Source of the DNA: Armillaria gallica
Lineage: Eukaryota; Basidiomycota; Agaricomycetes; Agaricales; Physalacriaceae
Length of the DNA: 64,000 nucleotides
Assembly: GCA_037576215.1 (NCBI GenBank)
Contig: JBANDB010000015.1
Coordinates: 682,001 to 746,000 of the forward strand
Direction: 5' to 3'
Part shown: positions 1-64,000 of the stretch, piece by piece
Layout: each line of letters begins with the position of its first letter
Numbering within the stretch: position 1 is the stretch's first letter
The notes under the pieces: model-generated
The model's input: only the letters and a program-made list of their open reading frames with translations
What the model was told of the DNA's origin: nothing
Database searches by the model: none
Made by a program: the position numbers and the translations under genes

Positions 1-10
1 GTTAACTTCG

Positions 11-770
11 AACTGTTTTTCAGAAAATGTTACGACTCCATCACATTAATGAGCAGCAGCATTGTTCATCACGGCGGTCAGCTCATATGGGACCACTCAA
101 CCATCCGTATTGGCTCTGCGATGACCACCGCACATCAAAATGACACGCCTGCTTTATGTAAAGCGAGACGAGTACGATGACTCAATTATTGACAACGGGA
201 AAGCTTTGCTGTCAGGATAGTAGCACCGAGGAACATTGGCGCGTTGGCCACCGTCTGGTACGTCTCGCTCATGTCCCTATAAAGCACATACAGTGAGGCT
301 TATGTTTTGCTTAAATAGAGTTTGAGCAGTGTTTTGGCGGAGACGACGGGGAATGGGAGGGTGTCCACTTGGCGCAGTTCATAGTGCTGAGCAAGAGCGG
401 GGCAACGTGGTGTATGTCGAGCGTCAAAGTTATCTAAATGTTAGTTTTAACCATTTTTCAGGAAACACCTCCCGACATCGCATTAATGGCCAACAGGGTC
501 ATCCATCACAGCAATGAGCCCACACGGGTTCGTTCAATTATCTGCGTTGACTCTGCGATGACCGAACTTTAAATACCACAACTGCAACTGCATAGGGGAC
601 GGCTGTTAGGATAGTGGTACGAGGAATATTGGCACGTTGATGCCTGTCTGGTATGTCTTTCTCTACGACAGTCTTGTTCCTGCCCTCATGAAGCGCATGC
701 AGTGAAGCTTAGGCTGCTTTCATACACTTTGAGCAGTATTTGTTGCAAACGACGTGAAATAGGAAGATAT
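11..770. repeat. Diverged tandem duplication (about 430 bp unit)
   Basis: Positions of about 11-345 and 445-770 align over most of their length. Shared landmarks are a TTTTTCAG-AAA stretch, CATTAATG, CTCTGCGATGACC, GAGGAA-ATTGGC, CTGGTA-GTCT, CAGTGA-GCTTA and TTTGAGCAGT. Divergence is high and no reading frame survives in both units. I see no gene in this stretch. Confidence 0.5.
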
Positions 771-1309
771 GCACGAGCAGAACAGTGCAACGGTCTATCT
801 CTTGCGCAATACGTGGTAGCGCTTTGGTCTATTCGGAAATAAAAGGGTCTTCTTGTAAACACGCCTCACTTTGTGCCCTCGCGTTACCCGACTTTGTCAA
901 ATGTTCAGAGAACCCCGTTTCAATTATGCTTCGTTTCCCTACCCGTCATTTGCGAGACAGGGGAATTGCCAGACAAGATCCTCCAGGCAAGTGCTTATAT
1001 GCAGCATCACAACGTCTGGAGCAGGTCTGAAGAATGGAGGACCCATTGCTACGCGTCGAACGCACTCGATGTGCTGGCCTTTATTCGAACTCCGTCTCCA
1101 GTAAGCGTTCATCTGCATCTCCTTCACGAATACAATTACCCTGTCGTTCCAGCCTCTCGACCATAAAAGAACCACGTCAGTGTTAGTCTACGAAGCAAAC
1201 TTCCCTTCAATGACACTAGGCTGGGCTTCAAGCTTCAACATCGGAATGGGGTCCAAAGATGAATGATCATGGTCATAGAATTGGGAACGAGAGTAGCTTA
1301 TAAGGTATA
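771..1309. other. Intergenic, nothing recognised
   Basis: Only short overlapping reading frames on both strands, none with recognisable motifs or splice structure. Probably decayed sequence upstream of the SDR relic. Confidence 0.4.
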
Positions 1310-2665
1310 TGCGTCTTTTTCTCTTCGTCGAGGCATATTGGCACTGATGCTTTACTAAAGTTAGCGCTGCCAAGATGGTGTGGACTGCATTACGGCAGGC
1401 GATCCTCCACCTGAGTCATCCTATAGTAAGACGCCGAACCCACACCGCGTGTCCTCGGCAAACTTTGCTACAATTTTGCTATAACCGCCACCATCGAAAC
1501 AGGATTATCGTCTACCTTCACAGTGGTTCCGAAAACACAGCAACAATTTGTTGCTAACTCACGGCGATGCCCCCGCCGTGGCCGTCAGGGGAAACATCAG
1601 ATTAAGGTCCGAGGCGTCGAAGCATTTCGCCGGGATGAATCCTAAACTGTTGATTCTGGCCTCAAGAGACGAGGAGAAGGGAAAATAGGCGGTTCTTCGT
1701 GAGTCTGTTGTCTCAGAGTTGTTCACAAGATCGAGACGACTCCAGAAGGATACGGATTACTCGGAGGCAGAGCTCTGGGTTACTGACCTCGCGAAATTTG
1801 GAAGTGCGCGTGCGAGCTTGACCGGCTTGAGATATTGGTCGAGAATGCAGGGATGACACCTTTCGGCAGGTGACGTCAAGGATTGTCTGCACACCCACAA
1901 CCTCGGCCCTGGATCATTGGCCATTCGCCTAGTTCCAAAGATGAATGACACCGCTCGGAGGTCCGGGATTATCGTTGTTGCCAGTGATGTACTTTACTGG
2001 ACGACTTCCGAGAAGGAGCTGGTTGAATGGCTCAACATCCTTGCGAAACTGTCGAATAAATTTGAAGAGGCTGCACACCAGAGTGAGTTCCATTTACTCT
2101 TTACATTGCTCCGTTCTGAGCCTGCTTCCAGAATCACGAAACGGCGATATTTTGACTCAAAATGCACTGCATCTACTACGCGGCATGACCTAGCGTTCGT
2201 TCAGTGCTTGATGTGCTTTTCGCGCGGGGCTTCCGACGACGTCTCCCTTCCTCCGAGGGCTATCGCTGTCAACTCCATCAACCTGGGTTCTGCGTTTCTA
2301 ACCTTCGCTCGACGTTACACGAGGGGTACCAAGAAGCCGACGTCAAGCAGGAGGCTGAGCTGGCTTTTACGACGGAGGACTCGGAGGGAAGTCGACAGCT
2401 TGTGTTCAACGCTGTCGGAGGGGCGAACGGCGAGGACAAGCTTCGAGGAGCATGAATATCGCTCTTGGAGGTCGTTGAGGAATGTGATTTTGTGATAGTC
2501 AAGGATGTACAGGACAATGTTTTGGTGAGTATTATTCCGTCGCTGATAACCAGAACTGATCCCATGGCTTTCTAGTAGGATAAAATGATGGGCATTTTGG
2601 ACGGTGTCGACCCCAAAGTTGTGGATGTGGCTCGTCAGTATTTGAAGAACTGGAAACATGAAGTA
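1310..2665 (+). pseudogene. Short-chain dehydrogenase relic, copy 1
   Basis: Broken copy of a retinol-dehydrogenase-like SDR (NAD(P)H-dependent oxidoreductase, Rossmann fold). The N-terminal third (about 1560-1900) is scrambled by stops and indels but matches the better copy at 39.1 kb. The middle is readable at 1917-2060 (LAIRLVPKMNDTARRSG, then IIVVASDVLYWTT, which is the strand before the active site). The C-terminal part follows in another frame at about 2270-2450 (PGFCVSNLRSTL, GSRQLVFNAVGG, EDKLRGAY) and ends near 2640 with RQYLK, as SDRs of this family do. At least three frame changes are needed to read it, so it is a pseudogene. The catalytic YxxxK segment is not visible. Confidence 0.75.
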
Positions 2666-3070
2666 CCACTACGATCGAAGTACGAAAACAACAAATGGAA
2701 GTTGGGACTGCTTGCTGTAGTTCAGGTCTTTCTCTTGAACCTCGAATAAACGGCGTTGCTGTCTCCTCGTCCAGGAAAAAACTCCGTTTTGTCGTACGTA
2801 CGTGGTATAATCGAAGACCGGAGGTCGATTGTCCAGTTAATCCGGGGAGCCTTAGAAAAGATGACGGCGCTGAACCAGCTCGGCATTGAAACCCTGACGT
2901 TTTCCTTTGCTCCCTCAACTGCTTATCCTGATCAACCCGTGCTACTAGCCTGCTAATGGCCACCACCACCGATTGGCGGAGCCCACCTCCCGCTTCCCCG
3001 CATGAAACGCGTGCCAGATCCATCGAGCCCGCATCCGTCTTCAAACATAAAGCAATTAGAATGAAGTAAT
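2666..3070 (+). repeat. Module W, copy 1 (shared with 40.24-40.64 kb)
   Basis: A + strand reading frame at 2756-2956 (LLSPRPGKNSVLSYVRG..., ALEKMTALNQLGIETLTF) has a frameshifted counterpart at about 40,260-40,440 (LLSLPVLQKPVW..., MPLNQLSIET). The same block follows an SDR relic in both places, so SDR and W were duplicated together. The coding origin is unknown. The minus-strand frame crossing this block looks like a shadow. Confidence 0.5.
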
Positions 3071-3387
3071 CGGTCTGAAGAGGTCGGGGAGCATCAGTTG
3101 GATTCCCTGAGGCCTCGTTACTTGACGTTGGGTTGGATTCGTTTCTTCCGTGCATGATGTGCTTGTGATCCCCACCCCCCCCCTGTGGCAAACGGACATT
3201 AGCCAACAGCGCCCTGAATCCCCGGCGACAGCACAGGTGAGATGGAGGCGGTGCGGAATTATAAGGCAAGTGGTACCGTACTGTGTAATGATGATGATGA
3301 TAAGGCACACTACACAGAACTAAGTGAGTCTTACGTGGCTACCGGCTCTACAACCATATTCTTTTGAGGATCCAACTCTTCATAACC

Positions 3388-3428
3388 GTTGAACGTTGAA
3401 CGTTGAACGTTGACGCGTTGACGCATGT
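3388..3428. repeat. Short tandem repeat, GTTGAAC heptamer
   Basis: About three copies of GTTGAAC followed by degenerate GTTGACGC units. It lies in non-coding sequence. No function is evident. Confidence 0.8.
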
Positions 3429-3429
3429 A

Positions 3430-4296
3430 GCATTAATCAGTACGTCGTTAAGCTATGCTTTCTCCACACGATTCAATTCTGATCGTTCCGCAATCTTCTT
3501 CAAGTTCACCGACTAGGAGCGACCTGTTTCCTTCCTATCTGCTTTAGTGTACTCATTTGCGAAAAGGGACTAAGACGGGAACTCAAATTTAGAGCACGCC
3601 GTGCTCGGGCGCGAGAAGAGGCCGTCCGAGGGGGACCTCGCGGTCAAGATTTCTCGTGAGCAGGTGACGGCCACTATCGGTACTTCGAATTAAGCGTCGT
3701 GACTTGGACTGGGGCCGATTCCCAAATATACTAATGAAAGAAAATTACGAGTCCTATACAGGACTCGGTCTTGCCGCGCTTGCGTTGGCCCCCCGCTTTA
3801 TCCAAACGAAATCAATATCTTATTACTCAAGCTCCCTATGGCGGAGCTCTCTGTGCCTGAAACACGCGCAGCTGCGCCGACAGTGTCTGACCTACCACTA
3901 CGATCTCTGATTGAACTCAGAACTCCGACTTGGCGATGGAGGAAGGACCTTGGCCGTATATCACTCTGCTCATGAAATTTCGGTGTCTGGATCAGAGGTG
4001 ACAGGCCATGTGAAGGATACCACGAAATGATCGGAAGATTCAGAACTGTCTGCGCCAACGAATTTTCGCACTATGGCCCACCGATTACCGATGTACTGTT
4101 GAAGGTTCTCCATGACTGTACGACATCAGCTATCAGGCGGGACAACATCGGATAGAAACGGGGAACAATGGCAAATTACCAGCGGTAACAAAACGGGATC
4201 CCCCCTGTATTCATGCCTCTTTCTAGTTCGTGATAAATTCCTGGTTTGAGACAAAATTCAGATAGCACGGTACCAGCTCATCGACTCCGAGACTGA
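3430..4296. other. Non-coding upstream region of caspase copy 1
   Basis: No gene supported. Contains degraded pieces resembling the 5' flank module seen upstream of caspase copies 2-4 (for example CTCATGAAATT near 3970 and the block CACGGTACCAGCTCATCGACTC at 4266 just before the caspase promoter). Confidence 0.45.
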
Positions 4297-4347
4297 CTGG
4301 TACAAAGACACTGCACATTGATGCAGCAAGTGGTGGGCCTCCCTGAT

Positions 4348-5762
4348 ATGGTTGCCTCCTTTCGCCAAGTGCCAGAAGACTGTCGAAAGGTGAGCTTATA
4401 ACACTCTTGGTACCACACTGTACTGACGAAGAATATTCCCAATGTTAGGCCGCACACCGCATCGACGCCTCTCGGGTCTGGGCGGTTCTCATTGGAATCA
4501 ATGAGTATCTCCCCTCCTCCAAATGCTCTCCGTTACAGGGTTGCGTGAACGACGTTGAGATGATGGTGAAATTTTTGGTCAATGACCTAGGGGTGTCACA
4601 GGGTCACATCCAGTGCCTTCTCAGTACCAGCTCCGAAGAACTTCGCATGACTCGCATCGCTGTAACCGGTCCCACCCGTAAAAACATCATCGACATACTT
4701 TTATCTCTATCTACCAGACGCGATATACTCCCTGGCGACAATATTGTCATCTATTTCGCCGGACACGGGTCATGGTATGACCTTTCAGACCTTTACGGGG
4801 CTGGCAATATTTCAGCTGAAGGATCCATCGAAGCCTTATGCCCCATAGACCGTAATACTCCCTCTAGAGCCGATACCAGCATCCCCGACAACCACACTGT
4901 ACCATGTCAATTAATTCGTCACAATTTTGGAACTCGCAGAGCTCTGAAATTTTGCTCCAATCTATGGCGATTTTTGACAGTGAGATTTTTCAGTCTTGTG
5001 ACCTATGACTGACGAATTGATTAAAATAGTACAGTACCCCCTCTGGAACCAAAACCCGCATCCCCGACATTAGTGACCGAGAGATCAACACCATTCTTAC
5101 AGAAATATCTCGCACAAAGGGACATAATATCACTGTTATCCTCGACTGCTGTTACTCCGCAGGGAGCACTAGAGGTCTGCCGAAAGTAGCACGCCATGCT
5201 GCTCCACTGCCGCCTACCTCAGTTAAAGATATGCTCGAGGTCGCAGATAAAAGGCTCGGACATTTACCGCAGTATCGCTCTGTATTTGACGGAGATTGGA
5301 AACCCAATATGTCTTCCCACGTCGTTCTGGCAGCGTGTAAAGACTATGAGCCTGCGAAAGAGGAGCGGGGACCTGGCAGTCGCTGGAACGGGGTTTTTAC
5401 GCGGGCGCTCATTGAGGCGCTTAAATCAGATAGCCTGAAGGAAGAGTCGACATATGCTGACGTCATTGGTGCTTTGAAGATGAATACCGTGCAGAAGCCG
5501 GTGGTCGCAGGGAATGCGGGTGCACGACTTTGGTTTCAGCCTCAGGTATGACAGCATCGCGCAGGATCCAGTGATACGCATTCTTAATCCGATATTCATT
5601 CAGATGAGCAAGAAAATTTCGTTGTGGTCTACCATGCATGTGCGGCTGCTTCGAATACATAGTGTTCAAGGCGTTATTGTTGGGCTAATTGTCTTGGCGG
5701 CGTGGTTGGCCATAGGTGGCCATACAAGAATCGAGATCAGGATCAACATCCGCCATGGCTGA
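4348..5762 (+). CDS. Tail-anchored caspase-like protease, copy 1
   Basis: Type I metacaspase-like peptidase (family C14) followed by a C-terminal membrane helix. Proposed exons: 4348-4389, 4449-4898, 5030-5545, 5604-5762, all phase 0, about 388 aa. The domain opens with RVWAVLIGINEY. The catalytic His lies in IYFAGHGS near 4755-4775 and the catalytic Cys in LDCCYSAG near 5140-5165. The last exon reads MSKKISLW and then a hydrophobic helix (VIVGLIVLAAWLAIGG), giving a cytosol-facing protease anchored by its tail. The third intron is supported because the anchor frame is kept in all five copies; without splicing the protein stops at GTATGA. The second intron coincides with an inserted element. 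An in-frame ATG at 4321 would add nine residues; 4348 is preferred because copy 2 starts there. Expected role is regulated proteolysis or cell death; this is inferred from the family. Confidence 0.78.
4896..5035. mobile_element. 140-bp MITE-like insertion acting as an intron
   Basis: Absent at the same place in caspase copy 2. The ends are imperfect inverted repeats of 26 bp: ACTGTACCATGTCAATTAAT... on the left, and the reverse complement of the right end begins ACTGTACTATTTTAATCAAT; 22 of 26 positions match. GT at 4899-4900 and AG at 5028-5029, with CTGAC about 16 nt before the AG, make a usable 131-nt intron. Its removal restores the frame and leaves only Tyr-Ser as a footprint. I could not define a clean target-site duplication. 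If it is not spliced, copy 1 is truncated about 30 codons into the insertion. Confidence 0.7.
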
Positions 5763-6250
5763 CGGCACCGAAGTCCCGATGAATACTGCGTCAGGGTCCA
5801 ACGCGACGCTGCTTCCTTTTACGAACACCATTATCATTCAGATGTCCTTTTCCTTCCTTTCCTCGTCGTACTTACTACCATCGTGGCAATGAATAAAGAT
5901 CTCGTATATTTATTAACCATATCGTGTCAGTCTCATTGAAGGTGTCCGACGGTACGGTACGATGCATCCCTTTCCCTTTCTCCTCAGAGTATACTGACTT
6001 TTCACAGATGACATCGTCGAGAGTGAGCCACGTCTACTCTATCGGTGATCATATGAGCGAAAAACTCAGCGCCCAAACGTTTCTGCCCCACAGAACTTGT
6101 CGTCGGCAGTGAGTGCTTGAGCAGGGAAACGATATGCAATTCAACACTACGTAGGCGATGTTTACTTACCCGCCTCGTTCTACTGATACTGCCGCCAATA
6201 CAAGTACCCCCCTTTGCAAGCAGGGCATGTGTAGCGAATGGTTTTGGTCC
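5763..6250. other. 3' flank of caspase copy 1
   Basis: No gene seen. An AATAAA at about 5891 could serve for polyadenylation of the caspase transcript. The F-box relic that follows copies 3-5 is missing here. Confidence 0.35.
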
Positions 6251-6279
6251 ACGTGCGAGAGAACCGTCAGCGTAGTCTT

Positions 6280-7330
6280 AGTCTAATGGCTATAACCCCA
6301 TAGATCAGCATGATGATAGGTGATAAGGGATATATACTCACGAAATCCCTGGATGATTGAGTAGTCAATATGAGAATACGAGCGAAAGATGCAAGGAAGG
6401 TGTAGGTACCCTGGAAACAGAGCCCACTGCGTCATGCTGTGTTTTGCCGAGAATAGATGCTTGCAAAGAGGGGTACTTGTATGGGCGGCAGTGTCGGTGG
6501 AGCGTGTTGGATAGGTCACTTCATATTCAAGTTGGATGTCATGTTGTTTCCGAGTCCCTGCCGTCGACGAGTTCGGCCATCGTGGTTTGTGCAGCAGAAC
6601 GGTTTGAGCGCCGAGTTTCGGCATACATAGAGCAGATGTGGGTCGCTCTCAATGATATCGTCTATATAAAAAATCAGTATAATTCGAGGCAGAAAGGGAA
6701 AGGGACGCGCCTGTGTAAGAAAAAAGCAGCCCTTGTCGATTTGTCCGCTGTGACCGTGCTTCCATAATGCTTCGCTTCCGGTCTCGAATTCTTGAAAATG
6801 ATTAGATACGTCTGATCAGAAGTAAAAAATGAGAGAAAAGCCACCTTTGCCTCGATGAGACCTGTGTTTGCATTTGCTTGACAGTCAGGGGCGTTTTCGC
6901 TGATGATGAGAGAAGACTCAGACTTCGTCATAAACGGTTTTTTGCGGACTTCACGAGTTCGCCGAAACAGCTATAAACCATAAATGCGTCTCCAAGTTCC
7001 TCATTAACCATGGTTTGTGACCAAGTCCAGATTTCTTTCTCTCGCATAAAACAGATGCTAGCTATATACAAACAGCTGTAAGTTAGCCTCAATATATGCG
7101 CATTGTTAAAAGCAGGTGACAATGAGAGATGCACATACTAGTTCCTGCGCGTGCTGCCGCGGGTCTTGAACATTTGAATCTTGATTGCCATTGCTTCCAT
7201 TTCGCAGCATTGCTCAGATGACGTCCTGGACGGAATCGCAAAATCGAAAAGCAAGGCGTCACTCTGCTCATGAAATTCTAGTGCCGACCATCGCGTCCTC
7301 GACTTGATATACTAAGATGAAGACACCAGG
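6280..7330 (-). pseudogene. Unrecognised gene Y, copy 1 (decayed)
   Basis: Minus-strand sequence also present at about 16.25-17.0 and 24.5-25.46 kb. Conserved peptide stretches argue for a coding origin. Near 7240-7150 there is CDSVQDVI; at 7060-6929 there is TWSQTMVNEELGDAFMVY followed by FGELVKSAKNRL and a stop. Further pieces lie at 6930-6750 (TKSESSLIISENAPDCQAN, then GLIEAKVAFLSFF). Frames change between these blocks, which may be introns or decay. No family recognised. Confidence 0.5.
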
Positions 7331-7589
7331 TATCTGCGAAGATTAATCTATGTGACGCATGCTAGAGCAATTCAAATACACCCGCTAGCAAATGACGTAC
7401 GAAAGCGATGCACCTTCTTGACGGCGAACTCACCGGAAGTGGATGCTCCGTATGTTTACACGGCCCCTCACCGTGCTCACCACATACGCTCACATAGCTA
7501 AGGAAGAAAACTCGGGTCTGAAAGCACACCGGAAACATGAAATTTTTAGGAGGGAAGGAAGGGTCAACAAATGTCGCGTTTTGGAGGAT

Positions 7590-8580
7590 CTAGAGCCCAT
7601 GCCACCCGCCAGGGATGAATGTTGGAACTTGGGAGGATAAAAATTTTATCGAAAATCTCTGCCAAATTCGCTCCCACAAGTCACCTCATTGTGCGAATTC
7701 CGGTTTCCCAAAAAATTCTCATATTTGCGGTGTGAATGAGGCAAAGGGAAAAGCAGTGTCGGAATTTGAATTTGATCTCTTCGATCATCCGCGATCAACC
7801 CACGATTGGACGCGAAGGTGCGCGCCATTTTTTTTCGATGAATAATGCTTCTGCACCACGTACTCCCACTCCTGTTCCGGTGGCGATTTCAATGAACGGG
7901 TGGATACCATGGTCATCTCAATAGAGTCGAAAGCAGGAATTCCGAGATTTGTTTCCGCGAAGCTGAACTCTGATGACACTTTTTCAGGTACGGGTCTGAG
8001 TACTCGGCGCGAAATACATCGTGTGGACTTCAAAGTTCACAGACCTACAAGTTATGAGTATTCCTTTGCCATTGAGGAGTGAGAATTTGACTTGAAGCTT
8101 CTCCATAGACTTTGATACTGTGAGCTCACGATGGTGGCGCTTTTCGGTGACCAGTCACTGCCTTACCAGAGTCCTACATATTTCTGACACAGTCCAATTC
8201 TACTAGCATGGGCAGAAAATTTGAATCTCAGTTCAATATTTACAGGATATGTGACACGTCCCTTTGGCACTCCGGCCCAATTCCGTCACTTTGAAATGGA
8301 TCTAGCCAACGCGAATGAAAAGAACGACATGGTATTCGAAAGGCAGAGTTCTATGGCTGTACAATATCGCTTATCTCAAGCAGGACAACATTCAATGGAA
8401 ACAGCCGAATAATGTCCACGCATCGGGAAAGATAGATTCCCGCTCAAGCGCTGACCGCTGACCGCCATGAAAAGTTTCTGATTTGTCACAACATCGAGAT
8501 ATCACGGTGCCAGCTCATCGACACCGAGACTGATTGGTATAAAGACGTCGCACATTGGTACAGCAAGTGGTAAACCATCC
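7590..8580 (+). repeat. Caspase 5' flank module, copy at caspase 2
   Basis: About 1 kb preceding caspase copy 2 that recurs at about 25.72-27.04 kb (copy 4) and, more diverged, at 17.2-18.09 kb (copy 3). It carries a + strand frame at 7900-8082 (VISIESKAGIPRFVSAKLNS, then YEYSFAIEE) and another at about 8221-8412 (RPFGTPAQFRHFEMDLANAN, then MAVQYRLSQAGQHS). Equivalent peptides appear in the 26 kb copy. It may be the wreck of a gene placed directly upstream of the caspase, or regulatory sequence. I do not recognise a domain with confidence. Confidence 0.55.
8538..8544 (+). promoter_or_regulatory. TATA box of caspase copy 2
   Basis: TATAAAG 47 bp before the proposed ATG at 8585, inside a block conserved among copies (GACTGATTGGTATAAAG). 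Copy 4 has the same box; copies 1 and 3 carry TACAAAG and TTTAAAG at the same place, so promoter strength may differ. Confidence 0.55.
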
Positions 8581-8584
8581 AGAT

Positions 8585-9967
8585 ATGTCTGCCTCTTCTC
8601 GCCAAGTTCCAGAAGACCGTCGAAAGGTGAGCTTATAACACTCTAGGTACCGCACTGTACTGACGAAGAATATTCCCAATGTTAGGCCGCACACCGCATC
8701 GACGCCTCTCGGGTCTGGGCGGTTCTCATTGGAATCAATGAGTATCTCCCCTCCTCCAAATGCTCTCCGTTACAGGGTTGCGTGAACGACGTTGAGAGGA
8801 TGGCGAAATTTTTGGTCAATGACCTAGGGGTGCCACAAGGTCACATTCAGTGCCTTCTCAGTACTAGCTCCGAAGAACTTCGCATGGCTCGCATCACTGT
8901 AACCAGACCCACCCGTAAAAACATCATCGACACACTTTTATCTCTATCTACCAGATGCGATATACTCCCCGGCGACAATATCATAATCTACTTCGCCGGA
9001 CACGGGTCATGGTATGACCTTTCAGACCTTTACGGGGCTGGCAATATTTCAGCTGAAGGATCCATCGAAGCCATATGCCCCATAGACCGTAATACTCTCT
9101 CTAGAACCAATACCCGCATCCCCAACAATCGTACTCCCCCCTCTGGAACCAAAACCCACATCCCCGACATTAGCGACCGAGAGATCAGAACCATTCTCAC
9201 AGAAATATCTCGCACAAAGGGACATAATATCACCTATATCCTCGACTGCTGTTACTCTGCAGGAAGCACTAGAGGTCTGCGGGAAGTAGCACGTGGTGCT
9301 ACTTCACTGCCGCCTACTTCAATCGAAGATATGCTCCAGGCCGCGCATACAAGGCTCAGAGATTTACCGAAGTATCATTCTGTATTCGATGGAGCCTGGA
9401 CACCCAATATGTCTTCCCATGTCGTTCTGGCGGCGTGTCGAGATTTTGAACCTGCAAAAGAGGAGCAGGGAACTGGCAGTCTGACTCGCTGCAACGGGAT
9501 TTTTACGCGCGCGCTCATTAAGGCGCTTAAATCAGATAGCCTGAAGGAAGGGTCCACATATGCTGACCTCATTTGTGGCTTGAAGACGAATACCGCGCAG
9601 ACGCCGGTGGTCGCAGGGAATGCCAGCGCACGGCTTTGGTATCAGCCTGACATACCGGCCGTTCCTTATCGGGACCTTGCGCCGGTAGCAACACCAACAC
9701 CAACACTAACAATAACTCAGCCTGAGGTATGGCAGTATCGTTCAGGATCCAGTGGCACGCATTCTTACTCCGATATTCATTCAGATAAGCAAGAAATTTT
9801 CATTGTGGTCTGCCATGCATGTGTGGCAGCTTCGTGGTGTTGGTGTTGTTATTGTTGGGATAATTGTCTTGGCTGCGTGGTTGGTCATAGGTGGCTATAC
9901 GAGATTCCGAGTCCTGGATATACAGGCTCGGTATTTTTGGGTCTCGATGGCGGTGCATTTTGGTTAA
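8585..9967 (+). CDS. Tail-anchored caspase-like protease, copy 2
   Basis: Closest paralogue of copy 1. Proposed exons 8585-8626, 8686-9726, 9785-9967, about 421 aa. It starts MSASSRQVPEDRRK, then AAHRIDASRVWAVLIGINEY. The catalytic His is in IYFAGHGS (about 8985-9005) and the catalytic Cys in LDCCYSAG (about 9241-9265). The caspase domain is followed by a Pro/Thr-rich linker (DLAPVATPTPTLTITQPE) that copies 1, 4 and 5 lack and copy 3 shares. The last exon starts ISKKFSLWSAMHV, then a membrane helix (VVIVGIIVLAAWLVIGG) and a short basic/aromatic tail. Reading through the last intron gives a longer frame to 10173 rich in Cys and His; it is rejected because the anchor frame is conserved across paralogues. 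Confidence 0.82.
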
Positions 9968-10836
9968 TTAGGTGTATGTCGGCCCACCGGTCCGTTCGGG
10001 TTTACTGTACGCTGTTCGGCTGTCACCGTCCTGAGCATCATTGCTCTGTTCATCTTTCCCGTTCATATCTGTTTGCAGGCTTGATTATCTCTGCAGAACC
10101 TCGTACCCATGCATTGCTGTATGAAGTTCAGAATCCTGCTTCAACTCTGTATCACCGTGGCCGAAAGTATTAAGGACAGTGGTAACAACTTGCAACCGTC
10201 GTGCGTCATGACCACCGCCACCATAGAGCTCAAACCCGGCTTACTTCTTCGAGCTTTTGCTTAGCATCGCAACGGCCTTCTAGCAGATATGTGATCGCGG
10301 AAGACACCGTCTTTCGTATTCCGGTACGCTGGCCATTTGTTTTGATGGCGAGTTCTCATTGTCCTATTTTGTACAGTCAAACGAAACCATTTGGCTACTT
10401 CTGATTCATTCACCTTGTGGGTTTGAACCATTAATTATTCGTTATCCTCACATCCTCAACATGGCCAGATTAGAACTCGGGCTCATTCCTCAGAACAGCG
10501 ATATCTACTGATGCCGAGGAAAGATGACCGTTGAAGGATTATACAGTATGCCTTTGGTTTCTCTAGCTTATCTATCACAATGTTGGAGGCGACCCACCCC
10601 CTTCACCATTGCAATGTCTCGGTGTTGGGCCATACCCATGCCCCTTTAATGCACCAGAAATGAATGGCTCGCCTTGTGTACTTCATTGGATGTGTCTAGC
10701 GAGCGGTATCCACGAGTGTTGGTTCCCGTAGGAAGATAAAAGGATGCCTATGAGGTGAAGCGTGAGTTTCCCTGCTTTTCAACATATCTATCCAGTACGG
10801 CCCTCCCGCTCTGCGAACGAGGAGCCATAATATCTC
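9968..10836. other. 3' flank of caspase copy 2, no gene seen
   Basis: Short frames only. No module shared with the other caspase 3' flanks was recognised, so the break point of the duplication probably lies just after the stop at 9967. Confidence 0.4.
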
Positions 10837-11650
10837 TTGGGAATTACCTCGTTCGATATATTTTGGTTGCTCAACATTTCTTTGATTGAAATGTTCATCG
10901 GCGATACAATCTGGTTGCTAATAAGCGTGCTGACGTCCGGTGTTGCAAGTGTAACCCAAGGGATCGTGCAGTCGTTTGCTTCCCATGACATCGATGATTT
11001 TCCCATTACCCATTCACTGGACAAAATCTTATCACGAAAGTCTGGAGACTGCGTTCTGGTATGTTAAATCTCGAATATCTGGGCTAGACATTCATACTTG
11101 AACACAGGGCAAAGCTAAAATGGAAAACAAGCTGGTAAAGCTAGAAGCAGAGCTTGCGTCACGGTATAATGTGGCACATGCCTGGGGGATAGACTCTGTA
11201 GAGGTTTTGAACGAGGCAAAAGCCAGAGCATTTTCCGAGAGAACCCCAGAGTCTGAATGGGAACTCCGCCAAATGAGTAAATTACACAACCTCCGTCGAC
11301 AGTGTGTGGGCTCCCCAAGAAATCAAATAGTGCCGCACCGGTAAGTTTCTATTGAAATTTTCTGAAAATAAAGACTAAAATCGACCAATAGTTGCTTGTT
11401 GTGAAGGAGAATCACGAGGGCATCCGCAAGACATAGGTCTTGGGAAGGATGTCAATGAGAGCTGGACTCGCATTCGCATTGAGCACCTAGCGTGCATTAA
11501 TCTGGGAGGGAAACCGGAGACATTTAGCTGGTCTATAACTATTTTATGGCGTATATATACTGTATGCGATGCAGGAGCCCTAGTATTTAAAGAAATTTCT
11601 CTGATAAGCGACACGGCTCAGAACAATTTCACCTTGGGGTACAGCTAGAC
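10837..11650 (+). pseudogene. Unrecognised gene X, copy 1 (best-preserved, + strand)
   Basis: Three conserved blocks. Block 1 at 10837-11067 has a hydrophobic start, then LTSGVASVTQGIVQSFASHD and THSLDKILSR. Block 2 at 11120-11340 has a coiled-coil-like stretch, KLEAELASRYNVAHAWGIDS, then EVLNEAKARAFSERTPESE. Block 3 at about 11405-11648 has WTRIRIEHLACINLGG, then KPETFSWSITILW, ending LGYS and a stop. Introns probably separate them (GTATGT near 11059; GTAAGT at 11341 to AG at 11391), but joining block 2 to block 3 gives an early stop, so this copy may be dead. The other copies (14.25-15.02 and 23.2-24.0 kb) lie on the opposite strand. Family unknown; possibly a membrane-associated coiled-coil protein. 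Confidence 0.5.
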
Positions 11651-12759
11651 AGTTTCGCGTACCGAGGTCTTCTGAATGGGAGCAACTGCCACTGATCAAT
11701 ACCAAGAACACTTTGGAAGAACGTTAGAAAATATGGCACAAACCGAACAACCAGGCTCACGCCGGGAAATCACTATCGAAGGAAGATCAATGATGTGCAA
11801 AGTTAATTAGCATATGAATCTTATATGACGGTCTAACTCACCGTTATAATTGAAGATTGAAACAATGGATATTGTATATATGCTCCAATGCAACTGGGCT
11901 CGCCTGGCCGCTGGCTCAGGATGACAGACTGGATCTCGATAACAGATGATGCTGCTTCGTCACTGGCCAGTACGCGGAAGATGTTTGGGTACGCTATGGT
12001 ATCCGAAGGTCCGAGACCTCGTAGTAAAAGTTATCATCAGCACCAAGGAAGTTCATGGTCTAGGAATAATAAATAAGTCGTGCCTACGTATTATGAGCAT
12101 GATGATAGCAAGTACCTTCTGCAGGAGATTTTTGCCGACAGTCTTGAGATAAAAGCGTGTATCGATTACAAGGACATCAGATTCACGGACTCCGGACAGC
12201 TGAAGCAACGCAGGAGACTGAAATGGTGAGCCAGTACGGAGATTATCGACTACCCAAGGGCAGAGCAAACCTGGATGGAACGACATGCAATAACGGCCTC
12301 TCTGGTCGCAGTGACAGTATATCTAGTTGAACGCTAGGAGAAGCAAAGTCGACGCCGGAAGCAGTCGAAGGAATTGCTCATGTACTAGTAGGGAGTCGGG
12401 ACCGGTCACAGATCTATTGAGTTCGAACGGAAGGAACCGTACGGACCGAGAATCCGGGCGGAGCTTCAAACACGTTGACTTTTCTTCTCTCAATGATGAG
12501 CCGACCGTCGAGCTTGCCAGCTATCCCTCCGGACGTCTCTTGCGCCAGCACTCTGCACCGAAATTCTACAGCCCTAAAGTCGATGAAGTAACAATGTCAG
12601 TCACAAACTGATTTTGTTGATGCGGCTTCGGGATAACGAGGTCGATGCCATTACCATCTGAACTTCCCGTCGTCCCGAGAAAGCGTTTGTCCTGCGAGTT
12701 ATTTCATCTCCGCGGAATGTGGGTTACCTGATGTCACGTACAGGACCAGCTCGCAAGGT
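11651..12759. other. Decayed coding-like sequence, minus-strand frames
   Basis: A minus frame at about 12040-11850 reads GPSDTIAYPNIFRVLASDEA then VIEIQSVILSQRPGEPS, and one at 12286-12053 reads GVRESDVLVIDTRFYLKTVG. They look protein-like but cannot be joined without breaks. The stretch 12,540-12,680 (TGCACCGAAATTCTACA, then GATAACGAGGTCGATGCCAT) recurs at 20.7-20.85, 29.3-29.42 and 38.05-38.17 kb. No family assigned. Confidence 0.35.
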
Positions 12760-13800
12760 ATATATGCCTTGGCTTCTCTTCGCCGAGGCATACTGACGCT
12801 GATGCTTAGTGCTACCAGAATGATATCGGCTGCATTACGGCAGGCAATCGTTCCTCAACCTGGGCCATCCTACAGACTCAGTGAGACGCCGAACCTACGC
12901 GTGTGCTCGACAAGCTTTGCTATAGTTCTGCTATCAGCGCCACCATCGACACAGGATTATCGTCTACCTTCGCCATGGCTCCTAAAACACACGAAGGATC
13001 TGTTGCTGAACAGCACAGGGTTATGCCCCAGTCGTTACCGTCGTCGTCGTCTGGGCAAATATCGGAGCGGGGTTCGAGACGTTGAAGCATTTCGCGAGGA
13101 TTAATCCTGGGCTCTTGATTGTTGCCTGCAGAAACGAAGGGAAGGGGAAAGAGGCGGTTCTTCGTGAGTTTCTTGTCTCAGAGTTATAAATAAGACTGAA
13201 ACGCGTACCGTAGGATTCCAGGATACGAATTACTCTGGAATGCTGACCTCACGAATTTGGGAAGTGCGACGGCGTTTGCTGACAAGTGCACGCGCGAGCT
13301 TGACCGGGGTCGAGAATGCAGGGATGTCGCCTTGCGGCAGGTACGACGCTGTCGAGAATTGGGGCACTTGTCTGCATACCAACAACCTCGGCCCTGGATT
13401 ATTGGCCTTTCGTCTGGTCCCAAAGATGAATGTCACCGTTCGGAGGTTGGGGATTGTGGTTGTCGCCAGTGATGTACATTATTGGACGACGGCCAGAGGG
13501 AGCTAGTAGAATCGCCCAACATCCTTGCGAAAAGAGTGCTGTACACGAGAGTGAGCTCCATTCATCCTTTTACCTCATTGCTCCGTCCTGACCCTGCTTC
13601 CAGAATCAAGAAACGGCCATATTTTGACTCAATGTGTATGTTCTTCCGCATCTATTACACGGCATGATCTAACTTTTGTTCAGTGCTTTTCGCGTGCGTC
13701 CAACAACGCCTCCCTCCCTCGACTGTTACTGTCAGCTCCGTAACCCCCGGGTTCTGCATGTCAAACCTCTGCTCAACGTCTGTTAGGCCGCACACGGCGT
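12760..13800 (+). pseudogene. Short-chain dehydrogenase relic, copy 2
   Basis: Same module as at 1.3 and 38.9 kb. The upstream segment with GAGGCATACTGACGCTGATG is shared by all four copies. At about 13,040-13,170 a frame reads WANIGAGFETLKHFARINPG (cofactor-binding loop and first helix), then ACRNEGKGKEAVLREF. Then follow pieces of the NAG region (VENAGMSPCGRYD, about 13310-13350), LAFRLVPKMNVTVRRLG, VVVASDVHYWTT and finally TPGFCMSNLCSTS at about 13740-13790. Several frame changes break it. The C-terminal third present in copy 1 is missing. Confidence 0.72.
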
Positions 13801-13859
13801 CGATGCCTCTCGTTTTTACCATGCGTAACCCTCCACTTCCTTTTCCATGTCGCGATCTG

Positions 13860-14240
13860 TCCATACACTCTTATGTCATTGGTTGCGACCTATTGTTCTC
13901 TTCTTTCTTTCTGCTCTCGTTACTCCGTCTTTATTCTCACGATGTAATTCCGCTTCCCTCTAGCTTTCAACGGCGAGAGTAACCATCATCGTCATTATTA
14001 TATTCCCAGTCTAGACTATCACCGAGAGTGAGGACCCAGTAAGACCGGGTCCCTATTATTTGACTCCCATTGCTAAAAAGCTCCTTTCTCTGGTGGTATT
14101 TGAAACCTTGCAGCTGACTGTGGATCATCGAGCAAGTTGTGGACGGCACACACAGAATATTCAGCTGCGAAGCCAAAAGAAATCCAAAGTTCATGTTCTC
14201 CTACGCATCCAGGACTCATCCTGCTTATCGCTGACATCGC
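13860..14240. repeat. Repeat shared with 22.83-23.23 kb
   Basis: Matches 22,830-23,230 through TATTCTCACGATGT, CCATCATCGTCATTATTATATTCCCA, GACTATCACCGAGA and GCTAAAAA-GCTCCTTTCTC. In both places it directly precedes a minus-strand copy of gene X, so it is the 3' flank of that gene. No coding frame is conserved. Confidence 0.6.
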
Positions 14241-14249
14241 TGACCGCGA

Positions 14250-15020
14250 TGTCGGTGAAATTGTGCTGAGTCATATCGCTTGTCGGAGGAATTTCTTCGA
14301 TTAGGGGTTCATGTGGCACATTCAACTGATATACCCTGTCGAATAATTATAGACCAGCTATATGTCTCCGGTTTCCAGCCCGGCTTCATGCGCGCTAGGC
14401 GACCAAAAGCGAATGCGGGTCTCATACATATTACATATCCCTACTAAGACAGATGCCATCATGCTGCTCTCACGCGACCAGTGCCTATTGGTTGACATTA
14501 ATTTTGATTGTAAGAAAAATCCGATAAAAACCTACCTGTTCAGCAGGGGAATTCATCTTCAATAGTCCAGACACCGTAGACGGAGCCTGTGTAATTCACC
14601 CAGTTGGCGAAGTTCTCGTTCAGACTGTGTGTTTCTCTCGGAAAATGCTCTGGCTTTGGCTTCGTTGAACACCGCTACGGAGTCTAACCTCCACGGAAAT
14701 ACCATCTTATACCGCACCGCGAGCTGCTCCTCTAGCCTTTTCAACTCCTCCATTTCAGTTTTGCTATGGACGCTCTGTTTTTAAGATGAATGTCCAGCCC
14801 GGGTATTCGAGATTCGACATACCAGCGGGACAGAGCCACCATGGGTAAAACCTCCTCGTGACGAACTTTTGTCCAGTGAATGTGTAATATGCAAATCATC
14901 AATGTCGTGGACATCATAGGAAGTAAACCACTGCACGATCCCGTATGTCATACTTGCAACACCGGACGTCAGCGCGCTCATTGGCGACCAGATTGCGCTC
15001 ATTCTCACTGGAATGTAAAG
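14250..15020 (-). pseudogene. Unrecognised gene X, copy 2
   Basis: Minus-strand homologue of 10.84-11.65 kb. It contains LTSGVASMTYGIVQWFTSYD and THSLDKSSSRG (about 14960-14850), then a separate frame 14753-14559 with EELKRLEEQLAVRYKMVF, then LDSVAVFNEAKARAFSERN and LRQLGELHRLR. A third block near 14400 is frameshifted. The first two blocks can be connected by an intron near 14815-14760. The third block is degraded, so I call it a pseudogene. Confidence 0.5.
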
Positions 15021-16252
15021 GCTGTAGCTAAGGATAAGTTAGCTGGCGGAAGAAAGCAAGAACAATGGAGGTTCACCTCGTACACACCTTTTATCCTCCT
15101 GCGGGAATCAACATACCTCCTGGTGGACACCGCACCTCGGACACGATGATCCTATGAAAGACCTATGGCAAGCGACTCGTTTCTTGTACATTAAGAGGTG
15201 TGGCCATGTTCCAACACCAAGACGTTTGCAAATGATGAAACGCGGCCGACGCCAACATTGAGATTCCCTACCAAAGGTATACTGCACATCCCTTCAACAT
15301 TCGTCGTTCCCCGGCATCAGCAGATATACTTTGTTCCTTCTTACTGACAAGAAGATTCTATCCACCTATGGATGGACAAGATGGTATGGAAAGCTTCCTG
15401 ATCGGAGTTCTCACTTCATTGCACTTTGATGAAGTCGCGGGTGCTAGAGGAATGAGTATATGCTTCAGATGACCTGAATTCAGCGAGGACGCTTGACACA
15501 CCTCTTGCTATCGAACACGATGCAGCAATCGCAGCACATGCAGTTCTGGTGCTCAACACATGAAGCGCAGCAAGCCAGACCATCTCCAAGCTGGGCCGGG
15601 ATGAAAGACTCGCCATCATAAGTGGACGGTGCAGCACGACAATAGCGGACGTTTTGGGGGGGGCTTCAATTGAGAAGGATTCGAAGGTAATATACCCCGG
15701 ATGATCCTGAGTCCCAGATTTTGGGTCGCGTAGAAGGTCAGGAGTATCGCACGGCTAGGCGTCGCATATGGTCCACTCCAAAATGGCTGAATGACTAAAT
15801 TTTAGGCGAAAGCATGAGTAGGACCCGGTCTTGAGTCCAGCGGTTGTGGCGGTGATGATGAAGATTGGAGACCACGGCTGCGTTGGGTTAAGGTTTCGCT
15901 CTTGATTTCAGATGTTCAGCCTGAAACAGACCACGCATATCAGTCTCCTCACTTGTGAGCACCAGCTGAACCATATCCTCCAACCACAGTCCATACAAGA
16001 AGCACCACAGATGTTGTCAGACAGTGTACTGAACGATCCCAACAATTGTCCAGACCGTCGAGAAGGAAAGTCGCAACATATCAACCAGGGACAGGCCCTC
16101 AGGTCTGATAGCAATACTTAACAAGGTACTTGTTCTGTATATCGGAGTCGGTACCGGTGATTCCCGGCACGAAGGAATCCACGGATTGCTGAAGAGTGCC
16201 TCCACAAAAAACCCACCCGCAATGCACACCACCACGGTTTCATACACCCTCG
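15021..16252. other. Repeat-derived region with a membrane-like minus frame
   Basis: 15,200-15,350 and 15,690-15,780 match 24,110-24,370 (CGTATACTGCACAT-CCTTCAACATTC, GAGTCCCAGATTTTGGGTCG, ATCGCACGGCTAGGCG). A minus frame at 16292-16017 (YETVVVCIAGGFFVEALFS, then GLSLVDMLRLSFSTVWTIVG) looks like two membrane helices and could continue, after a stop, with HLWCFLYGLWLEDMVQLVL. It lies where copy Y2 begins and has no intact gene around it. Confidence 0.35.
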
Positions 16253-17000
16253 TCAGGGTACCAGTCCACACCATATGTAGGTCGTCGAACAATGCACATC
16301 ACAGTGGAGGTATAGTACGCACTCCCTCCGGTAGAAAGTCTGGGTGGCGATGTCGGTGGAGCGTGGTGGGTAGGTTGGCATCGCCTGCGTATTGTTGGAT
16401 AGCGTATCGTGTCCACGCTTGCTGTTGCCGTCGATGAGTTCGGTCATCGCAGTTTGTGTGGCAGAAAAGCTTGAGCGCCGAGTTTCGGCCTACATGATCA
16501 ACCGGTCGCTCTCGGCGTTATCATCTGTATTTTTTTTTTAAATCGTTACAATTCGAGGCAGGGACGCGCCTGTGTCAGAAAAAAGAAACCAAAAATTTCT
16601 CAGCCCTGGTCGACTTGTCCGCTACGGCGCTTCCATAATGCTTCACTTTCGGTCTCGAATCCTTAAAAGTGACTAGACATGTCTGATTAGCGGAGCCAAG
16701 AGAAGTGAAAAATGAGAAAAAATCCACTCTTGCCTTTCATCGATTCATCCCCCATCTTCAGACAGACCTCTGTTGTTGTGTCCAAGGAAACTGCTGCGAT
16801 ATCTTGATTTCCTTCGCGGATGGAACCGAGTCGCATTACTCAGGTGCACTGTATGATGTCCTGGACGAAATCGCAAAATAGAAAAGCAAGTTCAGCTACG
16901 CGTCACTCTGCTCATGAGATCCTAGCGTCGACCATCGCGTCCTCGACTTGATGTACTAAGATGAAGACACCAGGTATCTGCGAAAATCAGTGAGCAATTC
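16253..17000 (-). pseudogene. Unrecognised gene Y, copy 2 (heavily decayed)
   Basis: Minus-strand relic. 16447-16330 keeps MTELIDGNSKRGHDTLSNNT and TYPPRSTDIATQTF, which correspond to MAELVDGRDSETT and YPTRSTDTAAHTS in copy Y1. The MVNEEL block of copies 1 and 3 is deleted here; the flanking GACGTCCTGGACG-AATCGCAAA and CCATCGCGTCCTCGACTTGATGTACT are retained. Confidence 0.5.
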
Positions 17001-17199
17001 AATTACACCCTAGCAAATGACGTACGAAAGAGATGACATTGTATCGTCTTTTTCCACTTGACGTCGAGCCCAGCCGCGACGTGGATGCACGTGTAGGGAG
17101 GAAGAAGACTCGAGTCTGAGATCTGAGATCTGATGTTAGGAAAAGGCCTCGGAAGAGAAATGTCGGAGTTTGAATTGATCAACCCGCGATTGACGCATG

Positions 17200-18090
17200 T
17201 GCTTCCGCGCCAATCACTTCCACTCCTGATCCAGTGGCGGTATCAGTGAACGGGTGCACACCATGATTATCTCAATAGAGTCGAAAGGAACCGAAGGACC
17301 GCCAGCGCTGAATTTCGCTCCGACGTAGGATATATCATATGAGTCTCATATCTCAGGAGCACGTCAATTGAATGGGCGTTCAGTGGCACTTGCGATTCTG
17401 ACTGGTACCGTACTTTGCCCGTGTGTTTCATCAAAGTCTTTCCATGAAGCTGAACGTAACACTAATGACGCTTTTCAGGTCAGGGTTCAGTGAGTCACGG
17501 TACTCGGCACAAAATACATTGTGTGGACTTCACATACCTACAGGTTATGAATATTTCTTTGCCATTAACGGGTGAGGATTTGACTTGAAGCTAAATACTC
17601 AATAGACTTCGATACCGTATACGAGCTCACGACTTTTGGTGACCAGTCAATCCCTTACCGAAGTCTTACATATTTTGGATACGGTCCGATTCTTTTTGAA
17701 TCTCAATTCAATGTCTAGAGTATACGTGATGTGACCTTTTGGCAATTCTGAAATGGGACACATTTGGACAACGCGAATCATTGTCATTGAAGGGAACGTC
17801 AGCAGCGATGATACCGGAACGACATGGTATTCGAAAAAGCAGAGTTCTATGGTTGTACGATGTCGCTTATCTGATGCAGAACAACATTCAATAGAAAAGC
17901 AGCCGAACAATATCCATGCATCGGGAAAGAGAGAGCCCCGGTCGAGCTTGAACTCCAAATGGACAAGATATATTCATGCTTATTTCTTCTTGAGAAGTTT
18001 CTGATAATCGAGATATAACGGTGCCAGGTCATCGACCCCGAGACTGATTGTTTAAAGACCTTACACATTGGTACAGCAAGTGATAAACCT
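17200..18090 (+). repeat. Caspase 5' flank module, copy at caspase 3
   Basis: Diverged version of 7.6-8.58 kb. It keeps ATTGTGTGGACTTCACA, TTTCTTTGCCATTAACGGGTGAGGATTTGACTTGAAG, GACATGGTATTCGAAAAGCAGAG and the block just before the start (GTGCCAGGTCATCGACCCCG). The TATA position holds TTTAAAG at 18051-18057. Confidence 0.55.
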
Positions 18091-18097
18091 CGCTGAG

Positions 18098-19384
18098 ATG
18101 CTTGAAGACCGTCGCAAGGTGAGCCGCGAGCTTATAACTCTCACTGTACTGATGAAGAAAATTCCCAATATTAGGCTGCACATCGCGTTGATGCAAATCG
18201 GTTCTGGGCGATTCTCATTGGAATCAATGCCTATCCCTCCTGTCCATTACGCGGTTGCATGAGCGACGTTAAGAAAATGGAGGAATTCTTGACCAAGGAC
18301 CTAGGGGTGCCGGAATGTCACATTCAGTGCCTTCTTAGTCCCATCCCCATCCCACCTGACCCTTCCGATTCGACAAGACTCTGCATCGAACCCGAAGAAC
18401 GACGTATCGTCGGAGCGGTGACCAGTCCCATCCGTGAAAACATCGTCAACACACTTCTCAGTCTATCTACCAACCCCCAGATACTTCCTGATGACAATAT
18501 TATCATCTACTTCTCCGGACACGGGTCAAGCTATGACCTCGAAGCTTCAGGCCTTTTCGAGGCAGACAATATTTTAGCTGTAGGATCCATCGAAGCGCTA
18601 TGCCCCGTGGACCGTACCGCCTCTGCTACCGATCTCTGCATCCCTGACATTAGTGACCGAGAGCTCAATAATATTCTCGCAGAAATCTCCCGCGCGAAAG
18701 GAAATCATATCACCTTGATTCTCGACTGCTGTCACTCCTCAGGTGTTAGCAGAGATCCAAACGAATCATTAAATGTAGCTCGCCGTGCTCCTTCACTGCC
18801 GGTTACTTCGATTAAAGCCATGTTCAACGCCGCACATACAAGGCTCGAAAATTTACCGAAGTACCGTTCTGTATTCGAAGCAAATTGGGAACCCGATATG
18901 ACTTCCCACGTCGTTCTAGCAGCATGTACAGAGACTCAGCGTGCGGAAGAGGCAGAGGGAGCTGACAATCGCTACAACGGGTTTTTTACTCAGGCGCTTA
19001 TCGACGCGCTCAAATCAGATGGCTTGAAAGAAAACTCGACATATCTTGACCTCATTACTATTAGTGAGTCAATGATGCCTCCGAACGCCAAGCAGATGCC
19101 GATGGTCGCAGGGAATATTTCTGCACGGCTTTGGTATCAGTCTGGCATAACGGCCGTCCCTGATCAGGACCTTGCGCCGGAAACAACACCAACACCTCCG
19201 AAGCCTGAGGTATGACGTTATCGTTCAGGATCTAGTGGCACGCATTCTTACTCTCATATTGATTCAGATGAGCAAAGTTTCATCGTGGCCTGATATGAAT
19301 GCGTGGTTGCTTAGCGTTGTTGGTGTTAGTGTTGGTATTGGTATTGGCATTGGTATTGGGTTGATTGCCTGGCTGTGTGGTTAG
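18098..19384 (+). CDS. Tail-anchored caspase-like protease, copy 3
   Basis: Proposed exons 18098-18118, 18175-19209, 19268-19384, about 390 aa. The short start is MLEDRRK, then AAHRVDANRFWAILIGINAY; the loop after it is four residues shorter than in copies 1 and 2. The catalytic His is in IYFSGHGS (about 18508-18530) and the catalytic Cys in LDCCHSSG (about 18721-18744). A linker (DLAPETTPTPPKPE) like that of copy 2 precedes the anchor exon. The anchor is unusual: MSKVSSWPDMNAWLLSVVG, then a Gly-Val/Gly-Ile repeat ending LIAWLCG. The family role is proteolysis, but most such fungal proteins are uncharacterised. Compared with copies 1 and 2 the loop after CPVDR is short. Confidence 0.82.
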
Positions 19385-19599
19385 TCGCAAGTTACCACAT
19401 CGGAATCGCGTCCCCAGGCGCAAGAGGGAGAATGCGGTATAGCTAATGATAGTCGCAGATGTAGTTACAAAGAAGTGGAGAAGTACAGACAATATGTTAC
19501 TGGACCGTCAACTTTCAAGCTGGTACATCTTGGTCGGTCGTTCGAGAGATCTTATGCCATATCAAATTTTTGCACTAATCAGCTCTAAAGTGCCATGGG

Positions 19600-19880
19600 G
19601 AATAATCGATTAAAAAAGCAGAGATCTCACTAAGAGTGTTGGCTCTGTGGTTTCTGTTGACTGCACGACATCCTCGTAAATAAGCTGGCAGACCTGAGAG
19701 AACGTGGAGAGGGGCCAATGTGTCATTGCTCCAAACACGGAAACACATTTCAAATTTCGTTTCCTTCCGTCCGCCACGAGCGGCCCCCTGGTCTTCATGC
19801 TGCATTGCAAGGAATCGGTCGATATCCACCTAACAAGTAGCTTTGGTCGACTATGCCATCTCACCTTCGTAAGGCTAATT
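19600..19880 (-). pseudogene. F-box-like gene 5' end, relic 1
   Basis: Matches the start and upstream region of the intact F-box-like gene at 43.4-44.3 kb (CCAAACACGGAAACA-ATTTCAAATTTC, then TCCGTCCGCCACGA and GCAAGGAATCGG). Only the first about 50 codons remain, out of frame. The same relic follows caspase copies 4 and 5. Confidence 0.65.
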
Positions 19881-20039
19881 GTCCAACAAGGTCAAGACTC
19901 GCGGTCGGCATTGCTAAGGTGAGCAAAGCAAGGATTCTGGTTCCTTTGCTTTCTCTCTAAAATCATACAGAACCACTCACTTGCCTTGTCTAGGTACTTG
20001 CGCCGAATGTTGGTGTCATACGGGTTACTGTTTCTAAGA

Positions 20040-20480
20040 GTAATCCGCGGAAACCTTCGGGGTGTCTCGCTCTCGCTCGTTTGATCTCGAAGACGGTGCG
20101 TTGAACTCATCGTTACTCCCAAATTGCTATCTAAACATTTTTTTGTTGCTAGGTATTATTGACGATGCGTCAGCTATCAAGTTTGTCATCTGCTGGTACC
20201 AGGCAGTGGAGAATACGAGTTCGAGAGGATATATACACTCTAACATGGATAGTTGTTTTCTCTTCGTGCGTTACATTCTATGTCTTTATTCTCATTCGCC
20301 TTATTCTCGTTGTCAGGAAATAGCACTATGGGTGAGCCGCAACGTCCTTGTCTCGAAAACATCGGGATGTTGTCGTTTCACCTTGGATGCCACAACTAGT
20401 CGAACATGTTCTCGACGGAACTTACCACATTTCTCGTCTGTATCCAGTGCATATGGCAACATTGATGCTTAGTGGTCGTG
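20040..20480 (+). pseudogene. Unrecognised exon Z, copy 1
   Basis: Shared with 37.4-37.84 and 44.75-45.06 kb. After a probable 3' splice site (TTGTTGCTAG at 20,144-20,153) it reads GIIDDASAIKFVICWYQAVE, then MDSCFLFVRY; copy 2 has GVIGDASATNFVILWYRAVE at the same place. Aromatic and hydrophobic character suggests a membrane protein. A second block (CGGGATGTTGTCGTTTCACCTTGGATGCC, from about 20,370) is also shared with 37.7, 41.28 and 53.6 kb. No intact gene, no family assigned. Confidence 0.45.
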
Positions 20481-21300
20481 GTTTGTCTGATTTCCCATGA
20501 GATTATGTGACTTAGCCGTCCTTCCTGGTGCTACTGGGTCCATCTGGCATATATCACCATTTATGCACCTCCATGTACCCATACTCGAAGTCACCTGATA
20601 GTCATGTCGCACAGTTAACATGGAGGTAAGGTGCCTTCTATAGTTCCACTTTTATTAGGCTCACGTTCCTCTATTAGCCTGTTCCAGACGTCTCTTGAAG
20701 CGGACCTGTGCTGCTCTGCTCACCGAAATCCTACAACGTCGGTGAAGAAACAAGCCACGATCAACGATACTACGGAACAAAGTCAGTAGCAAAGTGATTT
20801 TGTTGGAATCGACGAGGTCGACGCCATACCATCTGAACTTCCTGTTGTCATTTGAGCGAACCGAAAATTTGACTGCATCGGGAAGCTTCTTGGACATAAT
20901 CCCCTCTTATTTCCCTGTATCAGTATTTATCACCATTCCTTCGCTCCAACTACGCTACTTCGCCCTCTCATGATGTCGGCACGGCGGTGTAATAAGGGTA
21001 TAGACGAGCACCAAGGAGATGCCTATCTCGCGTATCGCTCGGCGTAACTGTTTTCTCTTGGCCACTTATTATCTGGCGCTTGGCGTGACCTGAGACGTTC
21101 TTCGCCGACGCCCCTGGAACACATTGTTAGTCGTTTCTGCATAGTAAAAGGTCAGTAATTCATTGAATTCTATGTCGAACATTTCATAAACAACTTGCAA
21201 TAGAGATTTTCAAAGTTGACGTGACGCGTGCCAAGACTCATTATCAACTAAATCCGATGCCAAGAAATCTCCCGTGCGACTTATAAACCCCAATACGTGA
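20481..21300. other. Repeat block shared with 37.84-38.64 kb
   Basis: Near-parallel to 37,840-38,640, including CCTTCCTGG-GCTACTGGGTC, TGTTCC-GACGTCTCT, TTGGAATCGACGAGG, TATCGCTCGGCGTAACTGTTTTCTCTTGGCCACTTAT and the sequence leading into the antiporter start. A minus frame 20897-20661 (KFSVRSNDNRKFRWYGVDLV) could be a fragment of a small gene. Nothing complete is seen. Confidence 0.5.
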
Positions 21301-22759
21301 ATGACAGACCCTTCATCACATAGCACAAGTCATGTCCTGCCCGAGCCAGCGCACACTCTTACTGAGGACGACGACGAGCCGCCTAGTAGTGGGACGAGCC
21401 GCAGTACAAGTCATGAGGATCAAGTAACGGATCTAGGAGATAAGGAACGAGGTGAATGCGAGTCGGTTATGGATTCCACCCCATCCCACTCTGCCTCCCT
21501 CCTCTCCACTCTACGCTACACCCCTCTGAACATCCTCCTCCTTTGCATCCCCGTCTCATGGGTGCTACACTACGCTGCGCAGTCCGCTTCCCTCATTTTC
21601 GTGTTCTCAGCGCTTGGGATCGTGCCTCTGGCTGCTCTCCTTGGGTATGGTACCGAGCAAGCTGCAGCGAAGACGAGTGCCAGCGTAGGAGGTTTACTAA
21701 ATGCGATGCTGGGGAACGTAATGGAGATGATTATTGGCGGGGTTGGACTCCAAAAGGTTTGTCTGGCTCTTATCTTTTTGTGGGTACCGTTGACACGGTT
21801 CCTTCAGTGCGACCTTGAGCTAGTGCAGAGCTCCTTATTGGGTGGCTTGCTGAGAAATCTCTTTCTCGTATTGGGTATGGCGTTCCTCGTAGGCCCTGCA
21901 GAACAAGAGTTCCATCCTATGGTCGCGCAAGTGAACTCGAGCCTGATGATGGCGGCCGTGGCGGCAATGGTGGTACCAGTGATCCTGGTGAGTCTGTATC
22001 GATGAGTATACGTTGATGCCGTACTGACGTCGGTCGATAACAGAATGGTTACCTCGAAGAGCGGCTCCCGTAAGGCAAGGAACTGGGTGTCTTGTTAGAG
22101 CTGAGCAGGGTGAGCTCCGTCGTGCTGATTTTGGTGTATTGCGCCTATATGGGTCCTGTCTTATCCGATTTGGCGCGACTTCGCTGACAATGCTCTGCAG
22201 CTATATTTTCAGTTCTTCTCACACAAGCATTTTTATGTGGATGGCAAGGCACATAGGAAGGATTCGCACGACTCGGAAACTCTTCCGCCTCCCCCTAAAA
22301 TCAAGATGAACCTTCCTGTCTCGCTCCTCGTCCTTGTCCTCTGTACCATTCTAGCTTACTTCACCGTTGAGCATCTCGTCTCGTCCCTCGACGGACTCGC
22401 CTCCTCCCACCGCGCATGGCTGACACTGATCATCATCCGCCGCAGAGTACACTACCGCCGTAGTCGTGGCATGGAAAGGCAAGCTTGATCTGGAGATGCA
22501 CGTCGCGGTGGGGAGCTCTGTGCAGATTGCGCTTGGGGTTATTCCTGGGCTCGTGTTGGTGGCGTGGGAGATGGACCGGCCCCTTGGTCTGGTGTTTGAT
22601 CCTGTGCAGACTGTGGTCCTGTTCTTTGCAATTCTGCTCATCAAGTTTGCGATTGAGGATGGGAGGAGTCATTATTTGAGCGAGGTGGTACTCATGGTGG
22701 TGTATACGTTGGTGGCGGTTTGGTTCTGGGACGTTCCGGATTCGGGGGTGCTCGTCTAG
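21301..22759 (+). pseudogene. Ca2+/H+ antiporter (VCX1/CAX type), broken
   Basis: Vacuolar Ca2+/H+ exchanger family. Cytosolic N-terminus about 65 aa, then TM1 (LNILLLCIPVSWVLHY), the first alpha repeat (GGLLNAMLGNVMEMIIGG, 21690-21740), an intron at 21,757-21,807, then ELVQSSLLGGLLRNLFLVLG. Breaks: a TAA at about 22,072 in the exon NGYLEERLP-stop-GKELGVLLELS; the donor site after VLILVYCAY (about 22,148) reads AT instead of GT; and about 14 nt are lost at 22,441, between LTLIII and AEYTTAVVVAWKGK, which removes most of the second alpha repeat and shifts the frame. The C-terminus (VGSSVQIALGVIPGLVLVAW ... WFWDVPDSG) is otherwise good. A 5' fragment recurs at 38.64 kb. Confidence 0.88.
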
Positions 22760-22829
22760 GGTGTCGAGGTTGGGTGTGGGACCCGCATAAAGAATGTGAC
22801 GTTCTGTCGTTCGTTGCATATAACCGAGA

Positions 22830-23230
22830 CCGGCATCATTTTTATCATTTCTTAACCTCCCACTTCCTGCTACCTATCGTTGTCTTCGTTTTGCTCTTGT
22901 TACTCTGTCTTTGTTCTCACGATGTGATTCCGTTTCTCTTTATCCTTCAACGCCGACACCAATCATCATCGTCATCATTATATTCCCAAGTCAGACTATC
23001 ACCGAGAAGCGAGATCCCAGTAAAGGAGGGCACCTCTCATTGCTAAAAACAGCTCCTTTCTCCGGCCGCATTTGAGACCCAGTTGGCTTTGTTAAATGCG
23101 ATGAAACCCGTATTGATCATTGGATCATCGAGGAAGGCACACAGATAATTCAGCCGCGAAGCCAAAAAAAATCCAACATTCATGTTCGCCTACACATCCA
23201 CGACTCACCCTGCTTATCGCTGACATCGTT
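22830..23230. repeat. Repeat shared with 13.86-14.24 kb
   Basis: 3' flank of gene X copy 3, matching the 3' flank of gene X copy 2. CT-rich start, then TTCTCACGATGTGATTCC, CATCATCGTCATCATTATATTCCCA, GACTATCACCGAGA. It begins directly after the antiporter relic, which marks a duplication break point. Confidence 0.6.
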
Positions 23231-24010
23231 GACCATGATGGCGGTGAAATTGTGCTGAGTTGTGTCGTTTGTCGGAAGAATTTCTTCGATTAAAGCTCAC
23301 GCGACATACATTAGATATACCCCGCCGAATGATTATAGACCTGCTATCTGTCTCCGGTTTCCAGCCCGGCTTCATGTGCGCTAGGCGCCCAAAAGCAATA
23401 CGAGTCGGATACATATCCTTCCCAAGACCGATGTCATCGTGCTTCTCTTAGACGACTGGCGCCTATTGGTCGACATTAGTTTTGATTATAAGACAAATCC
23501 GATAAAAACCTACCCATTCCGCATGGAAAATTCTCCTCGACTCCTTGACACCCTGACGACAGAGCCTGTGCAATCTACCCAGTTGGCGGAGATCTTCTTC
23601 AGATTGTTTATTTCTCTTGGAAAATGCTCTCGCTTTGGCCTCGTCGAAAACCGCGACAGAGTCTATCCTCCACGGAAAAACCATCTTATACCGCATCGCG
23701 AGCTGCTCCCTTAACTTTTCTAACTTGTCTATCTCGTCAAATTCTTCTATTTCAGCTTGGCTATGGTCGCCCTATATTTGGAGATGAATGTCCAGCCCGG
23801 ATATTTGAGATTCGACATACCGGGACAAAGCCGTCATGTGTAAAGTCCCCTCGTAATGAACTTTTGTCCAGTGACTGCGTAGTATGCAAATCATCAACGC
23901 CGTGGACATCATGGGAAGTGAACCACTGCACGATCCCGTGTGTCATACTTGCAACACCAGATGTCAGCATGTTCATTGGCGACCAGATTGTGCTCATTCA
24001 CAGAGTGTGA
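23215..24010 (-). pseudogene. Unrecognised gene X, copy 3
   Basis: Minus strand. First block 23997-23820 has MSTIWSPMNMLTSGVASMTH, then GIVQWFTSHDVHGVDDLH and TQSLDKSSLRGD. A probable intron at 23,820-23,760 (GTATGTCGAATC...CATAG) leads to QAEIEEFDEIDKLEKLREQL, then AMRYKMVFPWRIDSVAVFDE and AKARAFSKRNKQSEEDLRQL, ending near HAEW before GTAGGT at about 23,511. The third block (23,400-23,215; WKPETDSRSIIIRRGIS) is frameshifted relative to copy 1. The first two exons are intact, so this copy could still give a shorter protein. Confidence 0.5.
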
Positions 24011-24479
24011 AGGCTGCAACTGAGGATGAGTTAGCTGACAGAGGAAGCAAGAAAGATGGAGGTTCACCTCGTACACACCTTTTATCCTCTCGTGGTAACC
24101 ATCCGTGACTCAACACCAAGACATTTGCAATGATGAAGCGTACGGTCGACGCCAACATCGGGATTCGTAGATAAGCAAGAGAAACCAAAGCTATACTGCA
24201 CATTCCTTCAACATTCATCTTTCCTCGGCATATACTTTGTTCCTTCGTGTCAATGCAGAAGTATTCGGAGCTAGTACAACCGGAATGATCCCGAGTCCCA
24301 GATTTTGGGTCGGGTCGAAGGTCTAGAGCATCGCACGGCTAGGCGCCGCATATGATCCACTCCGGAAATTGTAGGCGAAAAGATGCTGGTCATGTTATTC
24401 TGACACAGAAGTCCCCAATGACGCAAGGAGTGGGTACCCTGGAAGAGTTTAGAGTTTAGATAACCGGACAAGGTCCCAA
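24011..24479. other. 5' flank of gene X copy 3
   Basis: Matches 15,030-15,780 in part. No gene seen. Confidence 0.45.
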
Positions 24480-25460
24480 AAAGGAACGCCGGGAAGCAAA
24501 GCCCACCGCGTCATGCTGTGTTTTTCCGAGAATAGATGCTTGTAAAGCGGGGGTACTTGTATGGGCGGCAGTGTCAGTGGAACGTGGTGGATAGGTCACT
24601 GACATATTGTTGGATGTAGAAAGGGAAAGCCTGGACTAAGGCATAGCACGGATGCATCCGCGGATGGATGCGGATCCGTCCTGCGGATATTAGGGTACCT
24701 GACAAGTGATATCCACATCCGCAGGTGTGGCTGTGCACGGATATCCGTATCCGGGGCATCCGCACTGCAGATTGTCGACTTGTCCACTGTGACCGTGCTT
24801 CCATAATGCTTCGTTTCCCATCTCGAATTCTTGAAAGTGACTAGATACGTCTAATCAGAAGTAAAAAATGAGAGAAAAGCTACCTTGGCCTCGATGAGAC
24901 CTGATATCGATGAGATACACGTTACAGCTGTTTGCATTTTCTTGACAGTCAGGGGCATTTTCGCTGATGATGAGAGAAGACTCAGACTTCGTCATAAACG
25001 GTTTTTTGCGGACTTCACGAGATCGCCGAAATAGCCATAAACCATAAACGTGTCTTCAAGTTCCTCATTAACCATGGTTTGTGACCAAGTCCTAATTGTT
25101 CTTTCTCTCGCGCAAAACAGATGCTAGCTATATACAAACAGCTGTAAGTAAGCCTGAATATATGCGCATCATTAAGATCAGGTGACAATGAGAGATACAC
25201 GTACCAGTTCCTCGCGTGCCGCCGCGGGTCTTGAATATTTAGATCTTGATTACCATTCCTCCCATTTCGCAGCATTGCTCGTACGTATTGGATGACGTCC
25301 TGGACGGAATCGCAAATTCGAAAAGCAAGTTCAACCCGGCGTCACTCTGCCAACACTCTGCTCATGAAATTTGAAATTCTAGTGCCGACCATTGCGTCCT
25401 CGACTTGGTGTACTATTGATGTACTAAGATGAAGACACCAGATATCTGTGAAGATTGACC
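24480..25460 (-). pseudogene. Unrecognised gene Y, copy 3
   Basis: Minus strand. Blocks: CDSVQDVIQYVRAMLRNG then NGNQDLNIQDPRRHARN (about 25,310-25,215), probable intron from GTACGT at about 25,206, then TIRTWSQTMVNEELEDTF, MVYGYFGDLVKSAKNRL and a stop near 24,993. Copy Y1 keeps the same residues with conservative changes, which supports a once-functional protein. A short element is inserted at 24,641-24,771. Unrecognised family. Confidence 0.5.
24641..24771. mobile_element. GGAT-rich short insertion, MITE-like
   Basis: About 130 bp absent from gene Y copy 1 (compare 6,690-6,735). It is made of repeated GGATGC/GGATCC/GGATATCC words, with the two ends roughly inverted (GCACGGATGCATCCGCGGAT on the left against GCAGTGCGGATGCCCCGGAT as the reverse complement of the right). 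Boundaries are approximate. It has no coding capacity, so it is non-autonomous if mobile. Confidence 0.55.
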
Positions 25461-25907
25461 TCTGTGTCGCATGTCAGAGCAATTCAAATACACCCACTAG
25501 CAAATGATGTACGAAAGCGATGCTATTGTATCACCTTCTTGACGTCGAGCTCAGCGTGGTCATCGCAGATGCTCATATAGGCGAGGAAGACTCCGGTCTG
25601 AATGTACACCGGGAAGACGAAAATTTTTGGCAAACCTGTGTAAAATGTTAGGAGCATAATTGGGGAAGGAAGGAAGGTGATTTTATTAGTCATCGGGGGT
25701 CAACAAATGGCGTGTTTTGGGGCATCTAAAACCCATGCCACCCACCAGAGATAAATGTCGGGAGGAGTCAAATTTGATCGAAAATATCTGCCAAATTCGA
25801 CCTCCCACAATGTCACCTTATTCTGCGAATTAATTCTCATATTTGCGGTGTGAATGAGGCAAAGGAAAAGGCACTGTCGGAATTTGAATTTGATCATCCG
25901 CGATCAA

Positions 25908-26212
25908 TGTCCGACATTCTGCAAATGCCTTATTATGGTAACTTTCTCATTTTATAACATAACGAGCATTATAAAGTATTCATCGTTGAATAAGGGCTAC
26001 AAAATTTTACCAGGAGCAATATATAGAGACATGTGTTCTTTCCATGTATTTTTTATTGTCTTATCCTTCGCTTTTCACGTTCGCTAACTAGGATCATTAG
26101 GCAGATAAAAAGGCCACGTGCCGCCTAATCGCTATTTTTAGACCTTTTTAGGCCTTATCTAATGAAAGTCCGGATAATATGCCCTAATCAGGCATTTACA
26201 CTTTTTCGGCCA
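25908..26212. mobile_element. 305-bp MITE-like insertion
   Basis: Interrupts the flank module between GATCAA and CCGACGATTG (compare about 7,794-7,808). The left end TGTCCGACATTCTGCAAATG and the reverse complement of the right end TGGCCGAAAAAGTGTAAATG are related over 28 bp (21 matches). The interior is AT-rich with hairpin-forming GCCTAAT/ATTAGGC words. No transposase frame. The target-site duplication is unclear. Confidence 0.65.
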
Positions 26213-27000
26213 AACCGACGATTGTACGCAAAGGTGCCAAAGGTGTGCTCCATTTTTCTTCGATGAATAATGCTTCTGCACCACATACTCCCACTCCTGT
26301 TCTGGTGGCGATTTCAATGAACGGGTTGATACCACGGTCATCTCAATAGAGTCGAAAGCAAGAATTCCGAGATCTGTTTCCACGAAGCTGAACACTGATG
26401 ACACTTTTTCAGGTACGGGTCTGAGTACTCGGCGCGAAATACATCGTGTGGACTTCAAAGTTCACAGACCTACAAATTATGAGTATTTCTTTGCCATTGA
26501 AGAGTGAGAATTTGACCTGAAGCTTGTCCATAGACTTCAATACTGTATGCGAGCTCACGATGGTGGCGCTTTTTGGTGACCAGTCAATGCCCTACCAGAG
26601 TCCTACATATTTCTGCCACAGTCCAATTCTACTAGTATGGGCAGAAATTTTGAATCCCAGTTCAATATTTACAGAATACGTGGCGCGTCCCTTTGGCAAT
26701 CCGGCCCAGTTCCGTCACTTTGAAATAGGACGATCTGGACCACGCGAATGAAAGGAACGGCATGGTATTCGAAAGGTAGAATTCTATGGCTGTACGATAT
26801 TGCTTATCTCAGGCAGGACAACATTCAATAGAAACAGCCGAACAATGTCCACCACGGGAAAGATAGATTCCCGCTCAAGCGCTGACTGTTGACCGCCAAG
26901 TTGACTCAATGTAATCATGCTTACATTTTTTGAGAAGTCTCTGATTTGACAAAAAAAAAAGATATCGCAGTGCCAGCTCATCGACCCAGAGACTGATTGG

Positions 27001-27007
27001 TATAAAG
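27001..27007 (+). promoter_or_regulatory. TATA box of caspase copy 4
   Basis: TATAAAG 49 bp before the ATG at 27050, in the same conserved block as in copy 2. Confidence 0.55.
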
Positions 27008-27049
27008 GCCTTATAAACATTGGTACAGCAAGTGATTAACCTCGCTGAG

Positions 27050-28287
27050 ATGCCTGACTCCGAGTCCCAACCAATGTCTGAAGACCATCGAAAGGTGAGC
27101 CGCGAGCTTATAACTCTCTGGATACCGTACTGTACTGATGAAGAAAATTCCCAATATTAGGCTGCACATCGCGTTGATGCCTCTCGCGTCTGGGCAGTTC
27201 TCATCGGAATCAATGCGTATCCCTCCTCCTCCAACTGTTCTCCATTACGCGGTTGCGTGAATGACGTTGAGAAGATGGAGGAATTCTTGACAAAGGACCT
27301 AGGGGTACCGGAAGGTCACATCCAGTGCCTTCTTAGTCCCATCCCCCCTGACCCTTCCGATACTTCGAGTCTCTCCGCAGAACGAAGTATCATTGGAGCT
27401 GTGACCACTCCCACCCGTAAAAACATTATCGACACACTTCTCGGTCTATCTGCCAACCTCCAGATACAGCATGATGATAATATTATTATCTACTTCGCCG
27501 GACACGGGTCGAGCTATGACCTCGAAGCTTCAGGCCTTTTCGAGGCAGACGATATTTTAGCTGTAGGATCCATCGAAGCGCTATGCCCCGTGGACAGGCG
27601 TACCGCCTCTGCTACCGATCTCTGCATCCCTGACATTAGTGACCGAGAGCTCAATACTATTCTCGCAGAAATCTCTTGCGAGAAAGGAAATCATATTACC
27701 TTGATCCTCGACTGCTGTCACTCCTCAGGTGCCAGCAGAGATGCGAACGAACCATTGAATGTAGCTCGCCGTGCTCTTTCATTCCCGACTACTTCGATTA
27801 AGGACATGTTCGACGCCGCAGATACGAGGCTCAAATCTTTACCAAAGTACCGTTCTGTATCCGAAGCCAACTGGAAACCCGACATGACTTCCCATGTCGT
27901 TCTGGCAGCATGTACAGCGACTCAGTTTGCAGCAGAGCAGGGAGCTGACAACCGCCGGAACGGGATTTTTACGCAGGCGCTCATCGACGCGCTCAGATCA
28001 GATGACTTGAAAGAAGAGTCGACATATGTTGACCTCATTCGTGCTTCGAAGATGCCTCCGGCAGCCACGCAGACGCCGGTGATTGCAGGGAATGCAAGTG
28101 CACGGCTTTGGTATCAGCCTAAGGTATGACAGTATAGTTCAGGATCCTACGCATTTTCACCCTGATATTCTTTTAGATAAACAAGAAAGTATCACCGTGG
28201 TATTATGACGAGGCTGCCATGCTTGCTTTGTTGCTTGGTGGTGTCGGTGTTGTGTCAATTGCCTGCCAGTGGCTGCGTCGTCGCTAG
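27050..28287 (+). CDS. Tail-anchored caspase-like protease, copy 4
   Basis: Cleanest copy. Exons 27050-27094 (MPDSESQPMSEDHRK), 27161-28123, 28177-28287, all phase 0, about 372 aa. The domain starts RVWAVLIGINAYPSSSNC; the catalytic His is in IYFAGHGS (about 27,490-27,511) and the catalytic Cys in LDCCHSSG (about 27,707-27,730). The domain ends ASARLWYQPK. The anchor exon reads INKKVSPWYYDEAAMLALLL, continues GGVGVVSIACQW and ends in three Arg, a classic tail-anchor shape. No linker is present between domain and anchor, unlike copies 2 and 3. If the last intron is retained the protein stops two codons later and becomes soluble, so intron retention could switch localisation. Family function (Arg/Lys-specific or caspase-like cleavage) is inferred. 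Confidence 0.87.
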
Positions 28288-28389
28288 GTCCAAGAGGGAG
28301 AAAGCGATATAGCTGGAGATAGTAGTCGCAGATGTAGCCATGAAGAAAGCGGGTCGGTCGCCTTTGTCTTTATACTATATAAAATATTT

Positions 28390-28690
28390 TCAACTCAAAA
28401 GTGCCATGAGGAATTTCGATGAAAAATAGAGATCTCGCTGAGAGTGTCGGCTCTGTGGTTCTGTTAACTGTACGATATCCTCGTAAATAAGATAGCAGAA
28501 GCGTGGATAGGGGCCAATTGCGGCATCACTCCAAACACGGAAACACATTTCAAATTTCGTTTCCTTCCGTCCACTACGACCGTCACGCTGGTCCTCTGAC
28601 TTCATTGTCCGCATAACTCATTGCATGGAATTGCCACATCTGGGCGATATTCACCTAACGGGACACTTTGGATGACCTTGCTATCTTACC
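28390..28690 (-). pseudogene. F-box-like gene 5' end, relic 2
   Basis: Shares CCAAACACGGAAACACATTTCAAATTTCG and TCCGTCCACTACGACCGTCACGCTGGTC with relics 1 and 3. Only the gene start is preserved, with frameshifts. Confidence 0.6.
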
Positions 28691-29511
28691 TTCGTGAGAT
28701 CAATCATCCAACAAGCTCAACACTCGCAGTAAAGCAAGGATTCTGGTTCCTTTGCTTTCTCTCTAAAATCTTACAGAATCACTGCTTGCCTCGTCTCAGT
28801 ACTTGCGTCGAATGTTGGTGTAATACGGGTTGCTATTTCTAACACGGACTACGTGCTCGGTCATTCAGGCATGACAAAGTCCTGTAGCGTGCGCGCTTGT
28901 CTCGTTCCTCCAATGCAAGCACAGCTCGTACCGCCATGAGATGACAGCCCGTGTGGTATTGATCTCCGTGATGCTTGAGACCGCTGGCAATCATCCCAGG
29001 CAAGGAGTCAGCAGCTAGTGTATATGGCGCTATCGACGTTTACTTCCAATGCGACTATGCCGCTCGGTGATCCTTCCTGATGCTACTGGAGCCGCGAACG
29101 ACACATCCATGTTCGGCCAAAGTCACCCAATAGTCCATGTCGCTCAATCGGCTTCGATACGGCAGACTTTTTTGATCCTCGCTTCTTCTATTCTGTGTCT
29201 CGTCACCATGGAGGTAAGAAGCCTTCTGTACTTTATTTTTCATAAGACTCAAGTTCCTTGATTAGCCTGCAAGGTATCCCTTCGGATGTTTTTTGAAGCC
29301 CCTGCACCTTGAAATCCTACAATGTCATAGTCGATGAAGAAATAAAGTCAGTCGCAAAAGTTGATATCGCTTCGGGACAACGAAGTCGACACCATTACGT
29401 TACCCGAACTTCCCATTGTCATCACATTCCTTCGCACCAAGAAATCGTCTGTCCTGCGAGTTGTTTCTAAACTCACTGAACGTGTGTTATCTGATAACCA
29501 CTAGCTGGCAA
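28691..29511. other. Decayed cluster modules
   Basis: 28,720-28,850 resembles 19,900-20,050 (CAAGGATTCTGGTTCCTTTGCTTTCTCTCTAAAATC). 29,200-29,420 resembles 20,620-20,850. Exon Z is missing here. No gene. Confidence 0.45.
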
Positions 29512-29745
29512 GGTATATATGCGTCGTCTTCTCTTCGCCGAGGCATACTGACGCTGACGCTTAGTACTGCCAAAACGATATTGGCTGCATTACGGCAATG
29601 GTTCCTTGAGTCATCTTACAGACCCAGTGAGACGCCGAACCTACACGTGTGCTCGACAAGTATTGCTACAGTTCTGCTATAAATGCCGTCATCGAAAGTG
29701 GATTATCGTCTACCTTCACCGTATCCCAAGGTGCTTTTTTGACCC
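29512..29745 (+). pseudogene. Short-chain dehydrogenase module, 5' fragment only
   Basis: Only the leading part of the SDR module (GAGGCATACTGACGCTGACG ... CAAGTATTGCTACAGTTCTGCTATAAATGCC ... GGATTATCGTCTACCTTCACC). It stops abruptly at 29,745, where unrelated sequence begins. Confidence 0.6.
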
Positions 29746-31860
29746 ATCATGCGGATTTTGGCTCACCTGTGTGCAGATGCTATCATATGATGCTGTACCA
29801 TTCCGATACAAATCACACATGTTTTCACCTTTGTTGCTCCCTGGAATGTTTCCTTTCTTCCATATAGGCTATCCCGAAAGATTTCCCTCTGTGTTCACTT
29901 CGTCTTGAGGTATATGCACTGGGAAATTACTATCATCGTCCTACATTCAAGGAATAAGTTCATGCGATAGTGCTTCAGATTGGCGCTTACAGTAACAACC
30001 AGCTAGCCTGAACGTCCGTTGCTCAAGGTTGTCAAGGCACATTCTGGCTTGCGTACATATTCACGTTCCTTTCATCATTCTTGGAGATCTCTGGGCGCTT
30101 GTTATTCTTTCGTCATTCTTGTTCTCAAAGCTCGCTGTTTTCTTTGGAAACGTGGCTGATGTGATGTGCTTTTGGCTTTTCACATGCATAAGGAAGGGCG
30201 GCGCCACACTTGAGAAAGATTCTACTCGACGTGTGCTTGGAGGGCGGGTCATTTCACGAGAGACTCGGGAAGTGTGTCAGAATATAGTAAAGATCTCACC
30301 CGGCATGTGTATGATCACTTAACAAAATGCACTGCAGGACTCCTCGATAGGTGGAAGCCCGATAATCTCGGAAAGAGTAGGTCTATTCGGCTTGCCGGAA
30401 GTTGTCTTGATCCTCATTTGATCCTGCAAAGAAACTTAGGGAAAGCGCCATCTGGGAGCCTAGCTTTGACCTTGGACGAGTATGGTAACACTGTTGTTTA
30501 ACCTCATAAATACTAGCTCACTCGTATAGGCCCCTCTCTGGTGCGATCAAGGGTACTGGACCTCTGGACCGGTCACCGTCGCCTGCAATCGAGGTGACGA
30601 AGCTTCGGGCCATATCGGACCGAATGTCCGAATAATCTACCGCATCTGAAATCTCGCTTCGCTCCTTCACTACTCGGTACTTCTATCTCTATATCTGAGT
30701 AACTTGTTGATGCCTACAGATCAGTACGATGACGGTCCTATACGAGCTGACTGAACACCATTCGTTACTCTTAGAACGACTTTTCCCCGTTATTTCCAAG
30801 GTGCAACTACTTATAGAGTATTTGACGGCGGGATATGAAATGACATCAGCTTCCCAGGGATGAGGGCGGAGTGTTCATACATGCCTGCGATCTTTGGTGA
30901 GGTGCCACGCTCTTCATTGTCCGATCACTAGCGAGCAGAAAATATTACATCAGCAAGACGTGTGTTAGTATTCTTCTCCTCCAAGATAGAAGCTTTGTGG
31001 GGACATGTTTAGCTCCGTTCATAGTACATAGTTCTCTTGACATTGTTCTGGATACGCCCTGCTAACGCGCATATAGCCAGAATTTGGAGGATATCTAGTA
31101 ATTTACGCAGAGAAGATTAACCGGGTGATGGGATCGTAGAACATTCTCGTACCAGCGTATGCTTTGCCTTCTTCTTCTTCGATGTCCGCTCATATATTGG
31201 TAGCCGTTGTGATTTCCCGTATACTGGCGTTCATGGACCCCAAAGATTGTACTCCGATGCATATGTGCGATATGGTATGTTCATCTGTATCCACGCCCGC
31301 TCCTTGTTAAAATTTAGAATATGCGTAGCGGTGTATATTTGTGTTTAAGATACACCTAGCAGCTATCCATTATTTTCTCCTGGAACAAACGAGCTAGTTT
31401 CGTATGTCTTCTCCCAATATATAGGCCCCGAAGTTTACACTTTCGATCAATAGAAGTATCGGGTATATGTCCAGCGGATACATTGAACTTGTACAAAAGC
31501 AATCAGGTCAAAATAAGGTTGATATCTACTCTTTTCTTTGTTGCTTGTCTAACCTTTGATCAGGTTCCTGGACAAATTTGAAGAGTTGTAAGGGCATGGA
31601 AAGTAGGATGAAGACAATGTTGTGTTGCATTGCCTGGTACCACGCATCCTTGATGGATATATTCACGGGTCCGGTCCCTCCGCAACCACGTGCGCTCTAG
31701 GGCAGGTTTCGGTTTCCAAGAGGTTTCGCCGTACATTCCCGCTGTTCGTAGCTTAGCATTACACTATCACATCCATTCTCTCTCTTGAACCTAGCAAGAC
31801 GTTACTTCCACATTTTCGTCTGGACCTTGTTAAATTGTTAACAGGCACTCACATTGTCCA
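29746..31860. other. Low-complexity intergenic, no gene supported
   Basis: Sequence not shared with the other cluster units. A + frame at 30,029-30,322 (LWALVILSSFLFSKLAVFFG, then VMCFWLFTCIRKGG) could encode a membrane segment but has no splice context or homologous copy. Treated as unsupported. Confidence 0.3.
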
Positions 31861-33790
31861 TTGGGGAGGAAGCGGACCTCAGGTCGTCTTAACTGGAATT
31901 GCAGGGACTTCTTATGTTTTGACTTTGCTTGTACACTTTGGATCACTGGATGCAGGAATATGTACACACTGACCGTTGGCTATCCATCTCATTGTCGTAG
32001 TATGCTGAGGCTCCTGACATACTTGGCGTTATCCCAGCGACCATTACGTTCATCGTTGTCCAGGTGCCTTATCTAGGATCGGCCGGGACTCTGACATGAC
32101 CGGTTACCGGTTACCTCTATACACCTCGAAGCTATACGTATGCGCGCAACCAAGGAATTCAGGATCCGACATGCTTCTCCCGTCTCCCACCACTACCACC
32201 AATGCCTCCTTTTGCCACCTTCTACATGCTAAGACCGACGGCAATGAAGCAGAGCCCAATGCTGAGCAAAGACGCCATGATACTCCGAGTCAATTCGGTG
32301 GGACTATTTTAATTAAGTATACGAAATGCAATAGGCACGACGACAACTCTTTTGGCAGGTGTCTACGGTCGCAAAGACGTACTATAAGATGGGCAAGAAT
32401 GTACTGTATCCCAAGACTCCAACGATGGAAGACGAGACTCAGCTAAGGTCCGCGCTACTCAAGTTTTTGCAGACAGATCTAGCCTCCGTCGTGATGCAGT
32501 GCGACTTCAGGGTGTCGCTGAAAGATGCAGATATAACGGTCTGATGGAGATGACCGTCACGGCTTGTGTTCATCCTATAGCGGACTGGCCTCACTAAGGA
32601 AGCAGTATTTGCTCTCGGTACGTCTATCTTCGCTCGCCTGTCTGTGCTCGCCTGATGAAGCACAAATAGTCAGGTGTGGAGAACGGATTTCTCACAAGTA
32701 GGAGCGATGAAATCAACCCTGGTGAACGTACAATGCAAGACGTGCATCAAAATCAATGGTGATGGGCCATTCTTTTTGGTGATTGGTATTCTGTCAAGGT
32801 CCTTTCCAGTAAGCGCATCCATAAAATGTCTGTGTTCGCCTAATAGGGTGCATATAGCCAGGTTTCCAGAGTGTACCTTCCTCAGATGGAAGACTTAAAA
32901 TCAAGGGAATCCAAGGAAGTTCTGGTTTTATGGCTTTGATAGATTGCTTGCTTGATTCCAGTGCTGTGCGTCCCATTGACTTTTCCTCGTTTGATTCTTT
33001 CTTATACGTTCGCAGATACGGAACTCTTTCTATATCCCGCTAACCGATTCATCGTAATTGATAGGCAAAGATTCGGCGATTCAAATATTCACATCTGGAA
33101 AGCTTTGCGACCAGGCACGCCGCGAACGTGCTCGTCGACGACGAGAATGTGACAGCGATAGGATGATTCAAGATTGCAGAGTAGCGGTCTTGCCATCACG
33201 AAATCTCTGTTACCTCTTTGCGTGTCCTCTTGGTCACCTCGTGTATGCAACGTGCACGAGTTGAGCCGCAAGATCCTTACAAAAAGCGAGATTTGCCGGC
33301 GAAGAACCGCGCCGAACCTAGAATTTAGCCCGACAATTTCATGAATCTCCGCGCTCATCTGGCGATAAGCGGTTTTAGAGGGCCATGACCATCGATTATT
33401 ATGCAGCTCAGGCGTTTTCGAACCGTGTAAGTACTCTGACTGGGGTGTACTAGATTCTGATAATTCCCGTGAGTAACGACTCCGATCTGAGCAACATACA
33501 CGAACGCACTGCCTGGGTAAGTATAGGGCGCAGCCTCATTTCGTGCATAATGCAGGCGGTATTTTCGTACGGCGGCAACAGTCCATCAACTTCTATTCGA
33601 TTCAGAGTCATAGCCATACAGCACCGACAGCATGTAGACAGCATGGTCCATCCATCCCCTCTTCGATTCCTAATCTTATGGAAAGATTACATCTGGTGGC
33701 CCTAACCCATAACGTACCAATGTTACAATCGAATTATCCATCTATCTGGACTTTCGACTCATTGGGCCACGACGCATAACGGCAACATTG
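31861..33790 (+). other. Possible decayed genes, one exon-like frame at 32,359-32,544
   Basis: A frame preceded by a 3' splice-like GGCAG at about 32,358 reads VSTVAKTYYKMGKNVLYPKT, then RSALLKFLQTDLASVVMQCD and ends DADITV. It is the most protein-like piece here. Upstream at about 31,870-31,930 a short frame reads QVVLTGIAGTSYVLTLLVHF. Neither could be joined to a complete gene or named. Confidence 0.35.
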
Positions 33791-33869
33791 GTTCGACATG
33801 CTGTACACAGCCCCATCGACAGCTATCGGCTACAGCGTGCCCGGAAAACAGCGCATAACAGTCATAGAG

Positions 33870-35564
33870 CATACAAGGTTGAATCAGACATCAACCACGC
33901 TACCGCATTCATGGCGAACAGCGTCCTCACGTCCTCTACACCAAGGAACTCATCCGCAAAGGCTATGGCTATCCGTTTTGGTATCCAGAGCCAGACTCTA
34001 GTGCGTCGGGTGAGTTCATGGAAAGGGGCGTGCATTACGGGGATGTAGGGATTCTCAACAGTACTGGGGGCTTCAACTTTCTCTTCAACATATTCAAGGC
34101 CGCTGGAGATCCAATCAATAATGGCCATACACCTCCCGGCTTTCAACCTCTCCCTGAACCAGCCCAACGAGATGTACAAGGTTACCCGGTCCATGGAAAT
34201 GTTGTTAAAAGGCAACATGTATTCTGCAAAGAGCGTTCAGGAGATGCTTCTGTTCAGGGCTTACAAAGGTGTGTGGACGATCATATTCTTGACTTCATTT
34301 TCTACATATATCTTGATTAAAGCATTGTGGATGCTGGCGTATCCTTTGAAGTTAAAACCTCAGACGCAACCACCGCAATCCTATTGCTTCCAAATTATTC
34401 AAAAAGGTGTGAGGCACTGAACAAAGAATCATTCAAAGACTACGCTCGACGACATGAAGTATCGTGGTACAACTATGTCAATGGATCCTTGGGTCGGAAC
34501 ACACCAAATGGCTCTTTGTATCTTATCACAGGGTGCGACAAAACGACTACATGGGGGAACGCAGTTGTCGGAAGGACAGATCGTTCCTTCACGTTTGCTC
34601 TCAAGTGCACTTTGATGAGCACTGTTGGAGGAACAGTTAAAGTCGCGAACTCGTGGATCAACGATTCCGGAGTGGAAGATGGTCTATTTCCGATTCCCTC
34701 CACCCAATATCCTTACCCAACAGGGCTGCAGAACCAGTGCGTCTTCGCACGGGGTTTTATAATATCGCTTTCAGAACCGCTATTCATAAAATCATGGGAG
34801 ACAGTTCTTCAGCCCATCGATGGCTCCTCCAAAGATAGGATTCCCTCTTTCGATACTAAAAATGCACCTCTCCCGCAGAGCGATGGAAAGACCGGAGTAT
34901 GGACTCGCGTTTCTTCGTTCTTCGGTTTCAAAGAGATACCGAAGGACCCAGACTTAGATCAAAGAAGGGTTTTGGCAGAGAGCCCTGACCATGAGTCGTT
35001 GGTCGCAGAAGTATCTGAATTTCCTCCGGCGAAAAGTGAGGTGAGATTTATGTTTTGCATTTTTGGTACGTACTGAAACAAATTATCCTTCCTTCCTTCC
35101 TTCCTTCCTTCCTTCCTACGATCAGACATTGAATCCCTCGGCGGCAATGAATGAATATTTGTTGAGCAAGGTAAATTTCCCACAGACGACAATTCATGTT
35201 GATACATTCCTCGTAGGACCCTTCCCTCGAGATCGCGATCACGCATGACGAAGAGTGGATGGAAGTCGTGCAACAGTATGAGAACGACATGAACTTGACC
35301 GAAGAGGATCTATGGTGTAAATTAAAGGACTCGTTGGATGCCAATATCTCCAACCTGTCCATCCTTGTTAGCGCACCTGTAACCATGAGCCAGGAGACAG
35401 TACTCGCTCGCGATAGAGATATATCCAGTCAAACTTCAATCAGTCAGAAAGAGCCTCATCAGAAGCATCGGGTGCATCGCTCTACAGAGGCCCAGTTTTC
35501 CCACAAGGGCAATATGGCCTATTCGTCTGCCTCCTCCCACCCAGTGCTAGAAGACCGCCGAAAG
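33870..35564 (+). CDS. Uncharacterised agaricomycete protein, runs into caspase copy 5
   Basis: Multi-exon gene with unknown 5' end. Exons seen: up to 34268 (frame with GYGYPFWYPEPDSSASGEFM, then GDVGILNSTGGFNFLFNIF), 34323-35040 (SWYNYVNGSLGRNTPNGSLY, LITGCDKTTTWGNAVV), 35126-35170 (TLNPSAAMNEYLLSK), 35217-35564 (DPSLEIAITHDEEWMEVV, QQYENDMNLTEEDL). These blocks, including the ITHDxxW motif, resemble a lineage-expanded family of unknown function that I recall from mushroom genomes; this is memory, not a search. All junctions are GT-AG and in phase. The last exon stays open through LEDRRK to the same donor site used by every caspase copy, so a chimeric transcript is possible. The first exon is unresolved because a TGA lies in frame near 33,880. 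Confidence 0.6.
35087..35117. repeat. CCTT microsatellite in an intron
   Basis: About 7.75 units of CCTT inside the intron 35041-35125 of the uncharacterised gene. Its polypyrimidine strand lies just before the 3' splice site, so length changes could affect splicing. Confidence 0.9.
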
Positions 35565-36733
35565 GTGAGCTTATAATTCTCCAGATATCGTACTGTACTA
35601 ATGAAGACAATTTCCAATATTAGGCCGCGCACCGCGTCAATGCCTCTCGGGTCTGGGCAGTTCTCATTGGAATAAATGCGTATCCCTCCTCCTCCAACTG
35701 TTCTACATTACGCGGTTGCGTGAATGACGTTGAGAAGATGGAGGAATTCTCGACAAAGGGGTGCCGAAAGGGCACATCGAGTGCCTACTCAGTCCCATCC
35801 CTTCCGATACTTTGAGTCTCTCCGCAGAACGACGTATCGTTGGAGCTGTGACCACTCCCATCCGTAAAAACATTATCGACACTCTTCTCGGTCTATCTAC
35901 CAACCCCCAGATACAGCACGGTGACAATATTATCATCTACTTTTCCGGACACGGGTCAAGCTATGAGCTTTCGGACTTTTACGAGGCAGACGACATGTCA
36001 GCTGAAGGATCCATCGAAGCGCTATGCCCCGTGGACCGTACCGCCTCTGCTACCGATCTCTGCATCCCCGACATTAGTGACCGAGAGATCAACACTATTC
36101 TCGCAGAAATCTCTAGTACGAAGGGAAATCATATCACCCTGATCCTCGACTGTTCTTACTCCTCAGGTGCCAGCAGAGATCCGAGCAAATCATCGAATGT
36201 AGTTCGCCATGCTACTTCATTGCCGGCTACTTCAATTAAAGACATGCTCGGGGCCGCAGATACAAGGCTCGGAAAATTATCGAAGTACCATTCTGTATTC
36301 GAGCGAAATTGGAAACCCGATATGATTTCCCACGTCGTTCTGGCAGCATGTGAAGAGACTCAGTATGCGGAAGAGGCGCCGGAGGGAGGTGACAATCGCT
36401 GGAACGGGGTTTTTACACAGGCGCTCATCAAGGCGCTCAAATCAGATGACTTGAAAGAAGAGGCGACATATATTGACCTCATTCGTGCTTCGAAGATACC
36501 CCTGAAGGCCAAGCAGACACCGATGACCGCGGGGAATCTAAGTGCACGGCTTTGGTATCAGCCTGAGGTATGACAGCATTGTTCAGGATCCTGTGGTACG
36601 CATGTCCACCCTGATATTCTTTTAGATGAAAAAGAAAGTATCACCGTGGTATCATGACGAGGCTGCCATGCTTGCTTTGTTGCTTAGTGGTGTTGGTGCT
36701 GTGTCAGTTGCCTGCCAGTTGCTGCGTCGTTAG
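35514..36733 (+). pseudogene. Caspase-like copy 5, frameshifted and Cys-to-Ser
   Basis: Exon 1 equivalent ends at 35564 (MAYSSASSHPVLEDRRK from ATG 35514, or continuous with the upstream gene). Exon 2 starts 35624 (RVWAVLIGINAYPSSSNC), but after EEFSTK seven bases present in copies 3 and 4 (GACCTAG) are missing at about 35,757, shifting the frame. From 35,761 the domain continues in the new frame to 36567 (PKGHIECLLSPI ... LSARLWYQPE). Anchor exon 36626-36733 is intact (MKKKVSPWYHDEAAMLALLL, ending LLRR). His is kept (IYFSGHGS), but the catalytic position reads LDCSYSSG instead of LDCC(H/Y)S. Two independent inactivating changes make a working protease unlikely. Confidence 0.8.
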
Positions 36734-36949
36734 TCACACATGGCGACATCGGAACTGCGTCGCTAGGCCCAAGAGGGAGAATGCGGTATAGCTAGTGACA
36801 GTCGCAGATGTTGCTACGAATAATGCGGAGAAGTACAGACAAGGGGTTACCAGACTGTCAAGCTGGTACATCCGGTCGGTGCCTTCGAGAGACCTTGTCC
36901 ATATCAATTTTTTAAAGCTCAAAAATGCCATAGAAATAATTTATGAAGG

Positions 36950-37260
36950 AATTGAGATCTCACTGAGAGTGTCGGCTCTGTGATTTCTGTTGACTGCACG
37001 ACATCCTCGTCAATAAGATGGCAGACCTAAGAGAGCGTGGATAGGGGTCAATATGACATTACTCCAAACACGGAAACACATTTCAAATTTCCTTTACTTC
37101 CGTCCGCCACGACCGTCACGCTGGTCTTCATGCTGCATTGCAAGGAATTGGTCGATATCCACCTAACGGGTCGCTTTGGGGACTATTCTATCTCACCTTC
37201 GTAAGGCCAACTGTCCAACAAGCTCAAGACTCGCGATTCCGATCAGCATTGCTAAGGTGA
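36950..37260 (-). pseudogene. F-box-like gene 5' end, relic 3
   Basis: CCAAACACGGAAACACATTTCAAATTTCC and the following CACGACCGTCACGCTGGTCTTCATGC match relics 1 and 2. Reading on the minus strand gives ILTPIHALL then stops, the counterpart of ALTPIHQALL in the intact gene. Confidence 0.62.
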
Positions 37261-37399
37261 GCAAGGCAAGGATTCTGGCTCCTTTGTTTTCTCTCTAAAA
37301 TCATACAGAACCACTCGTTTGCCTCGTCTAGGTACTTGCGCCGAATGTTAGTGCAATACGGGCCACTGTTTCTGAGAGTAATCCGCGGAAACCTTCAGG

Positions 37400-37840
37400 G
37401 TGTCTCGCATGTTTGATCCCACAGACGGTGCGTTGAACCCATCATTATTCCCAAACTCCGACCTATACATTATTTTGTCGCTAGGTGTCATTGGAGATGC
37501 ATCAGCTACCAATTTTGTTATCCTCTGGTACCGGGCAGTGGAGAATACGAGTTCGAGAGGATGTATACACGCTAACATGGATAGTTGTTTTCTCTTCGTG
37601 CGTTACACTCTATGGTCTTTATTCTCATTCGCCTTATTCCCGTCGTCAGGAAATAGCACTATGGGTGAGCCGCAACGTCCTTGTCTTCAAAACGTCGGAA
37701 TGTTGCCGTTTCACCTTGGATGCCTCAACCAGGCGAAAATAAGTTCTCGGCGGAATTTACCACACATTTCTCGTCGGTATCCAGTGTATACGGCACCATC
37801 GACGCTCAGTGATCTTGGTTTGCCTGACGTCCAATGAGAT
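37400..37840 (+). pseudogene. Unrecognised exon Z, copy 2
   Basis: FDPTDGALNPSLFPNSDLYI, then LSLGVIGDASATNFVILWYR and MDSCFLFVRYTLW. Near-identical to 20.06-20.48 kb. The frame is open for 145 codons but spans what looks like an intron (TTGTCGCTAG at about 37,475-37,484), so the true protein is uncertain. Confidence 0.45.
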
Positions 37841-38639
37841 TATGCAGCTTCGCCGTCCTTCCTGGCGCTACTGGGTCATTTGGCATATACTACTATTTAT
37901 GCGCCTCCATGTACCCAAACTTGAAGTCACTCGATAGTCATGTTGCACAGTCGACATGGAGGTAAGGCGCCTTCTGTAGTTTAACTTTCATTAGGCTCAT
38001 GTTCTTCTATTAGCCTGTTCCGGACGTCTCTCGAGGCGGACTCGCGCTGCTCTGCTCACCGAAATCCTACAACATCGCAGTCGGTGAAGAAACGATCAAC
38101 GATACTACGGAACAAAGTCAGTCGCACAGTGATTTCGTTGGAATCGACGAGGACGCCATACCATCTGAACTTCCCGTTGTCATTTAAGCGAACCGAAGAT
38201 TTGACTGTATCGGGAAGCTTCTTTGGATAAATCCCCTATTGTTTCCCTGTATCGGTGTTTATCACCATTCCTTCGCTCCAACCACTCTACTTCGCTCTCT
38301 CATGACGTCGGTACGGCCTTGTAATAAGGGTATAGATGAACACCGAGGAGATGCCGATCTCGCGTATCGCTCGGCGTAACTGTTTTCTCTTGGCCACTTA
38401 TCATCTGGCCGCTTGGCGCGACCTGAGACGTTTCTCGCCGACGCCCCTGGCACACATTGTTAGTCGTTTCCGCGTAGCAAAAGGTCAGTAATACATACGA
38501 TTCTATGTGGAAATTTTCATAAACAACTTGCAATAAAGACTCTAAAAGTTGACTTGACACGCGCCAAGACTCATCATCAACTAACGATGACAGGAAATCT
38601 TCCGTGCGACTCCGCAATCTTGACATTCTTTCCTGCCTG
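37841..38639. repeat. Block shared with 20.48-21.30 kb
   Basis: Collinear with the sequence upstream of the antiporter at 21.3 kb, with small indels. Shows that antiporter, Z and F-box relic moved as one segment of at least 2 kb. Confidence 0.65.
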
Positions 38640-38830
38640 CTTCGCCCAGGACCCAATACCTGAATGACAGAACCTTCCTCGCATAGCACAAGTCATGTCC
38701 TACCCGAGCCACTCTTACTGATGACGATGAAAAGCTTCCTAGTAGTGGGACTGGCAGCAGCACAAGTCATAGAGATCAATCAACGGATCTGGGCGATAAG
38801 GAATGAGGAGAATGCGAGTCGGAATCCGCT
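38640..38830 (+). pseudogene. Ca2+/H+ antiporter, N-terminal remnant
   Basis: Starts MTEPSSHSTSHVLPEP against MTDPSSHSTSHVLPEP in the 21.3 kb copy, then shifts frame after about 20 residues. The match continues as DNA to about 38,815 (GATAAGGAATGAGGAGAATGCGAGTCGG) and then switches directly into the SDR 5' module, giving a clean junction. Confidence 0.8.
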
Positions 38831-38869
38831 AAATATGTGTTACCTGATAACTATGTACGAAACTAGCTC

Positions 38870-40239
38870 GCAAGGTATATACGCTCGTCTTCTCTTCTCC
38901 GAGGCATACTGATGCTGACGCTTAGTGCTGCCGAAACGATATCGGCTGCATTACGGCAGGCAATGGTTCCTCAACCTCAGCGAGACGCCGAACCTACGGG
39001 TGTGTTCGGCAAGCATTGCTACAGTTCTGCTATAAATGCCGCCATCGAGGGTTATCGTCTATGGCTCCTCAAACATACGAACAATGTGTTTCTGTCCAAC
39101 ACAGGGTTATGCCCCCCGTCGCTATAGGGAAAACAAGTCGTGGTCATTGGGGCAAACATCGGATTAGGGTTCGAGGCGTCGAGTCATTTCGCAAGGATGA
39201 TTTCTAAGCGGTTGATTCTGACCTGCAGAAACGAGGAGAATGGAAAAGAGGCACTTCTTCGTGAGTCTCATGTCCTCAGAGTTCTGAACGAGACTGAAAC
39301 GACTCACGGATTATTCGTAGGCAAAGCTCTGGATTACTGACCTCGCGAAATTTGGAAGTGCGACGGTGTTTGCTGATAAGTGCGCTCGCGAGCTTGACCG
39401 ATTTGATGTATTGGCTGGGAATGCAGGGATGTCGCCTTTCGGCAGGTACGACATCGTCGAGGACTGGGTGACTTATTCGCATACCAACAACCTCAGCTAT
39501 CTGCCTAGTTCCAAAGACGACGAAGATTGCCCGGAGGTTTGGGGTCCTTCCGAGGATTGCCGTTGTCGCCAGCGATGCACATTACTGGACGACGTCCGTG
39601 GTTGAATCGCCCAGCATCCTTGCGAACCTATCGGGTGAAGAGTACTGAACGTTAAACACCAGAGTGAGCCTCCATTCATCTTTGTACCTCATTGCTCCGT
39701 TCTAAGCCTGCTTCCAGAATCATGAATTTGACCAAAATGTATGCGCTTCGGCATCAAGACTACGCAGCATTCTGCGCGCGCCTTCCAATAACGCCTCCCT
39801 CCTTCTGGAGGGGGGACAAGCTTCGACGCCCAGGAAAGCGATTTCGAGGAGGGAAAGCATGGGTAGGGTGAGCGGACATATTCCGAATTGATGACGATCG
39901 GAACTAATTCTGTGGTTTTCTGGTAGGAAGAACTGTTGAGCCTTCTCCAATCAATGGTATGTCCAAACCCGCGCCTACTATCTTGAAGACGTACTGACTA
40001 TGTCAAGGTTATACGGACTTGGGATGTATCGTCTGTACCGGATTTCGGCGGTTCTATGGCTGAGGTAATTGGGAGCTTGTGCGTTGAATTCCTTTTCTTT
40101 CAAATTCAGTAGTCTATACTGACGCTTGTGAAGGTTAACTTCGACGTCTCGAGTCCGATGACCCCAGTGTTGCGAATGCGGCTCGCCAGAATTGAATCCA
40201 TGATGTACTGCTACGATCGAAGAACACATGGGACTGCTC
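38870..40239 (+). pseudogene. Short-chain dehydrogenase relic, copy 3
   Basis: Best copy of the cofactor site. 39,140-39,340 reads VVVIGANIGLGFEASSHFAR, then RLILTCRNEENGKEALLRES. The Rossmann glycine motif GANIGLG identifies the SDR fold. It continues in other frames with FGSATVFADKCARELDRFD, VLAGNAGMSPFGRYDIVEDW (NAG motif) and ASDAHYWTT near 39,575. The middle is damaged and the catalytic YxxxK part is gone. The C-terminal end near 40,140-40,200 aligns with 2,600-2,660 of copy 1. Confidence 0.75.
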
Positions 40240-40640
40240 AGGTTGTCGATTAAACAGTGTTGCTGTCTCTCCCAGTCCTGCAAAAACCTGTTTGGTGGTA
40301 CGCACGTTGGTTAAGGCGAAGCACGTGCAGATTCTTTGGGTGGAGCTCATTTGTCCGGGAAAAGGATGACGATGCCGCTGAACCAGCTCAGCATTGAAAC
40401 CCAGGGTGTCTGAGTGGCGTTTTCCTGTGTTCCCTCAGGTGCTTATCCTGATTAAACTGTGCTATCAAGTTGTTAATAGCTTACCACCGCCAATTAATAG
40501 AGCCCACCTCCCGCTTCCCGGCATGAAACGCGTGCCAGGACGACGTTAAATTTAGATCTATCGAGCCTACGTCCTTCTTCATGTGTTCTCCCGTTGATGG
40601 CTGTGTCTCCATGGCGGGTCTATTCCAGCGATGGCAGCCG
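40240..40640 (+). repeat. Module W, copy 2
   Basis: Pairs with 2,666-3,070. Contains LNQLSIETQG against LNQLGIETLTF, and GCCCACCTCCCGCTTCCCGGCATGAAACGCGTGCCAG in both. Confidence 0.5.
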
Positions 40641-42169
40641 ATATTCAGATGCCCGCCGGCTGCAACACAATGCTTCGGTCTAATGAACTATCAATATCTG
40701 CACGGGAACCAGGCCCAATATTTCAGCCTACATACCTACTTTGGGTCATGAGTGATTGTACACCACGTGCAAGGTACTGTCCTCCACATTACAATTAGGT
40801 CGTTGTTGCTAACAGGCTGGCTCAGTGCTTAGGATATTGATACCGGCATGTGGCTATCCCTTGCGACCGACTCCTCTAATTCAGCAAGGCGTTCCCATAT
40901 GCTTCCGTCTAGGTGTCGCTCCCTAGATCTCGAACAATCTAGCAGGCTTCAAGTTCGTTTCTCGAGCAACATTCCCGTCGTTCATGTTTCGTCTTCCAGG
41001 CACGGTTGAAGCGGGGAACTTGCGAAAACATCAGAGTGGATATCCTTCGCTTTTTTTATTGCATGATGTCCTTGACACTCACACTCTTAAACTAAGTTAA
41101 AACACGTAGTGCATCACAGCTTCCATGACGCGTTGATCCTGTGGTCGCGACATTTCCGACTCGGAATCAACCTAACACGCCTTTTTTCATGCCATTCACT
41201 CTGTCTCGCTTCTTACAGGGACTAGGACTACGTGGGAGTCCCGACGTCTTTGATACTTTGTCTTAAAAACATCGGGACGCTGCCGTCAATCGAAAAATTG
41301 ACGCCAACAACGCCGGTATCTTCATCAAATAATGTTGGTATAAGATAAACCATCACCTTTGAGGGAAATTTCAGTGATTATTTCCAGACTCTCTCGCTTG
41401 TGTGATCTGTCAAAAGTGTGCTGAACAATAGCCAGTCGAAGGATCCTTGCCTAACAACTCAGGGTTTACTATCATCAACCAGAAAGGGAGCAGATTTGGT
41501 GTACATCATCTCGGCAGAATTTCCTGGGCGTGTTCCTCGAGGTAAAGTGTCTCTAGGACATCTTTACTCGGCATAACCGTCTCATTTTCCTAAGATTCAG
41601 AAGTGCATCTCTCTTATGACGACGCCCTAGGCGACAAATATCCCGACCGTCCAATGTCCACAGAAATGCCCCCAAATAACGACGACTCTAAGACAGCTCA
41701 GTATCAGAAGTCGGCAGGCTACATTCGGATCTGAATGTGGAATGTCGATTAGTATCTATTCGGTTTCCATTGCTGAGCGCATAGTGACGACCGCTGTTTA
41801 GCGCAACGTCCCCGAGGTAGCCACACGCGCCACTAGGAACGAAGACGTGGATATCCTCTCATGATACGCAAGTTATCTTCAGTATTCCGCCGGATTCTGG
41901 TGCTCCGACTCGACGGTGGTGACTCGCAAGCCGAATTGTGTGCCACGGAGACGCCTAGCTCCTTGTAGTTAGACGTGCAGGGATTATTCGCTCGCTGCGT
42001 AGGATCTTCCCAATCTGCAACAGAGTGCTTGCATACTAGGAGGAAGAGGACGTATTGTGTCACCGTCGTTGATGCGATAAGCATTAATGCTCTCCCAACA
42101 ACATGACCTCTGCTTTACGATACTATCCAAGACATGCTGCAGGTTAGCTATAGCCCTGCACCGCAAACC
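40641..42169. other. Repeat-derived, no gene
   Basis: 40,700-41,060 matches 54,110-54,600 (AATTCAGCA, TTCCCATAT, TCTCGAACAATCTAG, GTTGAAGCGGGG-ACTTGCG, AGAGTGGATAT). 41,220-41,480 matches 53,540-53,660 and part of 45.0 kb (ACAGGACTACG-GG-AGTC, CATCGGGACG-TGCCGT). No intact frame. Confidence 0.5.
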
Positions 42170-43030
42170 TTGTATTAATACTACTGTTGTTCTAGCTCGC
42201 TTTTGGAAAAACAGTGATAGTCAAGGCGCGCGACTAGCTGATGGAAGGTCTCCTGGTTTAATGACGGCGGCAGTATCCTCTGTACTGATGTAGTCGCAAG
42301 CGAACGATTTTGTCCTCTGCATGCATATGGGCGGACAATGCCGGGGTCTCGTCATACTGTGACGTCCCTGTAAATCTCGCTGTCGTCAGTCACTCCCTCG
42401 ACGTCTCACATTCCAATGCCCGGACCGACTGTTCATTAGAGGTGTTGCTTACCACGTATTCTTTGAAAGCTGTCATTCTTACGGCCACGTCCCAGATGGT
42501 GCATGCGGAGTAATGGGTGTTCAGTTATCGTTTAGCTCTCGAGAGGACGTTTGAAGGCGGATTCTCGCGGTGGCGTCATTGAATTATCGCTGTGTCAATC
42601 GCTCGTTTAGCGATGCGGGCTGTCCTCTGAATGGCCATTCCCATTTCTTCCTGCCCATAGTACAAGGCGTGCCAAGGACGACTGCAAAGAGTAGCTTGTC
42701 AACGTTAAGACGATACGACGACTGAAGGCTGTCCCGCATATCAGGTCGAAGTTCATCGATTTCCTTCCAGTGGCGAGTGGCACAGCCCGACCAAGATCGC
42801 GTTTCTTTGGCAGCTGTTTCGTGTGTCGCCCTTTTGAGCCGAGGAGGACTCAACATACAGACGTTGGGTTGGTCATATATTGTGCGGAGAATCCTCAGTG
42901 CTCACAGAATCCAGTTTTCTCGACATCGGTGATCTCTGCAATGAGTTATAAACGGGGCCGGGTGTTATTCTATGTGCTTCGACTCTCGTTCCCGTGATAC
43001 ACGGTGGGTCATCCAGTGTAAACGAAGTTC
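42170..43030. repeat. Direct repeat flanking the F-box-like gene, left copy
   Basis: Collinear with 45,410-46,640: GTAGTCGC-AGCGA, GGTCATACTGTG, CGTATTC-TTGAAAG/ACGACATTCTTACGGCCAC, TCAGTTATCGTTTGGCTCTCGAG, GGCAGCTGTTTC-TGTGTCGC-CTTTTGAGCC, and TATAAACGG-CC-GGCGTTATT...GTGCTTCGA. The last part corresponds to the promoter of the GH35 gene but here leads to no gene. Confidence 0.65.
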
Positions 43031-43418
43031 CATTGTAAGGTGCACATGGAGTCAGAATTTTTTATTTGATGCCTATGTGGATGCAACTGAGTGAAGGAAT
43101 TGCCGACTTTGCAAAGAAAGGACAAGAGGGTGGAGACTTGGACTAGACAGGATTACTAGTCAACATCATTAGAACTCGTGAAATGTTTTAGGGAAAGAAG
43201 CCTGAAGGCGAGCGTGCTAGTGACAGCTTGAGTGAACTCAGGTGACTCCCCGTTGACTTTGTATTCAAGAAGTCTTTCGAGCTTCTCCGCAAAACAAATA
43301 AATCCTGAAAAATGTGTGCATTCACATGTCGAATATCTATTCTGGCAGCTGTCGCATTTGTGCAGAGAGGACGACATGAAATTTCTCCCCATTGAATATG
43401 GTTTCTCAGCTCCAAGGA
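43031..43418 (-). other. Possible 3' part of the F-box-like gene
   Basis: A minus frame at 43,488-43,156 (MRNVILGAEKPYSMGRNFMS, then CDSCQNRYSTCECTHFSGF, ICFAEKLERLLEYK) overlaps the end of the F-box frame in another phase. The Cys-rich pattern is suggestive, but no confident splice joins the two. Confidence 0.3.
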
Positions 43419-44324
43419 TTACATTACGCATGTCTTTGCAGATATATTGGGCCATTGCATCTTCGCCATCGGATAATCCTGGTTCCACTTGGAGAAGAAA
43501 TACGCCTCTTCAGGACAAGACGCCGGAGGACGAGCATTAGCAACATTGAAGCTTCCTCGTATCAGATTGTCATCGACGTCCGTCTCCAAGATTTCGAGGT
43601 CAGGACATGCCTCCACTGTCATGAATACAGCACATGAATTTGCTCCCTTGATCTCGAGTCGCCGTACTCCGATAAACGGAGTAAGTGCTCTTCCCATTTC
43701 TCGTGTACTGAAAATGTCGTGAGGGTAGAAATAATGCTCCGAGGCGTATGAGTATCGGTCACGGGGCGAATAGTCAACAGCAGTCGTATCGTACGTGAAT
43801 ATCAACCGCAAGTGGCCGTCCTTGTTGGCTGTAGCAAACAAGTATTGGACGTGGGTAACGAGCCAGGAAGGATAGTTCTGGGCAAAGTTGCGAAACAGAA
43901 TGGTAATTTTTGGGCATCTCGGTAGATTGCAGATAATCATGTGCGCATAATATACTTCGGTCCGTTTGTGCCCTAGGGTTATCGAACGGCAATGGTGGGC
44001 TAGGTAGCTCTGGAGAACGAGTCGGCTGGTGTTTATGGTCAAAATATGAAATGGTTCCCGGATGCGATAAAGACTGGCGAGGTAGAAGGAGTATTTTGGT
44101 GACACCAAGTAGACATCGGTGAATGATTCTTGTAAAAAAGCGAGCAACCACCACGAGGATATGCGTAGAGACGCTTTCATGAAGGCAAGGCGTTCATTGT
44201 TGGTGAGGGGGAGCATCCACGTCTCGTGTATGACGAGCTCGATTATTTCTGCTGGTAAGATGACAGACATGAGTAGAGCTTGGTGGATAGGGGTCAATGC
44301 GATAGTTTCCAAACACGGAAACAT
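43419..44324 (-). CDS. F-box-like protein
   Basis: Open frame of 301 codons on the minus strand. Near the start LPAEIIELVIHETW, then ERLAFMKASLRISSWWLLAF resembles the degenerate F-box of a large agaricomycete family, whose members are thought to be substrate adaptors of SCF ubiquitin ligases. The remainder (RCPKITILFRNFAQ, LTPFIGVRRLEIKG, EACPDLEILETDVDD) has the leucine-spaced look of the C-terminal recognition part. The start could be ATG 44324 or the internal Met at about 44,270 just before SVILPAEII. Family members are often somewhat longer, and the frame may continue by splicing below 43,480. Three 5' fragments of this gene lie after caspase copies 3, 4 and 5, so this is the probable parent copy. 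Confidence 0.62.
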   Translation of the reverse strand: MFPCLETIALTPIHQALLMSVILPAEIIELVIHETWMLPLTNNERLAFMKASLRISSWWLLAFLQESFTDVYLVSPKYSFYLASLYRIREPFHILTINTSRLVLQSYLAHHCRSITLGHKRTEVYYAHMIICNLPRCPKITILFRNFAQNYPSWLVTHVQYLFATANKDGHLRLIFTYDTTAVDYSPRDRYSYASEHYFYPHDIFSTREMGRALTPFIGVRRLEIKGANSCAVFMTVEACPDLEILETDVDDNLIRGSFNVANARPPASCPEEAYFFSKWNQDYPMAKMQWPNISAKTCVM

Positions 44325-44740
44325 ATTTCAAATTTCTTTTCTTTGCGTCCACCACGACCTACGTATGCCAACACCTACCCCTTCCCACGGGTCTTCGTCG
44401 TCACCAGGCGACGCGTTGCGCTACAAGGAATCGGCTAACATTCACCTGATGGGTCGCTTTTGACGACTGCTATCTCACCGGCGTATGGCCAACGAACGAC
44501 AAGCTCAAGACTCGCGATCTTCATTGTTTTGTTATCGTGGAATCAGGCGCCGCAGGAAACTATTCGACTACACTGTCATCCACGCCGGAAATAGATCTAA
44601 GGTGAGCAAATCAAAGATTCTGTCTCTTTTTCTTTCTCTAAAATCGTACCCAAGCACTCGCCGTGGATAAAAATGACTCCCAGTCGTCTCATCTGCCCTT
44701 GCGTCGAATGTCGGTACAAAGAATATCGCAGTTTCTGAGA
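44325..44740. other. Divergent upstream region of F-box-like gene
   Basis: The same sequence (CAAGGAATCGGCTAACATTCACCT, GACAAGCTCAAGACTCGCGA, TTTCTCTAAAATC) lies beside relics 1-3. Duplication of the gene start always included this promoter side. Confidence 0.5.
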
Positions 44741-45409
44741 GAACTTCGTGCCAGCTTTAGTGTGCTCGTGGAGGTACGTTGAACCCATCGCTATTCTCGA
44801 AATCCGACCTAAACGTTCTTTTGTCGCTAGGGTGTTATCGTACGATGCGGGTTTGTTATTTTCTGGTACCAGACGATGGATGCGATGTGGGATTACGAGT
44901 CTGAGGGGATGTATGCGCTCCAAATGCATGAACATTCCTTCTCTTTTCGTGAGTGACACTGTGTCCTTATCCTCGCTGGCCTTATCCATGTTGTCAAGGG
45001 TTCGCCAAGTTACTGGGAGCTGCAACATCCTTGTCTACAAAAAAATGGGATGTTAGTACTGCACCGTCAACAATCGCCAACCAGAAAGCGAGCAGAACTG
45101 GCCCAAATATCCTCGGCGAAAATTTCCAGGCTTGTCTCGCGGTAAAGTATCTTTAAGCCATTTTTACTCGATGCCATCGCCTCATTTGTTTAAGATTCAG
45201 AGGATGGTGTATACCTGCGTCTGGAATGACTTCCTCTATCGCGACAATCACCAACGCCTTCCCATAGCCATGTCTTGTACCACCCTGATCCATTTCACGG
45301 CGACCAAATCATGCGGGACGGTTCAGTCATCCGCGCCGACCAGTGACTCTGAACTCTGCGATGGCCAGCTTCATGACCCTGCATCGAAGACTTTGTCTTT
45401 ATTTTGCTC
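44741..45409 (+). pseudogene. Unrecognised exon Z, copy 3
   Basis: After TTGTCGCTAG (about 44,821-44,830) the frame reads GVIVRCGFVIFWYQTMDAMW, then YESEGMYALQMHEHSFSF, the counterpart of VIGDASATNFVILWYRAVEN. The next block 45,010-45,060 parallels 20,350 and 37,690. Short and interrupted. This arrangement (F-box gene on minus, Z on plus, head to head) repeats at every relic. Confidence 0.4.
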
Positions 45410-46640
45410 TTGTTCCAGCCCGCTTTTCAGAAAACATAGATGGTCGATAACCGGGGAAGCTCTCACAGTTTAAATCACGGGTGAAGCGACCTTTGGACTG
45501 AGGTAGTCGCGAGCGAGCGATTTATCTACTCTGTCCGTTGCATGGCCCGGTCATACTGTGGTGTTTCTGTAAACGCCACCATTCTCAGCACTCATCCAGC
45601 ACCCTTTGAAGCGCGTCTAGCCACTGGTGCAGCCCAGGTTCAGTAGCTGGTTCGGCCCCCTCAGGAAAAGTAGTGGGAGCTGACGGGAGTACTGCTAGGG
45701 CGCTTTCATTCATTACGATGAAACACTATCTCTCCAGTTTTCTTCCTGCAGAAGAACTGTTTTGAGCTGGCGGTCCCGCGTTGCATTGCCATAACCTCGG
45801 TCTGGCTGTCTCCCTCCAAGCTCCACCCAGAGAGTGACGTGGTATATAATCCTGTGAATCACCACTCCCAGCGTGTTCATCTGTTCAATCGGATCGTCTG
45901 CGGAGCCTCGTGCTTTCGTTCATTTTCTTCATGTGGAGCCTTAGCGCTTGTCGGGATTCGACGAGTACATCGTCGTCTTTTTCCATAAAATGTCTTCGCG
46001 CTACGTCGACGTCTCATTTTCCTTCGCCCGGGACCGACCGCCAGAAGCGTTGCCAACCACGTACTCCTTCAAAGACGACATTCTTACGGCCACCTCTCGG
46101 ATGGGTGTCTGTGGAGTTATGGCCCTTCAGTTATCGTTTGGCTCTCGAGGGGACTTCTGAAGGCAGATTCTCATGGTCGTGTTTGTGAATGAATGGTTAC
46201 GTCAAACGCTCGTACCGATCATCATCTTAATGTCTATCTCTTTGTTTTCTACCCATAGTGCAGGAAGCACTGGGGACGACTGCAAGGCGGCGAGCGATTA
46301 GGCGTTCGTCAATGTTAAGACAACGACTAAAGGCTGACCCGCATATCGGGTCGAAGCCCATTGATTGTCTTCCAGTGGCGAGTAGCACGGCCCGACCAAG
46401 ATCTCATTTCTTCGGCAGCTGCTTTCTGTGTCGCTCTTTTGAGCCACAGAGGACTCAACAGACATGGTCATGATATTCTGCGGAGAATTCTCGGTACTCA
46501 TGGAATCCGATATGCTCAACGTCGATGGTCTCTGAAGTGATATATAAACGGCCCGGGCGTTATTTTGTGTGCTTCGACGCTCGTTCCCATGATACTGTGT
46601 GGGTCATGGGAGTGTAAACGAAGGTCCTACGTTCGCATAC
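45410..46640. repeat. Direct repeat flanking the F-box-like gene, right copy
   Basis: Pairs with 42,170-43,030 (see there) and contains extra sequence around 45,590-45,900. It ends in the promoter of the GH35 gene, so the left copy is likely a duplicated GH35 upstream region. Confidence 0.62.
46541..46548 (+). promoter_or_regulatory. TATA box of the GH35 gene
   Basis: TATATAAA 161 bp before the ATG at 46702. The duplicated left copy has TTATAAAC at about 42,947. Confidence 0.5.
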
Positions 46641-46701
46641 GGTTGGCCTTAAAAACTGTCAAGGATGATCTAGTGGAAAAATAATACCGGGTGACCTTCA
46701 A

Positions 46702-49700
46702 ATGAGCATCTCTTCCGACTTTCGCAGTGCACCAACTGATCTCTTACGACGATGGACAGTTGCCTTACTCTTTTGGTCGTGGCTTTCCGCCCTACTTTAC
46801 GGGAGCAGTATCGGGGCGCTTGCTAGGTCTATCATCCATGACGAGAATGGCGACACCTTGTACCGTCGTATGGCCTCTTTCACCGACCAAGTCTCTTTTG
46901 ACAACTACAGTTTGTCGCTACGTGGCCAAAGGGTCTTCTTGCAGTCAGTGTCCTCTATTCGGTTCGAGTGCTTAATACTAATGATTATGCAGTTCCGGGG
47001 AATTCCACACATTTCGGTTACCTGTCCCGTCTTTATGGCCCGACATCCTGCAAAAGGTCAAGGCATCAGGTCTGAATGCTGTCAGTGTCTACGTTCATAT
47101 GGGTCTCCTCAACCCATCGCGCGGAGTCGTGGACTTTGACGGCTTTCGAGCTCTGAAGTCGCTATACGAGGCCGCTTTGGATGCGGGCATTTGGATAGTT
47201 CTACGTCCTGGTACGTTTTAGTCCTCTTCTGCCGACCTAGGGTGCTCAACTCAGATCACTAGGCCCAGTCAGTTGCGCTGATATATTTTGTTGTTGGGTG
47301 CTCACCCGTTTCAGTACATCAATGCGGAGACATCAGCAGGCGGTATAGCGCATTGGGCTACGTCGGAAGTTGCTGGAACGCTGCGAACAAGCGCCCCCGA
47401 TTGGAAGGAAGCATGGATGTATTATATTCTCGGGATCATCGAAGAGACGGCGCCGTATCAAATCACCGAAGGAGGGCCGGTTATTGGTGAGTGCATCGCT
47501 GTTTTGACGCGCCTTATTCTGATCCCATGTTTCGTCAGCGATACAGATTGGTCTGCTTCGTCTTGTAGCGCGAAGACAGCTGATGCTAAATTGCTGCCTC
47601 AGATAACGAGTTCTCTCAGAGCGTCGGTGGAGAGTACTTTGCCGAACTTGAAGAAGTCTATCGCAATTCAGGCATTGTGTTACCCTTCACCTACAATGAT
47701 CCAGGGGAAGGTCGCAACTTTATCAACGGAACTGTGAGTTTGTTTGATGAGTTTTTCATCCCTTTATGCTAACATAACCGCTTCTAATCAGGGCGCCGTC
47801 GATCTTTACGGGTCAGTCATCTTCTTCAGTTCTCTTTCCTACTTCTTACCGTTGCCCTGTCAGACTGGATGCTTATCCTCAACGCTACGACTGCTCTCAT
47901 CCCTTGGACTGGCATGGGGTTCCCTTAGACTATCATCAATATCACGAAGAAGTCAATCCATCGCAGCCCTGGTATATCCCCGGTGCGCGCGGCTTCTTTG
48001 TCTCCGGATTCTCAACTAATCTGAACTGGGCAGAGTTCCAGGGAGGTTCGTTCGATGCTTGGGGTCCAACTTCGCCGGGTAATGTGCCAAGCTAGTGTTC
48101 TACTATCGGCTTCTCACTACCTATCCTAGGCTATGCTCCTTGTGCCATCCTGACGGGCCCCGATTTCATGTCTGTTTTCTATCTTCAGTTATGGGCCAGC
48201 AATGCGAAGCTGCTCAGTTACTACATGCTTTACGGGTGCGTCACTGAAATAGTTGTCTCGCTGTACTGTTTTTGATGACATACTCTAGTGGTACATCTTG
48301 GGGGGCAATACCGTTCCAGTAAGCTGTCCATGCTATACTCCTACTATATCTTGCTGACTTCTTAAATTAGCGGGGTAATTTTTGATGGCCTCTTAGATCA
48401 AACTACTAGTACTAACTTTGGGAAGGTTTACACCTCATACGACTACGGAGCTTCCGTAAGTCTGGTTTTGTCCAACTTGGCTCACTAGAACTCAAACTGG
48501 TTCAGATTGATGAAGCGCGACAATTGACAACAAAATACGACGAGCTGAAGAGACAAGGCTTGTTCGTCCGAAGCTCGCCGGAATTCTACAAGACAGATTG
48601 GGTTGCTGACAGCTCCACGGGTCTTTCAATACTGTCGTCTGATGCGGTCTTTGCGACTTACCTCCTCAATCCTGATACACAAGCTGGGTTCTACATTGTT
48701 AGACATAACGATTCCACATCGACGTGAGGATTTCATTCGAATAACAGGTTTTTCGTGCGCTCGCTCATCAATTCTGGATAGTGATGTCACCGACTTCAAG
48801 ATCAACGTTACTACAGCAGAGGGTGACCTTCAGATCCCGATTATCGCCTCAGCAGCTACTCTCGGCGGACGACAGTCTAAAGTCATCGTGACCAATTACG
48901 CGTTTGGCTCATCACGACTGTTACATTCCACAGCGTCAATCTTTTTCGCTGGTATCATCGATGGCAGAGATGTTCTCTTCATCTATGGCGACACCTCCCA
49001 AGAGCATGAGATCGCGTTATCGCTCACAGGGCGCTCCTTCCGAAAGGATACGATACTTCATCATTCCGAGCCACACTCACGCCGAGTTCCGTTACTACAA
49101 TCTTCTCCTTCCCTACTGGGACTCGAGGCCTAGTCACGGTCTACGACTCCGACTCGCAGTTGGTGTTATTTGCCGACTCTGACACCATCACCACCTTCTG
49201 GGCACCTGTCATTCCTGGAGACGCCAGTGATTCACTGCGCAACTTTTGGGGTCTGGGGACGAATCAGTCTGTCCTCGTGGGTGGACCATATCTCGTGCGC
49301 TCGGCTAGCATAACAGGAACGGAGCTTGCGTTGAAAGGCGACCTCAACGCCAGTACGCCATTGACAATCATAGCTCCTGCTGTGATCAGCTCTGTGACAT
49401 GGAATGGCGCTGCGTTGTCGGTCAATGCGTCCTCATCCTTGACGGTTATCGGAGGTCTAGTAGGAGAACTTACGTTGTCGTCGACATCCGTTGACATCGC
49501 AGTGACTCCGAGATTGGAGGGATGGAAATTCCGAGACAGCTTGCCGGAGATTCGACCAATGTTTGACGATGGTTCGTTTGTCGTTGCGAACCATACCACG
49601 ACCAACATCCCTTGGAAACCGTATTATTCCGATGGGACAATTCTGTACGGATGCGATTACGGGTTGTATGTGTCATTTCTTGTGATATCAGTTCATTCAA

Positions 49701-50986
49701 TGAAATACCTCGTAACTTGTAGCTGCGAAAATATTGTGCTTTGGAGAGGACATTTCAATGGAACGGGAACCGAGCAGAGCCTCAATCTTTCTATAAACGG
49801 TGGTGAAGGTGAAAATACATTCTCATCAATTTCTCCGATGCCCGGACTGATACCGGCCCGGTCCTAGCGTTTGCCGCAAGCGTTTGGCTCAATAGCGTCT
49901 TCCTGAATACGTCTTACGGAAAGTAAGATATGCAGTGAATCTGTACATGCTGTGGTACTGATGCTATATATTCAATTGCCAGTTCTACCAACAACAGAAA
50001 CATTCTCGAGGAGACAGATGACGTATTTCTCTTCCCAGAAGGCGCTGTTTCACCGGGTGATAATGTCATTACAGTAGTTCAGGTATGTGTATGTGCTGGC
50101 GCACCAATTTCTCTTAATGCATCCCTTGGCAGGACAACATGGGCCTGAACGAAACTGCGTGTATGTGCCTGTGTTCTCAGGAGTTGTCAACGTCTAACGT
50201 CTAACTTTGCATAGCAAATCCCGATTTTTCCAAAGGTCCTCGTGGCATACGTGGATTCCAGCTCAACTCCGGCAAGTTCACACAGTGGCGGGTTCAAGGG
50301 AAAATCGGTGGATATACAAAGTGGGTGCCACCGCCAATGTGAAATACATTTATCGCCCAAAGCTCATGAATGTTCTATCAGCTTTCCCGACAAGGCCCGT
50401 GGCGTGTTCAATGAGGGAGGTCTTTACGGCGAGCGTAAAGGCTGGCACTTGCCTGGCTTCGATACGTCGTCATGGGAGTCGAGGGATCTAAATCATGGTT
50501 TACCAAAATCTGCAGCAGGCATTGGCTTCTTTGTGACGACATTCGATCTCCACATTCCAGAAGGTTTTGACGTGCCTATGTCTTTCAACTTCAATGAACC
50601 GCTCGGTCAACCCTACCGGGCGTACCTGTTTGTGAATGGCTGGATGATGGGCAAGCGAGTCGGAAACTTAGGGTAGGTCAGACAGCATGTCATACGCTGG
50701 CAGTAGAACTGACAAAACACGTCCAGACCGCAAGCTAAGTTCCCGGTTCATCAAGGTATTCTGGATTACAGTGGGACCAAGTAAGCCTACTCAATTTCTC
50801 AAATCGGACGGCCGAATTAAATCTGACAACTGCACCCGTAGCACCGTCGCTGTTGCCCTCTGGTCGATGGAGACTAATGCAACTATTACCCCCGACCTGC
50901 AGCTTAGTGTGGACGCCGTGTATGAAGGTGGGCTAGAAGGCGTAGTTACGAATAATCCTCGCTGGTCACCAGCAGGTCGTGTATGA
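46702..50986 (+). CDS. GH35 beta-galactosidase, secreted, one frameshift
   Basis: Hydrolyses terminal beta-galactosides of plant cell-wall polymers. A hydrophobic signal-anchor segment lies at residues 18-42. I traced exons from 46702-46943, 46993-47210, 47263-47267, 47315-47486, 47539-47550, 47603-47733, 47792-47811, 47864-47982, 48034-48078, 48130-48235, 48289-48318, 48371-48374, 48426-48455, 48506-48723 and 48782 onward; every junction is GT-AG and in phase. Motifs: FLHSGEFHTFRLP, LRPGPYINAETSAGGIAHW, acid/base Glu in IQIDNEFS (codon 47608-47610), nucleophile Glu in PEFQGG (codon split 47982/48034), YGGTSWG, VYTSYDYG. The C-terminal jelly-roll domains end GILDYSGT, TVAVALWSMET, VVTNNPRWSPAGRV and a stop at 50986. 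One base is missing near 49,030 (LSLTG | ALLPKGYDTSS): either a real inactivating indel or a sequencing error. About 1,000 aa, normal for LacA-type enzymes. Confidence 0.9.
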
Positions 50987-53900
50987 TTTACGGCAATTAC
51001 TTACCTCACAACTGAATGCATATATAATACATCCACTTGAGCTCAGATCGAATCCCGCACACGTTTATGAAACTGTGTACACACGTAGGCGGTGGTTTTA
51101 TTCATTTTAATTACGCTATTTCGGCGTTTTGTACAAGCAGAGAAGTATGAATAATAAAAATGTATACACGCGGCAGATCCACTCGAGACGTCCGGCTGGT
51201 TTGCACTGCTACCCCGGGGTCAACGTCGCTGTTGCTGCGATGGGGGAAGAGTGTGGATCTCTTTCGAATATTGCCCGTCTCGAGTGCCAGTGCCGTCGGA
51301 TGTGATTGCTGGCACGAGAACAGCCCGGACGCAATAACAGTGTCCATAAATCCCATCTTTTCGCCAGACACAGGGCGTGACGACTGATTTTTCCTCACCA
51401 TTACTCGCATTCATTAAACCGCCGGAAATTGCGCGAAATCAGTGAACTGGAAGGACCCTAACTGGTTGCTCATTTCGCGCAGTCCCTGACGAACGCTGAG
51501 GCTGGCAAGTTACTAATAGTTTAGGTATACTGCCCAACCATCAGTCCGGGTTCTAGACTAGATTGTATGGAATTCGCGATTGCTCAGAAGCAAGTAAAAG
51601 TCCGTGTATATGGCAATGAAAGTCCAGAGCTTGCAGTCGATTCAATTAACTCGCCGAAAATATGAGATTATAGGCATCGCAACATACGTAAGAATTCCAA
51701 GTGCGGCATGGACTCTGCGCTAAGAGTCAATTGAAAATTCGTGGGAACGGCATTAATATAAAGACAACATACACGGCCACCAATCCGGTGTTCACCGTGT
51801 ACACTATGAGAACAGTTATCAGCAGTTTGGTCCTACGAAATGTCAGTTCTGTTCATACGAGCATCATAACTAATTACCTTTGGGTCCCTGTGCTTGAGGT
51901 GTAGAGATAATAACCTGATGCGAGCGCGACGCTCACTCATAGTCCTAGCCACAAAGTTCAAGCGCGACGGTGACTAAATAAAGCAAAAAATCAAAAGTAA
52001 CACCTCGCCACTAACAACGTACCGAGAGTATATCCAGCTCGAGATCTCCCGATATCCCAAACCTGTAATATATCAGTCAGAACTTTGTCTTATATATTAA
52101 AAAAGATGATAAGCCAACGGAAGCTTTAGCGGAGATGATGCTGAAATGAACAAAAAGTACTGTAAATACGGCTGGTCGAACTCACCGGTACAGAATCCTA
52201 GTGATTTGCAGGTCCAGGCCCAGCTTTGACGGCTTGGGTTTGGCTTGGTACTATACAAAAAGAAACAAGACTTTCTGAGGCATGCGAGGAAAGGCTGAAA
52301 CACAAGCTTGTTAGCGTATATAGAGGGTGCATAGACTGAACAGTGTATCCTTGAGTCCAACATATACCGCCAAAAGTTGCAGAAACACTGCTGTATGATT
52401 GTCTCCACGTGGCAAATACCCTCCCGGCCTGAATGGCGGGTTCCCCACGCCTCATTAGTCAGCATCACTCTTCTCGCTACTGGCTTCCATGTTGTCAATA
52501 CGAATCTTAGCTGTAGAGATGACAATACTGTGACAGAACAAGGCGATTTCTTCAATAAATACTTCCTCCGCATATGTAAGTGGTTCTCGCATATGATGTC
52601 GTCGCCACTGAAGCGGTCAGTTGCAGTTAGCAAGAACAAAGGTCGAACACCCTCGACACCGCCTTTGACCTCTAAACGTTCGTTCAACAGTACTCAAGAA
52701 ATGCTAAATGAGGACTTGATTGAGTATCCAATAAATCATTACCAGGCGATAAAGTGTCAGTATTACTCTCATCCTGATCAATCATTGCTTTATCTGACGG
52801 TATCGACTTAGGGCTCTAAATCGTCACAATTTCGATGCGTAGTATCTGCAGCGGTTGGCATGTCCTGTTATTTCAAAACCGAGGGAGATCCAAGTACAAG
52901 TGCGCGCTCAATCACTACAGGGGACACGTGAGTTCATCAACACCTCCACCCCTGACGATGCCAAAGTGATTTACAAAGGCATCTCATTACTGTCAGACAG
53001 TAACCTTTTTCAAAGCTTGACTACGCAGCGGAAGCCTCAGAAATTCAACATGAACTTGCTGGCGACGGCGTACACTCCCTAACAAGTATCCCTACACTCG
53101 AGAGCAGTCTACACACGTTGTTTGACACCATGCCGCTCTGTTTAGAACCTACGGTACGTTTTACTTTGCACCTGCGTTCCTTACAGTCAGACGTCCTGAT
53201 AAACGAATTTAGGAAATTATCAATCCCTGTAAAGCCGGAACATCCGCCATCGAGCTTCTTTTCTAGTCAGGAAAAGCCAGCCTTCGTCGAGTTCACGTCT
53301 ACCGACACTTAGATGAAGCTGTTGTCGGCCAAGTATTTGCGCCTTCACGCCGCCTGTTGCCAAGTTGACCATATGTCAAGGGGCGGCGGATTACTTGGAA
53401 AAGATGGACGAAGACAGGGATGAGCATAAATCTCTGGCTCCGTGTGGAGAGTCGGCAGGCATGCTGGCTGCACGCCTCTATGTTCGCAAAGGGCTGGTCA
53501 CCTGTAAGCTACTTGCTATGTCTTCATCATCATTTGTCTTATCATTACGTTGCCAGGGAACAGGACTACGGGGAAGTCTCGATGTCTTGAGGACAAGACA
53601 TCGGGACGTTGCCGTTTCACCTTTGATGTCAGTCGAAGAATCTGCGTCAACGATGTTGGCTCTACTGCTTCAGGTACGGCGATCATTGTCTTCAGACCAC
53701 AGTGGCTCAACTTCATTCGCTTTAGATTCAAATGGGTGTATTCTGGCTGCACTACGATGTTACTTCTATCCCGTCCGAGTCAAACCTACCCTCATCCGTT
53801 TCACACTGACCTGATCGCGCCCGTTCAGGTCATAAATGCGCCTTGCAAGCTGGCTTGGTCATTTCGAGCTGCGTATGAGGCGGAGACAGCTATTATTTCC

Positions 53901-54109
53901 TGTTTGTCGAGGAAAAGCACCCCTCGTTGTGTTTTCCGGTTACGATGCGGAATTGCAACGTGTTTGCAGTGGAGACGTATGAATAAATTCAAGGTCCCAC
54001 CGTGGTGCTCCCAGATAGGACAAAGCGAATTAGTGATACATGATTCGTTGCTTCTTGGCGGCTCTATGCTTACAATAGCACCTATTCACATCTAGTGAGT
54101 TCATATTTG
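50987..54109. other. No supported gene
   Basis: Several frames over 140 codons on either strand (52,097-52,687 minus; 52,377-52,811 plus; 53,365-53,814 plus) lack motifs, codon bias or splice logic. 53,540-53,660 is a repeat also seen at 41.25 kb (GGGACGTTGCCGTTTCACCTT, also in exon Z copies). Confidence 0.4.
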
Positions 54110-54600
54110 CCTACATGGGGGCCGGGCTGATCGCGCATGCTTAGATCGATGAGTCCATCCATGTAGCGCGTAGGGTTTAATGCTCCGACGTTCGAGTGAC
54201 ACCCGCAAGGCACTGTCATCCACATTTCTTACTAAGGGCATTTTTTCTCATAAACTGGTTCATCCTCCGCTACAGGGGGCGTCGAATACATTCTGGCTAG
54301 TTACAGTCGCCCTGTATGTGCGCGGCTGCCTAATTCAGCAGCACATTCCCATATCATCCCTGTCGTGCAGACATGCAGCAATGTCGCTCTCTGGTTCTCG
54401 AACAATCTAGTACAACCAATTCAGGGTTCAACGTCGTACGAGGCGGCGATAGTCAATGCTCAACGTTCCCTAAAAAACGCATTTCATGAATTCTTTCAAA
54501 AACAATTAGCGGCTTGGACGTCTCTCAGGCACCGTGCCTAAAACGTTGTTGAAGCGGGGGACATGCGGAGACGTTAGAGTGGATATATTTCGCTCTTGGT
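54110..54600. repeat. Repeat shared with 40.70-41.06 kb
   Basis: Diverged match: CAGCACATTCCCATATCATCCCTGTC, TCTCGAACAATCTAG, GTTGAAGCGGGGGACATGCG, TTAGAGTGGATAT. No coding capacity in common. It may be a decayed element of unknown type. Confidence 0.5.
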
Positions 54601-57600
54601 ACCAATCGTCGGGAGGTATCACCTCACCTTCGGTATTCCGATCGCCCTCCGGTTTTCAGGCCAGTCATCTCTCACTCGGCGTCCGCAGTATTCCTAATCT
54701 CTGAATGTATCATTACCAGCAACAGTCCGGGTGTCTAGGCATGACCCTCCACAGTCAGCCTTCTGCTCGACCCCAGTTGTCAGGTTAACTGTACCCGTCC
54801 TTTCGATCCCTAAATCCATGATTTTCCGACTTCCACAGAATACTTCTCGATACGACTCAAGACCTTCCCCCAGTGTCGTCCTTGTGCACCTTGAGAGACA
54901 AATGCTGCTCCAATTACGAAACCTGAAAGATAACAGTCTAGTCATGTGTATCCCATCTCTATACCGTTCTTCGGGCTATCATCGCACCCCCAAACACCTT
55001 TGACTGCTGAACATTTCGCGATGCGTTGACTCAGGGATTCAGAAAGTGTTCCCGAAGATATCACCTAGGTTGTGCTCGCCTGTGTTGACCTCTCTTGCCG
55101 TTGAACACCCTTCCGCTTCACACACGATTTCTTCCTACTTCCATCAGAATTCTGCCCTCCTTCGGTGCCGACGAGCAAAAAGAGCTCCAGACGCCGACTG
55201 TATACCGAGGCCTCTTGGTGTCAGACTAGTATGGGTCATACAGCGCACCGTGCTAATTCATAATGTATGTCCCTTCACGAGGACGCTGCGTTTGTTCAGA
55301 GAAAAAGAGTAGAGTGGCGCCGCTATTTTTTAGCCCTACGATGAGCTGCATGACCCTAACGTTATCTGGAGCTTATCAGGAACATAACCCGGAACCGACG
55401 TCAACTGTTCGCTCAAATGTATTTTCGAGAAGCGGACTGTGTTTCAAGTCTCATTGCGGCTCTCCATTCTCCATATGCGTTGCTCACCCATTGCAGTAGG
55501 CCTACACCGTCGCACGGATCTCGAAACTTTCACCTACAGCGCATTCTTTCCAAAAGCCGCACTTCTCTGCAGCCTGCTTATTCACTCGTGGATGAGGTTC
55601 GATGTGAGGGGTTGGCTCCTCAGCCCTGCGGTTCCAGTTAGCTCGGTAACGACGTAAGTGGATGCAAAGGGTCGCCGGGCTAGGTAGTCCCCGATCAAAG
55701 TCTGAGGACAGGTCCCGTATCCCCCCTACCCAGCATTCGTCTTTTCGCCTATATCGTATCATCCCCTCTCCCTATCTCCGTTGAAATGGTCGCAAACATG
55801 TATCCTGGTCTACGTGACATTCAGAGCTGACTCAGTGCCTTATGCCCAGGTTGCCGATCTGTCTCACAACGAGTGGCTGGCAAGGCACATATCCCTTCGC
55901 CTACCATCTCGAAGATGATGGAATATCCGTCCTTCACAGCTCCCGGCCATAGAACAAAACAGTTCTGTCCGGAACGCCACGCTCGCACACAACCTTGTCA
56001 CATGAGGGCCTCATAATTTGTTCCTAGAATACTTTTGAGGCCTCGCCTGCAGTAGCGTTGCCGTGTTCCTCCACCATCCACGTTGATATCCAACGTGTGA
56101 AATGTCCTGAAATGACTCGCTGGTATAGTGAGTTTGACCGCTGTGTATTAGTTTCCTTTTCCTGAATTTAAATTAAGCTGCGCCGACTCCTGTGTTTGCC
56201 CACAAAGGTCCTTATTTGTGCCATCTTTTTCAGCCTACGAAACAGGCATGATGCCCCTCGATGGCTAAGATGCACCATCGAATCTCAGGTGCTATACTAG
56301 TTCCTACAAGTCCTTACAAGAGTTTCAACCCAAACTCGAACTCCCCCTTCTAATCATCAACATTTGACGCAGCTGCTGTGCTGACTGTTGCGCTACCGTC
56401 AGCGTGCTCCTCCCTCGAGAAACCTGTCCGGCAAGTATACCCTCTGGGATATGTCCGGTTCATCTCAATTGTAGCGAACCAGCGTTGGATGGAAGCTGTC
56501 CTCGTGATGAGCATCGCTTCGAGACATTATCTTTTACGATTCCGACGTCTACTCTCCTCTGGGGACGTCGGTACGCCGATGGTACCGACCTAGTCATTCT
56601 TGCACCTCGGCACATCTTTGGTGCGGATGGATCAGTCATCGAAATATATGTTGGTGTGCGTAGTCCATATTGAAGCAAATGACTCGCCTAGCCTCAACTT
56701 TGACTGGAAGCCATATGACACCGACATATTTAGCTGTGCACGTCGGCGAATTGGCTTCGTCATGTCTCTTCAGGATCACTCCCGAGTGACAGCAGATGTA
56801 GCCGTGCATATGCTCAGCGCATGCGGTGTTTCATTCAGCAACGCACGCATCATTCAACAAAGCTGAGGTCCACCGACGTCGTGTGTTAATTTCCCTGGTC
56901 GCAGCGACCTGACTTGTTTCTCCACCTTTTTCATCTCCGCAGATGGATTAAGCGAACATCCTTTTATAAGGACCAATTCGTTCTGCAGGCCAGCTAATAT
57001 TGCTGGACAAACTTCGTGCCAACGACAATACAGGGCCAGTACTCGGCATTTTAGCTCCAGGTACTAGCTCGACCACGTACGGCTTGCTCTTCAGAACCAG
57101 GATAATTTGTGGCCAGGTCTCATTCCGAGTACGAGTGCCAAGCACCTATCGGCTCTGAGCCTATCTGTACAGTGATCAATCATATCTGGTTATCTATCAT
57201 ACGCATTAGAAGCCTTGGACGACACCATCTCACTATGTCGAATGTCATTATCGGTTAGCAGACTGGCCAGACCACTCTCAAAACACCATCCCAGTACTTC
57301 TTTTGCTCATCCTATCTTCTTCGCTTTGCACCGGCAAGCATAAGTCAGAGCGGCTTCCAATGAGCGGTCGACATACGATTTAATAACCACCACCGTGATC
57401 CGGGCTTCCGCCATATGTACGTGTCATCGCCACAGCACACATTCGGAAGCGAGCTGATGATGGCAATGTGGACCAAATTCACGTTCTACACGTTTACTTC
57501 CAGCGGAATCACGGTCTTATGCGCATAACTTGTGTTATTGATGGCTTGACGCTTGGTGCTCTTGGATCACTTGAGTCGACCGGCGGCTTTCAATGTCAAC

Positions 57601-60600
57601 TTCTAACATGGAAACGAGTGATTTCGGAGAATTGATTGCTCGTGGAAAATATATGATGATGCATCCAGACCTCAGTTCTACTGGCAAACGACCCTAACAC
57701 ATCGGTGGATTCGAGTCGAGCATGGACGTGCCCTGTGGATCAGAACACGCAACATTCATGGCCGCGATGATCAAGCCATCTGGCTACGACTCGGAGATCT
57801 TTTTTTCGAAAGGCGGTTATGATCGTGATAATCGCCCACAATGACTTGCGATGATGAGGTGTTTCATAATGCACAGTTTCAATGAAGAGCTCAGTGCAAT
57901 CGTTGCTCATCCTTGCTAGGCTGCGTACCGCTTGACCTGATGAATCTCGTTGCTGAGCGCTGAGCGGCCGAGTTCGCCGTTGGTGGGAATCCAGACAGGT
58001 ACCAATACCGCCGAGCTCTGGCATAGTTGCTAGTGTGGTTACAATGTCAAATTTCCGCGGTCGTAGTGAGGGTCAATAAGAAGCTGCTACACTTGTCGTC
58101 ACAGATGAACTCATTTACCTTGGGAAGAGATGATCGAACGCCTCGAAGAAATCAGACGTTCTGTGACATCATATAGATAAAGACTAAAACGAAGCCTGAG
58201 ACGATACGTACATTGGACTAGATCTCTGGCTCTCGAGGCAGTCGTGGGATAGATTTCGGTAAATTAGGAGGTGATGCGAAGGGTCGGAAGCTTTTATTTA
58301 ACGTTCAGAAATGGGCTTAAACTCCGCGCAATTACATGACGGTCTCAAGAGGTTATACGCAATCATGGAGGATATTAGAATCGTGGTCCACCCGTGATTC
58401 CAGGTGAACGACCGAAATTGGCAAAAGTTCGGTTCCGTGATAGCTCCGTCCATTCTCTTCAAGGAACTATTCGACACAGATTTCTTCTCTTCACCAGATT
58501 CTGCTGTGTTCCGTAATCTTAATAGGCGATGGTACGTTAAAACTGTTATCTTCGGTTTCGTCTTATGATTGATGACGACAGTAGTTTAGAATGGAGCTGA
58601 TGTTTTTCCTCGGACGTTCTGCACATCGTTATCGACAAAAGGTGGACGCAACGAGGCTGTTCAAGCCAACGTACTCCTGGGGAAGCTTAGATGCCGTCCA
58701 CAGAAAATGATGCATCATTAATGACACAAATGTCTCTTCTCTTCTCTTTTCAAGTGACATGACCGTGGTATTGGTTCTCTGTTCACGTGAATGTTGGGCA
58801 CATATACTGAGCCCAGAACTCAATGGTTCACGCTCACATCGTAAGATGTTCTTGATGATTGATTCCATACGCCGGATTGAATGTATAGGCCTCATCAAGT
58901 GCTTTGCGCTTCGGTCCTAGCCAAACACGTGCGTCTCGTATCTATTCTAACGGAACAAAGTCCCCAAGATCTTCTCATCGCACGGCCTTTTCTTCTATCT
59001 CAATTGCCCTCGTGCCCATGATACCTAGTTCATGTGGTTCCACAAACATCCACGCCGGACCGTGGTTCACTCGCCCAATCGAACCTTCTACTTATCCCTA
59101 ATCCTCAAACTCCCGGATTTCCCTTTTCGGGGTGCTCCCTTATAACCTACTTATCAATTTGAATCTAGGATCGCCCACTGCAGATCACTGCACGATAATC
59201 ATTTTTTTGACATTTCCCCGTCTGTCGACTCACCCTCTTTTCCAAGGCTATGCGATAACGAGAGAGCCTTTGGAGTACCAAGCCTTGGCGGAGGATGGAC
59301 TTGAGCGTGGATCGCTCCTTGTTCGCTCGTACCTTGTACCTGACACCTGGCCTGAACGTGAATCTCCACTGCACCCGGATCTATCTCTGCTGAACCGGTT
59401 TGCCTATACAAAACTGCTCCTTGGTCTTTGACGTCCTGCCTTGAAGCAATATCTCATATCCGAGTCGTACTCGCGACCACAGTAGTAGTTCCTGTCCAAG
59501 TCATCAGCTATCAAGTCGACAGAAATACAGATTGACTCGCCAGAAATGCATACTTCTCCATGCTCGGTCGCAGCTCAGAAATGCGGCTATGCAGGATAAC
59601 ATTAATGAAGAACATGGTGATCACTCTCGAAGGAGGGAGACCTCCTTTTCTTGTTGCCCGATCGTTTTATTCGATCGATTGTCTGTAACCTTGTGCGCTT
59701 AGACTTGTTTGGGAGCGACCGTGGTCCGTGTAAATACCTTTTCCTTGGCTTCTTTTACCTGCTGCCCGGGCACCGGACGTTTGCTCCACTCTTGTGCCTC
59801 CTGGCCCGCTTCTCCTTACAACGCGTTCCTCAGACCTCCTTCCTCCTCTCTGCCCAACTACATACGTATGTCTCAAACTCCTAAGCGGTCCTTTTTCGTC
59901 GGGGGTTCCGAGTATGGCCACTTGTGCCTGTATGTGCATGTGCTTGCTTGCCGGCGGGAGCGTCGTTATGTGCTACGTTCTCTAGACGGCGCCCGCCCAC
60001 GATATATGTGGATGACCGTCCTTGCCCGCTCTGTACCTCGGACCTTGGTGCGCCACTGAGTTCTTGCTTGACAGTCCACCGTCGAGGATGCATAACCGAC
60101 TCCCAATTGACGTCTGTCGTATTCTTCATACGGAGGATTTACGAGACCGTCGTTTATTTTACTCAATCATCCACCCGTGCTGGCAGGATGACTCGGGTAT
60201 TATCCCTGCAGGCTCCCTGCTGTCAAATTAAATTCTTCAGCCTCTTGTCTTGTCGTGAACTGGGTCGTCTCTGTCTTATTTACATTCGCCAAGCATAACA
60301 TTTTTTTTCCGCCGGGTCCTCTGTAGCTACGCTGTTTAATATGGTTGTGTTTTGTTGATATTAGATTGCAGCTGCGAGTCGGATTTGTACCTGCTAATAA
60401 TAATAAACTTTTACACCATGTGTGCGTACCCTAGATATCTAACAGACTTGCATAAACTTGCTAAAAGATTTTCCATAGTCAGGAGGACAATATGCGTCAT
60501 AAATCCAGCCAGTCCTTCACTCTCAACGTCAGATTAAATTAGGGAGTCCTTTAAGGACAAATACCCATTATTTTCACGCGGCAATGGCTACGAGTGTCGC

Positions 60601-60971
60601 ATGAATAAAGTGCGGACAATATCGCTCAAGAGGCGGAACAGTCCTATAATTAAAGAAATGGGGGTGGTCGAGGCCGTAACGGAAACCCTCAGCACTGGTG
60701 GATCAATCATCTGTTCCGAAAATTGAACGAACAAGCCGCATGTAGGGATGATAACAAGCAACTTCGCCATCAAAGTGTGAATCGGAGGGAATGCCCCCGC
60801 GCTAACGGAATAAGTACCCCCAAGCCTGCTTGTCCCGAGGCCTTCAAACGCAATAAGTAAATTAAAACTAGGTACACGCACACCACAAGCGATAGATAAC
60901 GATTGGCTTCGAATTCTTTCCTTGGTCACAAGAGCGGTAAACGGCTCACGGCTCCGGGCCCACCTATCTAT
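54601..60971. other. Gene-poor region, nothing recognised
   Basis: More than 6 kb with only short frames. Pieces such as 58,024-57,740 minus (GIGTCLDSHQRRTRP), 56,378-56,866 plus and 60,929-60,588 minus (SLIIGLFRLLSDIVRTLF) look weakly protein-like, but none shows a family motif, a second copy or plausible introns. I saw no reverse transcriptase or transposase motif and no long terminal repeats, although an old decayed element is possible. Confidence 0.35.
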
Positions 60972-61994
60972 CTAGCTACTCTTCGTCTTGGATTTGATCC
61001 CATGGGCGAGGCCGAGTGATGAGATCAAGTCCTTCCCTAACCGAAGGATGATGAAAGTGGGGACGACAAGCCATAACCTTCGATAGATGGTTAATCAGCC
61101 GAAGAATAGAATAGATAGAAAAAAAACCGGGGTGCGTACCCGTTGGGAATGATCCAGTATTGAATCAGGTCCTGGGTATTGTTGTGCCCAATATTGCACC
61201 ATCCGCAGTAGTACTCCTGCAACCAGTACAACAAGGTCTTGGCCAACGTCAAGTTGGCAGACGTGAACGCGACTAAATTGGCAGGAGGCCACTGTACGAC
61301 GTACGCCAGGTACAAGTACGCAATATTCAAGAAATTTTCCACAATGTTAAGCAGGGCTAAAATAAACATCCACATTAATTTTTTCTCGGATCAGCGGTTT
61401 GATGAAAAAGATGATTGATGATGGGGATGGGGGGATGAGAGATGAAATTTCGCACATTGGGCGTTCGGGAAGCCATCTTTTTCTGCAAATGCCGGGACGC
61501 CGTATATCTAGAAAAAGAAAGGTGTCAAGGGATGTGGGTTTGAGATGGGAATGTTCGGATTTTACGTAGTCGATCTAGACGGGTGGGGTGATGAGTAAGG
61601 GACGCGCTATGGAAGGACGAGAATGGACTTGCTCCCGCCGTACATTTTGATAAATGGAATATGGCTGCCATATCCAGTGAAGATCGCCTCCCTAAACAAG
61701 GGTAGACCGTTAACTATTTCGCGAGCTAATACTTACGAGTGTCCGCCGGATCCGCATACCTCCATAGAGCGGGGCCTATTGTGGAAAAAAACGGGACTGC
61801 GTCAATACCAATTCCCTGCGAGGGCCTAGCCAGCGTTCACCTCAAGAAAAGATATCCGGCGTCCCAGAATATGATCTGTTATGTAGTAGAATCCATTGTA
61901 AAGACGTAATCGAGGAGAGATCGCAATCGCCAAGCCGCACCGGGATAGTGATGAGGAACCACGCAGTAATCCACCAGTAGGTCTGTGCAGTCAT
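60972..61994 (-). CDS. Conserved fungal four-helix membrane protein
   Basis: Eight exons on the minus strand: 61994-61941, 61875-61841, 61775-61760, 61691-61644, 61574-61566, 61507-61456, 61356-61140, 61077-60972, giving 178 aa with no stop or frame break. Key segments: TAQTYWWITAWFLITIPIIF (TM1), WDAGYLFLRPRSMEGG, DLHWIWQPYSIYQNIDYIYG, AFAEKDGFPNAQ, SLLNIVENFLNIAYLYLAYV (TM2), LTLAKTLLYWLQEYYCG (TM3), GHN, YWIIPNGLWLVVPTFIIL (TM4), then a basic tail ending KSKTKSS. This matches a widespread fungal family without a known role. The four-helix layout and the ending YW-IPNGLW-V-P recall EXPERA/emopamil-binding sterol isomerases, but I do not claim that function. An apparent ATG at 61,375 lies inside an intron. 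The start at 61994 follows a probable 5'-UTR intron (about 62,053-62,003). Confidence 0.88.
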
Positions 61995-63273
61995 GATAGT
62001 ATCTGTGAGGGAGAGAGTGAGGGTGGGAGTTGTCATGATCCGAAAAACCCACCTGTGCCGCGAAGCCGACGGCATCTTCCTCTTCGGCTCCCACGAGTGC
62101 CTCTACGGTGGGTCCCACCCACGACGTCGGGACAGAGGTCCCGGATATCGGTATAATATTGCGCGTCGCGTCTGAGAGCCGAGTTTGGTTGCGTCATTTC
62201 ATCGCGGCGGCGCAGATATTCTGCAGAGAAAACGGGGAAATTCTTGTACATGGTGATAGTTGGAGGTCAAGGTCGCCCTCGAGGTGAGGCGACAAGAGTA
62301 CGGCGTACACGAGGCGGTCTCATTGTTGAAGGGCGATGAATGAAAGGCAAGCCTTTGTTTATTGCACAAAGAACAGATTATCGCACAAAGGGTAGAGTAT
62401 TGCACTAAATATGTGCATTCAGAGTGGCATAGGGTGTTGTAGCAGCGAGGGATTCATTCGGCACCGCTAACACGGGGTCCATGCGGGGCACCCATGCGGT
62501 AAACCAACCGCCCTCCCGCAATCCCACCCACCAACACCCAAAATAGCACCAAAATCTCATCTAATCTCCCATCCCCACGTCTCCCGCGACAATCAACGCC
62601 CGGAAAGGGCATGTATGTCCAAGTGTCGCAAAGTTTTGATAAAAATCTGTCAGACTCTGTCAACGTCGCAGATCATACTCGGCGCCAAAAAACCCAAGCA
62701 CCCAAGTGGGCGAGGTGGAATCCTGATCTGCAGTCAGTTGATTTTGAATGCGGTGGGAGGGGAGGTGAGTTTTACCACACGCGGTCGGCCCTTCAGCTTC
62801 CCAGGTTGAGCCAATAATGGAGGTTGACCCTCGGTTGCTCTTGTTGGCTGATTGTAATTAAAAAAAGGCATCCAGCGAGGCTCGGAATACCAAGAGATTG
62901 GGTTCTCGAGCAAGCCTCCCTCGAATCGAGTGGGATGATTCGGAGTCTTTTCGTTTTTTCTTGGTCCTCAGGCAGGCTAAGAGCTAGAGTGAGAGAAGAG
63001 GAAATGCAAAAGCTTTCGGCAACCCGGCATGTATAGGCATCCGTAAATCAAGGCGATGGTCTTTTTCGTCTGGGCTCGGCCGGTAGGGAATCACCCGAGC
63101 CGGCATTGTTAAGGACGCAGCGAGGGAGGGGAGGGTGGAAGAGAAGAACGAACCGAACGTAAAAAAAAATTAAGTTGCCACCGGCAAAATAATCATCCCA
63201 ATCGGGAAGAGCGAACCAAGGCACGAACCATTCAGGAACAGTTCGGTTGAAAGTAGTCGGCTGGAACATTGTC
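61995..63273. other. Divergent intergenic region
   Basis: Lies between the membrane-protein gene (minus) and the repeat-peptide gene (plus). A minus frame at 62,663-62,454 (FPGVDCRGRRGDGRLDEILV, then LFWVLVGGIAGGRLVYRMG) could be a small single-pass membrane protein, but nothing else supports it. Confidence 0.35.
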
Positions 63274-63350
63274 ATATTTAAATTCGACTGGGTTCCCAGA
63301 TATCGTCACTTTTCCCTTTCCCTCCCTCTGTCCCCTTCTCTACGAAAGCA
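63274..63350 (+). promoter_or_regulatory. Core promoter of the repeat-peptide gene
   Basis: ATATTTAAAT at 63274-63283 as a TATA-like box, then a CT-rich block at about 63,308-63,345 (TTTTCCCTTTCCCTCCCTCT) about 40-70 bp before the ATG. CT blocks of this sort are common next to transcription starts of strongly expressed fungal genes. Confidence 0.5.
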
Positions 63351-63380
63351 TATCCTTGCTATCTTTCTATACCGTGCACT

Positions 63381-64000
63381 ATGCGAATCCATAATTTGCT
63401 CGTCGTACTGGCCTCGGCGATGGCCTTCGTTGGGGCAGCCCCTGCGGTACGCCGACCTACCGTCGCACTTGGTTGCAAGTTTTTCTAACTGTCGACTTTA
63501 GGGAGAACTGAGTGAAGTCGAGTTACGGGAGGCGGAGGTGCGTGTCTGGGCTATCCTAATCCTATTCTGTGCTTACCCCGTACCAGCCTGCGAACGGCGG
63601 AGGAGGTCAATCAGGTCAATCTTGGCGTCGTGATGCTGAGGTGAGTGCTGCGGGTTTTCATTCAATTGACTTCACGCGTTGACTTGTGTTTTTTTTTCCA
63701 TAGGAAATCCACGTTGCGCGTGAGGTGTGACCCTGTCCTGCGTATTCAAAATGTTCGTTTATTCATGCTATCTATCAGCCTGCCAACCAAGCTAGTGCGG
63801 CCTGGCGTCGCGGGGTGCGTAATCCCGTACTGGGTGGAGCATTCGCCATAACTTATACATTTCATTCCAATACAGCCTGCCAACCAAGCTAGCGCGGCCT
63901 GGCGTCGTGATGTGTGTAATCCCATGCCGGTCGGGTATTCACTGAAACTCACTTCAATTCTAGCCTGCCAACCAAGCCAGTGCTGCATGGCGGCGTGAGG
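63381..64000 (+). CDS. Secreted repeat-peptide precursor (Kex2-processed), partial at 3' end
   Basis: Seven exons seen: 63381-63446, 63502-63537, 63587-63640, 63704-63724, 63779-63814, 63876-63911, 63964-63999, all phase 0. The gene runs off the window (base 64000 would begin the next donor). Exon 1 is a 22-residue signal peptide (LLVVLASAMAFVGAAPA). Exon 2 is an acidic spacer (GELSEVELREAE). Exon 3 is a divergent unit (PANGGGGQSGQSWRRDAE). Exon 4 is EIHVARE. Exons 5-7 each encode PANQASAAWRR followed by G, D or E. Arg-Arg is a Kex2 cleavage site. Cleavage would leave X-Pro-Ala-Asn..., whose N-terminal X-Pro is a typical target of Ste13/DPP-IV aminopeptidases, as in yeast alpha-factor. The likely products are several identical 8-10-residue peptides (core ANQASAAW). 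No ATG or frame alternative explains the sequence better. Confidence 0.85.
63779..63999 (+). repeat. Repeated exon-intron units, about 90 bp each
   Basis: Three units of 97, 88 and at least 36 bp. Each is a 36-nt exon starting CCTGCCAACCAAGC and ending TGGCG(T/G)CG plus one codon, followed by an intron of 52-61 nt. Exons are nearly identical; introns share only the first about 12 nt (GTG-GTAATCCC) and the end. This indicates recent tandem duplication of exon plus intron, with stronger constraint on the exon. Confidence 0.9.

What the first reader, a model, noticed from the sequence alone, without database searches (positions are those of the whole stretch)
63381..64000. New repeat-peptide precursor: signal peptide plus PANQASAAW units split by Arg-Arg
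The sequence shows a signal peptide, an acidic spacer and at least three copies of the same nine-residue unit, each ended by Arg-Arg and a single D/E/G. This is the layout of Kex2-processed repeat proteins, which in fungi include alpha-factor pheromones, repellent-type surface peptides and precursors of cyclic RiPPs (dikaritins such as ustiloxin). Basidiomycete mating pheromones are normally CaaX lipopeptides, so an alpha-factor-like precursor here would have another role. The core sequence is unfamiliar to me. That several identical secreted peptides are made is an inference.
Basis: partly seen in the sequence, partly recalled or inferred. Interest (0 to 1): 0.88.

Follow-up and report, generated by a model that had tools for sequence, protein, structure and literature searches.

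The report
Honey-fungus gene: one peptide per exon
A gene in a fungus that is likely a honey fungus (Armillaria) carries 14 short peptide units, each on its own predicted tiny exon, and its product is predicted to be secreted and cut by processing proteases into six or seven kinds of small peptide that likely serve as chemical signals; the gene was only partly visible in the window, and our protein searches found a single relative, an entry that is probably misread in part.

Summary
Past the window edge the gene runs about 1 kb to a stop codon: 17 predicted exons, 16 phase-0 GT-AG introns of 46-65 bp, 240 residues. It holds 14 Trp-ended units, all P-[AMIY]-N...W: six PANQASAAW and eight others (seven kinds in all). 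In silico, 12 of 14 units come free cleanly; two follow a single Arg. Differences between repeat copies are synonymous in 10 of 10 changes (six ANQASAAW exons, peptide and RR codons) and 9 of 9 codons (two MNGGATGQSW exons), so the peptides look selected. The only relative found is an Armillaria borealis entry that starts past the signal peptide and leaves the pattern inside its sixth unit. Kex2-like and DPAP-like genes are present; no UstYa hit lies on this contig. This is a Ste13-type Kex2-processed repeat protein (KEP), a known basidiomycete kind. Unusual is one peptide per mini-exon, with the intron inside the X|P dipeptide. Transcription, splicing, processing and function are untested.

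The parts
63381..63446 (+). exon 1: start codon and predicted signal peptide MRIHNLLVVLASAMAFVGAAPA
   Evidence: hydropathy
63502..63537 (+). exon 2: acidic pro-region GELSEVELREAE
63587..63640 (+). exon 3: unit PANGGGGQSGQSW + RR + DAE (preceded by a single Arg, not RR)
63704..63724 (+). exon 4: EIHVARE linker, part of the one spacer out of Ste13 register (single Arg)
   Evidence: the same residues in A. borealis P0001
63779..63814 (+). exon 5: unit PANQASAAW-RR-G
63876..63911 (+). exon 6: unit PANQASAAW-RR-D
63964..63999 (+). exon 7: unit PANQASAAW-RR-E
63381..64000 (+). part of the gene inside the window; it goes on beyond base 64,000 in locus L002 (L002 position = window position minus 62,000): exons 8, 9, 10 (PANQASAAW) at L002:2051-2086, 2138-2173, 2225-2266; exon 11 (PMNGGSAGAAW) 2313-2366; exon 12 (PMNGGATGQSW) 2426-2473; exons 13, 14 (PMNQPAAGW) 2529-2570, 2624-2665; exon 15 (PMNGGATGQSW) 2726-2785; exon 16 (PINGNGPSW) 2837-2884; exon 17 (PYNQPVAGW, stop TAA) 2950-2979

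Best explanation
This gene encodes a 240-residue precursor, as read through predicted splice sites, that is predicted to enter the secretory pathway and to be cut after Arg-Arg by a Kex2-type protease and trimmed by a Ste13-type dipeptidyl aminopeptidase into short linear Trp-ended peptides (five or six copies of ANQASAAW and five or six other kinds) that likely act as secreted signals. Shown by the sequence: 14 units P-[AMIY]-N...W; 13 of 13 Arg-Arg sites followed by X-Ala or X-Pro; 12 of 13 spacers of even length (2, 4, 6 or 8) that end in X-Pro just before the [AMIY]-N core. Two of the 14 units (the first of all and the first ANQASAAW) follow a single Arg and may or may not be released. Inferred: Kex2 cuts after RR, a Kex1-type carboxypeptidase takes off the basic residues, and the DPAP removes X-A/X-P pairs in steps, stopping at the [AMIY]-N core. 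Each unit sits on its own predicted phase-0 mini-exon, and the intron before a unit falls between X and P of the last dipeptide. Exon plus intron is therefore a cassette: duplicating, losing or skipping one keeps the reading frame and rebuilds an X-P site at the new junction. The role (signalling outside mating, to the fungus itself or to others) is inferred from the alpha-factor-like design and from published views on Ste13-type KEPs.
For: Gene model with 16 of 16 GT-AG phase-0 introns. The A. borealis protein P0001 follows the same exon order over 112 residues (gene residues 14-125, exons 1-10) with 5 differences, 3 of them at X residues. Purifying selection on the peptides: in the six ANQASAAW exons all of at least 10 changes in codons 1-11 are synonymous (about 1e-6 under a simple null), and amino-acid changes occur only at codon 12, the X residue; exons 12 and 15 differ in 9 of their first 16 codons, all synonymous. 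The introns after exons 5, 6 and 7 are far more diverged (0.52-0.63 alike; shuffled mean 0.48, highest 0.58) than those exons (0.83-0.89), apart from the recent cassette copies 7-9. Processing enzymes are in the genome: a subtilase with P-domain followed by a hydrophobic stretch (L038), a DPPIV_N plus Peptidase_S9 gene with a hydrophobic stretch in a frame upstream (L034), and Peptidase_S10 genes. Published precedent (PMC9769878): Pleurotus Ste13-type KEPs yield MSGVAADW and SGVAADW in fruiting bodies, and a C. cinerea KEP made in yeast gave QMRPPSW and QYKAPSW after XA/XP removal.
Against: No transcript or peptide was seen; the splice model rests on sequence signals and on one annotated relative. 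P0001 has five full PANQASAAW units and leaves the pattern inside the sixth (PANQAT...): from there it holds stretches that match other reading frames of exons 11 and 13/14. I take this as a gene-prediction error, but real divergence or alternative splicing in A. borealis is not excluded, so the junctions of exons 11-17 have little outside support. Two units follow a single Arg. Le Marquer et al. say basidiomycetes do not use KEPs for mating, Vogt et al. saw no apparent phenotype for knockouts of six C. cinerea KEPs, and no receptor is identified, so the signal role is a guess by analogy.
Confidence: 0.78

Rival explanations
1. Precursor of a cyclic dikaritin-type RiPP: the units would be cross-linked by UstYa-type oxidases after Kex2 cutting.
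For: Kex2 repeat layout; UstYa (PF11807) genes exist in this genome, 18 exon-level hits. In PMC7329392, 17 of 76 KEPs like the putative basidiomycete pheromones did have UstYa-type neighbours.
Against: None of the 18 UstYa hits lies on this contig C15 (counts are lower bounds); none of the 30 window and flanking ORFs given to Pfam, of 46 listed at the chosen length cut-offs, matched UstYa. Six of the seven core kinds have no Tyr. The spacers are Ste13-type, which PMC6339444 reports absent from cyclic tetrapeptide and epichloecyclin precursors.
Confidence: 0.06
2. Same processing as in the best explanation, but the peptides act on other organisms (host tree, competitors or animals) and not on the fungus itself. 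This overlaps with the best explanation and differs only in the target.
For: Vogt et al. suggest a role in the biotic environment because six C. cinerea kep knockouts had no apparent phenotype in axenic growth (PMC9769878); Le Marquer et al. leave this open too.
Against: The cores are small, free of Cys and of charged residues, unlike typical antimicrobial peptides (inference from general knowledge); the ANQASAAW core is the same in the six units here and the five full ones of P0001, which fits a fixed receptor better than an arms race (inference).
Confidence: 0.3
3. Structural or surface peptides like the repellent Rep1 of Ustilago maydis, coating hyphae.
For: Kex2-cut repeats from a secreted precursor.
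Against: The predicted cores are 8-12 residues and mostly hydrophilic; PMC6339444 states that Rep1 lacks the Ste13 signature.
Confidence: 0.05
4. A decayed gene or a chance satellite, not expressed.
For: No transcript data; the related entry P0001 is irregular in its second half; P0001 is the only protein found.
Against: All changes between unit copies in the peptide and RR codons are synonymous in two separate comparisons; 16 of 16 introns keep GT-AG and phase in the model; units are kept in a second species.
Confidence: 0.05
5. A sex pheromone of the fungus, read by an STE3-type receptor.
For: alpha-factor-like layout; STE3-type matches at six places in the genome.
Against: Basidiomycete mating pheromones are a-type, prenylated peptides (PMC9769878; PMC6339444) and this precursor ends in NQPVAGW, without CaaX; the gene is on C15, while the STE3 matches listed are on C1, C2 and C5; no STE2 match was found, though that search had no working control.
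Confidence: 0.05

Closest known systems
Ste13-type Kex2-processed repeat proteins (KEPs) of Agaricomycetes: Pleurotus KEP 1091723/1439342, Coprinopsis KEP 490115 (PMC9769878; PMC6339444)
   Same: Signal peptide, Kex2 dibasic sites, XA/XP dipeptides, short linear cores ending in Trp (MSGVAADW, QYKAPSW; here ANQASAAW, MNQPAAGW).
   Different: Core sequences differ; here 7 core kinds in one precursor (Le Marquer et al. report at most 3 repeated-motif types in a KEP, but count only motifs with three or more copies) and each unit on its own predicted mini-exon, which I did not find described. No sequence link to these KEPs could be shown.
Ascomycete alpha-factor pheromone precursors (MFalpha1 type)
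   Same: Layout: leader, pro-region, dibasic sites, EA-type Ste13 spacers, last unit at the C terminus.
   Different: No Pfam match to MF_alpha, no STE2 found (no working control), several different peptides, an intron before each unit.
Annotated protein EV421DRAFT_1903761 of Armillaria borealis (P0001)
   Same: 66% identical over 95% of the query; the same leader end, pro-region and five full ANQASAAW units in the same order.
   Different: Starts at the counterpart of residue 14 (no full signal peptide) and leaves the pattern inside its sixth unit; its last two units are PISGRGPSW and PLNQPAAGW.
Schistosome micro-exon genes (PMC4015677, passages)
   Same: Mostly secreted products, tiny symmetric exons that can be left out without a frame change.
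   Different: No relation; there alternative splicing is reported, here it is only possible; Kex2 processing is not mentioned in the passages seen.
Dikaritin RiPP precursors (ustiloxin type)
   Same: Kex2-cut repeats behind a signal peptide.
   Different: No UstYa hit on this contig, Ste13 spacers, six of seven core kinds without Tyr.

Membership tests
KEP (Kex2-processed repeat protein) | N-terminal secretion signal | tested here: inconclusive
   Strong hydrophobic stretch LLVVLASAMAFV near the start; no SignalP available
KEP (Kex2-processed repeat protein) | At least three similar repeats separated by KR/RR/KK | tested here: met
   14 units, 13 RR
KEP (Kex2-processed repeat protein) | Cleavage by Kex2 | not testable with these tools
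   A Kex2-like gene with S8 and P domains is present
Ste13-type KEP | XA/XP dipeptides right after the dibasic site | tested here: met
   13 of 13 RR sites; 12 of 13 spacers wholly in dipeptide register, DAEEIHVAREP is the exception
Ste13-type KEP | Removal of the dipeptides by a DPAP | not testable with these tools
   A DPAP-like gene with an anchor-like hydrophobic stretch upstream is present
Ascomycete alpha-factor pheromone | MF_alpha sequence family (Pfam) | tested here: not met
   Only Apidaecin at E 0.073, under its cut-off
Ascomycete alpha-factor pheromone | STE2-type receptor in the genome | tested here: inconclusive
   No match, but the control rang nowhere
Basidiomycete mating pheromone | C-terminal CaaX | tested here: not met
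   C terminus is NQPVAGW
Dikaritin RiPP | UstYa/DUF3328 genes next to the precursor | tested here: not met
   18 UstYa hits in the genome, none on C15 (counts are lower bounds)
Micro-exon gene | Most of the coding sequence in tiny symmetric exons | tested here: met
   15 internal exons of 21-60 nt, all multiples of 3, phase 0, by the predicted model
Micro-exon gene | Isoforms by exon skipping | not testable with these tools
   No RNA data

The most novel reading that the evidence does not exclude
The gene is a splice-programmable peptide cocktail: each mini-exon carries one complete peptide cassette, and exon junctions rebuild the X-Pro trimming site, so choosing exons would change which of seven peptides, and how many of each, one gene secretes. 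Genes built this way would be largely invisible to proteome-based searches because predictors mishandle 36-nt exons, and may form an overlooked class of fungal peptide genes.
Probability: 0.2. Interest if true: 0.82.

Novelty: new variant of a known kind. Interest (0 to 1): 0.6.

Why it matters
Le Marquer et al. and Vogt et al. both call alpha-factor-like precursors in basidiomycetes surprising or unexpected, and their function is open. This gene gives exact peptide sequences that look selected (ANQASAAW, MNGGATGQSW) in what is likely a tree-root pathogen genus. Le Marquer et al. ran their survey on predicted protein catalogues filtered by signal peptide; the one Armillaria entry found here starts past the signal peptide and seems partly misread, so such a filter would likely pass over it, and other mini-exon precursors may be missed in the same way. 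The intron inside the last processing dipeptide suggests how a repeat gene can grow by exon cassettes without breaking its processing code.

Tried and rejected
A cyclic RiPP was considered and set aside (no UstYa hit on C15). Paralogues in the same genome: the 36-residue and 240-residue protein searches hit only this gene (1 and 8 exon-level matches; only the best candidates are scored). A WRR-type DNA pattern gave 9 matches, 6 in this gene and 3 elsewhere, against 3 for the reversed control pattern; the three others were read and rejected: a frame that looks like a GATA finger (label recalled), an isolated WRRDAE without other units, and a WRS frame. Distant relatives: searching residues 120-240 alone at E up to 10 again gave only P0001, so no link to the Pleurotus or Lentinula KEPs could be shown by sequence. 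Papers: in the listings of ten searches I saw no KEP described with one unit per exon; 'intron' and 'exon' do not occur in the main texts of PMC6339444 and PMC7329392, and in PMC9769878 'intron' occurs once, in a cloning method, and 'exon' not at all. Supplements could not be read, so Table S2 of either survey was not checked for Armillaria entries. SP7 effectors (PMC11333574, passages) have repeats, but the passages seen mention only a conserved intron before the first repeat. The Huntiella alpha-factor paper (PMC10182648, passages) mentions no intron in the alpha-factor gene in the passages seen. A genome-wide pattern search for further mini-exon precursors did not complete, so whether more exist in this genome is open. 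A wrong lead: a rust fungus was considered at first; the STE3 matches and the relatives point to Armillaria.

Full report
What is there. The window is G000:C15:682001-746000 of an 86.0 Mb genome in 28 contigs. Reading on past base 64,000 completes the gene. A splice model drawn from GT-AG signals gives 17 exons and 16 introns of 46-65 bp, all phase 0, and a coding sequence of 723 nt ending in TAA, 240 residues. Exon 1 is the predicted signal peptide, exon 2 the acidic spacer, exon 4 a short linker. Each of the other 14 exons carries one peptide unit: PANGGGGQSGQSW, six times PANQASAAW, PMNGGSAGAAW, PMNGGATGQSW, PMNQPAAGW twice, PMNGGATGQSW, PINGNGPSW and finally PYNQPVAGW followed by the stop. 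All 14 fit P-[AMIY]-N...W.

Chance. In 91.7 kb of continuous sequence a scan for open AG|CC...W[RK]R...|GT[AG] mini-exons of 30-66 nt gave 14 hits on the + strand, all in this gene (13 exons, one with two possible ends), and none on the - strand; of 20 first-order Markov shuffles, one strand each, 19 gave 0 and one gave 1.

Processing code. There are 13 Arg-Arg sites and 13 of 13 are followed by X-Ala or X-Pro. The spacers are GP, DP, EP, DP, EP, EAEP, QPEAEP, EAEP, EAEP, EAEP, EAEAEAEP and EAKAEP, 12 of 13 with even length and X-A/X-P at every step; the exception is DAEEIHVAREP. In a simple in-silico digest (cut after RR, trim C-terminal basic residues, take off N-terminal X-A/X-P pairs) 12 of the 14 units come out as [AMIY]-N...W peptides, among them five ANQASAAW; the first unit (after ELREAEP) and the first ANQASAAW (after EIHVAREP) follow a single Arg and stay joined to what precedes them. 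Vogt et al. report peptides ending at a single Arg for one KEP made in yeast, so release there is possible. That Kex2, a carboxypeptidase and a Ste13-type enzyme do this here is inferred. The genome holds a subtilase gene with a P-domain, then a hydrophobic stretch and a basic run (L038), a DPPIV_N/Peptidase_S9 gene with a hydrophobic stretch in a frame upstream (L034) and Peptidase_S10 genes. Which of these act in the Golgi was not tested.

Selection. Among the six ANQASAAW exons at least 10 changes have occurred in codons 1-11 and all are synonymous; with a per-change synonymous chance of 0.24-0.27 this is about 1e-6, treating changes as independent. Amino-acid changes occur only in codon 12, the X residue. 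Exons 12 and 15 both begin PMNGGATGQSW-RR-EAE and differ in nine of these 16 codons, all synonymous; exons 13 and 14 differ in one codon, synonymous. The introns after exons 7, 8 and 9 are 0.86-0.94 alike, recent copies of an 87-bp exon-plus-intron cassette, while those after exons 5, 6 and 7 are 0.52-0.63 alike, against 0.48 on average and 0.58 at most for shuffled introns. The peptide, not the DNA, is what has been kept.

Intron position. In 14 of 16 cases, all but the introns after exons 1 and 3, the intron lies between an acidic residue (or Gly, exon 5) and the Pro that opens the next unit. The simplest history is that the ancestral unit already held the intron and the cassette was then multiplied (inference). 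All 15 internal exons are multiples of three, so skipping any of them keeps the frame. Each of the 16 introns, if kept in the mRNA, brings an in-frame stop (11) or a frame shift (5); by my own rough estimate this second point is not far from chance for introns of this size, so it is weak evidence.

Relatives and organism. The search of the protein collection with the 240 residues (the 7,996 candidates sharing most words were scored) returned one protein, P0001 of Armillaria borealis, 66% identical over 95%; searching residues 120-240 alone (2,978 candidates) returned the same one. The collection is clustered at 90% identity and only proteins of 0.55-1.75 times the query's length are candidates. 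A caspase-domain ORF from the same window returned 358 proteins, of which 120 were listed; the rows that bear a name are from Armillaria, Desarmillaria and Guyanagaster species. So the collection holds many Armillaria proteins but, within those limits, one relative of this precursor. The genome is therefore most likely an Armillaria (Agaricales, Physalacriaceae); the species was not settled. Over residues 14-125 P0001 matches the splice model with 5 differences, 3 of them X residues. It begins at the counterpart of residue 14, has five full PANQASAAW units, and leaves the pattern inside the sixth; from there it holds stretches that match other reading frames of exon 11 (EWRLCRRSLAS) and exons 13/14 (LLDGVGK). 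I read this as a gene-prediction error, which only RNA could settle. Its last two units (PISGRGPSW, PLNQPAAGW) return to the pattern with changed cores, so the last peptides differ between the two species while ANQASAAW does not.

Comparison with what is known. Parts of three papers were read. PMC6339444 (passages; sections 15 and 24) reports Ste13 signatures in basidiomycete KEPs, calls them candidate hormones or, not excluding that, effectors, and worked from predicted protein catalogues with SignalP. PMC7329392 (passages) counts 7,878 KEPs, with UstYa-type neighbours for 103 of 1,680 basidiomycete ones; its most widespread type includes Armillaria, but the Table S2 that would tell whether this gene is in it could not be read. 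PMC9769878 (abstract, sections 8 and 10, passages) shows by mass spectrometry that Pleurotus and Lentinula KEPs yield MSGVAADW, SGVAADW and SGTGEASAADW, and notes many basidiomycete KEPs with Ste13 motifs and a C-terminal Trp. The present gene works like these and meets the repeat and Ste13 criteria tested. It differs in its cores, in having seven core kinds in one precursor, and in one unit per predicted mini-exon. Micro-exon genes of schistosomes (PMC4015677, passages) are the nearest gene architecture I found; no relation is claimed.

Against a mating role: no CaaX end, a contig without listed STE3 matches (STE3-type matches at six places on C1, C2 and C5), and the statements of two papers that basidiomycete mating pheromones are a-type. 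No STE2 match was found, but that search lacked a working control. Against a cyclic RiPP: 18 UstYa hits in the genome, none on C15, and no UstYa among the 30 window and flanking ORFs scanned of 46 listed.

Limits. No RNA or peptide data, no signal-peptide program, no other fungal genomes to search, supplements not readable, and the genome-wide search for further mini-exon arrays did not complete. Verdict: a real, apparently selected Ste13-type peptide precursor of a known kind, with an exon architecture that I did not find described.

Noticed in passing
window 4449-36570: Five separate ORFs with caspase (Peptidase_C14) domains in 32 kb (4449-5009, 8686-10170, 18175-19212, 27161-28126, 35734-36570), a tandem metacaspase-like cluster; the second has many relatives in Armillaria and kin.
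   Followed up: partly
window 47282-50673: Exons of a GH35 beta-galactosidase (Glyco_hydro_35, BetaGal domains) upstream of the peptide gene.
   Followed up: no
G000:C5:2317336-2338237: STE3-type matches that look like three receptor genes within about 21 kb, with further STE3 matches at C5:3941k, C2:4301k and C1:3482k; possibly the pheromone-receptor mating locus plus receptors outside it.
   Followed up: no
G000:C6:743760-758676, C10:2164943-2166839, C18:1365409-1366843, C7:259137-261386: UstYa (DUF3328) matches lie close together at several places, as would be expected for dikaritin-type clusters elsewhere in this genome.
   Followed up: no
G000:C11:1817157-1822191: Two DPPIV_N genes in tandem with identical scores for two of their pieces, a likely recent duplication of a dipeptidyl peptidase gene.
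   Followed up: no
window 61127-61375 (-): Small hydrophobic frame on the strand opposite to the peptide gene, about 2 kb upstream of it, with no Pfam match; possibly an exon of a membrane protein gene.
   Followed up: partly
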